NCBI RefSeq assembly: GCF_035083965.1
Contig: NC_089722.1
Coordinates: 37,061,958-37,125,957 of the forward strand
Source of the DNA: Branchiostoma lanceolatum
Lineage: Eukaryota; Chordata; Leptocardii; Amphioxiformes; Branchiostomatidae
Reading direction: 5' to 3'
DNA: 64,000 bases
Under the pieces are notes generated by a model, which was not told the DNA's origin, did not search any database, and saw only the letters and a list, made by a program, of their open reading frames with translations. Below, piece after piece: positions 1-64,000 of this stretch. Numbering within the stretch: the first letter of the stretch is position 1; each line of letters starts with the position of its first letter. The position numbers and the translations under genes were made by a program.

Positions 1-2830
1 TTCACCGCGCCCTATCAGAATTCTTAACACTTCACGGTGATCACTCAGTTAGAAGTCAGAATGTATGTGGCCATTTAATAGAGTGTTGAATTGAAAAAAA
101 AGTGAATACGGCAACAAATTTGGGGTGTAGCTCTTCTGTGTAGCACCTATCAGCTTGCACGTATAGAGAAGTGGTTTTGATATCATTGTGCAAGGTCCTT
201 GATAATATGCCGATGTGTATACTTTGAACTAGAGTGTAAGTAGCTCTGCCCCTAAATGTCAAGGTTTTTCCAACGCTGAGATAGGCGAGTCAGGAATTAT
301 CCCAGCCAGGCCATCCAATTCTCTGCTTCTAATTAACAATCGGTGCTAGAGGAGACCGCATGTACTTGAATTAACGCATTTATTTACACCCATATTTGAT
401 AACAACTCATGTACAACTTTGTCCTCGCCAACATATTCATTCAGAACTGATTTCGTTCCTTTGCACTTCATTACAAGTTAGATACGTACATTTTGACCTA
501 CTGCTGTCATATCCTTAAGCTATTAGATAAGCGCTAATGAGTTGAAAGAGAGCAGGTAACAATTTGAAATTAAAATACAATTTGTGTTGGGCAAAATGTT
601 TGCCCAGATCTGCCTCAAAACATTTCCTCAAGTGCCGAAGGGAGGCAACCATGAAAATTATGGCGATAAACTCATACCGTGTTGAGTTAACCTACTAACT
701 GGTACCTTGAATTTCATACAATTTAAATTTCAGACCGGCATGGCTCAAAATATTTACTCTTTGCGAGTACTACTTTGATTTGAGTATGGAATTTGCTCGC
801 CGGTAATCTCTTCGTGATATCTAACAATTTCCGCGTTTTCATATTTCAAAGACGTCTTTTGACCAAATGGAAACATATTAGATTGAGACCGATGACTCTT
901 TGTTGGAAGACAGTAAATGTCTTTGTAGTTTACAAGGGCGTAGGTGGTTACAAAGCTATGGTCATTTATCCCTCAGTCGAAACGGTACGAATAGATAGTA
1001 TCACAGGTAACGAAACAGCTGCTTCCCACGTTTAAATGTGACCTAAATCCAGGTCAAATGTCATCAATCCCAATGGTGTTCAGTGAAGCTTCAAAGGTAA
1101 TTAATTACCCTATGTGGCTGATGAATAAATTTACCAGGACAAGGACGTAACGTAAGATGACCAATTAACGTCCGATTTACTCATAACGTCATTTATCGTA
1201 CAAATGCGCGGACATAGCTAATTGTTCAACCCATGTGAAGAAAGATCAGTTCTTCCTCAAAGATAAATGCATGGTTTGTAACTTTTCCTCCGCTCGTTTA
1301 ATTCAAACTGAGGTCTATGATAAAAATTGTGCCAGCGTTACCTATCATAGTCCACTTGGGTCTTCTCATTCTAGCGCTCTACTTCAAAGGCATAAACTCA
1401 ACAAAATCACACAAAAGGTGGCAAAGGTAATCAGCTCAACCATACATTGTAAAATGATAGTGTGTAGAACACCATCACATGCTGTAACCCTTCTACACGT
1501 AACAGGATCGCATTGTCAAAATTTGTCACAATAGAGCGTCACTCCAAAGTCGGCTGTTTTGCAATAGCAGTCGATGAATCACCTTCCGAACTATGCCTTT
1601 CCTTCCATAGACGTTCTGATATATGTCTCTTTGTGTTATATGAAATAAATAAAATGTTCATCCGACAATTGTGACGTAAATCATACCATTTTCAACCTGT
1701 CAGCGTCGTGTTTTAATCTCCTTTCAGATGTTGGGTCACTAGCGGGGCCTTCCATTTCCACCATTACTATCACTGTACAGGTGCGACTCAACAGTCAGGC
1801 CATACGAGTTTGTGATGTACTGTCATTTCGACAGAAATGTGCTCTGTGACGCAGCGTTGCTTTACTTTTTTATATGCGAATTAATGTTTTCTGGGTTTGT
1901 TTTTACCTACGATGATTGCACCCCTTGATTTCAGTGGTATCGTCGAAATACGTGCGTTTCTAAGTGTCATCATGCAGGAGAGTTTATCTTTTGGTTGCAA
2001 GTCGAAATGCAATCGTTTTGTGAAAAGTGTGACCGTTTCATGTGGTATCTTTCTGTATATGTTCATGTTGCAATTGTTTTTATCAACATGATTCCATTGA
2101 TAAGAGATATACAGTGGTTTGTTGTAGCAACCGAATAAATTTCGAACTTGAGGCAAAGGTACGAAGTGACGAAGTATCAATTTGTAATACGATTTCTTAT
2201 AGTAAGATCATGAGCTGAAGTATACTCTAGAAAGGCTGCAAAATTGACACTCTCGATTCTCCTCCAATGCTTTATTGCAGAATGATATAACTAAACAGGT
2301 ATATCGGTGAGGTAGCATAGTTTATCAGGTTCACGATATCGATTAAATTGTTGTGAAGAATAGCACAACGGCAAAGTATGACAAATGAATAAATATACCA
2401 GCAATATGCTTGCAAGACAGGTCTTAGATATACAAACCGAAGGCATTCCTGGCTCTGTTACTCTAGGACATAATACACATGCCATTTTAACCTTCACACT
2501 CACGTATCTTACCAGAATAGATTAATTGCACTTCTGACTTGGACTCCATAAAATAAGCACTTAAATAACACATGCAAGACGAACAGGTCACAGGCCCGGA
2601 AGAAATGGCACGGCCCGTTTTTATGGCACCTGTAAGTTGCTATCATAGCTTGCGCTAACCAAAACGTTTTCTAGCAGTTTTCTAGTTAAAGATAGAAGTA
2701 GCCATAGTGCTGCTTTATGTAGCATATGCCATGTTTCCTTTTTCTAACGTAAGGATGTTCAATGCTCTTTCTATTCACAACGGAATTCTAGAAACAAAAT
2801 TTCTGGACAGTCATCTTCCATTTCTTTTCC
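1..2830. other. Intergenic, nothing recognised
   Basis: Both strands were read. The few open frames here are under 100 codons, show no domain I recognise and have no splice-site context, so I treat them as chance. The DNA is AT-rich and mostly unique by eye. No inverted termini, tRNA-like boxes or tandem repeats were seen. Confidence 0.6.
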
Positions 2831-2934
2831 ATCCTATCACTTTTTTGTATCAAACGACTGCAGATATAAAGGTTGTCTACACTGCCTGCTGGATAGACGC
2901 ACATTCATCTTTTCCCCAGTCTCTCCCTGGGTGT

Positions 2935-3300
2935 CTGTCTTCTCTGTTTGCATCTCTGCAGCTGACTTTACATGTGCGCCTGTCTTTGCTGATTTTACCT
3001 CTGCAGCTGCCTTCGTCTGAGTTGCTGTCTTCACTGACCTCACCTTTCCAGTTGTCTTCACTGACTTCACCTTTGCAGCTGTCTTAGCTGTCTTCACCTT
3101 TGCAATTGTCTTAGCTGACGTCAAATTTGCAGCTGTCTTAGCTGACTTCAGTTTTGCAGCTGTCTTAGCTGGTTCACATTTGCAGCTGCTTTCGCTGATT
3201 CAGTCACCTTTGCTGACTTCGCCTTTGCAACTGCCTTAGCTGACTTCACCTTTGCAGCTGCCTTCACTGACTTCACCTTTGCAGCCATTTTTGCCTGTGT
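2935..3300. repeat. 27-bp minisatellite coding Lys/Ala repeats (minus)
   Basis: A 27-bp unit of the type TTCACCTTTGCAGCTGTCTT plus AGCTGAC is repeated with divergence. Read on the minus strand it gives 9-residue repeats such as AKVKSVKTA and AKVKSAKTG. The repeat lies directly downstream of the charged tail of the pogo-like transposase remnant and is in frame with it after a single stop codon at 3361-3363, so it probably grew from that Lys/Glu-rich tail. A frameshift near 3124-3148 splits the array. It could be mistaken for a histone H1-like tail, but there is no globular domain nearby. Confidence 0.7.
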
Positions 3301-3360
3301 TGCTACCTTCCCCGTTTTCACCTGTTCTGTGCCCATCTTTGTATTCAACTCTGCAGCTCT

Positions 3361-4733
3361 CTACTCAGTTTTCAGCTCGGCAGCTAACTTCTCCTCTGCT
3401 TTCTGTTGGCGTTGTTTCCTTCTTTCTTCTTTTTCGCGCTCTTCTTCATCTCTCTTCCTCTGTTGAGCCTCTTTCTCCTGGATAAATTCTTCTTCGGTGA
3501 ACACTTTGGCACCTGAGCAGGATACGAACGTTGTCTTTCTCTTTTTGTTTGTCGTGCTGATGTTATGTGAGGCCATTAAGTGCTTTACCAAATGTCCAGG
3601 TATCAACTTCTGAGTCACCATAGACTCCAGCCAGAGGGAATTCTGAAAAGGAGTTGTCATTTCATTAATTTCGATGCACTTCAAACTAGCCATGTGACAG
3701 TATGAAGAAGATATTGGAACATTCGTATCGTATGAGACAACCCCAATCAAGCATTCTTTGAACCATAAGACATGTACGTAATTAATCAAAACACGTCTGC
3801 ATTCAAAGATACTTTCTGCTGCTGTGTCATGATTGCAGCTGCATATAATTAACTACAATTCTTTAACATACATGTGATGGGTCACATCCACCACACGTCG
3901 ACGCCTCACTACAGTCGGTTTGCGTGGCCTTGTCCACAGCGCAAGTAGCCGACTCACTACCCACGATTGGTCTGAACTGGAATGAAGGAGCGGTCGACAA
4001 GTCTCTACCCTCGGCTGGGCTGGAATGTACTGAGGTTGGTCTTGACTGGACTGCTGCCGCAGTCGACGCTTCGCTACCCTCGGCTGGTCTGGACTTGACC
4101 GCACCCGCAGTCGACGCCTCACTACTCTGGGATGGCTTGGACTCGACCACACCCGCAGTCGACGCCTCACAACCCTCGGCTGGGTTGGACAGGTTTGAAG
4201 ATGATGCTGATTGTTGTCTGCCACCATGAGTGCGAGAAATGGCCAGTTGTTGACTGGAGAGGGCTCTTTCTTGTGAGACTGGCCAGAGCCCACATTTCTC
4301 AAATGCTGCAGTCATCACGTCTCGATTTGCCACAGACTTTAGGTATGCACCGTAAACTACAGAACTTGGTGGATGGTAATCCCCTGAAGCGGTATTTTCT
4401 GCCCAACCCTTTTAGTTAAGCAACCAGTGCCATACCAGCAAATCGTCTTGTGAGGCCAATACCCATATCGGCCATGGATTTAAGATACTCAACAAAACCC
4501 TTCTCTTCCTCTTTTGTCAGCGCACTTGTAGGCCCAGGTTTGGACCCTAGCTTCGTTTTTCCCCTGATGCAATCCCTTAAACTTTGCTTTGGGACATGAT
4601 ATATTCTAGAAGCTTGCCCCAGACTTAATTCTTTCTTCCTTACAGCATGGCACGCTTCTGCCATGTCATTTTCTGACCACTGCCTCCTTTTGTCCTTGGC
4701 CATCCTGTAATGGACAAAGAAATACAGATACAA
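3361..4733 (-). pseudogene. pogo/Tigger-type transposase, internally deleted remnant
   Basis: Seen: a minus-strand frame (4416-4733, probable start at 4703, MAKDKRRQW) encodes a CENP-B/pipsqueak-type helix-turn-helix with the typical order WSENDMAEA, then SLGQASRIYHVPKQSLRD, then LTKEEEKGFVEYL and GIGLTRRFA. Instead of the DDE core, a short out-of-frame linker leads straight into the family's C-terminal part (3863-4333, with NRDVMTAAFEKCGLWPVS) and then a charged tail (3361-3789, with GAKVFTEEEFIQ followed by Arg/Glu-rich coil). Known: pogo/Tigger transposases are HTH, DDE core, charged tail. Inferred: the catalytic core was removed by an internal deletion, and frameshifts near 4410 and 3850 followed. 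It cannot encode an active transposase. No terminal repeats were identified. Confidence 0.8.
3970..4200. repeat. 48-bp tandem repeat inside the Tigger tail
   Basis: Units spaced 48 bp apart share a TCGACGCCTCAC-like core, starting for example at 4063, 4111 and 4159. On the minus strand they encode 16-residue repeats of the type SEASTAGAVKSRPAEG. The period is a multiple of three, so two frames stay open. The repeat sits in the C-terminal region of the pogo-like remnant. Confidence 0.7.
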
Positions 4734-5546
4734 AACCCCAAACTGAGCATGTAAATAAAGAAGACATTGAGGACTGATAGGGACTTGTAAGGGGCCCTTA
4801 GAAGTATCTTTGTGCCCTCCAAAACACTACTACTCTGTTTCAGTCACACGATGCTGAATTTCAACGATGCACTACTGATCAATTTCAGTCAAAAAATGCT
4901 GAATAACGTCAGACAATTAAACAGATTGATAGTAAGGAACCACCACCACTACAACACATGATCACATCCTGGTGGAAATGGCATTTACTCTTTCCTGTAT
5001 GAGTAAAATCACCGTCCCATTACCAGCAGGGTTTTGACATATATTTATATCACCTTCGATTTGACCTTGAATGGTGATAACAGCAGGTGTAATGAGTGCA
5101 GTCATGATATTCGTCGAAGGTGAGGCCAACGACGTGATAAAGTGAGTTTCTACTACTTCCAGATACCCAATGGTATCATGTATCCCCCCCTCCAGCGGCC
5201 CTCTCTAAGGAATAGAAAGTTTCAACACAATCTTGATTCAACCTCTTTGGTATAACATAAACATCAGGATAAGTAGACTGGAACTGAGGGGTTGAAATGT
5301 GCGAAATCAAACTTCAATAAGTGTTGATAATCAAATTGAGATCCTCAAAATGTTTTTCAAGCAATAAAATGTTTAGCAACGGATGATTTTGTATGAAACT
5401 TAGCCTGAAGACATGTTCTCCAGGACAAAAACCATTTCTGTACATTTTTTCAACATAGTCAATCTTGAGTCATTACAATTCTTGATCGGCAAATTACTAT
5501 CACAAACTGCCCACAAATCATTACAGTTAGAAATATGTATTTGAGT
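4734..5546. other. Noncoding, nothing recognised
   Basis: No frame with a recognisable domain. The stretch separates the pogo-like remnant from the P-like remnant, both on the minus strand. A short C run occurs near 5187. No repeats or termini identified. Confidence 0.5.
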
Positions 5547-6301
5547 TTACATAGTAGCAGAATTTTCATGTTCATACATTTCCTGTTGAACAGCTGAGGA
5601 CAATGTATGCACATACAGGTTCACTCGCATCTTAGCCCAATTGTCTAAATAGACATGTTGTTTATTTAACTTAGTCAAAGCAAGTGGACGTTTTCTGTCT
5701 CTTTCAAAAACTGACTGTATATATTCTAAGAATCTAGTGTCATTATGATAATGATCATGTCCACTGCTGTACAGATTGTTCATCAGCTTCTTCATCAGGT
5801 GTGGGGGGTCACACACGAAAAAAAGAGGACCTGGGCTATTTGGGTTCTGACACATATGACCGGTCTCACCACAGTTCATTCTAATAAAAGTACGGTTAGG
5901 TGAGGCACCATCACATACGGATGTGATGGTGCCTCACCCCAACTATTTTCAAAGTAAAGTGTGAAAACCAAAACCATTTAACTACAGTTCAAAACATACG
6001 GTTAATCTGTTCTCCTGTGAAACCCTTTGCCAAAAAAAATGCAACCGGAAAAAAAATGGTGCAATTAAACTCTTGAACAAAAACTGCATGACATGTGTAG
6101 CGACTTCCTGATGACGTTGTACATTTGAATCAGGTGTATGGTTGACAGATCAATCGTTATGTCATCTAAATCTACAAATCCTACTAGCTTATTGCTGTTT
6201 GTCTCCCAAACTAGACCCTCTTTGATTTTGACCTCTTCAAAAGCTAGCAAGCCTATAATTCTGTGTGGTTTAATATTCCTGGTTTTAAAACTATCCTTCA
6301 T
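5547..6301 (-). pseudogene. P-element/THAP9-like transposase fragment
   Basis: Seen on the minus strand: FEEVKIKEGLVW and LVGFVDLDDI (6065-6301), then KGFTGEQINRMF in the gap, then the DGASPNRTFIRM motif (about 5880-5930), then FFVCDPPHLMKKLMNNL and a region ending KMRVNLYVHTLSSAVQQ (5547-5879). Known: this order, with a DEM/F-x-E segment, GFVDLGD, a CDGAS motif, DPPHLxKxxxN and a KMRV...LSxxV helix, is typical of the RNase H-like catalytic region of P-type transposases related to THAP9. The N-terminal THAP zinc finger and the C-terminal part are not visible. Stops and small shifts lie between the two open parts, and a perfect palindrome interrupts the frame at the DGAS motif. Dead remnant. 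Confidence 0.75.
5899..5938. repeat. Perfect 18-bp hairpin (40 nt) in the P-like remnant
   Basis: Left arm 5899-5916 (GGTGAGGCACCATCACAT), loop 5917-5920 (ACGG), right arm 5921-5938, the exact reverse complement of the left. Read on the minus strand, the copy of the arm at 5899-5916 encodes the DGAS motif of the transposase frame, so the arm at 5921-5938 is an inverted second copy of that coding segment. Confidence 0.95.
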
Positions 6302-7099
6302 TCTTTGTATACAGTAATGATGATACAGAGTAGTTTTTAGAGTCCCTTAATGTGCGCCCACTAGGCTGTCACAGAAAACCGGACTTAGACAAAGCGTCAT
6401 ACTTAGAAGTAGAATAATAATGCCGAAGACACCAGCGGATAGGTGCCACCGCATCGGTCGTTTTGAAGCTACAAGGGCCTTAGCCTGATCAGCCAACAAA
6501 ATCATAATAAACTAATCAAATTCTAGGCCTGTATGCTCAGTTATGTGAGACTTGAAAATTGTTAGGCTTGAAAAGGGTTTGTTTACAATTATCCCAAAGA
6601 CATGTGTATTTACAATTACACGGTGCTAAGTTTGTATCACAAGGTTTTATATGAATAAAGATGTACATTTAGGGCAGAAATAGATGCAAAACTCCGATTA
6701 CAGTCACCACATCTACATGTAGTGTTATATTGTTGATCCTTAACATTGCTAATGCCTTTGGACAAGTTACTGAATATACACCGCATATCTTTGTCCTCAT
6801 GTTCTGAACATGTTTCTGGAGCTTTTGATAACTTTGCGTTAAGTAGCTATCTCTAGTTTTGCTTCTTTCGGCTGTTTTTCTAAAGATTCCCTCGGGAGAT
6901 ATTGAAAGTTTGTAAACTAAGACTTATGGGAATTAAATCTAGATAGCATACCCCTAATTGTATCATCTTGCCTCTTACACTTAGGACAGATGTTTCGGTG
7001 GCCACTTGCAATACTTGGATCATTACAGACATTGGGGAAAATGATACACAGTGCACTTCTGTTCGCCAAAATAACATTCTACTTTATAATCTATTACTG
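6302..7099. other. Mostly noncoding; one degenerate zinc-finger-like stretch
   Basis: On the minus strand at about 6660-6720 a frame reads CRCGDCNRSFASISALNVH, which resembles a C2H2 finger half (C-x2-C-x12-H) with the last His missing. It lies upstream of the P-like remnant and may be a lost N-terminal exon of it, or unrelated. Otherwise no supported gene. Confidence 0.35.
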
Positions 7100-8214
7100 A
7101 TCTAACCATCTTTTGCTTTCAAAATACGTATTTCAAATACATCTCTCCATTTATTATAGCTAAAACCATTGCACAACCCCATTTTGGACAAACTGAAGAA
7201 TAGTTTCCAAATGCGTCACAACAGGAGGTGTCGTCTTCTCCTCCGGATGCCTTCCACCGGAACGTCGGCGCAAAGGAAGCCCTCTGGTATGAAATGTTCG
7301 TCAAGTTCGAAGTTCACGAGGCCCCCGTGGTCCTTTAGCTCCCCGGGTCTCATTTTTGCTTTCGCCCTGTTCACCCGACGCAGCAATGCAGTGTGGCTAG
7401 GCAGCCCCGGGTGATGTCCAGCCTGGAGGAGGATATCGTCTACCAACTCTAAAGCTGGCTCAAAGGCTTGGCCTTTTGCCTTCGTCCTGAGCTACACACT
7501 GACCCGGGCCTGCGAGGATGCAGCCAGGTCTGGTGGGTGGCAGTGGCTGTGAAACCCCGGTTGGTATTGCCCCCCCTTCTGCGTCACGATAGCGCGACAG
7601 TCGACAATGCCATTCCTCTTAGTGCACAGCCAGTGTGTTGTCTGTCCGTTCCCCTGCTTCACGGGCTTCACTGTGTGACTGTAGCCATGACTGCTCACCA
7701 GCATGCCCCGTCCCTTTTTTGTCGCCCCCTCTATCACAGTGAATATGACGGGTGTGTCGGGCGCGTCAGACTCGTCTGCGTTGTCTTCTATTGTCCCATC
7801 AGCCGGATGGGACAGTGATGTCTTCTGCACATCCTCAACGGATGAGACGGTACCGTAGCTAAAGTCGTTGAGGATAGCGCTACTTTCTACACCAGGGGAG
7901 GCCGGCTCTGTAGAGGGAATAGATGTATTCAGTTAATTGAACTATTTTATACTACAATTCATTTAGTATTAAAAAAAATCGTAGTCAATATTTAAAAAAA
8001 ATGGAATTTCACGTCAGTTATGAAACTCAATTCAGAATAATGAACAGATACATTTTTTGAAATGCTGTTTCATTGCTTATTCATTAAACAAACACAAACA
8101 AACAAACAAACAAACTATACCGTTGAGGTCCTGCGAATCATCCACATCCGCCTCAAGGTCATCAGAAAGTCTTGAACTTTCAGCAAGAGGCTGAGAGGTC
8201 GGGTCCTGATCCAT
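7100..8214 (-). pseudogene. FLYWCH-MULE transposase, 5' part (copy 1)
   Basis: Seen on the minus strand: a first exon (from about 8214 to 8131, start MDQDPTSQ, acidic), a 223-bp intron (7908-8130, with a GTATAG donor and a CTACAG acceptor), then an exon with VIEGATKKGRGMLVSSHGY, THWLCTKRNGIVDCRA and FHSHCHPPD, which is a FLYWCH-type zinc finger (about 7550-7770). A later segment (7216-7446, MVDDILLQAG) continues the protein after a frameshift. It reaches RRRHLLL, then a TGA, and still matches the second MULE copy for about 15 residues (SLSK) before homology is lost near 7150. Known: FLYWCH domains sit N-terminal to MULE catalytic domains in animal elements. The catalytic D, D and E region is absent here. 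Compare the copy at 18740-20255. Confidence 0.75.
8088..8118. repeat. (CAAA)n simple repeat
   Basis: A run of AAAC/CAAA units lies just inside the predicted intron of the MULE copy 1, close to its 5' splice site. Ordinary microsatellite. Confidence 0.85.
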
Positions 8215-8400
8215 CTGACTTCTTCCCGTACACTGCCTGAGTACCTTTGACATACAATAACCCATACAGTACTAGCTCCTCAGGTGAGTTGACTGAGAAT
8301 AGCCAACATTAGGGGATACCTGTGGAAGATCTGTATTAATGTTCATTTCACACATTTTAGCTTTTTCACTCTCTGCACTACAATAGGCTTGTGTTGCACT

Positions 8401-9087
8401 TTAATTGTCTTTTTTCTCCTTTTTCTTCATTGAATTAACTACATGTTGTGATTTGGAACAGGACTCAGCGGTGTTGAGACTCTTGTCATCAGGATTGCGA
8501 CTATTCTCAGCAGTGTTACAACTGTTATCAGAAGTAGTTTGACTGTTCTCAGCAGTGTTACAACTGTTATCAGGAGTAGTGTGGTTGTTCTCAGCAGTGT
8601 TACAACTGTTATCAGAAGTAGTTTGACTGTTCTCAGCAGTGTTACAACTGTTATCAGGAGTAGTGTGGTTGTTCTCAGCAGTGTTACAGCTGTTATCAGA
8701 CGTGGTGAGACTGTTCTCAGCAGTGTTACAACTGTTATCAGACGTAGTGAGACTGTTCTCAGCAGTGTTACAACTGTTATCAGACGTAGTGAGACTGTTC
8801 TCAGCAGTGTTACAACTGTTATCAGAAGTAGTTTGACTGTTCTCAGCAGTGTTACAACTGTTATCAGAAGTAGTTTGACTGTTCTCAGCAGTGTTACAAC
8901 TGTTATCAGGAGTAGTGTGGTTGTTCTCAGCAGTGTTACAGCTGTTATCAGGAGTAGTGTGGTTGTTCTCAGCAGTGTTACAACTGTTATCAGGAGTAGT
9001 GTGGTTGTTCTCAGCATGCAGTGTAACAACTTTTCTGCGGAAGCTTATGTTTTTTTTCTGATGTTTTTTTTGTACGTCCACGTGCAT
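8401..9087 (-). CDS. Hypothetical repetitive protein from a 42-bp minisatellite
   Basis: A 228-codon minus-strand frame begins with a basic segment (MHVDVQKKHQKKNIS), contains about 12 repeats of 14 residues (type DNSCNTAENSQTTS or DNSCNTAENNHTTP) and ends in a Lys-rich tail (MKKKEKKDN). Each repeat has one Cys and is rich in Asn, Thr and Ser. No signal peptide or known domain was seen. The repeat period is a multiple of three, so open frames also arise in other phases on both strands. Openness is therefore weak evidence for a real gene. I chose this frame because it alone has non-repetitive, charged ends. It may be part of the neighbouring mobile-element debris. Low confidence that it is expressed. 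Confidence 0.3.
   Translation of the reverse strand: MHVDVQKKHQKKNISFRRKVVTLHAENNHTTPDNSCNTAENNHTTPDNSCNTAENNHTTPDNSCNTAENSQTTSDNSCNTAENSQTTSDNSCNTAENSLTTSDNSCNTAENSLTTSDNSCNTAENSLTTSDNSCNTAENNHTTPDNSCNTAENSQTTSDNSCNTAENNHTTPDNSCNTAENSQTTSDNSCNTAENSRNPDDKSLNTAESCSKSQHVVNSMKKKEKKDN
8500..9015. repeat. 42-bp minisatellite, about 12 units
   Basis: Unit of the type GTTACAACTGTTATCAGAAG then TAGTTTGACTGTTCTCAGCA then GT. At least three subtypes differ at the middle (AAGTAGTTTGACT, GGAGTAGTGTGGTT, GACGTAGTGAGACT), and these subtypes occur in blocks, as expected from unequal exchange. Very low divergence between units of a subtype suggests recent expansion. Confidence 0.95.
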
Positions 9088-11094
9088 GCGACTGTGAACA
9101 TTTAGCAGGCTGAAAGAACATGTTTACATTGATGGTTTCTCATTCTTATTCAATACATACTGATGTACTTCATAACTGCATCTTCTTAGAAGTGTATATG
9201 TGTAGTTACGCAGATAAACCCTGGCAAATGCTGAACTCTTAACTTCACGGACAGTGGCTGCAAGGTTGTCAAGTCTATATTGTCTGTTCTCAAATATAAT
9301 CTGTGTGTGACAGTTTTTGATCTTCCCTCCATTCAGCAGTCTAAACTTCCGTTCAGGTGCTGATAACCCAAAGCTGAGGTAAAGCTTCCTGCCCACCAAC
9401 TGTGGACATCCTTCTGTAAGGTCTTTCCAGAAGGTACTTTTCCGTCAACGTCCAGCCATGATTTTCCTGGAACAAATGATTTTAATGTACACACTTATTT
9501 CACTGTGTATAGTGTACATGTACTTTTATATACAAGTTGCCATGGCACGTTGTCCAATGTGTTTCCTATATTTTCAGTGGTCACTTGTTTTATACATCAT
9601 TGTAATGATTAATGGCTTGCTTATCTAATGAGGTAGATGCGAAACACTAATTACGACTATTTGTTAGAACAAGAATAAAATGCTTTAAGTTTCACATAAT
9701 TTTTTTCAGCAACAGCAAAATTTCAGTGGATAAGAAGTCTACCAGAAGTACAGATGTAGGACTGTTATTTGACACAAAATAATTCTGGGAACATATTTTG
9801 TTTGCCAATGGAAAATTCAAGCAACAATGGACAATGAAAGAGTACAAAATTGTGTTCTGTTCAGGAAGGATACTGAAAGGGTTACTCCATTATCAATAGC
9901 TTTGGGAATATCTATTTATTTAAACCTTAAAAAAGTACATTGATTCAGATATTTGTCACAGCACAATGGTTCTATCTAGACTTTCATTGTCATGTATGCA
10001 CAGTCACATTGTTACTGAGGGACTGCAAAATGAGTCATTCAATATGCCAAGAGGATAAGTGTAACAAAATAAAAAAAAATAAGTAAGAGAGTATATATTA
10101 CTTTCAAGCATTATTTCTGGTTTCACGTCAGTAGAATATCTGTGACAGAAAAGCGCTTTTAATTAAAGAAAAATAATTCTGAGGTTCTTCCATGGATCTC
10201 TTACACAACAATTAATTGCCTATATAATATTGTTTTATGTGGTTTATAATTTTCTATGAAGTAAAGGTATGCTGTAAAAGTACCGTCAAGGCACAGTATG
10301 ACCTATCACAATACAGGGGTGATGTACCCACATGAAATGAGATGGTAAGTGACTGAACTTGCAGGTTAAAACCTTGGAAACTGTATAATAAATTTGCAGC
10401 TCAATAACATACAATTAGGAAGTAAAATTTTGTCAAGTCTCAATATATGAATGCTGTAACACTTGTCATCATAAATTACAACTGTAATCTTGCATGTATT
10501 TTATTTATTTTCTATCAGTCAAAATTATATAAATGCAAATGAAGCATCATCCAAAAAAAACAATCTTAAGACATCATAGAGTATAACATAGAGTGTTCCG
10601 TTTACCAATGTGTTTCTTTTGTCTTCCCCTCCTTGTCGGGATTATATATTCTACTTGGAGGAATAAATTAACATAGTTGCAGCTCTATCTGAGTCATGTC
10701 TTCTGGAATGGGTCAAGCAAGATGGGAAAGATACTGTAGTCATCTGGGATGTCAGGGCATGGAGAAATGATGTCTGCACTAGTATAAACAAACACAACTA
10801 AAGAACCAAGGTTAACATAACTGGAAAACAATAAGGCTGGATGGTGCACGAGACAATAATACAATATAATAACTTTATTGAACAACAATTAAAGGTACAA
10901 AGTATGGCATTCACCGATACATAGATAACATTCTATTAGGTTAACCAATCTATCTAATACAATATTATGTAGAAGTCTTTCTTATACAATATGGTGTAGC
11001 CATACACACATACAAAAACACAGGGTTACTACTTCCCTGAGCTTATTTTGATTCGGCAGCATGTACCTGTGTGTGTAGCTTAGTTTTAATGTTA
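9088..11094. other. Noncoding, AT-rich
   Basis: A 91-codon minus-strand frame at 9124-9399 (start MVGRKLYLSF) has no domain I recognise and is the only candidate here. It lies just upstream of the minisatellite frame on the same strand, so it could be an exon of the same unit. The rest (9400-11094) shows only short chance frames. Confidence 0.4.
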
Positions 11095-13650
11095 TAACGT
11101 TGGGTAACATAAATTCGCGGGGTACTTAAATTCGGGATTTTTCGAAAACGGGGTGTTTAGGGATATGTGCTAGATGCAACATCAGTAATACCGCTAGAAA
11201 TGCAAACTTGACAGACTAACGTATTCAGAACACTGTCTGAAAAGCTTCGATAACCATGCATTAGAAGTTGGCTACGTCAAAAACTCTCCGTCCCTTATTG
11301 TCACAGTCTGAGGGCTTCGTGGGAGAATTATATGTACATAGTTGTTCGCTGGTTTATAAGACAAATGTCACATCCGCTTCCTGCTAAACACAATTATTTA
11401 CAATACAACTTATTAGAATCTCTTTTGCTAACCTACAACTGGACTCTAAGTGTGATTAATCATCAAAACGCCTCTTTGTTGCTACAACCAATGGCTACGG
11501 CACTACGGTGAATTTTCCCGCCGCCATATTCGTTACCCAGAATCCTGCTATTCGGCAGACGACAAACGTTTGCGAGGAACACTTTTTTGTCTAAATGTTG
11601 TGTGTAATAGTTGACTGATGGCGATATTTTCCTCAAAGTTTGCTCTTAGCACAAGCAGAAACACATGGACATAGTAGTATTACCATTTCTACGGCATCCA
11701 GCTAACGCCCCAATGAATAATGTACAAATTTCCATGACGGTGGGGGTGAACTTTGAGTGACGTTCTACCGACTCAACACACGGGTTGTTCCCGAAGGCCT
11801 GATGCGTGCGGTACGGCCGTTTTTTCGTGTATTTTTTTTACTTGGACACGTCTATATCCATAGCACTCTCCTCAAGCCAAGGATGGAACGAATAGCTGCT
11901 GTATAAAATGTGATTAGCGGTAAGATATTCAAGACGAATCTTCTCTCCCGAATTAATGTGCCCCCCTGTCCGACAGCACCGTCATTGTGGGTGCGGCGGA
12001 CGGTAGTTTCAAGTTGAAATATTATGGTGTCAGCACGACTAGAGACAAAATCTACCATATATATGATTAGTGCAAAGATAGTACATGATACTGACAGAAT
12101 AATAGAAACAAGAGCTTTTAAAAAAAGCTGGCGTTTCGGCTACGTTTATGAGTGTGAATTGTCTTTTCCCTTTACTTGAAGTAAAATCTGCCAGAGGAAG
12201 TCACTCAAGGGCTGTTCAGTCTATAAGAAAAATTGTCATTTTGGGAAATGAGTACTGTTTTAATAGAGAAAGGCAGATTGGGGAAAGCAATTTTGAAGTT
12301 ACGTCACTTAACCTAAGTGCTTTTGAAAAAGCTGGTCTTGGCCTACAACTTGTACTTATTTGTAAAATGTATAATAGGCTCATTATAAAAGCTATCAATG
12401 TAATTATGTACATGGCACGCAATAAAACATAAAATTTGAAAAAGCACCATTGAATCATCAGCACTATGGTAATTAAGTGAAATAGAAGTTCATAACAGCT
12501 AAGGTTCTATCTAAAATGACTACCAAATGTCAAACAAATCAACAGCTACCTCATCCGTATTATTCTGGTTTCCGCATTTACAACACTTCTTCCTTATTTT
12601 CCTGGGTAATTTTGCTAAAATTCATGAAAATTCCCATAGTTTTGTGCCGAGGGGCGCCACTTTCCACGTCCGTGTTGTCTGAATGAAGTCGATACTGAAC
12701 AATGGAGCATTTGCTACTGTAACAAAGAATCGCTGTTTTGCAAACAACATCAAGAGCCTCTGTTTACATCGGGGATAGAAGTTTAGTGGCGAGTGTTTTG
12801 CAAGAATCATCTTACCGCGCATAGGAGCCGCTGCACGGTATTTTCCATTACAATGAGCAGAAAAATTCGAATGCCGGGTTTGGAATCTATGAAGTCCTGT
12901 TCATAAGACAAAGGCCTTGTATATATTAAATGAATATTTAAAAATAACAAATATAAAATATTTCTTTATTTATTAATGAAAAAAAATGATATTCATAAAT
13001 ATGATATTGACAGATTAATATAATATCAATATATATTTTTGATATTCAATATCTAAAAAGAAAAAAAAATCCATGCACGGACACGAACCCGGATCTTCTG
13101 GGACCGAAGTGCTTCGCGTTGCCAGATCGGCCAAGCTGCGGTACGTAACTATTCACTCTGGACGTAATGCTATAACCTCACTATATGGTATCATTTATGC
13201 CGATTTTTGGTCGTTTTCTTGACGAAATCATTTTCTTTCTTCTGCAATCTTGTGGAATAGATGTAATATGGTCATTTTTCAGGATATCAAAGTCCGAAAC
13301 CACAATGCAATGATATTTCCGAACAGTTGTAGCAGTTACATGCGGTCGCCCTCCTGTGTCACATGCAAATCTAGCCTGCCTGCCTTTTCGTGCTCTCTTG
13401 CCATATAAGGCAACGGCTATACAAGGATTTGGGAACGTATTGCCATATAAGGTCTTATTGTGTGCGACACAGTGTTGAACCAAGGAACCTCCTTGGTTGA
13501 ACCAAGCTTCCCTCCTTGAAGGTAAAAGCCAGGACAATGCGTTCCGGCGCGCATGCGCCGAAACGCAAAAAAGGATGGTTTATTGTTCTGCTAGATTGAT
13601 TTCAGTCAACAATTATCGGAAAAATCCCGAATTTATGTTACCCAACGTTA
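11095..13650. mobile_element. 2.5-kb element with terminal inverted repeats (non-autonomous DNA transposon)
   Basis: The left end at 11095-11117 (TAACGTTGGGTAACATAAAT then TCG) is repeated exactly in inverted orientation at 13628-13650. Homology resumes further in (GGATTTTTCG against GGATTTTTCCG) if a 17-bp segment is skipped on the left side, giving termini of about 32 bp. Counting the outer TA as a target duplication, both ends read TA-ACGTTGGG, consistent with a 2-bp TA site duplication. Inside there is no transposase frame, so it would depend on another element. It encloses a tRNA-like sequence near 13079-13140 and a short CGGCGC/GCGCCG hairpin near 13545. The superfamily is not assigned. 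Two independent repeats forming the ends cannot be excluded. Confidence 0.6.
13068..13140 (-). repeat. tRNA-derived Pol III sequence (SINE head or tRNA pseudogene)
   Basis: On the minus strand an A box TGGCCGATCTGG (13122-13133) and a B box GGTTCGTGTCC (13079-13089) are correctly spaced. They lie between flanks that do not form a full acceptor stem, and a run of nine T follows as a possible Pol III terminator (about 13061-13069). The B box departs from GGTTCGANTCC, and cloverleaf pairing is incomplete, so this is not a functional tRNA. Confidence 0.55.
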
Positions 13651-13880
13651 CATTATTCTCCTTGATTATATATATATATGGAGAACATTCAAACACATAC
13701 ACCAAAATAATAATTTCAACCAAAATACAAAATATGGAGAGTAACCAAAACAAAACAATAATAAAAAGAGTTCCACGACCTCATATCTCCATGAACAATC
13801 CTATTCATGCAAATGACTTAAACATTTGCATAATATATGCTTGGTCATTTACACCTTTATTTAACTTACACATGTTGCAA

Positions 13881-14408
13881 TATTGACAGTCCTATAATTT
13901 TCCTATTAGATGAATTATAGTGTTTTGCATTAATTATGAATTATGATTAGGAATTTATTTGCATAATTGGTATCTGTTAATGCTCCACTTTCCATAAACT
14001 ACATATGTTACATGTATTTGAGTCTGATAATGGAAAATACTGCAAATATAGATTTTCCTCATTAGCTTTGCAAATTAAGTCACAATTAGCATAATTTGCA
14101 CTTCATTATGTATATCTCTATGTAAGCTACCTGCATACTAAGTATCATATTGACAGTCCTATAATTTTTCAATTAGATGAGATATGGTGTTGTGGATTAA
14201 TTATGCAAATAAGGAATATATTTGCATAATTTGTATCTGTTGATAATCCACTTTCCATAAACCACATATGTATTTGAGTCTGATAATGGAAAACACTGCA
14301 AATACATGTATAGATTTTCCTCATTAGTTATGCAAATTAAGTCCCAATTAACATAATTTGCACTTCATTATGTACATCTCTGTCTAAGCTACCTGTATAC
14401 TAAATATC
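13881..14408. repeat. Two tandem copies of a 267-bp AT-rich unit
   Basis: The segment starting TATTGACAGTCCTATAATTT at 13881 recurs at 14148 and the two copies match along nearly their whole length, with small substitutions and indels. Shared landmarks are ATTAATTATGCAAAT, TTTGAGTCTGATAATGG and AGCATAATTTGCACTTCATT. Both units end in a CTAARTATCAT motif. Confidence 0.9.
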
Positions 14409-14830
14409 ATGGAAATCCATCGTTCCTTTGCTGGGTTATTCTCATTAGAAGATTTTCAAGATAACGCCCCTGCAGTTCCAGAGCAAGCTGCTAGGGGGCC
14501 CAAACCCACACCACGTCTTTATTACACCACAAGCTATCTGCCGCCAAAAAAACAAGACCATAGCATGTCCAGGTCAAGAGATACAAAAATGGAATTTCTG
14601 CTGCAGTACCAAGGTCACATACCAGGAGGCCCAAAATCGACCTTGAATTTCGGCTTCACATCACCTGCCCACATACCAAATATCATCGTAATCCATCAAG
14701 CTGTTCTTGAGTTATGCTGACTACAGTAGTCCGGAAACACAAACAGTCCGGAAACACAAACAGACAAACACACAGACACACCCAAAACTATATCTCCATT
14801 TTTCACGGAGATAATAATAAACTCAAACGT
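14409..14830. repeat. Interspersed repeat tail after the 267-bp units
   Basis: The AAATATCATSGWAATCCATC motif at about 14402 recurs at about 14680. The 3' part holds two copies of CAGTCCGGAAACACAAA (about 14728-14762), a CAGACAAACACACAGACACA tract and a TATCTCC...GGAGATA short inverted pair near 14795. The 103-codon frame at 14409-14720 has no recognisable domain and is likely a chance reading of the repeat. It looks like the end of an interspersed element, which I cannot classify. Confidence 0.45.
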
Positions 14831-15689
14831 TGAACTCATATATAAGTTGAACAGTATAGAAATAAAAAAGGAACAGCATTGCATGAATAAAGGAAAAAAC
14901 AAAATCATTTCTCAATCAATCCTTCACTCATCCCCAAAGAAGTCATGATGGATGGCAATAAGATTTTGTTTTATGATAAATTCAAAACTTGCCATACATT
15001 ATGTTAAAGGTTATACGCTCAATATATCAATAATTTTTTACACTTCATGGGTCAATTTAAACATCATCACAGTACAATATACCCTGTTATCACTCCCTTT
15101 GATCCATGAACAAAACAAAAATTCCACCTCTCATATACAAAAATATAGTGTTACGTCTCCCTTTATACCTTATAACATCAAAGTGCAGTAGCGCATGATA
15201 TGTATTCAAAATTTCAGTCAGCTCAGAAAATGTACACTTCCGTATCTCTTTGTTCTAGTGAATGAGATATCATCAACAACAATAACTGTCGCATAATAAT
15301 AACTGTATCACTGTTATTTACTAGTACACTGTCAGCTCAAACAATACAATATCGCAAAACAATATGTCACTGACGAAAGACAATGGATGCTGTCTGAAAC
15401 GTCTATTTCAAAACTTTATCCAGTTGCTTGAGTAATTATTTTTGGCGTATCTTACTACCTGGATTTCTAACGTTCATCAACGTAATACAATATCGCTTTT
15501 AGGTAAGTAACAATACTGTGACATAATAATAATAACTGTGTCATTGTCTCAAGTTTACTAGTAAACTTTCTTAACTGTGCTATTATGTTCTGTGGTGTGG
15601 AGCAAAATGTCAACACCGTCCATCTTTTTGAGAGTCTTTCCATTACGATGAGTATGGCATATGTGTCTCTAGGTCTTACTTGGATGAAG
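14831..15689. other. Noncoding, nothing recognised
   Basis: AT-rich. Short frames only. A CATAATAATAACTGT-type phrase recurs near 15290 and 15515, suggesting a weak local duplication. No other structure seen. Confidence 0.5.
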
Positions 15690-16490
15690 GCTCTCACCTC
15701 CTTCTTTTCAGCCTTGGCTTTAGTGATCTCGTTTCTCTATCTTGCATCAGTCTGGACCGTGCCTGCTGGACTGGTTTCGGCAGGTTCATGTACTGTGCGC
15801 GTCCTCTCTTCTTGTCAGCTGCGAGTTTCCTCCACGAGTTCAAGATCAATTCCCTGTCCAGTAAACTTACAAGTCGCACTAGCACGGCCGGGTTGGATTT
15901 GTGTCGATGGAGAGTCGGTAGACTGGTATCAGGGGTGATGTCAAGTTAATAACGAGTTTGGTCGACAAAAAAACTGTACACGACTTGATCCGGGCGTTCC
16001 TCTCGATGATACGACAAGCCACGAATTATAATGTCTGTCTTCATGAGTATCTCTCGGCCACGAGTTTAGCGCGGACACGTTCCCGTTTCTCTGAGTAAAG
16101 TGCTTGCTCTTAATCCTCTATCTCCTTGTAGTGGTAGCTGACAGTATCATCCAAAGGGTTGATTTTATCTCTAAGTCCGCTCACCTCAGTCGCCATTTTT
16201 TCCAGCTTACACGTCAATGTTTGTATCTGTTCTGACAACTCGGTTCGGACCGACTTGAACTCAGCCATCACTTCATCATGCAGTGAGTTGTTCTGGGAGG
16301 ATAACAGCTGAACCAGTGGGAGTAATTCCGGTGAGATGTTGTCTATAGCTAACGTCGGGTGTTTACGAGCCTGTTTCCACATCCGATAACTGAACGGATC
16401 CAAACAGTAGAGTGGAAGCGTTACGGGCAAAATAACAGCGAACATTTCAAAATTCTTCAGCCACACATACAGCGTGTCTCTACCCAAGTG
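15690..16490 (-). pseudogene. Non-LTR retrotransposon ORF1 fragment (copy 1)
   Basis: Seen on the minus strand: a coiled-coil segment (16110-16487) with FKSVRTELSEQIQTLTCKLE, followed after broken sequence by VLVRLVSLLDRELILNSWRK (15694-15885) and a basic tail. Known: non-LTR ORF1 proteins of the L1/CR1-like type combine an N-terminal coiled coil with an RRM-like and C-terminal nucleic-acid-binding region in which a 'fL.f.dRe.iL..a' phrase is typical. Inferred: a decayed ORF1 with several frameshifts. It resembles the copy at 17530-18300 on the same strand, so both may descend from one family. No RT was found beside it. Confidence 0.6.
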
Positions 16491-16918
16491 GCGTTATCCT
16501 GGACATCTTGCATGTTTGTCAAATAAAGAATATACCTCAAGCCCTACGTACACAGTATAATCTAAATATGTTACGTTTAGAGAGGAAATTCAAGTAGGTA
16601 CAAAGGTTGAAAGAAACAAATGATCATGAGACAAACAAATTGCTTACTGATTATGCAGATACATTTTTTTCTTTTAGTTAGTATTGAGAGCAACATTGCA
16701 ACCTGACCATCTCTTTTGTTTGGTGCAATCTTCAGCAGTGCAAAAATCACCTAGAACGTTAAAATGACACTAGTAAGCTGTTGAACTAAAGTCTGCAAAT
16801 TCTATCGACTGTGGGAAGCGAAAAGAAGGTCTAGGTGAGCAATGGCCTCTTGACATTTCCATCTGGTACAAGGGTTGCTATCATGCCATGGATAGTATGA
16901 GAAGAGAAGGAGGATTTC

Positions 16919-17138
16919 GAATCCTAATCAACTCGCCCCGAGTCGAGTTAAATGCCGAACAGAGAAGCGAAAGTTGAAATAAGAGACACAAGGCTTTCTT
17001 AGCATGTCAATTAATATTCAGAAGTTGGATATATGCATATGAAACCAAGGTCAATAAGCCGTAATTTGGGGCGACTCGGTAGTAAATTTTTGGGGCGAGT
17101 TGGACTTGGGGCGAGTTGACCTGTTACGGATTTCCACT
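16919..17138. repeat. Small element bounded by inverted CAACTCGCCCC motifs
   Basis: The left side reads AATCCTAATCAACTCGCCCC (16919-16938). The right side in reverse complement reads AATCCGTAAC then AGGTCAACTCGCCCCAAG, followed by another CAACTCGCCCC. The inner part is unremarkable. This could be a miniature inverted-repeat element of about 220 bp with diverged ends, or coincidental reuse of one motif. Confidence 0.35.
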
Positions 17139-17529
17139 TAGTACCTTTATTGCTACTTCCTTTATACTGAGCATTTTTACTAGCAGAATGTGTCGCCTGC
17201 CTTAAAGCCATGCTAGTTTTGGCGGGCATAAGATCGTGTTGTTGCCTCACACGTTTCTGTTTTCACTTCAGGAAGGTGAACACACGTTTGCGCAGAAGGG
17301 CGACTTTGGTAGACAGTAGTTGATCAGATACACAGCATGCATGTACCATTTTGAAATACTGTTCAGGCAGATACTTACTGTGACTCAACTTTGACATGAC
17401 TTCATTCATAATATTACTAGACATGTTATCACCGTTTAATATTCTACTTACCAGAATCTCCACGAACGAAAAGAACTCAACTATAGAAGTGTGTACCTTA
17501 ACAACAAACTTATCATCCTCCTTAACATC

Positions 17530-18300
17530 GACTCATAACTTCTCCAAAATCAACATCAGAAAACTGTTTGTAGCATAGCAGACAGTGTAATCTGTTACAG
17601 ATGTCTGTAGGGCACTTGTGCCATCTGGAGCTATGCTGCAGAGGTGGGGGTGTTTAAACACAGCTAAGCCGTCCTTGTTTCCCCGTATCTTCATCCGTTC
17701 CTTCAGAATTCGATCCCTGGCGTGGAAGTTCAATAGTCTAACAAGTAGTGTCGGGTTCGGGCGTGATGTAGTGGGTTTAGACCGACGTTATACTGCCGCG
17801 ACCGGGACTGGATCGAGACCAAGGTGTTTCGCCATGAATCTCATGAGAACCTTTTCTGCGTCTTCCTATTTTTCAAATGGCAGTCCCCTGATGATAATAT
17901 CAGCTTTTCTGGAATAGCGTTCAGCAAGTGAATCCGCTCTGACTCTTTTGCGTCGTATCTCTTTCAGAGCCCTGCGTAGTTCCTGAATCTCCGACGCCTG
18001 GAACTCGACAGAGTGCTTGGTAGCGCTCCCGCTCCCTTACCTTGCTCAAGGCAGACGACAAGACTTCGACCTTATTGTCCAGTACACGTATTTGCTAAAA
18101 GAGATTTTCCCCAACATCTTTGAACTGGTCTAATAACGTTTCTTGTTAATGTTGAGCTTGCTTCAAAATCAGTTGCGCGAGAGTTTGTAATTCTTGTGAA
18201 AGCGATTGCAAAGTATCTTCTTAACCTGACGCCATTTTCTTGGGTAGGGGGCGAGTTTTCGGAGTTGTGCTACCTTCCTCTTTGCTGCTGGACCCTCGTG
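17530..18300 (-). pseudogene. Non-LTR retrotransposon ORF1 fragment (copy 2)
   Basis: On the minus strand the probable start region reads KKMASG near 18232. A coiled coil (TLQSLSQELQTLAQLILKQ, then QIRVLDNKVEVLSSALS) follows, then a broken middle. The end is LLNFHARDRILKERMKIRGN and DGLAVFKHPHLCSIAPDG (17533-17733), matching the RNA-binding region expected of ORF1 proteins. Several stops and shifts are present. It aligns in general order with 15690-16490. Confidence 0.6.
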
Positions 18301-18739
18301 GCCGCTTGTTTCTCTTTCCCATCCAAGGTCAAGCATACGAATCCCACACAACAGCTTGATAAAGGCTCGACGAGTTCTATGTAAATTGGCGATGAAAATG
18401 AAGGTAGTGGAGCACACCTACAAACACGCGCTTGTCGCGTGACATAAATGCCTTTATTCAGCTTCTGTCTGCCAATGTTTTTATATTCGGCGTTTATGTT
18501 TCTTTTAAGTAAAAAGACAGAAGTAGCCGCCACGCCACGTTGAGAGTTCGTGGCAGTTTTATTTTCCTTCCGCGAGAGAAAGTACTCCGTTCCATGACTC
18601 CGGGCGTCAACACCCCTTACAAGAAAGCTTGTCGTTGGAGCATACGACCGTGTATCTCCCTGTTTTCAAGTTTTTTTTTTTACAATCTGCTTTGGACTTG
18701 GAGGACATGAAGGTTGACGATTAGCCCGTTCCTCGCACT

Positions 18740-20255
18740 TAAGAAGTGGTCGAGGGTGCGACAAAGAAGGGTCATTCTCTGCTAGTTGATAATCTTGGAT
18801 ACAAGTTCGATGTTCAACGTCACCTGCCCAGCGCCGTGCACTGGTTCTGCACTGTGCGTCCCAAAGTCGACCCATGCAAAGCCACAGTGAAGGATCGTGA
18901 TGGTGTGTTTGTGGCAGGCCCCAAGCAACATAACCACGCGCCCGACGTCAGCGCCGCGATATCTGCCAAAATTGCGGCTCGGGTGAAGAAAGAGGCGACA
19001 GGTGACTTATTCAAGGCAGCAGCCATAGTAGACGACGTCCTGCTGGAGAAACTTGGCGATGCGCCCTGTCCGTCGCTGAGAAAGTCGGTCCATTTGGCGA
19101 GAGCAGCCAATCGTCATAGAAAGAAGCTGAGACCAGAAGAGCCGAAAAACCTGGACTTTATCATCGACGAGGATTAAGAAACTCCGAGAGCTAAGGGAGC
19201 TCGCAAGATGCAAGGACACGTGGAAGAAGATGAAGAAAGACTGAATGCAGCTGCAGGACGTTTCAACGACTGCAGATGCAGAAACCAGTGGATGATGATG
19301 ATGAGGATTACGTGCCACCAACATTACTCAGAGGGGATGTCCGCGTCAGAGTCGGTGGCACTAAACGCCAACATCTGATCTTTGCCGCCGACACTCAACT
19401 GATCCACTTGAGCAAGGAAAAGACGTGGTATATGGACAGTACGTTCAAACTGAACCGGGCACCCTTCACGCAACTGCACAGTATCAGCGCATTCGTCAAG
19501 AAGGATGATTGTATGAAGAGCGTTCCCCTGGGTTTCGTTCTGATGTCGAGGCGTGAGATAAGGGACTACAAGAAAGTGATTAAGAAAATTATTGAACTGC
19601 TACTGGAGCCGCCAAAGGTGACACGCGCCATGATGGACTACGAAAAGGCCATGTGGTCGGCGATGTCGCAAGTGCTGCCTGACGTCACAAAGACCGGCTG
19701 CATGTTTCACTGGGCCCAATGCGTATGGAGGAAGATCCAGGACGCTGGGCTGCAGACAGCTTATCCACAGAAAGCTGCAGTCCACAAGTATCTGAAGAAG
19801 ATAATGTCGCTGCCATTCCTGCCCGCAGAAGATCTAGAGATTCCCGCCGAATGGGAGAGGATGAGGGCACACCTGCACTGCTGATCGTGACTGACTACGT
19901 CGACAGCACATGGGTCAACCCCTCGGCCTTACATCCATCCAGCAAAGGAGTTTGTTCAAGAAGACGGTGAGGACCAACAACGATGTAAAAGAACGCTCTT
20001 AAAAAGAGGGCGAACAGGTAGAGCAAGCTGCCCTTCTACCTGCTCGTGCCTCAGCTACAGAAAGAAGCGGCACAGGTTGCACTCAACGTCAAGCTTGTCA
20101 GGATGAGGAAACTCTTGCGCACTCGACACAAAGAGAGCAGAATCGCCCGAGAAGATATTCATGGAGTGGGTGAGGTACGAGAACGTAGAGAGGACGGCCA
20201 GCGAACTCCTGTGCGCGTGCACGCCATCTCGGCGGGGACCCTGACAATTGAATAA
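18740..20255 (+). pseudogene. FLYWCH-MULE transposase, near full length but frameshifted (copy 2)
   Basis: Seen: a FLYWCH finger (VVEGATKKGHSLLVDNLGYK, HWFCTVRPKVDPCKA, KQHNHAPD; about 18746-18930) and a linker (to 19177). After a frameshift comes a MULE catalytic region (19276-19884) with WYMDSTFK (first Asp, about 19435), MMDYEKA (second Asp, about 19635) and GCMFHWAQCVWRKIQ (the Cys-x2-His signature). The C-terminal tail continues in another frame (20046-20255, FYLLVPQLQKEA). Known: animal MULE transposases carry D, D, a CxxH helix and E. The final Glu region falls in the broken stretch 19884-20046. At least three frame breaks make it inactive. It shares the FLYWCH and linker arrangement with the minus-strand copy at 7100-8214. 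Confidence 0.85.
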
Positions 20256-20573
20256 ACATTAATTTATTGCTTTGCACGATCTGGAGGTTAAACTGAGTTA
20301 ATAAGTTGTTTCATTATTGCCCTATTTTGTCTTCAACGTTATCAAGTTGTAATTTAGTGTAGCTGGTGTACTTTTATTGTGCATGGCATTCTTTTTTCGG
20401 AATCGTGATACTTGCATTTTGTATAATTATAACTTGTAAATATGGGAATTTAAGATTTTGTTCTGTCCATTTTGACGAATAAACATTTTTTTCATTGCTA
20501 TACGCGATCCGGAGATTTGATGTCAGTCAATAATATCGAATATGGCTTGTACCAAACTCTTCATCCAAATGCT
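20256..20573. other. Noncoding spacer
   Basis: Sequence after the MULE stop. It contains two AATAAACATT phrases (near 20252 and 20478) that could act as poly(A) signals of the former MULE transcript. Nothing else seen. Confidence 0.4.
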
Positions 20574-21475
20574 TTAACCCTCAAACACCCGAACCTTTTT
20601 TTTCGAAAAAAAATGACCCCAGCATGTTTTGTTCAGTAAAACCTTCCTTTTCACTTTTTTCGCTGATTTTTATCCATACATTGCTTCATCAATGTAAGAA
20701 GAATGTTTTGGTATCTTTAGATATAAATAATTTCCGTTAATTATCATAATTTATGCAAAAAGATCTGAAGGACCACGTCTTATTTAGACCGGGAGGGGAT
20801 TTTTGAGGCCCCCGCCGAATTTCATGTTGGATAACTGATGAACGACTTACGCGAGAGCCATCAAACACAAAATTTCTTTGACAAAAATTTCAAATAGATA
20901 AAATAGGTTCATCGTTTTTCTTGTTGCCATGGCAACAGGTTTTTGACAGGCATATTCTAAAAAATCTGCTAATTTCAGTTCAAACAATGACGTTTCGAGG
21001 CTTTGTTGGTACACCAAATGTATTTTTCAACATTGTTATCATCTTATGTAATCCAATGAAACTTTTATGATTTAACATTGATATCTTATGATTTGATGAC
21101 GTCATCCGTCAAAATCTAAGATGTCAGATAGAATCACATAAAGTTATGTCATATTACGTCATTATGACATGAAATTTGTCATGGTAATACTAATTCACAT
21201 GTGAATCATCCTCTAAACATTTGGTGGTCATACAATAAGTAGTTCAGGAGTTACAGAGGTCAGGTCTCAAAAACAGCACATTATTTTTGCCGGGGACAAA
21301 AATGACCCCAGCGTACTCAACACAGGCTTTCCTATATAACGTGAACAATATTGTGCCCATCTCCCTAGAAAATTGTGAGAGGTTAGAAAATATGTCAGAT
21401 CAAACATGTTCAAATGGCACGTCAAAATCCACGCCTGGGGTCAAAAATGACCCCACTCGGGTGTTTGAGGGTTAA
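20574..21475. mobile_element. piggyBac-type MITE (894 bp) flanked by TTAA
   Basis: A TTAA at 20574-20577 is followed by CCCTCAAACACCCGA (20578-20592). The right end TCGGGTGTTTGAGGG (21457-21471) is its exact reverse complement and is followed by TTAA (21472-21475). Known: piggyBac-like elements insert at TTAA, duplicate it, and have termini starting with CCC. No transposase frame lies inside, so it is non-autonomous. An AAAAATGACCCC motif occurs near both ends (about 20609, 21297 and 21443), and GGGGTCAAAAATGACCCC (21437-21454) is a perfect 7-bp inverted pair. The ends are undamaged, so it may be fairly young. Confidence 0.9.
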
Positions 21476-22119
21476 GCAATCCATTTCACAACATTACACA
21501 TCTCTTCTGACGACACACTTCGATATCCTCAATATGTACATGGACTTATCCTTGTAAATGCTGTATAACTTAGTCAACCCGTCTTTTTTCATATGTTTTT
21601 CATCACCGCTATTATTGTCATTTTTTGTTACTATTGTCATTTCTTGAATGTATTATGATATCAGTTGTGATATGATATTTCTTAATTTGTTTTAAATTGT
21701 ACTCTAGAGGTGTATTGATAAAGGACATATCGATCCTGTTGCCAACACCGCTCAGATTTCTGAAAAGCTTAATGAATAAATAAAAATGAATGAATAAATA
21801 TATATGTAATACATAATGCAAAATATAGCTAGGCAAAACTTAAACATGGTACCGGTTTGGCTCTCAAGATCACACGTGGATTTGGCCGCGGTGGTGTTCG
21901 CGACAGCAAAGTTTTAGGGCGATCTGAAGAGGACAGGGAGACAAACAATCTCAGTCACGTAAATATTGAACATAGATACACTATTTTCCAGGATATCTCT
22001 GAAGTTGGAAATCAGAATGTTTTAAGTTTCCAAGAATTTTGTGACCGTGTTACCCAAATTGAAAAAAATTCTGAATAACTGGTACAAGTAATTGTCGTGA
22101 CGACAAAAGCAAAAACAAA
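21476..22119. other. Noncoding, nothing firm
   Basis: AT-rich. A 73-codon plus frame at 21857-22078 has no known domain. It lies just upstream of another unrecognised frame and could belong to the same lost gene. Confidence 0.35.
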
Positions 22120-22480
22120 TTGGAAAAAACTCAGATAACCAAAATGCAGTGTGGTAACGTAGGCGCATGCAAAGCATGCTTGTTGGAATACAGTACATAC
22201 TGGCATCTCTACAATGAACAAATAAAGTGCACCTCGACCCGTAATGCACTATGTTCTGAACTGCTGAACGTACGTTTGCCTAAGCTGACGCTCAAGCACA
22301 ACAAGAGGAGATCACAACAAAGGGCAATGAAGCGAAAGATTGCTCAAGAGGTAAAACAAAGGATTAAAGATGTGCAAAAAGGCAAGAACTAAGATGTCGC
22401 TGTGACGTACGGAACTGCTGACTCTCTGAATGCCCGAAAAATCAGACGGCTTGCAAAAGAATTTGGAACAAAGGGAGGAA
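22120..22480 (+). pseudogene. Unrecognised coding remnant, basic C-terminus
   Basis: A plus frame (22120-22392) contains MQCGNVGACKACLLEY and a strongly basic stretch (KHNKRRSQQRAMKRKIAQEV). Reading continues in a neighbouring frame (TADSLNARKIRRLAKEFG) to about 22480. The Cys pairs and basic helices suggest a nucleic-acid-binding tail of a mobile-element protein. I do not recognise the family. It abuts the non-LTR fragment downstream. Confidence 0.3.
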
Positions 22481-22529
22481 GCAGAACAAAGAATACAGAA
22501 AAGAAAACTCATTGAAGAGCACGGATGTA

Positions 22530-23060
22530 GGAAACTTTATATGATTCCCAGCAATTAGAACGAGTCCAAAACGAATGTGCGCTTGCAGTCTCAGGGGCTG
22601 TAAGAGGGTCTTCGTGTTCTTCCCTACTTTCTGAATTAGGTTGGGAAAAACTGTCGGATCGTCGACACGTTCACTCTCTGATCATGTTCTACAAAATTGC
22701 CCATGGCCATACTCTTAAGTACTATCTTAAGTATTTGATCCCTCCCGAAGTTTCAATGTCTACTTCTTATAATCTTCGCAACAAACTTAATCTAAGGATT
22801 CCACTCTTTAAGTCATGGCCCCCGGTACACCTGCGCCCTACTCACACGTCTTCGCACCGGCACGTGCAGTCTAAACCAAAGTTTATTTACACGTAATTTA
22901 GCATAAAGTCCAGCCTGCACTTATGGATTTCGAAGCGAAAGCGTTGTCCATTATCTTTACTTCTGCCCTATATACAGTCAACAAAGACTAAACCTTCTCG
23001 GCAACCTTCAGAACCTATTAGCCCCCATACTTGCTCTTGACACTTTGTCTAATTAAGCCC
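22530..23060 (+). pseudogene. Non-LTR retrotransposon ORF2 C-terminal fragment (jockey/CR1-like)
   Basis: Seen in plus frames: QQLERVQNECALAVSGAVRG and LLSELGWEKLSDRRHVHSLI run into MFYKIAHGHTLKYYLKYLIP (22684 on), then KPKFIYT, followed in shifted frames by a Leu-rich region. Known: this 'LERVQ..Aal.vtGA.rg..l..LgW..L..RR' segment is the region C-terminal to the RT of jockey/CR1/L2-like elements. It is truncated at its 5' side, as expected for target-primed insertion, and frameshifted. Confidence 0.75.
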
Positions 23061-23387
23061 TTATTTATTTATTATAAAGAGGTTCATCCTTTGTTTTGTC
23101 TGATTTCAATTGTACAATTTTGGGCTTGACACAGGACCTTATTGCTTCAAGCAAACGTTTTGAAACGTAGTACAGGTGTCTTATTATATTGATTGTTTGT
23201 TTGTTAGTTAGTCTGTATTAGACGAGCCAACTTGCTGTTTCTTATTGTTATTGTATCTATGTAAGTTGTAATGTTTTTTCCAGAGATGATGTTTAATATT
23301 AGCGATAGCTAGAGTGCATCATCTGTATGTCCTGTATATTTTTCTGTTGTTTGATAAAAAAAAACAATCCAGACAACACGGAACCTA
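23061..23387. other. Noncoding spacer
   Basis: T-rich sequence downstream of the non-LTR fragment and upstream of the SAP-type remnant. No features seen. Confidence 0.4.
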
Positions 23388-24930
23388 ATGTACTGGGAGA
23401 ATGGGGCCACACTTGCCAATCATGGCTACATAGTTTATCTTGTGGCAGGCTTGTATAATGAGGCCACATACCTCACCTATCCAGAGTGTCACAACAAATT
23501 CAACATTGGCCTATTGGAACAGCCACAAATATACATCATCGCCCGCAGCAATTCCTCTGATGCAAAGCAGCTGCTGTTTGTACAAGACAAGACGGGATAA
23601 CCTGCCTTCTCTGTCTATTCCAATTGCAGCCCCAGATGGGAGATAGTGAACACAGACATACTTCGCTTCTTTAAGGAGGACAATCCCTCATGCCAGTTAA
23701 AACTGGGAACGCAGAGATGCGGTCATCATCCTTGTCTTTGTGACGCAGGCATCAGGGGTGTTGACAGCTACTGGGTACTAGACAACCCTTCATTTCATCC
23801 TAGTAGGACCTGCTACAGCTCTAGAGGCATCATCCAGTCTTCCTGATCCCTTCTGCCAGCTGTCCAAAGAAGAAATGAAGGACGAGCTAACATACAGGGG
23901 GCAGTACTCTATGAACAAGTCGAAAAATGACGTAGAATGAGCTGCAACAAGAAACAAAGACTATGCTACATCGGATCAAGCGACTGCCTGCTCTACTACA
24001 ACCAAAGCCAACACAAACCTACAAGAACTAAACATCCAACATCTAGAGGCATCAGCAAGTGAAAGCATGATCGACGTTCTCAACCATAACACGAATATTT
24101 TAGAAGAGCTAGTCTACCATGTACCAGAGGAGGTCGCAGACAACATCAACACTATGAAAGAGGCCATTCTTGGTAACAAGGACACTGTAAGGGCATCTGA
24201 CATGCGACACTACCTCCTCGTGCTGGTACAGGAGCTGAGACAACAGGGACAGTCATGGAGCTCTTGTCTACTTTGGCCCTACGCTACTGAAAATGAACGG
24301 AACATGAGGAATGTGTATCGTATGTCGAACGTCATCTTCAAGCATTATATCATGTTAAAATAATGATTTCCTGGCACGCTCAAAACAGTGACAAAGAGAA
24401 GGATGTGGGACGAGATCATACACCTTTCTTCTGCCGGATAGCACCTATCAGCTCCCTCATGGTTGAAAATAAAGAGAGACATTTTAGCTCTTTCAAACGC
24501 ATGTCCAAGTCCACTGCCAACTATGCAAGACCTCGCCACGTAATTCCAAACGTTTTAGTAAGATTCCACTTTCATCAAAGCCGAAAATCATACAGACACC
24601 ATGAAAACAAAATATCTGAAGTCGCGAAGCTCCACCCTCGGCAGAGAACAAGAATTTCTTCAGCTTCGATTATGAAATAGAAACGAGATGCCCAGATCCG
24701 GCCCTCTGCGAAAGAGTGCTGGCTTTCTCCTACGAGGCGACGGAACGCACTGGCACTACCACCACGGTAGAGGAATTCATGCATGTAGGGTAGGTGTACC
24801 ACAATTTGTAGTCAATCTTCATTTGGTCAAAGCAAATGGCAACTTTCCTGCAGAGGTGTTGTACGGCGAACTCTCCAGAGGACGGTGGGAGGGCAAGAGA
24901 AGCGGTTTAAGGACCAACTGAAGACAAATC
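23388..24930 (+). pseudogene. Unclassified mobile-element protein with SAP-like motif (copy 1)
   Basis: Seen across several plus frames: LANHGYIVYLVAGLYNEATY and QPQIYIIARSNSSDAKQLLF (23388-23600), DILRFFKEDNPSCQ and a Cys/His cluster GTQRCGHHPCLCD (23646-23760). A SAP-like helix pair follows (LSKEEMKDELTYRGQYSMNK, about 23863), then a helical region (24067-24360, HHVPEEVADN-like, DMRHYLLVLVQELRQQGQ), and last a stretch with FCRIAPISSLMVENKERHFS and VIPNVLVRFHFHQ (24363-24680). From memory this order occurs in repeated proteins of cnidarians, sponges and lancelets, but I cannot name the superfamily. At least five frame breaks. A second diverged copy of its early part lies at 48790-49110. It ends at a long hairpin (24946-25005). 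Confidence 0.55.
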
Positions 24931-24945
24931 TGAAGGAGTACTCAA

Positions 24946-25005
24946 CGGGATAGTGGTATTGTGATGGTTTTTATTACATAAAACCATCACAACACCAATA
25001 TCCCG
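24946..25005. repeat. 60-nt imperfect hairpin at the 3' end of the SAP-type element
   Basis: The left side CGGGATAGTGGTATTGTGAT then GGTTTTTAT pairs with the right side, whose reverse complement is CGGGATATTGGTGTTGTGAT then GGTTTTATG. Arms of about 28 nt have only three or four differences around a TTAC-like loop. The hairpin follows the last coding similarity of the remnant by about 20 bp. Confidence 0.9.
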
Positions 25006-25400
25006 ACTACTTTGTTTATCCAGGTTTCAATGCTACTATACTTTTCAGTACTAGATAACAGGGATATCTAATCAAGTCAAAATTTTCAAATGTCTCTACT
25101 AAAAAAAGGGTTGTCGAGTAAAGCGTTATCAAATGCAAATTACTACAACGGTGTGCATAGTCGATAATTGCAGAGACACAAACAAGTAGGTTTTGAGATG
25201 CTTTTTTAGCGCAAACAATGCTATTAGTCAAAGCTCCCCACTCTTGGCAAAATCATGTACAAGTAGTACATATTAGGATTTAGATACAGTAAAATCGGTT
25301 ACGTGTGGTATCGTTTTTTTTAATGACTTGTGATTGCTCTTGCGGATGTATAGCACTAACTGTTTTACTAACTTCGTTTTTCGATTTTATTATTTTATAG
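25006..25400. other. Noncoding, upstream of an exon-like module
   Basis: AT-rich sequence ending in a TTTTATTATTTTATAG acceptor-like tract at 25385-25400, directly before the coding module that follows. Confidence 0.4.
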
Positions 25401-25933
25401 CTGCAGGAAACACGGGAGGCAGTGATAAAGAGACGGAGGAAGAGAAGGCCCTGTGGATTGGGGTTACAGTGGACTTCATGTCGGACGAAGAGAACGGGGA
25501 AGAAGACGGGAAACCACTGTGGCTGGTGAAGCCTGTTGCCTTCAGAAGTGCGGAGCTCTTCGCAGCGTTGTGCAGGCAAAGCTGGAGGCTGGGAAAAAAT
25601 ACCGGGCAACACACACGGCTCGTGTTAGAAAGGACGGTGTGTTCAGCGAGAGATCCCCCCCCCCCCCTTCCCACCACCCCCCAAACAGCCTACGACCACA
25701 ACCTAGCCACATTGCACTTCACATCCGACAACGTTCCAAGACCGAAAAACCCCATCGGCCTTTTCAAAATCAGTATTAGTACGTCCACCCCGCACCACAG
25801 ACAGACAGCCCCAGGAAGACAGAGTTTAGTATTCCAAGATAGTATTGACTTCGGTGCCCTCGAGGTCTTCAATGGAGCTAGTTTTGTAGAAGGGGTCTTT
25901 GATGACACTAGCTATTATCTGACTGAACTGTAG
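25401..25933 (+). CDS. Last exon of an unclassified repeated gene, module copy A
   Basis: After a strong 3' splice-like site (ends 25400) about 177 codons stay open to a TAG. Seen: TEEEKALWIGVTVDFMSDEE, then NGEEDGKPLWLVKPVAFRS, a helix (LFAALCRQSWRLGKN), a Pro-rich middle interrupted by 13 C (25655-25667), and a C-terminus SFVEGVFDDTSYYLTEL. A related module lies at 39329-39835. I recall this acidic DFMSDEE-WLV segment in many invertebrate proteins, some annotated as C14orf93-like, but cannot state a function. The two copies sit next to different elements, so the module is itself dispersed. The C run may have shifted the frame. Confidence 0.5.
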
Positions 25934-26594
25934 GGGTATTGTTTCAATTTGCTGTAAAGTGTTCACCAATAGCGAGTTATATGTAGCCATTGCATTTTGT
26001 ACTAATCTCAGGACTGTTCATTTTCATGTATTTCTTTATAGGTTTTTGCTTTTTGTATTCACATAGGGTTTTTACTTTTTGTATTTATGTCAGCGTTTAA
26101 AGATGTTCGCTGTCCATCATTCAGGAAAAATTTTACAAAGACCACGTGTATGTAAATATGGTATGTGCTTTGGTCGGGAAGTTTGATTCGTTTTTTTTAT
26201 TTTATTAATGTCATATTTTCCTTTTGTTTATTTGAGGACTATAGTCTTTTTAGTTCTTTAGTTTCTGTTTTATGTCAGTGAAAGTTTTGTTCATTTTTCG
26301 AATTCAATAGCATTGTAGTCTTTTGAGTTGTTTAGTGTCTGTTTTTATGTTAGGGTAGTATGCTTTGGTATGATGTTAGTAACATGTAATGTACCTCTGC
26401 TTGTAATTGCTGCTTATTTCTGTTAAAAGGTGTGCCAACCTGGTTTAAGAAAACACGAATAAAGATTCTAGTGTATTCTAAAAAATGTCTTCATAGTATT
26501 TCTTTGTGGTTAAGGTGTGCCAGTATGATGAAAATAATGTATTTCCCAGTGGTTTTACAACATGCACCATGATTACTTGCCTTAGCCCAATAAA
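25934..26594. other. Noncoding, 3'-UTR-like
   Basis: T-rich sequence with repeated phrases (TTTTTGTATT near 26052 and 26081; AGTTCTTTAG/AGTTGTTTAG with TTTCTGTTTTATGT near 26255 and 26325) and an AATAAAG at about 26458. This fits a 3' UTR of module copy A with weak internal duplications. No gene seen. Confidence 0.45.
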
Positions 26595-29500
26595 ATGCCG
26601 GCAAGTATGAAAAAGGCAGAAAAGATCATCAAAGACCTCCTTCTTCCGACAAAAGAATACGCGTCTGTCAGAACGACTGTATGGTCCTCAGCGAGGAGCA
26701 CGCGGATCTGTCCCACTCCCCGAAGTGTGGATCTTCGAGGTACAAGGCTGGTGGAGGGGTTCCCCGGAAAAAGTTCACCTACCTACCGCTCATCCCGCGG
26801 CAACGACAAGTAAGTTGCTACATTTCACGAGTTATGTGTCCGTCTAACTTCAAATTCTATTTTAAAGATCATTGGTCTAAGCAAGAACATTACATAGATT
26901 TCGATTTTGAACTGTATTTGAGCTGTATTATGATTTCAGCTTGATGTTGAAAACACCTTACACACACTTTCTAATTTATTATAATTTAGTTTTTTTCTAA
27001 TTCTTTATCTTACTTACGACAGATGTTCGAGATACCAGGAGTCGCAAAGGCACTGCAGTCCCACTGGCCTCGACCGAGCGCAGATGACGGCGTCATGCGG
27101 GACATCCATGATTCGCCAGCCTGGGCTGAGGCCTACGGGCCTGGCGGTAAGTTTCAAGATGAGCCTTATTGTCTCCAGTTTGAATTTTCAGCAGATGGAC
27201 TAAATCCGTTTAATCTCCTCAGGTCATCGTACTCGATGTGGCCGGGGTCTGTAAAGATTCTTGCCACCCACTCAGCGATCCAAAGTCGCGCATTTGAAAC
27301 CGGTGATGTTGATTCCAGGTAGGTGCATATTGATTAACTCACACAGAGCTCTAATATAAGATTGTTTTACCACCATACGTCCATTTCTCCTATAACTGAA
27401 TTAAGTGATTTCAAACGGACTCCAGGATGAATTGTGTATGAATTACCACTAATGGAGATCCTAATAAAGCAAACAAACAAAACGGATCCCTTCCCTCCAA
27501 ACTGTGTCAAATGCCTTTCTAAAATCTATGAAACATGAATAAAAGCATTTATTTTATAGAAATATTTAGTAATTAGCGAGTCTAAGGCAAAGAGATTGTC
27601 GTTTGTGCTGAAGTGTTGAAGCAATAATCACAATGATGTGTGGATAGGTCCCAACTAGCCGGGGATTATGAACCCCTACCTACGGCCCTTTGTGAACGAA
27701 ATACTGATGCTGGAGAAAGAAGTTCTCATCTACGACGCCTCCAGAGAACGCAACATCAACGTCCGAGCGACATAATGCTGCATGTTATGGAGTATCCAGG
27801 CATGTGTAACGTCGGGAAATTTAAAAATGTAGGGGCCATCAACGGATTCAAAAATTGTTGGCTTCCGGGTAAGATTTATTTCAATCCAACTTGATATGTA
27901 TCTTTTTTTTAATGCAACACTGTAGACACTGTTTGTAAATGTGACGTAGCAACAGTCAAATTTCATTCACATACCAATAGTGTTTCTGATTTGGCACTCA
28001 AGAACTAAGCTACCGTTTGTGCTGTCTTAAGGAACGTATTCAAAGTCGCTACGAAAGGTCGACTATGTTGGTCATCGGATGTGATGCTGCCAGTCACTTG
28101 AGTTCCCAGAGGCAACACCGGAAACCCGCGGCCGTCTACCCATGAAGACCAAAGACGAAATGTTGGGGTATGGAAAGATCTATGACAAGTTGTCAACGCC
28201 TGCCCTCAGGAGCCTCATCGCCAAGGCTACTGCCAAAACTGGTGTAGAGGAGCTCTACAGACTGGAGTCACATACGCAAGAGAAGTACGCCCCGGAGTCA
28301 ATGCATCTTGCAGGGGTGAGACTTCTTCTTTTGTAAAGTGAAAAAAAGGTAAATGGATAACTGTTGATATGGTTAAAAACTCAAAGCACAGACACTTGAG
28401 TATTCATTGCGCCCATACTTTGTTACTTGTCTTATAGGATGCCACCTGTAGATTTCGTGGGATGGTGAGTGGGGACACAGACACATTGAAAGTGCGAAAA
28501 GCCGAGCAGCAACTCAAGAGGTTCCCGAGCACCTGGCCTATCAACTCCGCGACAGCAAAGATACGACGAAAGTTGGTAAGAAGACAACCAACTAAAACAA
28601 GAAGAAGAAAGTGATCTGCGGACCCGTTAGCCGTGTAGCTGATTCGCGAACAAGGTGATATATCTTTTTCCTGGATTGTCTTTAACTTAATCTTTTTTTA
28701 ACAAAACATACATTTCAAACATGTTTCTGAATTAATCAGATGATATGGAACACTCTCCCTTACTTTCGCCAGACCGAAGCTGCACACTGCCCCATGGGCA
28801 CTGAAGCCAGCAGAGAAGACAAAGGCTGACAACCGCCTGGCCAGCATCAAAGTCCTACTTGACCTTGGGTGGAACTCCAAACGGATTTTTGCGAAGTTCA
28901 GCTACATGAAGAGTCACGATTAAAAAGAGGTTAATTCGTTGATTAGCTGGGTACATTTTGACGATTAACGAGACTTTTGCTAAATAGACGTCACTCGAGC
29001 AATTGGATATTATTTTCAAAACTTATGAAAATGCTTATAATCTTATTTCATTTTTACAGTTCGCAACGGATGCCGTGCACGGCCTATTGAGTGAGTATCA
29101 GCGGAAGACATTGGGCAAACTCTACGACGTCTTTGGAGCGCTAACCCATCCCACCGACAAGAAGCTTTCACATATCCATTGGCATCGGCCTTGGAATCGC
29201 TCCTGGTAAGTTTTCATAATGATTTTGATAGTTTTCTCCTTTCTCGTACATGTACCAAGAGCTAACCGTGTCTACTATATATATATTAATCCCTTAACTA
29301 AACCTGTTTACATATTTTTGTTTTACAGTTAGCTGAGTTCTGCCAAGCAATGGTTTTTTCCCCAACATGTTGCCGAAGTAACCATTCCTACCACCATGCC
29401 GGGCAACACATTGTGAGGACCTCAGCTAGTCACCCCGTCCTTCGTCCTGACAGGGAAAAAATGGAAATGCGAACCTTTCGAGATGTCGCAGCCACTGCAT

Positions 29501-30645
29501 GAGGGCCTGGCCAAGTACCGCCTAGCCACCAACTCCACGTACACCGCGCTACTCAGGTAAAGTCTTGCTTGAGTATGTGTGGATGGATATTTCACCATTT
29601 TATTGTTGACAAGTTACTTCAAATGGAACCTCCTTATTTTATGAACCCAAACAAATATACTAGTGTGGGAAAAGTTCATTATTTCGTGTATTAACAAAAT
29701 GTTCATATTCTACAGCGAGTTGCATGGACCATCCATAGAATGGGGGCCCCGATCATTTTTCCCAACTACAGGAATGCTGACACTTATCAACAAAAGCTTA
29801 TTTTTGTCTAGATCACTACAGACAGAAAGGACGATGTCTGGAAGCTGGCTACCACTGAAGTCCTGGCGGCCCCAAAGAACACTGTCTGACAGATAACAGG
29901 GGGTATTGGAGGGATCGTCAAGTTCCTGCACCAAGTACTTCGTCGCCAGGAGGATCGTCTACGGCAGAACAACCGAATATAGGTAAGGCTATGAAATGGT
30001 GGAAAAGCCGAAATCTATCAACACGCAAATGATACGCCACCCACTTGCTATGTTCATTGTCACCACAGGGTGCTCTGTGGAAAACAAAAGGCTGCCTTAG
30101 AAAAGTATGACTAAGTGCTAGCTTATATAGGTCAACTTCAATTGCTGCACTGTTGGTTTATTCGTTCTCAACACGCAAAGCTAGATGGATTCATTCAATC
30201 ATCCAGTCATTCATTAATCCATCCATGTAATGTTGAAAGCATGTGTTTTCTTTATTGCGTCTTTAGTTTTGGTGTCACCTTACCCCTTTTAGCCAATTAA
30301 GTTCTATGTTTTGTTTTACAGATGCGAGGAAGTAAGTAGCCGTAGGTGCTCCTCCTATGTTGGGAAGAACTTGGAGGGATTTGGCCCATGCTTTGCTAGT
30401 GTCCAGTTCTTCGCCGTCATCGATTCCTGTGCGTCGAAATGGACATGACATACGTCAAGTGGCCTCCCCGGGCTGAACGAGACGACGACACCAACCTCTT
30501 CGTGATCGACACCGAGCTGCCTTCACCACAACACCAACCATTCCTGCCGCTGGGAGATCTGTCTCACCCATTGGTGACAGCTGTTGAGCCGACAGATGGA
30601 CACTTGTGGATATTAAATCTTGACAATGTCTTGGTAGACTCATAA
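26595..30645 (+). pseudogene. EnSpm/CACTA-like (tnp2-type) transposase gene, multi-exon, decayed
   Basis: Seen: a zinc ribbon CQNDCMVLSEEHADLSHSPK (frameshift near 26660) and PRKKFTYLPLIPR; FEIPGVAKALQSHWPRPSAD and SADGLNPFNLLRSSYSMWP (27023-27318); EYPGMCNVGKFKNVGAING (27646-27868); RGRLPMKTKDEMLGYGKIYD (28032-28315); DTLKVRKAEQQLKRFPSTW (28438-28575); LASIKVLLDLGWNSKRIF and SYMKSHD (28773-28929); AVHGLLSEYQRKTLGKLYDV (29060-29205); VAEVTIPTTMPGNT in 29329-29556; 29716-29982; and TYVKWPPRAERDDDTNLFVI to a stop in 30322-30645. Each listed block is bounded by GT-AG sites. Known: the tnp2 family of CACTA transposases has this order. Stops and frameshifts occur in several exons (for example after MKSHD), so no full protein results. 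Domestication followed by loss is an alternative. Confidence 0.8.
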
Positions 30646-32464
30646 GTTCCCTCCATGCTTCGATCAAAACAAAATGAATCCCGAAATTCAGCCCTAATGT
30701 ACATATGTGTAAATATGTTTCTAAACGAGTATTTTGTATACTGTATGGTTTTCTATCCAGGTTTTGACGTATATCACAGAAGAAAGGTGCACAATAGGAA
30801 TCGCTTTGTGGGAGGACGCATCGCTTCTGGATCGCTTTCAGAGTCGTTGTTGTGTATCCGTACACATATATACATTCATGTACGAATGTGCGTATAATGA
30901 ACAAAGTCTGTAGTTACTTTCCAAGTGTTTCAAAAAGAGAGAAGTTATTAGGTGCTCAACAGTAGACTTACAATAGATCATAGCTTTGTTTGTTTTCACT
31001 TTGTGATATTAGAAGTTAACATTCTAATTTGTCATGTTTTACATTTTGTTCCTCTAGTTTTGCGCAAGATTGTAGTTGCAATCACGATGTAGTCCGGCTT
31101 TTGACTGACAAAAATAACAACGAATACCAACCTTGCATTTGAATAAAAATTAACAAAAAAATCTATTTTGCTAATTAGAGAATCGCTACTGGATCGCTTC
31201 CCGAAGACTTTCATTTGTTGCTTTCTGGACAGATGTATCTCTCTGTAAATGACTTGTTTTTTGTAGGAATCCTCATTGACCGAAATGAAGAAAATAAACG
31301 TTGGCATAAGGGAAAAAACGGCCCCGGGGCCCCCGGAAAGCTCGGGCGCGCGTGCGGTGGCTGGTGCGCTGATACAGCGGAGATTGGGGCGAACTCAGTT
31401 TCTGTTCGCCGGGCGGGACTCAATTATCAAACAGACGCTAATTGGTTCCTATGCACATATTGTTTAAAACAATTGCTAGCCTCCGCGGGTAGTCCCAATA
31501 TTACGTGGGAAGAAAGGATCGCAAAAATATCGCATTTGCCAGATATTGAATGGCTTATTAGGAGGACGAAGCGCTTCTTTATCGCTTTAAGTGGCGTCCT
31601 TTGTGGTAGAAATGCTTGTTGTCCGTTAGCGATATGTAAGCGATTTTTGGTTCCACTAGTGAAAAAAGATGTCTGAACATTTATTCATGAAAATGTGATG
31701 TTACATTAGCAATTGTCACATCGTGTCATTTTGTTTGTTTGGTGAACGTTGGTGAACATTTGTTCTGGTGAATATTGTAGTATGGTCAAGGGAAAACAGC
31801 CGCTAGACAGAAGAGACCTGCTCACAATGGCGCTAGTCCTTTGCAGTCGGTGTCTTAGATGTATCCGTGCCAGACTTGCAAATCGGATCGCACTCTCAGT
31901 CTGGAGGTGGTATCTTGCAAACAGTGCAAGGCGGACCTCGAGCCAGAGTTTTCCTGTCTCTGGAAATGAATGCTCCTATCACCATGTCAAACATATTCTC
32001 TAAAGATAGCCCAGCGGACTCCCCATCAATGGCATTTAAGATGGTGGATATGACTGACAGAGACTACGTGGAGGCGGTTAGAGTTAAAATGGGGCCCTCA
32101 CTAACTAGATTGTATGACTTTGTCAAAAAATGGCGCGCGCTGTACGTGCAGCCGTGACGGAGGGAAGGGGGGCGTGAGATCGCGCACTTTGTAATTTAAA
32201 CTCAACATATAATCATGAATTCTGCGCTACTAACCGTAGAATGGCTATATATTCATGCTTGGTGCATATTACCTTTTATATCCGAAAGTGGGGCATGTTT
32301 TTTTTTTTTCGCTTAACCAGTTTTCAACTGGAAGAACATCCTACCGACCTGATTGTCATTTAACTCTACTCTACCCTTCACTTGTATAGATATGAAGTGT
32401 CCAATACAGCCATATGGTAGGAATTTGTCACTTGCATGGTTTTCATTCTATATTTTTTTAAAAT
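30646..32464. other. Noncoding with a GC-rich patch and recurring short motif
   Basis: A GGATCGCTT-type phrase recurs at about 30818, 31181 and 31565. A GC-rich patch at 31318-31400 sits in a 153-codon frame (31215-31676) without recognisable domain. Near 31855-31960 another frame reads CQTCKSDRTLSLEVVSCKQC, a possible double Cys pair, also unassigned. A T run occurs at about 32300. I do not support a gene here. Confidence 0.35.
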
Positions 32465-35047
32465 TTCCTAGTGGAAACAGGAGGGACCTATCCTGGACAG
32501 ATCAGCAGAAAACTTGAGTTATCGTTAAGCCAACTTGAAGATGACACAAGTGGATTCCAGTTAGATACACAAACATTTAACTGTCTGCCTTCATCCAGAA
32601 ATCTGAGATATGCATGACTTACAGGAAAGCATGAAACAACAAACACGAATGAGTAGAGAGGAAAGTGTGAAACAAAACGCTCTATTGCTTCGATTGAGAA
32701 AGATTCAGAGCAAACGTACAGCCGTTAACAAGGCGCTCTGGTAAAACTGAGCGAGTACAATATTCGCAACGTTAACAAGAGAATCAAACGAAGAGATGAT
32801 AAAATCAATGTATAGGAGAACGAGATGAAGACGAAGGAGTCAGACTTACAGGAGAAAGACTCCTTGATCAGAGAAAAGGACGAAGAAATACAGAAGTTAA
32901 CGTCAGTGGTCAAGGTACTGCAAGAGAAACTAGACAAGGAAGTAAAAGGCAAGAATCATGCACAGCAGATAAAATCCCACTACAAGTCAAGTATTCTAAG
33001 TTCCCATCAGTTGTGTGATGAAGAGTCTGCACAATTGGAAAAAAAAGATAGCACATCTTGAAGCAGAGAACAGGGAGTTACATGACAACATGAAAAAATT
33101 CCTTGACTCTGATGAAGTGACAACATTTGAAGATGGTACGTTCAAAGACGAAGTGCGCCAAGTCTATATGAAGGCTCTTAAGCTTGGACACCGGCCTTAA
33201 CAATATCGAGTTGATTATACGAACAGACGGAACTATCCTGGACAAGTTAGGAGGTCTGAAGTGCGGCAAACTCCCCAAATACGCTACAGCGCAGGTAATA
33301 TTTGTAGAAGCGAGGCGACTTAGTCAGGTGCATGTTGCCGATGTTGTTTGTAAGTCAAACAATATAACTATTGGCACAGATGGGACCACGAAAAAAAAAA
33401 CACGACAAATATGGATCTGTGAGCTTCTTCACCCAGGGCGGCACCCAGGTGGCAGGATTGACAGAACAGTTGTCTGGAAAAACAGAGCATCAAGTTGACA
33501 TGTTCAAGAAGATCATACACGAGCTATCAACAGCGTGTGGGAAGACTGAGGATGAAATGTGGCTGTCCGTGAAGAACACAATGAGCGACAGACATGTTGT
33601 AAACAAGTGCCTGAAGAAACAACTAGAAGACATTAGAGAAGAAGCCTTAAACATGTAGTTAAAGAGTGGGATAACAAGTCTACAGAAGACAAAGAGAAAA
33701 TGAAGAACATGTGGAATCACTTCTGCAGCATGCATTACATAGTTGGATTCGCTACATCTGCTGAAGTTGGGCTGAAGAAATTTGAGAATGCACCTCTCAT
33801 TTCCTCAGAAGATGCCACAGAGATAAAGAATTCCTGCCCATCACAAGCAGAAACGGGAACGCATAGGTCAGTTAGAGCCACCTGCAAGGCATTCTCCCAT
33901 ACAGGAGCCTGTGAGACGTCAGGACACCCAAAAGAATTTGAGGCATACTTGCAGTCCTGTGTCCCTCCTAAGGACAACAAACTGATCTCCTTCAGAGGAG
34001 AGAGATTCAATGTTCTGTTAAAAAATGGTGGGGCAACATACCACCATAGAAATGACTTGTTTGCATACCTGGACACTTTCGAGACACCCAACACCTGTAC
34101 GATCAGACTTGAGTGTCCCTGAGTATGCAGCAGGCTGCCGTGCCCTTTGCATAATCAAAAAGGTAGTAACAGCTCCACTCTGGAGATTGATAGAGTCAGA
34201 GGGTAGCATACTAGACTTGTGTCAACACTTCCACCAGTTGCACATTAACTTTACATCCTGGGAGAAAGATCCCAGCACACTGAAGGATGGGGAAGCAATA
34301 TTTCCCTCAGTGCAGAACCCACAGTGCAGTGTGTACAAGTCACTCTTCTCACAATCACATGATGATCCTGGAATCAGAAGACTTACCTGTCAAGCTCTGA
34401 AATCCATCATGACAGAGTTCCTGGTTGTGACAGAGAGGATGCTAAAAGACTACCTCCCAGGAGGGATCTTCCACAACCCCACACAAGAACAGAGAGAGGA
34501 GATGGCTTCATGTTCTACAAATAACACTGGTCTTGAGCGCACTTTTGCACATGTGGACAGGGACATTAGGCTTTCCCCAAACACCACAACCTTGACAAGA
34601 GCAGGGAAGATAATGTTCCGGTTAAACCGAACAAGACAGTACCTCGGCACCATCTCCACTGAAAAGAAACATGCTGTCTCAAAGGAAGCAAGAAAGACGG
34701 CACGTACAGACAGGAAGCTTCATCAACAGGAGCGGTTGCAGCTGAAGCAGCATCGTCAGGAGTTTTTGCGTGAAAGGACACGAAAACAAGCAATGAAAAA
34801 GGATGCTAAGGAAGCAGCACTTGAGACTTTGGAAGATAGTGTAAGACAGCTTGGGGTATGGGAGACAGCAGAACACAAAGAGGCTGGGTTATCAAAGTTG
34901 TTCGCAAAGAAGGCACGGCTCCAGGCCCTGAAAAAGCAAATCGAGCTTCAGAAAGAGGTGCTTGGAGTTGGTGACCAACACCGTAAGTCGTTGTTTCAAT
35001 TTTCAAAAGGGGCGGAAGATATTCCAGGAAACAGACTTAAAAAATAA
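32465..35047 (+). pseudogene. Unclassified transposase-like gene with TDGT and MSDR motifs
   Basis: Seen: a coiled-coil region (32825-33200, KESDLQEKDSLIREKDEEIQ and HLEAENRELHDNMKKFLDS); then KLGGLKCGKLPKYATAQVIF; TDGTTKKKTRQIW (first acidic motif, about 33378) before a frame break at a run of A; NTMSDRHVVNKCLKKQLEDI (33580-33640); FCSMHYIVGFATSAEVGLKK; RGERFNVLLKNGGATYHH; and a long open frame (34085-35047) with LSVPEYAAGCRALCIIKKVV, LPGGIFHN, NNTGLERTFAHVDRDIRLSP, IMFRLNRTRQYL and a basic coiled tail. Inferred: the spaced acidic motifs and the late Glu resemble an RNase H-fold transposase, related by memory to repeated proteins of cnidarians and lancelets. I cannot name the superfamily. 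Frame breaks lie near 33060, 33370, 33658 and 34085-34122. Confidence 0.6.
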
Positions 35048-36190
35048 CCTACTTGCAATTATCAGAAAGTAAAACTTGAACCAGACATTCTTTAGAATAG
35101 GTCAATATGTATTGATATTTATAACTAGCACAATGATGTTATAAGTATCAATGGTTATCATGTTAATTAACATATTTGTTAATTGGTTAAGCATTTTATT
35201 ATTGAAAGTAACATGCAATATACATCAATACATCCTGTTTTAGTAACCCTACAACATTAGAGTATTTACAATTATGATGCTATTATATTATGATTCTAAT
35301 AAGCATATTTGATTGATGAAGCATTTGATAATTAGAAGTTGATTCAGTTAATATGCTATTTACATTGATACGTCCTGTTCCGGTAATCCAACAACGTCAG
35401 AGTTTATCTAATTGCCAAGATGTCATTGACTATAGTTAAAAAGGTAGAAATTTCACTACATATGGCTCATTAGCATATTGATCATTAACCTATTTTCTTA
35501 ATTATTAGTTGATATTCCTATTGTAAAACATTCCTGTACTTAAATCAATATACTGTACAAGGTAGTTAGCACAGGTTATTTTTGGAATGTGTCATTCAAA
35601 TAGGAATAAGTAATACAAATAGTTGAAAGTGGTTGAGGATGATAACCCTTATTTGCATATTTTCTAATTAATTAAGACTACAAAAATATTTAGTTTCATT
35701 TGTTGAAATATACCCCAGGGATGTAAGAACTTCAAGTTCTTTCTTTAGTTTGTAGCATATGTAAGAAATACATACTAATTGAAGGACACCATTGTGGATT
35801 GATATATTAGTTATGGTTAATTGGGGTTAATAAGTATAAGCTAACGATGCTATGTCCAGAATTCTGTATGATAGTATGTCCGATTATATTATCTTTAAAC
35901 GCTGAAAATTTGAACATTATTTGCCAAATCATTTAGAAGCTACAATAAAAAGTATGTAACTAATTGTGGACTTTTGGTCCTTTCCAATGCCATGTTGAGG
36001 TCAACTATTCCCATAGGGCCAATAAATAAGCTTCTTCTAATGAATACGTCCAACTTTTTGAGTTCAGAAAATTCTAGAAAATCTCAACTTTGTCCGATTT
36101 CGACAGGATAAAAAGCATTGTAAGCGGAAGAATCTGATCTGTATTATGACATCAATTTTAGCAAGTAATATCTTACCAAAAAATGGTGTG
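35048..36190. other. AT-rich noncoding
   Basis: Very AT-rich sequence with recurring TTAGCATATT/TTTGCATATTTTCTAAT phrases, resembling the AT-rich unit near 14 kb only in composition. No gene, no clear termini of the preceding element found. Confidence 0.45.
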
Positions 36191-36420
36191 ACATGCCTAC
36201 CCTTGACACGAGTATTCTATGTCGAAAGAAGATGGATCTGTATTCTGATAACCGCATACGAAGAGAAGGATCTTGGGGTACTAATTGACTACAAGCTCAC
36301 ATTCAGCGACCATGTCCAAGCCCAGGTCACTAAGGTAGACTAAGTATTGGGGGCGATCGTTCATATTTTGTGCAGAGATAGTTGGAGATGCTTTAAGCAT
36401 CATATTGACAAGTTTTGATC
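36190..36420 (+). pseudogene. Non-LTR RT C-terminal scrap (jockey/CR1-like)
   Basis: The plus frame contains AYEEKDLGVLIDYKLTFSDH followed by VQAQVTKVD and, after a stop, VLGAIVHILCRDSWRCF-like sequence. This 'eKDLGV.id..L.f..H' phrase is the hallmark of the segment just after the RT palm in CR1/jockey-like elements. Very short fragment. A similar scrap follows at 37735-38060. Confidence 0.65.
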
Positions 36421-36487
36421 GCTGTAAGTTATCGTACAAAAGTGAAAACACCGAAACGCTTGTAACAACACCGAAGTAGGAGACAAG

Positions 36488-37640
36488 ATGGCAACTTACG
36501 CTTCTGTTACCACCACGGTTGCGCGATCGGCAGATTCCATCATGCCGATGGTCAAGCCCGTGTACATGAAGTACAACGAGGCCACCATGAGAGGAGATCG
36601 ATGGCTAAGCACGAGAGAAATCTGTGGGGCAGCCGAGAAGATCGCCGGCTACGAAACCATGGATGGACCCCAGTTAGTGGGAGGGCTATGACGTCTATAT
36701 GCCGCACGGACAGCCCCCTCCTCGCGGAAGGGCTTACTCTTAAAGGGCGCATGATCCCTCTCTACGACCACAATCCCCTACATGATGGTGGTCAGGGAGA
36801 GAACACCATCCCCTGAGTCACCATCAAGGGGAGTCTTTTGTCTGCCGACGACCGCGACATTGTGAATTCCCTGGAACGCTTCGGGTGTAAGCTCAGAAGC
36901 GCAGCCACTTACACGAAAGTCCGGGACGAAACTGACCAGGTGGAAGACCGACAACATGTTCGTGTCTATAGATACACCGGTCGAACCTTTGCCCGCAAAG
37001 ATGACCTTTTGAAGCTTTAGAGGTGTTGAGAAACACCGTGAACAGCATTACAATAAACAGGAAGACATGAGCTGCGGGATCTGTCTAGATCTGCTCAAGG
37101 GGCACATCAGCAATATCTGTCCCAATGACATTGTGTGCAGGGACTGTGTTGTGTCAGGGCCTAGGGCACAATTACAAGCGAGGAACACCAAGGCGCCGAA
37201 ATACCATCTCTATCGGCCGAGGATGTCATCGAGCCACCGGTGATCGAGCCGATTTTCCGGCTGGATGTGGAGAAGGAGCCAGCTGCAGAAACATCGCTTG
37301 ACAACTCGGGCAACAGTGAGGGTTGCCATAACAACAGCAACACTGAGGTCAGCCAGAACACCAGTTGGTCAGCATGGCAGCCCGAAGTCAATACCACTGA
37401 GACAAAACAACAAGAGAAGCCGCGGACGATCTAGGCCAACCACCCGGCAGCAGAAGAAGGGACCTAGCGCTAGCGAGCGAGACGACGCTCTGACGAGGAT
37501 AATGAGGGATGCGAGGAGACGGGCGGTTCCAGCCAGCACACCGACCGAGGAAGACAGGACTGGGTCCGACCAACGATTCCAGCCCTCTGACATCGTAGAA
37601 GGCCCATGGAGCAGCTGTGGACGGGGACAACAGCGTGGAC
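36488..37640 (+). pseudogene. Non-LTR retrotransposon ORF1 (gag-like) with zinc knuckle
   Basis: Seen: start MATYASVTTTVARSADSIMP, then DRWLSTREICGAAEKIAGYE (36488-36691). The next part is shifted (GGLWRLYAARTAPSS), then DDRDIVNSLERFGCKLRSAA and HVRVYRYTGRTFARKDDLLK (36838-37020). Next is MSCGICLDLLKGHISNICPN (37067 on), a CCHC-like knuckle with two extra residues between the second Cys and His, and a polar Gln/Ser-rich tail (to 37640). Known: the order RRM-like part, then CCHC knuckles, then a polar tail fits ORF1 proteins of several lancelet non-LTR families. Stops at 36690 and 37020 and frameshifts make it inactive. It lies upstream of an RT scrap on the same strand. Confidence 0.65.
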
Positions 37641-37734
37641 CGTGAACTCAAATTGCTTGCGGATGAAACAAAGATCTTACGTCCGGTTGTAGATGTGGAG
37701 GATGGCATAGTTTTGCAAAATGATCTTTAGAAAT

Positions 37735-38060
37735 GGCAAAAATGGGCAGTAGAGCGCAGATGTGTTTCCACCCCATGAAATGTAATGTGATCAGACTGCA
37801 GTGGGTAAAGAACACCCCGACTTTGCATATACAAAGTTGGACAGTACTGTTAACATCCCACTTGACCCTACAATAGGAATCACGGTGGATACGGATCTGA
37901 ACTCTAGTAAGAATATTTACAACGCTAACCAGATGGCGGGTCTCCTGTGGAGAAATATCCAGTTTATTGTATTGATAAGGAAGTATTCTTGCTTCTGTAT
38001 AAGGCATCGGTCAGACCACATTTAGAATACGGAGCACCAGCTGGCGCTGACGCAGATTTC
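37735..38060 (+). pseudogene. Non-LTR RT C-terminal scrap
   Basis: Across two frames: MKCNVIRL, then LDPTIGITVDTDLNSSKNIY with NANQMAGLLWRNIQF, then DKEVFLLLYKASVRPHLEYG (37947-38030). The last phrase 'LYKa.VRPhLEYg' is diagnostic of the post-RT region in CR1/jockey-like non-LTR elements. Similarity ends abruptly at about 38040, where palindromic sequence begins. Confidence 0.75.
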
Positions 38061-38200
38061 CGTCTCGTAAATGGTCGTTACCGTTTGAAACGGTCATCGT
38101 CGCCATATCGCAGAATGGTCGTCGCCATATCGCAGTGTGGACGTTGTCATTTCAAACGGGCGTCGCCATATCCGAACGCCCGAACTCGGGGCACATCCTC
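38061..38200. repeat. Palindrome and CGTCGCCATAT repeats
   Basis: ACCGTTTGAAACGGT (38080-38094) has perfect 7-bp arms around one base. TCGTCGCCATATCGCAGA recurs twice at about 38097 and 38110, and a GGCGTCGCCATATCCG follows near 38160 next to TTTCAAACGGG, an inverted match to CCGTTTGAAA. It may be a short foldback insertion into the RT scrap. Confidence 0.6.
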
Positions 38201-39328
38201 CAATTTAATGCCAGTGTCTCAACACCAGACCTGAATACTGACAGCTACAAAAACTTTAAGACTGGTTAGTTGAATATGATGACCTCCAACTGCCTAAATC
38301 TCTACACAGTTTGGCAAGCACAACTAGAGTGGGAATGGCTGCCAGATATTCATCAAGCTGGTGGACTCCAAGTGATAATGAACAACATCCAGAGGCAAGT
38401 ACCAAGCAGCAAATCTATGAGAAAGACAGTAAATCACTTAAAGTTGCGCTGGTGACTCCGTTAACGGAGTATTCATAAAGAAATTCCTCAATCAGGAGAA
38501 CTTGTTTTTGTGGATGCGATAGCTAATACTGCAGAACACAACTTGAAGGTATTCATGTTATGCACTCAAAGCGTAGCTGGTACATTGCCATTGGGGATTT
38601 TAATCACTTTCATGTAAGAAAATCATATTCTAAGGTGACAAAGTGAATAATGATATATGTAACACAAAGGCAAATTATCGATGCCAAATCCTCCAGGAAA
38701 CGTAACATAATTTATTGCTATATTTTACAGACTCAACCTGCCCAACAATGCAGTACTGATTATGTTTCTTGTGAAGAAAATTGCTAGTAGTTGTGAGCAG
38801 TCGCCAGATATCACCGAATGTGAGTTAATGTACTTCGAACTGCCCCCTGTTCGATTTCGCAGATGTTTAAAACGGACAATACAAGAAGGTCGATCTGTTC
38901 CTACATATTGTTTAATGAATACCCTATGTTCAAGTACAGAATTCTCTTCATGCATCAAATATATCATCAACCACCTTGAGAACAAAGAGAAGGCGACGAA
39001 GAGAAGATGCGGTCACGCCGAAAGAGGGTGAACTTATGAAAATTAGATTGTCTGTAAACAAACAACAAAGCCATTGGTAGATTGAATATATTTTCAGAAG
39101 AAAGTAGCATATGTTATCTTGACTCGTAATTATGTCAATTTGCGCTTGTACGTAAAATTTAGTATATTATAAGTGATGCACAAACAAATATAAATTAACA
39201 TTGACACGGACAAAATGGCTAGTAGTATTTTTCAAGTCCACAAAAGTCATGTGTGGCATGGTTACACTACTAGGGATTTCCCTCAAAGTTTTCTGTTTCA
39301 TGGACGTATTTCAATTGTTTTACACTAG
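38201..39328. other. Noncoding, one unassigned frame
   Basis: An 89-codon plus frame at 38762-39031 (MFLVKKIASSCEQSPDITE) has no domain I recognise. A TACACTAG acceptor-like site closes the stretch at 39328. Otherwise AT-rich with no repeats seen. Confidence 0.35.
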
Positions 39329-39835
39329 TTACTGGAGGCAAGAAGTGCTGCATTGATGGCAGAGGAGTATAGGAGCCTTTGGAATGGGGTTTCCCCGGAT
39401 TTGATGTTTGACGGGGAGGACGGCGAAGCAAACGGGGTGACAGTCTGGCTGGTGAAGCCTCCAGCCTTCAGCAGTTATCGGCCTCTGTGGCGAGCTTCAA
39501 ACCAGGCTAGAGGTCGACCCGAAGTACAAGGCCGCCAACCGTCACCCAAGGATCAGAGCCGAAGGCGCCTAGAGTAACAGACCGTCAACTCGGATCTTCG
39601 ACCCCAGCCTGGCTCCATTACATCTAACCCCGAAAAGCATCCCATGGCTTCCATAACAAACACAGTGACATACAACACACCACCCCCACGCAGACCAAAA
39701 TGACGAAGCCTGTCGTTCCAGTATCTGGATGAAGACTTTTATTCGTGCAGTCTTGAAGGCTACAACGAGCCTTGTTTTGTTGAGGGGGGAAGCTTTAAGG
39801 TGTTCAACCTCCCTCTAACACTACTGTAGCTGTAG
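39329..39835 (+). pseudogene. Unclassified repeated gene, last-exon module copy B
   Basis: Starts after an acceptor-like site. MAEEYRSLWNGVSPDLMFDG then EDGEANGVTVWLVKPPAFSS (39356-39470) match module copy A (25401-25933) in order and acidic/WLVKP landmarks. The frame breaks near 39575. The C-terminal end appears in another frame as FQYLDEDFYSCSLEGYNEPC then FVEGGSFKVFNLPLTLL (about 39715-39828), corresponding to the SFVEGVF end of copy A. At least one frameshift, so not coding as it stands. Confidence 0.55.
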
Positions 39836-40529
39836 TCCCCACTGTAGTAAGTCTTGGAATTGTAATATATTGTTTCTGTCCCTGAATGTCAGCATGATTT
39901 TTTCCCATTTTTTTTGTAGGCTTATGTTTTGTTTGTAAGGCTATCTTTTACTATTTACAATTACTATTATATATAATACCGTTTATATGCATGACTTTAT
40001 GTTAGTAATTATATCTCTTTTCTGACCTTGGCTATATACTTTCTGGTTTTATGTTAGGGATATTTTGGTAATGATATGACATATTTGAGTTTTATATGTA
40101 ATGACTTTTTGCTTCAGTTCATATTTATAAGTACCTAATCATTCAATGAGGTTATTTTTGTAGATTCTGTTTACCGTATGAATAAGATTTTGAATGGTGA
40201 GACGAAGGATAATTAGTTTCTTATGTGCTATTGTTTCCGCAAAGAACTAATAAAGCTATCCAAGATTCATATTGGAAGGATAGAAAGGAGGGGTAAGGAT
40301 TCCAGAGGCCCAGAAGAGCGCCGGATCAGAGCGCTGCGTATGGGGGGGGGGGGGGGAGTGGTGTTCGGCCCTGTACCGCGCAGACGCACTACAGAAGACA
40401 GAACCTGGGGGATAATTAGGTGATTAGTGTCGCTAATTCATGCACATCACATCGTCACACGGACCGACACACCTTGAATTTCCTGCTGTGTATGGTAATT
40501 CAAGATGATGTCGACTTCGACATTCCAGA
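39836..40529. other. Noncoding; 15-G homopolymer
   Basis: T-rich 3'-UTR-like sequence with AATAAGA/AATAAAG phrases near 40182 and 40248. A run of 15 G lies at 40342-40356. It invites comparison with the 13-C run in module copy A and a 14-G run at 49110-49123. No gene. Confidence 0.5.
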
Positions 40530-41290
40530 AATATCTTCCATGACTGACTTTAAGACTCAATAAGTTTCAATTTCAAGGAGACCAAGGTTTAGGCGTCAAA
40601 GGAAGACTCAAGAAAAGCATTCGCAGTTTTCTGGTTGGAAAAAGAAACAATACAAGGTTAAAGAAAAAAAAAACTCATTAAGGAAATCAATATGTTGCAA
40701 ACTCAGATCGACAATACCACCAGTCCCTCACCTGACCAGCTCGACGAATTAGCGTATAAACAAAAGCTACTGGAATCTTAATACAATGGACATTTAGATG
40801 GTATTTTAGTAAGATTAAAATAACACTTGATGGAGTTGGGGGAGAGGTTGTACGAAATACCTGATGAATTTAGTTCATCATAATTACACCAGGAAAATAT
40901 TCAACGACTGAAGAGATACCAAGGGAGGTTATCACTAACCCACAAGACATTCTGTCCGATCAGGTCAATTTCTCTTCTGAATTATACTCTTTTAAGACAT
41001 ACCAAAGAATTTTGTCCAAGTCCATTGCGCTAAGAATCAAACAGTCCATTTCAGATACAATAGAGCAGGATAAAACAGGATTTATTAAGGGTAGATATAT
41101 AGGGAATGATATCAGAAAACGCAATTGAACATTGTGAAGATAAAGGAAGGCCAGGATTAATATTTATTGCAGACTTCCATAAGGCCTTTGAGATGGGATT
41201 TTAAGTTTAAGTGTTTGGATTTTTGAAACTTTGATCCACAACTGAAAACCTACACCAATACACTCCGACAGAATATGGTAACATTCAGCC
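40530..41290 (+). pseudogene. L1/Tx1-type reverse transcriptase fragment
   Basis: Seen in mixed frames: LQTQIDNTTSPSPDQLDELA and YKQKLLES (the helical linker before the RT), then DKTGFIKGRYIGNDIRK (about 41070-41120) and CEDKGRPGLIFIADFHKAFE (motif A with its Asp, about 41140-41190). The region then breaks. Known: GFIkGRyI and FxDFxKAFD-like motif A characterise L1/Tx1-group non-LTR RTs. Only fingers and start of palm remain. It is joined directly to an RT of a different non-LTR clade, so the junction is a nested or adjacent insertion. Confidence 0.65.
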
Positions 41291-41319
41291 ATGACTTTGC
41301 AGATAAAGCACAGCATATT

Positions 41320-42705
41320 ACCGGCTCAGAAAACTTGTGACTGTTTAAGTGGCATTGGTGCATCGTCATTCCAGTGCACAAGAAAGGTAGCAAGATGGAC
41401 CCCGCTAACTACTGGGCCATATCGCTGCTTTCTATCTCAGGTAAGTTTTTTTTTCCAGAATACTCCTGGACAGAATGAAGGATAGAACAGAAACCCACTT
41501 TAATGAATCCCAATTTGGTTTTAGAAGTGGGAGAGGCACAGTAGATGCCATATTTGTTGTAAGACAAATCCTAGAGAAAGCTAGGGAGAGGGGCAACTTA
41601 CACTTCCACTTCATTCACTTTAAGGCTGCTTTTGATACCATTTGGAGAAAGGCATTGTGGAAAATGATGAGGGCAATAGGAGTAGATGGTAAAATTGTAA
41701 ACATAGTAGAAGGGTTGTACAAAGCACCCAGTGTGCAATTACAATTAACCGTCAAATTACAAATTGGTTCCAAGTTGGTGTGGGGGGTCAGACAGGGGTG
41801 CCGCCTTATGTTCGCAGTTCTCTTCAATATTTTCCTGGAGATTGCAATGGATGAGCTGAAAAGTCTTGATCCGACCTTTCAGCTTCATGACAACTTATCC
41901 ACAGAAGAAAGGTGTGAAGATGACACCGCACTTATTGCAGCAACATTCAGAAAACTGCAGCTCTCAACACATGAGCTAGAAGCTGCATGCCAAAAGTTGG
42001 GTCTGGTGAATGCTGCAAAGGGTAAAGTTATCTCCAGTGAAACAGAAGAAAACATTAGCAAAGGGGTATAGTAGTAGAGAAGGTCCCAGAATTTGTTTTC
42101 CCTGGAGTGTTGCACTACAAATGACATCAAGCGAAGGTTATCACTTGCTGTCTCAGCATTTGGTCGACCAGGAAAAACACTTTGGAACCGCAAGGACAAC
42201 AGGAGATGCCCGAAAGTGTGCCTCTTTCAGGCACTTATACTCCCTAAGACACGTATGCTTGTGAAACTTGGACCTTAAAACGTCAGATGATCTTCTCCTT
42301 TTAGCCTTTGAAAGTAGATGCCTACGGCTACGGGCAATTCTCTGCATCACGCTCCGTGATCGCATACCAAATGTTGAAATCAGAGCCAAACTCGGGGCGA
42401 AAAAGACCATCGTGGAAATTATACAGACAAGAAAGCTGAGGTGGTTTGGACATGTTATAAGAAGACCCCAACAAAAATTAGTTTACAAAGCCTACATCCA
42501 GGAGTTATCTACCCCCAGACCCTGGGAAAGACCACACAAGAGATGGAAAGACCTTTCAGATCGTGAGGGACACTGGGTTAAACATTCGGGAGGAAGAGGC
42601 TAGGGCAAGGGAACGGAGGCTTCTTGGAGGATTCACCTGGAAAGCAAGGGGCCGGTTTCTGGCCTGTGCACGTAGGCAGGCACGCATTGCCAGTGGAACT
42701 TGAAT
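41320..42705 (+). pseudogene. Non-LTR reverse transcriptase (RTE-like), catalytically dead
   Basis: Seen: the RT N-terminal side in broken frames (41340-41470). The main open part (41475-42071) has QFGFRSGRGTVDAIFVVRQI, motif A FIHFKAAFDTIW in which the catalytic Asp is His, GVRQGCRLM, and motif C CEDDTALI. The post-RT segments follow in shifted frames (42093-42278 IKRRLSLAVSAFGRPGKTLW; 42268-42603 LRAILCITLRDRIPN, KLRWFGHVIRRP) to about 42705. Known: these phrases characterise a widespread invertebrate non-LTR family whose endonuclease-RT is often annotated as craniofacial development protein 2-like. The lost Asp and at least three shifts show it is dead. The endonuclease is missing (5' truncation). 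Confidence 0.8.
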
Positions 42706-43560
42706 TGTTTTAATGATAAGTGATTGTAGTATTATCATTTCGAGGTGCAAAATGTTTCCACATTATTGGGCTGGGAATGACTTGTCGTTGGCATGACGGG
42801 AAGTTAATGGGTCGTTATGTTGCATTTATAGCTTTAACTGAACGTAAGATTCCCTCTGTTTACCTGAAGCACTACCAGTAGAGAGAACCACAATCTCCCG
42901 ATGGCCAGTCCAGAGACAGTACAGGGAGTAAAATTGTAAAAAAACAAACACCAAAGAACCTGACAAACTTTCCTTAACCCACCTCATTACAGAAGATAGA
43001 AATTACAAACACTCCCCACGAACACACTCCACCAAAGATTCAAGCTCCATAAGTCCAGGATTTACATGTTAGACCTCATGCTATGATAGGCAATTTCAGG
43101 GTGTTCATTGTATTTGGTCCACTTGTAGACTTGTGTGATTGTCATTGTATTATTTGTGTTGGACATAAATACAAATGTCGCTACCGGAATCTAGAGTCGA
43201 ACTCTCTTGCTTATTATATGATATGGTAGATATAGCGTAAGGATTCACATGTTACAAATTGCCGCTCAGCTAAATGACCATACAATAGGCCAAGTTCTCG
43301 GATAATTCAACTGGTGTAGACAAGCCAGATGAGTTTACCCTAAATAACGCCACACCCCCTAGAATACTACATAAAGCTATAAAAGTATTGTAACCTGTTG
43401 GAAGTTGAGAATGAGAAACTTAATAGAGGTTGGTAGGGGGGGGCGGTCAATCAATAAGACAATTAAAAGTCCCCAGGGTGATCGTTGCTAAACACGTCTT
43501 AGTTGTGTAACAGGGACTATCATGTGTTAGTGATAGCACCACACCAACTGCTCAGCCTAG
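42706..43560. other. Noncoding
   Basis: No recognisable frame. A short G-rich run at 43435-43442. Nothing else seen. Confidence 0.5.
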
Positions 43561-43562
43561 GG

Positions 43563-43660
43563 GGTCGCGACCTTTTAGCCTAGTGGTTGGTACGTGTGAG
43601 ATTGTGATCCGGAGCCCGGGGACGGCGCAGGTTCGATCTCGGGGGCCGGCAGTTTATGTT
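43563..43660 (+). repeat. tRNA-derived sequence with A and B boxes (SINE-like)
   Basis: A box TAGCCTAGTGG (43576-43586) and B box GGTTCGATCTC (43630-43640) are correctly spaced with a G/C-rich anticodon-arm-like middle. The B box departs slightly from consensus and the ends do not pair as an acceptor stem, so this is a Pol III-derived repeat rather than a tRNA gene. Its 3' limit is unclear. Confidence 0.6.
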
Positions 43661-44519
43661 ACTCCCTTTCTGTTTCATTGGTGTCAGAAGTCGGTTAGGG
43701 CGCCCTTCCACCTCCAGTGTCCTACGTCAAACTAAATAGAAACGGGAAGTGCTCCGCCGGTGAGTTATTCATGGATGAGTTGCGGGCGATCAGCACTCTC
43801 TCCGTCAGGTCCACTGATGTTGCGTAACAAGCACAGCTTAATTTCCCCTACCATGACGTGTATCTCAGCTCCACTGCCTGTCTCTTCTCCGGGGTGCCCT
43901 TCCTCCTATCACCCTCGTTTGATGAGACTTCCGTACTTGTGTATCGACGGTTTGTTAAAGCTCCTCCTTCTCGATTTTGTTAGTGCGTTAGTAAGTTATG
44001 GCAGTTACAGCCTTCCACTTGTCATTTGGTGGTCTTTAAAAAAGTGATTCCACGAAGGCCGGACTCGTAGTTTTTATTAGGGTCGAATAACAAGGAGTTA
44101 AGGTAGTGGGGCCGCCTCGTTCTCTTCTCCGTAGAAGAACGTGGATGTGAAGAGGCTACTCGTGTTTAGGTCTGACTGTGCCCCAGTGATGGTAGGTTGG
44201 TAACGCTAGATGCCAATCAAGAATGGACATTGACACAGTTTGAAATCATTAAATCTCACATACTAATAATTAACAATTTTACTTGCTTACTCGAAGTAGA
44301 AAAAGCGATGACCAATACTGTAATCCCCTACAGGACGGAATAATTGTCTGGCAACCGTTCTTAGAGCCCAAAGCCAGCTGCTAGTTGCAATCCATTGCAT
44401 TGCACATTAGGTCTCCACTTGCAGTTGGCCAGAAAGAGAAGCGGTGACCTCCTTCCGCAGGTCTTTCAAACCCAACCTTGGAAAGCTTTTCAGATTCTTT
44501 GATGAGATTCCTAGCGGAT
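43661..44519. other. Noncoding or SINE body
   Basis: A 95-codon frame at 43760-44047 has no domain. Part of this could be the body of the tRNA-derived repeat immediately upstream. Nothing else recognised. Confidence 0.35.
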
Positions 44520-44881
44520 TGGCAAGACTGAAAGTACAATATGTTGATCATTATGCTGTCTGTGATGAGAGGTGGGATATTCAGGAGTTATGACCAAAAC
44601 TTGTTTTACGAGCGGCTTGTCAAACTTCTAAAAGAATCAACCATGGCAGAGCTGTATCCCAGCATGAAAATGTTGGCATCAGTGCTGACGGTGATTCCGG
44701 TCAGTACTACTGACAGTGAGCGACACCCTGAAGAGGGCCAAACCTCGCAGCAGCTTGAAGAACTGACACTCTAAACCAGCTGCTGACAATCAGCATTGAC
44801 GGACCACACGTTGATATGTTTGATGTTGATGCGGCTGCAACAACTTGGGGGGCGATGAGGAATCGCAGAATCAGTGTATAG
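44520..44881 (+). pseudogene. hAT transposase C-terminal dimerisation region
   Basis: Seen: LYPSMKMLASVLTVIPVSTT and DSER (44652-44720), then in another frame TLKRAKPRSSLKN, then TLNQLLTISIDGPHVDMFDV and AATTWGAMRNRRISV to a TAG at 44879-44881. Known: the 'P.S.T.sERrFS.lk.iK...RssL....L..Lm.i' block is the hAT C-terminal dimerisation domain. The conserved RFST portion after DSER is damaged and the frame shifts there. The rest of this copy is missing. The hAT fragment at 49936-51970 is related in type but lacks this end. Confidence 0.8.
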
Positions 44882-45849
44882 TTTTGTTAGCTGTAAGTGT
44901 AGTTTTGTAGTGTTACGTAGTAAATACTAGTAATTGTAGTGTTTTTATTACGTAAAATTGTTTATATCGTATGTACTTGTAGCTTAAACATGTCGATCTG
45001 TACCTGTGAACAAGTGAAGCAAAAATGATAAGTTAACTTGTCCTATCTAGTAACTTGTAATATAGTAATTGTATTGTTGAATTCTTAATAGCAAGAACTC
45101 GTATTGTAGATGTAGCTGTTACTAGTTTTAGCCTTGACAATATTCATTGTTTCCAGATTTCTCTACACAATGCCGTTAACTATTAGATGGCAGTTTGTGA
45201 GTAAACTACCCCCATGACTTTGTCAAAATCAATTCGTGTAGTTCAAATTCGTCTATTATATTGTTAAATGTTAAACCCATGGGCGGAAATATCAGCACTT
45301 CTAAAAAGAACATGCATCATGGTCTGTAAGTTTTTCTCCACATCACAAAAGATGTCATACTACATGATTATGCCCTGAAATTTGAGGTGTAAACCTTTAA
45401 GTTATTTCCTGGTTGACACCGAGGCCACCAACTGCGCTCATCGAAAAGAGTAAGGGTCCTTCCCGGTGTGAGTGTATCATATACAATCTGTCTCGATATG
45501 CAGCTTGTAATGTTCAGTACAAAATCTGAAATCAGATGTGTTACAGCTTGAGGCGGTTTACCGGGTATGCAATACAAACAATTTAATCACTGATTTGGAA
45601 ACCTAGCTAGAAATTTTGGATGAATTTGTGGTCCAAAATCCGGTTACAGTTTTATGCAATGTTGTTGTGTTTTTTCTCTCAGCATCGTGACCACCTTCAT
45701 GCAGCAGTGGAGGCACTAAAGAGAGTGGCAGAAATAATGTAGAGCACCTTAGCATAATGAGTTATCGGAGACAGACAGGATATTCTATGCATAGGAGGTT
45801 CAAAAGGCTACGAAAGAGCAGGAGGAGGCAGCGGAAGGTTTGCATCTGG
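44882..45849. other. Noncoding
   Basis: AT-rich. A short frame reads HRDHLHAAVEALKRVAEIM near 45680-45740 and ends at a stop, unassigned. Nothing else. Confidence 0.35.
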
Positions 45850-46705
45850 TCAGTGCTTTTGCTCTTGTTCAACTGTAAGGACCCCCATTCCACTCGACGA
45901 TAATGTGCTGCAACCTTGAATTGCAAAACCCTTGACTTCATAATTGGAATATGTTAAAGTATGACTCTTCTAACAATACAAAACACACAAAGCATAAAAG
46001 GATTTCTTTTCTATCCTAAGGCTTGAAATTTGCTGAGTGCTCTGTCAAATTGCTTGGTTACAGAGCAGTGGTAATGAGCCAACCAGGTGAAATGGTCAAC
46101 TGATATTTTCATTGTAGTTGCGGTGGAGATTTCACCGCAAAAATAAAAGCACAGCAAGCACAATTCAAGATCTATAGTAACTTTTAAAGGTAACTGTATG
46201 AGGACTTTAGTATCAATACAAAATCATCTCTGAAATGTTATTGAATGAACGTTCTTTATGTACTGAGTCTTCTTAGTCATCTCACAAACATGATGTTTAT
46301 TACATTGTGTACTTGGTGACTTAGCCTTTAAGCTCAAATCCTGGGTAGGGCATGTCAGTTGTTGCATCATTTGAAGGGATAATCAGAGAGAGGGAGAAAT
46401 TCGGAGAGTGATTGAAAGAATTTTATGAATTGCAGGAAGACTCAAATCGGGAGGTGATGCAGGACGCAGATTATCATCATGCATAACGCCTGGGGCTGGA
46501 CGACAGCCTGGTGTTGGTCAGTGCTCTTGCTAAACTGTTAGGGCCACCATTCCACTCGCTGACGATAATGTGCTGACTTCCGTAACCTACATTGAATTTG
46601 CAAAACCATTGAATTCATGATTGGAATATCATGCTGAGTGTAAAAGTATGACTATTTTAAAAATACAAAAACACAAAGCATAAAAATATTTCTATCCTTG
46701 AAATT
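45850..46705. repeat. Imperfect direct duplication of about 190 bp
   Basis: 45850-46035 and 46510-46705 share, in order, GGTCAGTGCT, CCATTCCACTCG, ACGATAATGTGCTG, TTGCAAAACC, TTGACTTCATAATTGGAATA-like and AAACACAAAGCATAAAA phrases, with indels. The spacing between copies is about 660 bp. An exon-like frame (LVSALAKLLGPPFHS in the second copy) ends near the start of each unit, suggesting duplicated exon-intron segments of a mobile gene. Confidence 0.7.
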
Positions 46706-47154
46706 TGCCAAAAGCTCCTTCCCAACATCATACTTTTGATTAATCATCAACTTCTTCTTAAAAAGGACAATGGTGAGCGCATACCACCGGGTCCTGTATT
46801 TTGCCAACGATTGATTCTTGTCCAGTCCGCCGGAACTTAAGACCGGATGCGGAAGTCAACAGGGATAAAGGGACTTGAGGAACTGGCCCGCCTTTTCTAC
46901 TATGACCACATCCGCTGCGCCCGCAATAGGTCACGCAAAGTTCTTCGGTTAGTTTAAAGCTTATATACTATATCTACACATATCTGTATACACACAAATA
47001 TTATCTTTTCTTCATTGTTTGCTCGTCTTTTTTCTGTCATTTGCAACCCGCCATGGGGCAAAAAGCTTATTAAAAAAAAAAAAAAAAACTTGTCTTGCAA
47101 CGTTGTGACTTTATTTAGTCCCAGACAGTACAAGAATGAACATGAAAACGCAAA

Positions 47155-47158
<4 letters not shown>
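46706..47158. other. Noncoding or exon debris
   Basis: A frame near 46838-46950 reads RMRKSTGIKGLEELARLFYY and is unassigned. It may be an exon of the CACTA-like debris that resumes at 47735. A 16-A run lies near 47074-47089. Confidence 0.35.

Positions 47159-47203
<45 letters not shown>
47159..47203. repeat. (CT)n microsatellite, tail of the SINE
   Basis: About 22 CT units. Because the adjoining SINE reads on the minus strand, this is a (GA)n tail at its 3' end. Confidence 0.95.
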
Positions 47204-47205
<2 letters not shown>

Positions 47206-47506
47206 ATTTTACGTCTTTTTATTCCCCATCATATGGGGGTTGGACATGCTTGCACATGGATGGGGAACTCCTCATCAAGTGCAAGTCTTTTTTGTAGCAA
47301 GAGTTTTTACGGCTGGATGCCCTTCTAACGCCAACCCAAACCCTACTGCTGGGCGTAGGACATGGGAAATATGTGTTAAGTGCCTTTCCCAAGGGCACAA
47401 CGTCTGGGTGCATGTTCGGACATGTCTGGGTACTCCACTGGGGATTGAACCTGGGTCTCATTGGTTCATAGCCGGATGCTCTGCCACTATGCCACACAGA
47501 CGCCAA
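47204..47506 (-). mobile_element. tRNA-derived SINE with (GA)n tail
   Basis: On the minus strand the head carries an A box TGGCATAGTGG (47484-47494) and a B box GGTTCAATCCC (47441-47451) at tRNA spacing. The body holds GAAGGGCATCCAGCCGTAAA, a phrase that by memory recurs in 3' regions of several marine-invertebrate SINEs, and runs to the (GA)n tail at 47159-47203. The B box is intact. No clear target duplication was established. An open frame crosses it on each strand but is not a gene. Confidence 0.8.
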
Positions 47507-47734
47507 AGGATATTTCTATGTTCTCATTTTTCCAACCGGAATGCCATTTTTTTTAGGTTATGCTGAAGAAAATGCATGATCTGCCAACCGCCACGTAAAC
47601 CCTATTGAAAACCCTAGGACATGAGCTATCATTGGGCAGCTTCACGTTCAGTACTGACACCACAACAGTCCAGGACTACAGCGAGGGCAAACGGTCCAGG
47701 CAAGAGAAAGGCGTGCGGGCAAGGCGTGGGCAAA

Positions 47735-48240
47735 AGGAGACCAATTAACACCCACTGTGGGCCCTGGATAAGGAAGGCATAGCGATAGCTGACAAGCGCT
47801 GTCTCCAAATCAAGGTGTCCCACGGCGTTGGGTGTTATGTAACTTACTGGAACATCGTCGGCAAGCCACCCTACATGAAGTCCCACGAGTGGATAAAGGT
47901 AAATACAATGTAACGTAAACGGTGCCTTATAAGCCCGCATAGGCTGGGCGCAAAAATGGCGCAAGACACGGTAATAAAGTTTTCATTCATTCATACAATA
48001 TACTTCCAATCAGAGTCTTATACCAAGTTTTTTTATGATACATTCATAATACAACATTTTTATGTTCATTGCGGATGGCAAGATTGGTGTAACCTGGCAG
48101 CTATAAACCAACGAGCAGCGTGAGGCTACCCTACTCAAGCTGACCGAGTACATAAGCTCGCAGCCATGTTGTCTGAGTTTGGACGCCGTAACAATCGGAA
48201 TGAGTCAGATCAGTACTCCCTACATAGGTAAGTATGATTC
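47735..48240 (+). pseudogene. CACTA/tnp2-like exons (second element)
   Basis: The plus frame GIAIADKRCLQIKVSHGVGC then KPPYMKSHEWIK (47770-47898) matches in order the ADNRLASIKV...SYMKSHD exon of the CACTA-like gene at 26595-30645, and ends at a GGTAAATAC donor-like site. The next exon-like part (about 48075-48230) reads ADGKIGVTWQL, then a stop, then EATLLKLTEYISSQPCCLSL and ends at ATAGGTAAGTAT. I infer consecutive exons of a different tnp2-type gene. A second copy of the later exon is at 52136-52320. Confidence 0.55.
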
Positions 48241-48789
48241 CACCTTCTGTCTCGACTGTTGGCACTCAGAATGTAATGATATCAGTGTGCAGTAAAACAT
48301 ACTATAATTCTTGATTTGTTAACTGTAACTTAAAACCAGACCGCACTTGCTGGAGGAAAGACGCCCGCAAAACAGATGAGAAGAAGCTTTGGCAGCTATG
48401 ATTAAAGACGGAGAGGTTACAGTGGACTGCTTACATGCTAATATTTATTAGCATTGGTAGCATCACGCATAAATTGTCAGTCCCTTCAGTTTGCTGTTCA
48501 GATTATTCCCAATGAGTTTGAGAAGATGACAGTTGATCAAGAAAATGGCAAGTTGAATTAGTTCAGTCACCCTAGAGGAAATAACAATTAATGAAGGATA
48601 TTAGAATGAAAATACTGCAAAATAAAATGCCCTTAGAAGAAGTTGTGAACAAATTGTGACGTCTTGGAGAGTTTCGAGAAGAAAATGCCATAACAAATAT
48701 TTAAAAAAAAGAGGACAACGGAATTAAACGGACGCGTCATATATCAGTATGGGAAGACAGCAGTCAAATCAGCAATTATGGGCAAGTAC
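48241..48789. other. Noncoding debris
   Basis: Mixed short frames, none assignable. Poly-A-rich with no repeats seen. Confidence 0.35.
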
Positions 48790-49110
48790 AACATTTAGCA
48801 AAGACATTCACTTGACTGAGAACGAATACTTCAAAACATAGTTTAAGATCACCAATGCCCACTCCCATGTAGAAATACCATGCATATACATGACGGCGCG
48901 TTGTAGCTCTAGTGATGCTGATCAGCTATATAATAATATTGTGAAGAGCGCCGAGAAAATGTCTGTACAACATAAACAGTTCCCTCACCAATGAAGTAAC
49001 TGGTCGAACGCCATAAATGGCGTCCTGGTTTTCTTTAAGGGATATTTTTCAATAAAGGAGTTTCAAGAAGGACAACAAAGAGGTGGGCACTATCCGTGTT
49101 CGTGTGTGTG
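48790..49110 (+). pseudogene. Unclassified SAP-type element protein (copy 2, fragment)
   Basis: The frames give IHLTENEYFKT (about 48808), VEIPCIYMTARCSSSDADQL (about 48870-48930) and VFFKGYFSIKEFQEGQQRGG then HYPCSC (49026-49100). The same order occurs in copy 1 at 23388-23760 as YLTYPECHNK, QPQIYIIARSNSSDAKQLLF, RFFKEDNPSCQ and GTQRCGHHPCLC. The match of four spaced landmarks supports homology. The fragment ends at a 14-G run (49110-49123). Confidence 0.6.
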
Positions 49111-49935
49111 GGGGGGGGGGGGGCTTGCACCACCCGGTACATATCCAACTCTAGATAGCAATGGTGTCATAGGCAAATCAATAATTGCGAGGATGACAAG
49201 GAGGTGGAAGCCACCCGGCTTTATAAAAGCCTGTGTGAAAATGTAGGTAAAGTTGGAGAGTGCCATACTAACTATATGCAGCAGCTATATCACATTTCAA
49301 ATTATACTCAGCTACACTCAGTTATTCTTTAGGTATGCATTAAGAAGTTTTATCCTTGGATCGGGACCAGACCAACAATTTTAAGTTTGGATGCATGGTT
49401 TCCAATGGCAAATGTAAGTAACAAGAAATTTGCGCTCAAGAAACTAAGACTTCACTGTGCTTATAGGACTTTACCATTGTGTAATCCAAAAGAAAGACAG
49501 TGCATTGGAGGCAATAGATATACCTGTTCTAGGATTCAACGGCAATACATGCATTCTGTACTAAATACACTATGTCTACTAACATTTTACAGATGCCGTG
49601 AAAAGGAAAAGCATAGACAACGTCCTTAGCAGGGTGAGAAACATGATGGACAACACGGGATGTAAGTGATCATGATACCCAAGCCTTCTTACTAAATCTG
49701 GAAACTTAGATTGGAACTGAACTTTTCCTTGAAATTATTTCGTCTGATGTACTCTTCTATTCCACTTAATCGACCAAATGTTGAAAGAAAATAATCCGCA
49801 CAATATTAAAGCGGGTTAACCCTGAGCCTGAAGCCGAACCTTTGCCAGCTTCCCCAGCCCGTGCAGTCGGTGACCCGGTGCGTGAGTCTACTGTAGCTGA
49901 TAACGCCCATTCGACCCCGGTAAGGAAAAATAAAT
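49111..49935. other. Noncoding
   Basis: After the G run there is no recognisable domain. An 80-codon frame at 49387-49629 is unassigned. A splice-like GTAAGTGATC occurs near 49661. Confidence 0.4.
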
Positions 49936-51970
49936 GTGTCTAGTCATGGAAACAGAAACTCACATGGTCTTTTTTACGACAAAAAGACAGACAAGATGTA
50001 CAGTAAGCCATGTATAGAAGGAAAGAAGAAGAATGGTGCTTTCACGACGGGGACAAGAAACTTCCGGATCAAAAGTCGAGGCGGATGGACACGAAGCGGT
50101 TCTTCAGGCCCAGAACTAACGAGGAAACAATGTTCAGGTCGCTGTGCGACGCATCGTATGCTCTAGAACCAACACCGCCATAGCAGCAATGCGCAACGTG
50201 TATTAACTTGCCAAGGAACTCCTCCCAACAGATAAGTGCAAGACCCTAAGCAAGTTATGCATCCTGCAGGGATGCGAGACACTGGCTGGCCTAAGACTTT
50301 CTGACAACGCGGAATATTTGCATAACGACGTCGTCCTAGACATGCAGTCAGCCATGAATAACGTGTTGAAGGAGGACTTGATGGCCAAACTACAAAGGTC
50401 GCCTTACAAATAAATCATGACTGACGAGTCGACAGACATCTCCGTGGAGAAACTGTTGTGTACACATGTCAACCTTGTATATGATGGCAAACTAGAGAAA
50501 CGCTATTTATTTAACACGAAGATGTCCTCCTGTGACGCTGCTTCAGTTACGGAGGCGTTGAAAGGCCAGCTGGACAGCTATGGCATCGATCTGCAAGACG
50601 TCACTGGTTTCTGTAGTGATGGCGCTGCCGTGATGACAGGGAGGGAGAAAACGGCGTGGCGGTACGACTTAAAAGAGACAATCCAGCCATTTGCACAACT
50701 CACTGCGCTGCACACAAGCTAAATCTGAGTTCCCAGCAGTCTGCTGTGCCCATACCAGCCTTGCGTAAGTACCAGGGGACTGTCTATGGCTACTTCGCCA
50801 ACAGCAGCAGCCGTCAGGCCCGCCTAAAAGAAATGCACGCCATCCTGGACACTGATGATAAACTGAAGTCCATTCACAGTCCGTTGGCTTAACCTCAATG
50901 AAGCCAATGTTGCGATGTATAGGACCCTTCGAGCAGTGATAGAAGTCTTGCAAAAGGACGCAGAACACGATGGCTAAAACACTCGCAAAGTCCCTCATGT
51001 CGAACGACTTCATCTGCATCAATCATCTCCTCTGCGATGTCCTGGGCAGCATCGCGAGTCTCAGCAAGGCGTTCCTAGAGCGGCACTCTCACCTTCGCCA
51101 CAATCCATGTATGTAATCATCATGAATATTTAGCTGTGTTTTTTTTTGCTTGCTGAAAACAAAACTTCATTGTAAATTAGCTTTTATCTTCTTCCATTCT
51201 CGGGATACTATTTGTGCGGCGTGTGCATCTATGTAATTATTGTAACAAGTTGTTTTGTATTACTGATCGAGTGTGTGGGAGGGCAACTTACCGTGAGGAA
51301 TTTGACACAAAAACACCGAGCATCGTATGATCCCGTACGTAAATTATACACACATTTGTTTTATTGTTATTACATAGTTCATTTTATTTCCTAACGAAGC
51401 ATTTTCTCTTATTCTCTAGCCTACCGTCAAATCTACAATGGATACGATACGGGCCATGTAAGGTGAAGATGGAGGTGGGCACCAAATTCCAAGAGTTCAG
51501 GAACAGTCTCGTCGTAAACAACGGGAACACATGCTTCAAAGGGGAGAAAATCAAGAGCACGAGAGATGCGACTAGCCGTGGATGGTGTGAGGCAACACCT
51601 CGTGGACAACCTGATCAACAACATGAATGACAGGTTTCCCGCCATCGAGCTGTTCAAGGCCTCCAGGATCCTTGATCCTAAGTCCCTTCCTGAAGACAAC
51701 AAGGCGCGGGCCCGTTTCGGTCAGGAAGAGCTACAGTCCATCCTGGAACACATGGCACCCGCGGAGCGGGAAACAGTCATCAACTCAAGAATGCAGCATG
51801 AAGTGGCCAACATTTCAAGAACTCGTACATGCAAACTACAAGACCTCCTCCGTCCAGAACTTGGTGAATGCTATGACGGTATGACCACACACCGGTACCA
51901 TGCTGGCTACCTGCCCGAAACCACCAAACTAATGAGGTTGTCGATTTGGTTGTCCTGCCCGCCTAAATCC
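49936..51970 (+). pseudogene. hAT transposase (KIAA1586/ZNF862-like type), frameshifted
   Basis: Seen: MYSKPCIEGKKKNGAF (49998, a Cys-containing N-terminal finger remnant), then CETLAGLRLSDNAEYLHNDV. Next is IMTDESTDISVEKLLCTHVN (50417 on, first Asp motif), then GFCSDGAAVMTGRE (second Asp, about 50610-50645). A frameshift near 50655 leads to AICTTHCAAHKLNLSSQQSA (50656-50892), then LAKSLMSNDFICINHLLCDV, and LVDNLINNMNDRFPAIELFK with FKASRILDPKSLP (51566-51973). Known: DESTD, the CSDGA motif and the CxxHxLxL motif are hAT landmarks, and this subtype is often annotated as E3 SUMO-protein ligase KIAA1586-like. The C-terminal dimerisation block is missing here. An intron-like gap lies at about 51115-51420. 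Confidence 0.8.
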
Positions 51971-52135
51971 TGACTCTGTAAAACGACAGAGGAAACCAAT
52001 GACGACCAACTAATACAAGGCAATCCACAAACGTGCTACGCTGGGTGGAGACTAGTCGTGGCTTGCCACTGCACTCGGCAAAACCTCAGGGGCTGCCACT
52101 TATCCCTCATATTGGGCAAATGTCACTAAGACCAA

Positions 52136-52400
52136 TATGTTAATTGTGGGTGACAAGATTGGTGTGACCTGGTAGCCCTTGACCAAGGAGCTGCGTGGGG
52201 TTAACCTGCTCAAACTGACCGAGTGCATTGACTCGCTGCCATGTTGTCTGAGTCTGAACGCCGAAACCGTTAGCGGAATGAGTTCATGGCATGCGACAGA
52301 TCAGTACTCCCTACATAGGTAAGTACGCTTCCACAGTTTGTCCTATGGTTTGCATGCAGAATGAAATAAATAGTGTGCACTAAAATATGACTAATAGGGT
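52136..52400. repeat. Second copy of a CACTA-like exon and its 3' flank
   Basis: This segment matches 48061-48300 over about 240 bp, from ATGTTAATTGTGGGTGACAA (ATGTTCATTGCGGATGGCAA in the first) through GATCAGTACTCCCTACATAG, the GTAAGT donor, and into the intron (ACTAAAATATGACTAAT). The exon frame LLKLTECIDSLPCCLSLNAE corresponds to EATLLKLTEYISSQPCCLSL. Each copy differs by indels. Because the intron flank is included, this is a DNA-level duplication. Confidence 0.75.
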
Positions 52401-52869
52401 CATGTTGCACATGCAATGCTGCACATACAAACACAAATCATTCAGTACATTGTGTGTTACCTTTTTCCCCTTTTTTGTGTAGTCTATGAAGAGGTATGGC
52501 TCCTCTAATGTGGACTACAAAAGTATCCATAAAGACTTTAAAGAGTGCATGAACATCCTGACGACGTATGCCAAGAAGTATATATTTCTACATTTCTACA
52601 AATTATTTTGTAGAATTTTCCATTGCTGTTTGATGTGTCATTATTCAGGCTTTTGATATGGCATAAGTGCATCCATGTTTAAGTATATCCAATCAATTTT
52701 CTATATATTGATATATATACATATATCATTCTACTAGGCTTACTAGGGGAATAGTTGTGATTATTATAATCTTGAAAAGCGTGTGTGAAATGTTTCGTCT
52801 CAAATGTGGTTCGAATATTAAGTAAACTACGCATGACTTAGATATTGTGTATGCACCAATGAATTCAAC
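52401..52869. other. Noncoding
   Basis: A short exon-like stretch at 52486-52580 reads RYGSSNVDYKSIHKDFKECM after a TTTTTTGTGTAG acceptor-like site, unassigned. A TATATA-rich patch lies near 52700. Confidence 0.4.
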
Positions 52870-53654
52870 TAATATGCACGCTGCTTGGTAATATTTCAAG
52901 GATGGGCGGGCCAGTTTGTGGGGATATATCAGAGCCCCGCCTCCCAAGGAGCTTGTTGGCATCCGGACTGCAAGATATTCGGCCTCCGCGGTATGGATGA
53001 GCATCACGACCTTCAAGTAGAGCAGTACATATTTGGGCTGGATCAAAATGGGCGGTATCTGCAGTACACCGGGAGAGTCAGCAATAATATCCAGGGCGGG
53101 CTTTACCACCGGCAGGTGGACGTCAAGAACATCAGGCAGCATGCGCACAATGCAAATCCAAGGTGCGTCGTGAACCTGTTCGAGAAGTAACTCAACACAC
53201 TGCCTGAAAAGCGTGGTAGCTTCTACCGCCGACCACTCGCCAACACCTACGCACTGGGGTGTTCTCTGCAAGTTGTGGGGGTGATTAAGCTGAAAACTTA
53301 CATGAAGACCATGTGTGCCAGTGCCAGGATTCCTATGGAAGGGAGGAATACAACCAAACATAGTGGCAAGGTTTAGATGAATAGATAATTATGGAGCGAA
53401 CCGGCCACAGATCAAACGCAGTGCGGACATACAAACGTCCCAGCGACGCATTATTGAAGGATGTGAACAACACCCTGCGGCCGCCCAAACCACCTAGTCC
53501 AACCAAGAACAAGGTCAAGATTCTGAAGACAACTGCAGCGACGGCTACAACAACCGCTACACCATCAAACACAGCTACAGTGACATCGCCAGCTGCCAAA
53601 ACGCCGACCTTCAACGTTCCATCTCGCTATCAATCGAGCACCCAAATGGACTGA
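52870..53654 (+). pseudogene. Crypton-type tyrosine recombinase (DUF3504-like) remnant
   Basis: Seen: KIFGLRGMDEHHDLQVEQYI then GRYLQYTGRVSNNIQGGLYH and DVKNIRQHAHNANPRCVVNL (52970-53187). A TAA replaces the expected codon at 53188-53190, then NTLPEKRGSFYRRPLANTYA continues in frame, VVGVIKLKTYMKTMC, and HSGKV with stops. After a shift and apparent deletion of about a dozen codons comes MERTGHRSNAVRTYKRPSDA (53391 on), holding the late His and the Tyr nucleophile region. A Thr/Ala-rich tail ends at 53654. Known: this order occurs in Crypton-derived KIAA1958/ZMYM-like proteins. The box II region is damaged, so it is inactive. Confidence 0.75.
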
Positions 53655-55363
53655 AGATAACATTGGACTTTTAGGGTTTTCACAACTAATAGAGCATAGC
53701 CATCTGTTAGTTTCTTTGGTCTTATTTTTCTAGGTGATAGTCAAGAAGCTAGTAGTTAGAATGAGATCTGTTGTTTTATTGTCGATTTTTTTTAATGCTT
53801 TTTGTATGATTTGTGTAAGAGGACACTGTTTATTGTCTTTTTTTTGCTTTTTGTATGATTTGTGTAAGAGGACACTAAGTTACATGACGCGTGTAATACA
53901 GCTAGACTGTTTTGATTCATATAGAAGATAGTTTAAGAAGCAAATTAGAATTTATACTAACTGTAGTCTTATTGTACCAAACAATACTCTGAATACAAGA
54001 ATGTACCTATATTTGATCTTGTTTGGCTTCATTGTATGTCAGGCTTCTTGTTGTTGGCTCTGTTGGATCTAGGATCATCTGATTTATCACGTCGTATAAA
54101 GCACAGCTGTCCTTCGAGAGGGCAGAAGACCTGGCCCTCCATAGGCTGAGACCAGATCCCAGGTTTGTCAAAGCACCTCTGTGTCAATGGGGAGAGGTGC
54201 ATTAGCTAGCTATGGCCATGTATGTGGATTTCAAACTGCAAAATACCCGCTCCTGATTGGCTAAGGACAGATGGCTGTGCTCTAACTATAGTTAATATTT
54301 TTATCGGACAGAATGAAAAGTAAGCAGCACAGCAACTGACATGGCAGCATTGTGGAGGCAGACAGCGAGACAATAATGGAGGCGATCCACGAGACATTAT
54401 GGAGGAAGACAGCGTGAACATTCCGTCTACTACTAGGCAAAACACGAGAACAGTATGGAGGCAGACATCAGCAATACAGCATGCATTTTAAAGGCACGGT
54501 ATATCATAAATGATCTTGCAACCTGAAAGACACTCAAGTTACTGTTCATTGCATGTCACGTGAGGACAAATTTATCATTTCCTGCCATGCTGTAACCAAA
54601 ATCAAACTGTTCTCAGTGTACTGGTATCTATTCTAGTTACAGTAAAGGTTGATTGATTTAATGTGAAGTAACATTTATGATTCATGCCTGTCCTTCATTT
54701 TAAACAGTGATGCGGCTGATGTGTTAGACGAAGAAAAGAACATTGCAATGGCCACCTTCATCTGAGCAAGGAATGCACATCTTGTGCTGTAGGAAATGCT
54801 TAGTCACTTATGTCGAAGAACAAGGTTTGTTATATTTTTGATATCTAAGGCACATCATGATTATATCTTTGACATTATTTCTAAAATATGATTCTTGCAG
54901 AAGCGATGTTTCTGGTGTTTGAGGGTTTGTGGATAAGGTACGGAGAAAGACGTCCACTAAATATTGAAATGTTAGTGTTATTAGCGGACGAAGCAAGCTG
55001 AAGATTTCTTAACGAGAAAGTGGGGAGTTCATTGCTGTGATAGTTACATCCGTTTTAGCTTTTTTCAATTCATGACATTGAAGACACATCCAGAAAAATG
55101 CACAGCCGCACATCCTGACCGTTTAAACTTCCATGACTCTTAATACACATTTATTGTATACACGTACATTTCTATGGATTTATGGTTTGGGCGCCGTGCG
55201 GTCGATCTTTCCGAACTGTACACGGAAGGGGTGTGCCTTCCACCTCACCAGGCGATCTAGAAAAAGATAAAAAAAAGCTTGGTATGCGCACACTTTATCA
55301 CTGTACACGTTTGAATTCAACTTTTCATTGAATTTATACTAGTTCAAAATTGACAAGACCATG
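53655..55363. other. Noncoding
   Basis: A 29-bp direct repeat TTTTTTTGCTTTTTGTATGA TTTGTGTAAGAGGACACT-type occurs twice near 53785-53880. An ATGGAGGCAGACAGCGAGACA-like phrase recurs at about 54350-54450. No gene recognised. Confidence 0.5.
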
Positions 55364-56340
55364 TTTCCTGACATTGGCGGCGACGGCGGTGACGCTACAG
55401 GCAGCAAAGGCCGCAGTGGTGACGGCGGTGGCGACGGCCATGCATATATGCACAATGCAAATGTACCAGCACAACGTATCATGGGATCCTTTGAAGACTT
55501 GTGGAGCTAGGCTATCCACCCCACGATCCCTAAGCTGATGGACTACATGAAGAAAGTGGCTTGGAAACAGCGTCTGGTCCGTCGATGAGTGGATAGTATA
55601 CTTCTAGCCGATCCGTACGATCTTAGACTAGAAGGGAGTTTACCGTCAGGAGAGGAGCCGATGTCTAATGGAGACACAGATCCAGGGTGGAGTTACGAAG
55701 AGAGTTAACCGCCAGAAGCGGAGCCAAGCCCTAGCGGTGAAGACTCAAGCTCCGATTGTGAAACGGACGATGAATCAAGGGAGGAGTCCCGTGAATATTT
55801 GTCCTTAGAGTTCGTGATCACCGGTGACAACGGGGGAGAGCGATACTCTCACAATGATGTTTTACTTGTAGCAAACTTACGACAGCTGCCTTAGACTATT
55901 TGATGAAGCCGGTAGAAGCCATCTGTCCCAAACCCAGCAGTTGCGTTAAGTCAGCCCACTTACTCAAGAAGTTTTTTTTTTCTGACAACTTCTTCCTCGA
56001 CGGCAAGCCAACTGCTTGTCACTGCTGTTCCACATGCCAAACAATGTTTAAGGAAGGGCAGACAGCATGCACCAGGAGTGGGTGTGACCGCAGGCCTCCA
56101 ATTGAGTTCTACAACCAGGATGTCATATCGCAACTTACATTCAAACAATAAATACTGGCACAGGCCAGTATTTACAAACGGCTGCAAACGCTGCTGAAGA
56201 CACAGCTTCATGGTGCCAAGTGTCCACCAGCGCCTCTGTTTGGATTATCAGACATTCCCAAGACAAGACCTCAGGCATGTCCTACACATCCCATTTAGAA
56301 CCTCTTTGAAGAACTGCCCTTTCATCTTCCTCTAAACTTA
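55364..56340 (+). pseudogene. CACTA/tnp2-like N-terminal region
   Basis: Seen: a Gly/Asp-rich start (PDIGGDGGDATGSKG), IPKLMDYMKKVAWKQR, and an acidic stretch (SGEDSSSDCETDDESREES). NDVLLVANLRQLP follows, then LMKPVEAICPKPSSCVKSAH with LLKKFFFSDNFFLDGKP, and the Cys-rich ribbon CHCCSTCQTMFKEGQTACTR then SGCD (55900-56151), ending IEFYNQDVISQL and a helical run to about 56340. I infer the N-terminal part that normally precedes the tnp2 catalytic region, because a Cys ribbon followed by a short helical repeat is common there. Several in-frame stops. It may belong with the exons at 47735-48240, but intervening insertions prevent proof. Confidence 0.5.
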
Positions 56341-57130
56341 TGAAAAAAGTAAATCTGCAATGCTATGTTGGGTAACAAGTTAAAAAGAGAGGTTCTTATT
56401 TTTGCGTTGCACCCCTAGCTGCAGTATTAGAAGATAATGCCTCCACTCCTGTCATGGAACGCGTGACATATTATGTTGAACTCAAACGCCAGTGTCACCT
56501 TCCTCGGAAAATGTCCACTTCTGAATGCAGAAGAGACACGGAATAATTTGCACCTGACCAGGTTGCACTAGAAGATAATAGCGCGGCATCTGAACCAGCG
56601 AAGCAAGTGCAGGAGAAGGACAACGCTGATGGACTGCCAGCCCATAAAGATAACACAACAAACAGGCCAGTTGGAAACAGTATTCAAACTGGTAGATTTT
56701 CTGTTGTTTAAAAGTGAGTGGTCATACTTTATCAATAGCACCCGTTGCATATACATATAGGTATCATATTGAGTGATTACAGTTCGATAAACTGTGGGGC
56801 AGAATCAAATGAAGGTCAATAACATTTTATGTTACTGGTTGTATCATTTTAAGGAGAAAACACACGAGATGTAATCCAGTCTACCAATTTCCATGGAAAG
56901 AGAAATGAGAACCGGAACCGAAGTCCAATATTGTCAACTTTTGAGACATGCTGCTGCATCTATGTGTATTTTCATGAACAAATATGAATTTTATTGCATC
57001 GTGTAAGCTTCATACAAAATAAAACACCTCAACTTTAACCTTGCAATATAGTTAAATTTAGATACATTGAATGATACATTTAATACCTATCATACAGAAA
57101 TGAGCATGAGTAGTATAGTCTAAGTCGGAG
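56341..57130. other. Noncoding
   Basis: No coding signal, no repeats. It separates element debris from the tandem-repeat region. Confidence 0.5.
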
Positions 57131-57167
57131 AGGTCACATAATCTGGGCGGCTCCGGGCGGTTCCTTT

Positions 57168-57376
57168 GGCGCCGCCCTTATTAGCATAATATATGTATGA
57201 TTGACAGGTCGTATAAGGAATGGCGCCGCCCTTATTAGCATAATATATGTATGATTGACAGGTCGTATAAGGAATGGCACCGCCCTTCTTAGCATAATTT
57301 ATGTATGATTGACAGGTCGTATAAGGAATGACACCGCCCTTATTAGCATAATATATGTATGATTGACAGGTCGTAT
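57168..57376. repeat. Four tandem 54-bp units with TGATTGACAG motif
   Basis: The unit reads GCGCCGCCCTTATTAGCATA then ATATATGTATGATTGACAGG then TCGTATAAGGAATG. Copies start near 57168, 57222, 57276 and 57330. TGATTGACAG occurs exactly in each (57198, 57252, 57306, 57360). Known: TGATTGACAG is the composite PBX-MEIS/PREP recognition sequence. Changes are few (GCGCC to GCACC or ACACC). Whether these bind anything is inference. They lie 4 kb upstream of the TATA promoter. Confidence 0.9.
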
Positions 57377-57380
57377 ATAA

Positions 57381-57560
57381 TGAAGGTATACCACGTTTTT
57401 GATATCTATTGTTATACCTATATTATATATCTATCCCATACTACTTAGGTTTATGATATATCATAACCTATTTTGTCGTATATATGAGGTATACCTAGGT
57501 TTGTGATATGCCGTAGCCTTTTTCTTGTCTTTGTCTATGATATGCCATAGGCTTATCGAG
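57381..57560. repeat. ATACC/GATAT-rich quasi-palindromes
   Basis: GGTTTATGATATATCATAACC (57450-57470) is a palindrome but for one extra T. Related GTTTGTGATATGCCGTAGCC and CTATGATATGCCATAG follow, each a degraded version. The region is AT-rich and appears to be built from repeats of a TATGATAT core. Confidence 0.6.
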
Positions 57561-57688
57561 GATGTCTATCCTATATGCAGTATGTAGTGATCAGAGATCG
57601 GGAGGAAAGGATTATGTACTAAGGAACTTATTTGATCGGATAGGTATCATGCGTAAACATGTAACATTTGGAGTAGATGGACGTGTTG

Positions 57689-57726
57689 CTCCGGAGTAGA
57701 ATATTGCTCCGGAGTATGCTCCGGAG
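57689..57726. promoter_or_regulatory. Three CTCCGGAG palindromes
   Basis: CTCCGGAG occurs at 57689-57696, 57707-57714 and 57719-57726, each preceded by G. The 8-bp sequence is self-complementary. Clustered identical palindromes suggest protein binding sites, but I know no factor with exactly this site. Possible chance expansion. Confidence 0.45.
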
Positions 57727-57979
57727 AAGATGATGGAATGCATTTTGTGGTCAGTCACGCATATTCACTTAATCATTTTGTTGCTTTAACAGATACAGTG
57801 AAGGCATGTGTTTGGAACAAAGGGATTCGCCAGCATTTCAATTCATTACGAACTGGCTCAATTCAGAAGCGTATAATGCAAATGAGCGGTCTGGACGTAG
57901 ATAGGCGGAGTTTTATTGACTCTCGGCTAGGTGTCAATTACTATGCTAATCCCCATAGCACACACAGCCAGCCCTGAGC

Positions 57980-60330
57980 TAGAATTCCCATTATGTTCAA
58001 CAAATCTCCATATAAGTCGAATTCAGACTATTTAAGTCTTTCCCAACAGGGCTCATTAAAGCCAGTACTATGAGCTAACGTTAATCCTACCGTTATGTTT
58101 GAAACACACGTCCGCTAATTGTGGTATTCAGACTCCCTATAGGTTGAGTTTCTTCAACAGGGTTCACTGAATCCAATCCTTAGCTAGACCTAGCTACCGT
58201 TATGTTTGAAACACACGTCCGCTATATATAAATTGCGATATTCAATCCCCCTATAAGTTGAGTTTCCCCAACAGGGTTCACTGAATCCAATCCTGAGCTA
58301 GACCTAGCTACCGTTATGTTTGAAACACACGTCCGCTATATATAAATTGTGGTATTCAGTCTCCCTATAAGTTGAGTTTCCCCAACAGGGTTCACTGAAT
58401 CCAATCCTGAGCTAGACCTAGCTACCGTTATGTTTGAAAAACACGTCCGCTATACATAAATTGTGGTATTCAGTCTCCCTATAAGTTGAGTTTCCTCAAC
58501 AGGGTTCACTGAATCCAATCCTGAGCTAGACCTAGCTACCATTATGTTTGAAACACACGTCCGCTATACATAAATTGTAGTATTCAGTCTCCCTATAAGT
58601 TGAGTTTCCCCAACAGGGTTCACTGAATCCAATCCTGAGCTAGACCTGGCTACCGTTATGTTTGAAAAACACGTCCGCTATTTGTGGTATTCAGTCTCCC
58701 TATAAGTTGAGTTTCCCCAACAGGGTTCACTGAATCCAATCCTGAGCTAGACCTAGCTACCGTTATGTTTGAAACACACGTCCGCTATATATAAATTGTG
58801 GTATTCAGTCTCCCTATAAGTTGAGTTTCCCCAACAGGGTTCACTGAATCCAATCCTGAGCTAGACCTAGCTACCATTATGTTTGAAACACACGTCCGCT
58901 ATATATAAATTGTGGCATTCAGTCTCCCTATAAGTTGAGTTTTCTCAACAGGGTTCACTGAATCCAATCCTGAGCTAGACCTAGCTACCGTTATGTTTGA
59001 AACACACATCCGCTATTTGTTATTTCAGTCTCCCTATAAGTTGAGTTTCCCCAACAGGGTTCACTGAATCCAATCCTGAGCTAGACCTAGCTACCATTAT
59101 GTTTGAAACACACGTCCGCTATATATAAATTGTGGTATTCAGTCTCCCTATAAGTTGAGTTTCCCCAACAGGGTTCACTGAATCCAATCCTGAGCTAGAC
59201 CTAGCTACCGTTATGTTTGAAACACACGTCCGCTATATATAAATTGTGGTATTCAGTCTCCCTATAAGTTGAGTTTCTCCAACAGGGTTCACTGAATCCA
59301 ATCCTGAGCTAGACCTAGCTACCATTATGTTTGAAACACACGTCCGCTATATATAAATTGCGGTATTCAGTCTCCCTATAAGTTGAGTTTCCCCAACAGG
59401 GTTCACTGAATCCAATCCTGAGCTAGACCTAGCTACCGTTATGTTTGAAACACACATCCGCTATTTGTGGTATTCAGTCTCCCTATAAGTTGAGTTTCCC
59501 CAACAGGGTTCACTGAATCCAATCCTGAGCTAGACCTAGCTACCATTATGTTTGAAACACACATCCGCTATATATAAATTGTGGTATTCAGTCTCCCTAT
59601 AAGTTGAGTTTCCCCAACAGGGTTCACTGAATCCAATCCTGAGCTAGACCTAGCTACCGTTATGTTTGAAACACACGTCCGCTATATATAAATTGTGGTA
59701 TTCAGTCTCCCTATAAGTTGAGTTTCCTCAACAGGGTTCACTGAATCCAATCCTGAGCTAGACCTAGCTACCATTATGTTTGAAACACACGTCCGCTATA
59801 TATAAATTGTGGTATTCAGTCTCCCTATAAGTTGAGTTTCCCCAACAGGGTTCACTGAATCCAATCCTGAGCTAGACCTAGCTACCGTTATGTTTGAAAC
59901 ACACGTCCGCTATTTGTCGTATTCAGTCTCCCTATAAGTTGAGTTTCCCCAACAGAGTTCACTGAATCCAATCCTGAGCTAGACCTAGCTACCGTTATGT
60001 TTGAAACACACGTCCGCTATATATAAATTGTGGTATTCAGTCTCCCTATAAGTTGAGTTTCCCCAACAGGGTTCACTGAATCCAATCCTGAGCTAGACCT
60101 AGCTACCGTTATGTTTGAAACACACGTCCGCTATATATAAATTGTGATATTCAGTCTCCTTATAAGTTGAGTTTCCTCTACAGGGTTCACTGAATCCAAT
60201 CCTAAGCTAGACTTACCGTTATGTTTGAAACACACGTCCGCTATTTGTGGTATTCAGTCTCCCTATAAGTTGAGTTTCCCCAACAGGCTGGGGTTCACTG
60301 AATCCAATCCTGAGCTAGACCTAGCTAGAA
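57980..60330. repeat. Satellite of about 20 units, 114 bp and about 103 bp variants
   Basis: The core AACAGGGTTCACTGAATCCA followed by ATCCTGAGCTAGACCTAGCT, ACCGTTATGTTTGAAACACA and CGTCCGC recurs from about 58045 to 60320. Most units include CTATATATAAATTG before the GGTATTCAGTCTCCCTATAA segment and are 114 bp. Several lack it and are about 103 bp. AGCTAG-AC-CTAGCT is an inverted pair. The first unit is diverged and the last is interrupted, as usual for array edges. Internal similarity is very high. Confidence 0.95.
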
Positions 60331-60947
60331 CTTTGCCAACACAAATGCCATGGTTGACGTTGATTCCTGCCATGGGGCTAGAACGATCCGAGTGTGTGGC
60401 CAACACCGCTTCCCACGCTAAAGTGACCAGTCCGAGACAGATGGCCCGTGATATCTACGTCACAGGAAAGGACGTCACAGGAAAGGAGAGCGCTGATTGG
60501 CTTCACTATTGAAAGGAAATTCCGTCACCAAACTGTGAAGGAAGACCATTGTTTAGCTCTCTAATTAATGCATGTGAATACAGGAGACCGCTTTACTAAT
60601 CTTCAAGCATCCACTGTTCCCAAATCAGCCAGCTAGAGAAGCTCCAGTCAGCCAGAGAAGCTCCGGGATTGTAGCGCACTTCGTAATAATAAATTCAAGG
60701 ATACAAGGCATTGGTATCTGGTGTCTTTGGTCTAGAGTCAAGCTACCACGCGGTTATTTGCTAGCGCCAAGGTGCCAATAGCACTCCGCACAGCGGGGGA
60801 GCCGCAGAAACTGCGGTTTTCCATAATACGCTTCTGAATTGGCTCAGTTCGTAATGTATGGAAAGTGCGTAAGCCACACAGACAGATGATTGATGATTAT
60901 TTGGCTCCTTGATCCGCGCCCCATTGTTACAGATAATGAACGCGTGT
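60331..60947. other. Spacer between satellite and promoter-proximal repeats
   Basis: Contains the 15-bp duplication and a CAGCCAGAGAAGCTCC-type phrase repeated at about 60627 and 60646. No gene supported. Confidence 0.45.
60457..60486. repeat. Perfect 15-bp tandem duplication with ACGTCA
   Basis: ACGTCACAGGAAAGG occurs twice back to back (60457-60471 and 60472-60486). ACGTCA is the CRE/AP-1-family half-site core. About 900 bp upstream of the TATA box. Confidence 0.9.
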
Positions 60948-61380
60948 GTTGGGAACTCCCTTGAGCCTCTTTGAGGCACCGTTTGTTTGCGGTTTCCATG
61001 CATGCACGTGCAGTTCAAAGTGGTCAAGCCACTATTGTTTGGAACTCCCTTGAGCCCCTTTGAGGCACCGTTCGTTTCTGTTCCCATGGATGTTCTAAAT
61101 TTAGACGCATGCACGTGCGATTTAAGGGAACGCTGGGTGGTCAAATCCCTATTGTTGGGAACTCCCTTGAGCCCCTTTGAGGCACCGCTTATTTCTGTTC
61201 CCATGGATGTTTTTAATTGATACGCGCGCACGTGCGGTTTTAAGGGAAACCCCTGTGGTCAAGCCCCTATTGTTGGGAACTCCCTCGAGAGCTATTTTGA
61301 CAGCGCTGTTTGTTTCTGTTCCCACGGATGCGCCTTTTTATGCTCCAAACCGTGTGCACGTGCACGGGCACCTGTGTGAA
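60948..61380. promoter_or_regulatory. Four diverged 107-128-bp units with kB-like and E-box motifs
   Basis: Units begin GGGAACTCCC (60951-60960, 61157-61166, 61275-61284; the second unit has TGGAACTCCC at 61040-61049), continue TTGAGCCCCTTTGAGGCACC and TTTCTGTTCCCATGGATG, and contain CACGTG at 61005-61010, 61112-61117, 61229-61234 and 61357-61362. GGGAACTCCC fits the general NF-kB pattern GGGRNNYYCC. CACGTG is a canonical E-box. The array ends about 45 bp before the TATA box, so a role as upstream control modules of the following gene is a reasonable inference. It could equally be a simple tandem repeat. Confidence 0.65.
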
Positions 61381-61407
61381 ACCGCTGACACCTTGGGGCC
61401 TGAGTCA

Positions 61408-61414
61408 TATAAAA
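61408..61414 (+). promoter_or_regulatory. TATA box of the zinc-finger/OTU-like gene
   Basis: TATAAAA sits in CATATAAAAGGCC, a strong Pol II TATA context. Transcription would start about 30 bp downstream, near 61440 (GAAGACACTTGGCCAGCGCA). A GT donor follows about 90 bp later. Confidence 0.7.
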
Positions 61415-61439
61415 GGCCGACAGCCTGAGGCGAGAAGAC

Positions 61440-61527
61440 ACTTGGCCAGCGCAGCGAGCTGTGGAACTGCATCTCTCCCTGGTCTCCTCATCGTCCGTCA
61501 GCTCAGCACGTCACAGTCGTCAAACTG
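61440..61527 (+). other. Probable 5' UTR exon and following intron
   Basis: The exon ends at CAAACTG before a GTAAGT donor (61528-61533). The intron would run to a T-rich tract and TTTCAG acceptor ending at 62617, about 1.1 kb. The coding start at 62639 is 22 bp into the next exon. Start and splice positions are predicted, not proven. Confidence 0.6.
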
Positions 61528-62638
61528 GTAAGTCTGCCTTCATCTTTTTTATTTATTTTATTTTTTCGTCTTTTGTCCTTCAATGTATATGTAGGCCGAG
61601 CTATAACTCCTGGTGAGACTATACACACTAATGTGTTTATCGTCTGTATGATGATCAGATATCTGGATGTTTTTTGATAAGAGATAGACCAAACCTTTAT
61701 TCGCAAACTACCATGACCGCCAAAAACGAAAAATAAGTCAGGTTTGGTATGTACAAGGGGGTTTGTATGTAGAAACATCATTGTCTTGTTCTCTTTTCCA
61801 ACATATCTTTGTCAAAAAAATTGTGATGTATTGGAGAACGATTTCATGTCCGACTGTTGAGCATGTCGCGTTACGTTGGTTTCTGACGCGTTGTTGTCCC
61901 ACGAGAGAACAGCGTTATGCAGTTATTTTCCCTTTTGACCCGAAGCCTTTTGTTCGACCGAACGAAAGAATGCAGAGGGTGAAAATGGTTCTTCTTTTTG
62001 TTGTTTCTGTTCTCAAAGTTGAAAGTAGTAGGAAAACGCACAGTTCATTCATGTGTTTCGAGTTAAGTATTGTCATACACTTAGTTATCGTGTGTCTTGT
62101 ACAGTGTGTACGCGTGTTGTACAGTTGCGGTGCGCGTTCCCTATAGCTAGTAAACGTTGGCATTTATTCGGGATCCCGTGTGTTGGGAATTGGGTTTTGT
62201 ACAGGGGAAAGTATCTCTCCCGCTGTTCTGTATTGAACAACAAGTTTGCATATTCTAGTGACGGTTTCACCACATGAAAAAGGTCTAGCAATTTGTTTTC
62301 TGTTTCTTTGTGGTTTTATTCATTGATGAATAACTCAAATCGGTCTAATGAAAGTTGATAGATAAAGAGGCTGGGGTGCAACAAGGTTGAAGCCCTTACC
62401 ACAAGATGTCCGGTCATCCTGGTCCGTCGTGACATTGTAGGACCTTGTAGGGGTCCGTTGTAGCTTTGTCGTGGTTCGTCTGTCAATGACTTTCTTGTTG
62501 ATGTTTTGCAAACACCAGCTAATTTGGTTTAGACTGTCCTGTCGCAGTATATTTTTGCCCGTAGTTTGTCGGCTTTTTTTTTGGTTTGTTTTCAAAGTCG
62601 TTCGTTCTGTGTTTCAGAGCAAAGTCGTCAGTACAACC

Positions 62639-64000
62639 ATGACGTTCCAATGCGGACAGTGTGGAAAAGAGTTCAAACATAGACAGTCCTTTAGCCGTCA
62701 CAAGAAAGTGGCACATACCGCATCACCCAACCACCGCTGCGAGGCATGTGACCAGACATTTACCCGTGTACACGACTTAAAACGACACCAGCAGCAGAAG
62801 CATACGTCTATCGCGCCTCAGCACGTATGTGATTTCTGCGGGAAAAACTTCGCAAGGGCGGACAACCTGCGAGAACACAAGCGTACAAACGACAAACCTC
62901 CGACGAGCCTTATATTCCGCTGCCGTCTGTGTAATACTGAGTTTAACACGGTAGGAAAACTGAAGCGGCACGAGGAAGAGACACACCACGAAGACACACC
63001 GTCCACCTCCCGGGGTCGCAAAAGACACCATTCTAGCAACGTCGACGATGCTGTGCCGAATCGTAGAAAGGTTCAGCCCACGCCACCAGCTGACTTGTTT
63101 CCCCTGCAGGAAGATACCTGGGACAAACCCGAGGACTCGGCTTTAGAAGTTGACGATCCGGCCTTAGAAAAAATGTATAGAGAAAAATGGTCGAAAATTC
63201 GTACACATTTCGAGAGAAAACTGGTCCATGACAGATATAATTTTAGATTAAACTCCCTCAACGTGGACGACCTGACGGACAAAGTACGTGCGATCTTCCG
63301 AAACCAAAAGGAGGCGTTCAAGATCAACCTGTCGTACGGGTTCGTCCTCCGTAGCAACGAAGGCGAACTTCGATATTTCTACCCCTGCGAGAACAACAAC
63401 CGCTTCCTGGAGAAACCGATGATAGTCAACAACGAAGAAGACCTGCAAACATTCCTGGACAAAATAGCCGACAAGGACGTACTGGAGTATTGTCGACAAC
63501 AGCGTCCGGACTCTAAATGGATCGTCCACGCCATTCCCCAAGTAGAGTTCTACGTCAGCAAGCTGGGGAAGAACCATCCCATCGGTGCGCCCAGGAATCT
63601 TCCCACCTACCTTCTCAACAACAAAGCCATCGTCACCCTTCAAAGTGGCGCACACGGACCCTTCGACGACAACCTATGCATCTTCCGCTGTCTTGCAGCA
63701 CACTACGGTAAGGATCGGAAACAACTCGAGACGTCTACTAAGGAGTTCTTCCTACAGTATCTGGAAGCCGTGGGCGTGGCCGAGAAAGATTTCTCCGGGG
63801 TGTCTCTAGACGACTTGTCTGTCATAGAGAATCTCTTTCAAGTCAATGTCTACGTGTACACCCTTCAGAAAGGCGACGAAGAAGATGAAGAAAACCAAAC
63901 ATCGTTTGCTGAACTGGTCAGGCGACCCCTCACCCGTCATGAAAACACGATGTACCTGAACCTATACGAGGATCACTTCAGCTACATTAGAGAGTTTGCG
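62639..64000 (+). CDS. C2H2 zinc-finger and OTU-protease-like protein, N-terminal part (partial)
   Basis: 454 codons are open from ATG at 62639 to the window end with no stop. Seen: four C2H2 units (residues 5-26, 34-55, 64-84, 95-116). The third has Asn in place of the last His. A basic, Ser-rich linker (about 118-165) follows, then a region of unknown fold (about 165-330). Then GPFDDNLCIFRCLAAH, where D343 or D344 and C347 match the Asp-x-x-Cys core of OTU cysteine proteases, with H446 in DHFSYIREF a candidate catalytic His. Known: large invertebrate proteins with fingers and an OTU-like segment continue into further zinc motifs and a family-B DNA polymerase typical of self-replicating mobile elements. 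Inferred: this is such an N-terminal half. The polymerase lies beyond the window, so it is untested. The start is preceded by a UTR exon with a TATA promoter. Confidence 0.7.
   Translation, partial: MTFQCGQCGKEFKHRQSFSRHKKVAHTASPNHRCEACDQTFTRVHDLKRHQQQKHTSIAPQHVCDFCGKNFARADNLREHKRTNDKPPTSLIFRCRLCNTEFNTVGKLKRHEEETHHEDTPSTSRGRKRHHSSNVDDAVPNRRKVQPTPPADLFPLQEDTWDKPEDSALEVDDPALEKMYREKWSKIRTHFERKLVHDRYNFRLNSLNVDDLTDKVRAIFRNQKEAFKINLSYGFVLRSNEGELRYFYPCENNNRFLEKPMIVNNEEDLQTFLDKIADKDVLEYCRQQRPDSKWIVHAIPQVEFYVSKLGKNHPIGAPRNLPTYLLNNKAIVTLQSGAHGPFDDNLCIFRCLAAHYGKDRKQLETSTKEFFLQYLEAVGVAEKDFSGVSLDDLSVIENLFQVNVYVYTLQKGDEEDEENQTSFAELVRRPLTRHENTMYLNLYEDHFSYIREFA

What the first reader, a model, noticed from the sequence alone, without database searches (positions are those of the whole stretch)
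61408..64000. Intact large frame with complete promoter architecture amid dead elements
It is the only long coding region without visible damage. TATA box, 5' UTR exon, GTAAGT donor, T-rich acceptor and a 454-codon frame follow in correct order. The product combines C2H2 fingers with an OTU-like Cys-protease core. If it continues into a family-B polymerase it would be a giant self-replicating element with a dedicated promoter. If not, it is a new host protein.
Basis: partly seen in the sequence, partly recalled or inferred. Interest (0 to 1): 0.75.

Follow-up and report, generated by a model that had tools for sequence, protein, structure and literature searches.

The report
Front end of polinton polymerase gene
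The window ends inside an apparently intact gene whose closest relatives, found in lancelets, belong to the DNA-copying protein of polinton-type mobile elements, with its own built-in primer and a protein-cutting domain; it is a well-preserved member of a known family rather than a new host protein.

The parts
60942..61400 (+). Degenerate ~117-base tandem repeats upstream of the TATA box, cut by me into four units; CACGTG at 61005, 61112, 61229 and 61357, one per unit (the fourth out of register in the alignment)
   Evidence: (61020-61289, 2.3 copies); CACGTG 4 in 61000-61439 against a shuffle mean of 0.11, 0 of 5000 shuffles reach 4; tandem duplication explains part of this
61401..61407 (+). 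TGAGTCA, AP-1-like motif (name recalled) touching the TATA box
   Evidence: TGA[GC]TCA occurs 8 times in the window, so a motif match only
61408..61415 (+). TATA box TATAAAAG
61440..61527 (+).
   Evidence: no transcript data
61528..62617 (+). Proposed 5' UTR intron, GTAAGT to CAG, with 22 ATGs
   Evidence: consensus only
62639..64000 (+). Open reading frame, 454 codons, cut by the window end: N-terminal part of a polinton-type protein-primed PolB
62645..62986 (+). Four C2H2 fingers (residues 3-116); finger 3 has Asn84 (62888-62890) in place of the last His
63218..63574 (+). Terminal-protein-like domain (residues 194-312), little-finger/PAD fold
63512..63514 (+). Ser292, proposed nucleotide-linking residue, in RPDSKW between the second long helical stretch and the last strand of the TP domain
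   Evidence: S 145, T 5 of 150 rows; S 19, T 2 of 21 thinned rows
63596..64000 (+). OTU-like cysteine protease domain (residues 320-454)
63668..63679 (+). D344-N-L-C347, OTU active-site motif
   Evidence: D 160 of 164, C 163 of 164 rows; thinned set D 18, C 20 of 21
63974..63976 (+). His446, OTU catalytic His
   Evidence: H 174 of 175 rows; thinned set H 18, gap 3 of 21

Best explanation
[quoted passage not shown] The whole protein would be about 1,450-1,500 residues (arithmetic estimate): C2H2 fingers, terminal-protein (TP) domain, OTU protease, a further finger, exonuclease, palm with a Vsr-like insert. Proposed working: the fingers hold the protein on element DNA (inferred); the polymerase attaches the first nucleotide to the TP domain, most likely on Ser292 (inferred), and copies the linear DNA from its end; the OTU domain then cuts the TP free so that the polymerase can elongate (published hypothesis for this architecture, not shown here). 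Shown here: open frame, fingers, fold matches, conserved residues, and polymerase and Vsr-like continuation in relatives.
Confidence: 0.88

Rival explanations
1. A polymerase-only replicator: the element keeps the TP-OTU-PolB gene and its promoter but has no capsid genes, spreading like a linear plasmid or solo transposon.
For: No structural gene recognised among 20 other frames tested; no relative in three scans of viral contigs. PMC11071308 describes related elements that lost the capsid module.
Against: Downstream sequence, where such genes could lie, is unseen, and not every listed frame was tested; relatives carry the Vsr-like insert that marks group I Mavericks.
Confidence: 0.25
2. A domesticated host gene made from a polinton polymerase, kept for a cellular function, with a host-type promoter and 5' UTR intron.
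For: TATA box, CACGTG repeats and splice signals in order; open frame; 1 of 28 conserved columns deviates, and P0004 shares that change.
Against: Several members in B. belcheri alone (P0002, P0004, P0013, P0162) and many clusters in the database look like an element; no one-to-one orthologue was shown.
Confidence: 0.1
3. An element copy already broken beyond the window.
For: Finger 3 has lost its last zinc-binding His; transposase and reverse-transcriptase fragments lie elsewhere in the window, about 43 and 21 kb upstream; amphioxus gene models of the family are often split.
Against: No stop or frameshift in 1,362 bases, and S292, D344, C347 and H446 are kept.
Confidence: 0.35

Closest known systems
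Group I Polinton/Maverick protein-primed PolB (PMC11071308; VSR insert in PMC10328495)
   Same: TP domain then vOTU in the window, then PolB in relatives; OTU Cys and His kept; Ser in the linking position; Vsr-like insert between Pol motifs A and B in relatives
   Different: Several C2H2 fingers before the TP domain ('zinc finger' absent from the main text of PMC11071308); rest of the element unseen
Drosophila-associated adintovirus 2 C2H2-type protein and MELD virus DNA polymerase B (BFVD)
   Same: Best two viral fold matches, the first named for C2H2 domains
   Different: 15-16% identity and loose superposition; no capsid or integrase gene among the 20 window frames tested
Densovirus/parvovirid-labelled polymerase and structural proteins and bidnavirid PolB (PMC11071308)
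   Same: Fold matches at E 3.8e-7 to 1.6e-5
   Different: PMC11071308 reports replaced OTU active-site residues in bidnavirids; here they are kept
Ginger1 and Helitron OTU proteins (PMC2836005, passages seen)
   Same: OTU protease in a mobile-element protein
   Different: There the OTU accompanies a DDE transposase or Helitron protein; here relatives continue into PolB

Membership tests
Polinton/Maverick-type pPolB | vOTU domain with catalytic Cys and His | tested here: met
Polinton/Maverick-type pPolB | N-terminal TP domain with little-finger/PAD fold | tested here: met
Polinton/Maverick-type pPolB | Ser or Tyr linking residue between helix 2 and strand 4 near Gly or Pro | tested here: met
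   S292 beside P290, model helices 106-127 and strand 135-149; S 145, T 5 of 150 rows. Position only; linkage not shown
Polinton/Maverick-type pPolB | PolB exonuclease and palm motifs in the same protein | not testable with these tools
   Beyond base 64000; present in relatives and visible in amphioxus P0162, P0154, P0157
Group I Maverick | About 140-residue VSR-like insertion | not testable with these tools
   Beyond the window; TIGR00632 vsr matches P0162 (3.6e-5) and P0157 (9.8e-7), P0154 at 0.071, P0148 and P0244 not
Polinton/Maverick element | Integrase, packaging ATPase, capsid proteins | tested here: inconclusive
   None among 20 other window frames; not all frames tested; downstream side unseen
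Polinton/Maverick element | Terminal inverted repeats and target-site duplication | not testable with these tools
   The other end is outside the window; the 4 inverted repeats of 16 bases or more in 56500-64000 do not bracket the coding frame
Adintovirus | Adintovirus PolB together with capsid and integrase genes | not testable with these tools
   Only a PolB-type fold match; the paper of Starrett et al. is not held

The most novel reading that the evidence does not exclude
The C2H2 array is a sequence-reading module fused to the protein primer, steering replication to the element's own ends, and the gene is switched on by a host-style promoter (repeated CACGTG sites, TGAGTCA, TATA, 5' UTR intron), so that a chordate polinton couples its replication to host signals.
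Probability: 0.2. Interest if true: 0.55.

Novelty: new member of a known kind. Interest (0 to 1): 0.33.

Why it matters
It places a well-preserved TP-OTU part of a polinton polymerase gene, with fingers in front and a plausible promoter, in what is probably an amphioxus genome. It offers a nearly invariant candidate priming residue (S292) and an intact protease site, so the published hypothesis that OTU releases the primer can be tested on an animal protein. It does not add a new kind of system.

Tried and rejected
New host protein: not favoured, since the family is multicopy and longer relatives bear a polymerase. OTU of Ginger or Helitron type: set aside because relatives continue into PolB. 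More copies in the window: tblastn of seven family proteins at E 0.01 found only this locus. Rfam at gathering thresholds: no match. Viral contigs: three scans, no relative. Phage records: no match to P0162. PDB sequences: profile of the Vsr-like insert, 0 matches at E 10; for P0001 the 60 of 176 rows shown are zinc-finger proteins. PMC11071308: abstract and sections 6-9 and 11 read; PMC10328495, PMC12721341 and PMC2836005: passages only; the rest seen as listings.

Limits of the counts: the family counts rest on the proteins listed to me (147 and 266, the window's own included) out of 1,741 and 1,197 found with 120 listed each; many are near-identical. Of 178 matching proteins 132 were near-full, and thinning kept 21, with 7 rows (the window's and six named relatives) forced in. 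N-terminal fingers by a simple pattern: 92 of 127 proteins that include the TP start have at least one, 35 none; some of these, such as P0004, look like models that start late. One OTU row, P0028, has Ser for the catalytic Cys. In the tree 8 of 18 inner forks are open and several rows have long branches.

Full report
What was claimed and what is there. The landmarks of the finding are in the sequence: TATAAAAG at 61408, an 88-base leader without ATG, GTAAGT at 61528, a T-rich stretch before an AG ending at 62617, ATG at 62639, and 454 codons open to the window end. The full stop-free run is 520 codons, against at most 253 in 200 shuffles. Amphioxus relatives P0002, P0003 and P0006 start at the same methionine. 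Transcription start and splicing remain predictions.

Where it leads. DNA_pol_B_2 was matched by 3 of 8 relatives (P0024 0.1 bit under the cut-off), 6 of 6 longer relatives, and 2 of 4 (P0162 and P0154 yes, P0157 and P0148 no). By patterns of my own for motifs recalled from the polymerase literature, of 147 proteins Exo I was found in 132, Exo II in 122, Exo III in 120, Pol A in 121, Pol B in 100 and Pol C in 9. In amphioxus, P0013 runs from OTU into the first exonuclease motif, and P0162, P0157 and P0166 begin at the end of OTU and run through the polymerase. P0002 and P0162 have the same listed contig length, 2,847,944, which suggests one scaffold and perhaps one split gene; adjacency was not shown. 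Relatives carry a Vsr-like insert between Pol motifs A and B: TIGR00632 at 8.4e-4 and Pfam Vsr at 0.045 for a fragment, 3.6e-5 for P0162, 9.8e-7 for P0157, 0.071 for P0154, none for P0148 and P0244 at E 1, none for whole P0062 at E 10. All are far below the family's cut-off, so this is a distant likeness. PMC10328495 (two passages) gives such an insertion as the mark of group I Mavericks.

Active sites. D344, C347 and H446 fit an OTU site (D 160 of 164, C 163 of 164, H 174 of 175 rows; thinned, D 18, C 20, H 18 of 21 with 3 gaps for H); D343 does not. Ser292 lies in RPDSKW, between the second helical stretch and the last strand of the TP domain, where PMC11071308 places the linking residue; it is Ser in 145 and Thr in 5 of 150 rows, Ser in 19 and Thr in 2 of 21 thinned rows. 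Catalytic geometry was not measured, since coordinates were not at hand.

Promoter. Four CACGTG sites lie in 61000-61439; none of 5000 shuffles reached four (mean 0.11). They sit in degenerate tandem repeats, so they are not four independent events. TGAGTCA ends at the base before the TATA box, but that motif occurs 8 times in the window. These are motif matches only.

Judgement. The gene is the N-terminal part of a polinton-type protein-primed polymerase gene, well preserved over 454 codons apart from a lost His in finger 3. Whether the whole element is intact, has capsid genes, or moves cannot be told from this window.

Noticed in passing
57836-57882 and 60818-60864: A 47-base inverted repeat (85% complementary) brackets the 20-copy, 114-base tandem array at 58087-60327, just upstream of the gene; it looks like a separate non-autonomous element. 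No target-site duplication was evident by eye.
   Followed up: partly
19234-19881: Fragment of a MULE transposase (Pfam E 1.2e-11).
   Followed up: no
41445-42068: Fragment of a reverse transcriptase (Pfam RVT_1 E 3.5e-15).
   Followed up: no
50414-51973: Frames that look to me like pieces of a hAT-type transposase (recalled resemblance; the two frames tested have no Pfam match at 0.01).
   Followed up: no
63950-64000: Gene models P0157, P0162, P0166 (Branchiostoma) and P0155 (Holothuria) start at the methionine equivalent to Met438, eight residues before His446, which would part the OTU Cys from its His; probably an annotation artefact.
   Followed up: partly
8499-9016: A 42-base tandem repeat, 12.3 copies, with three long frames open across it, two on the - strand and one on the + strand.
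   Followed up: no
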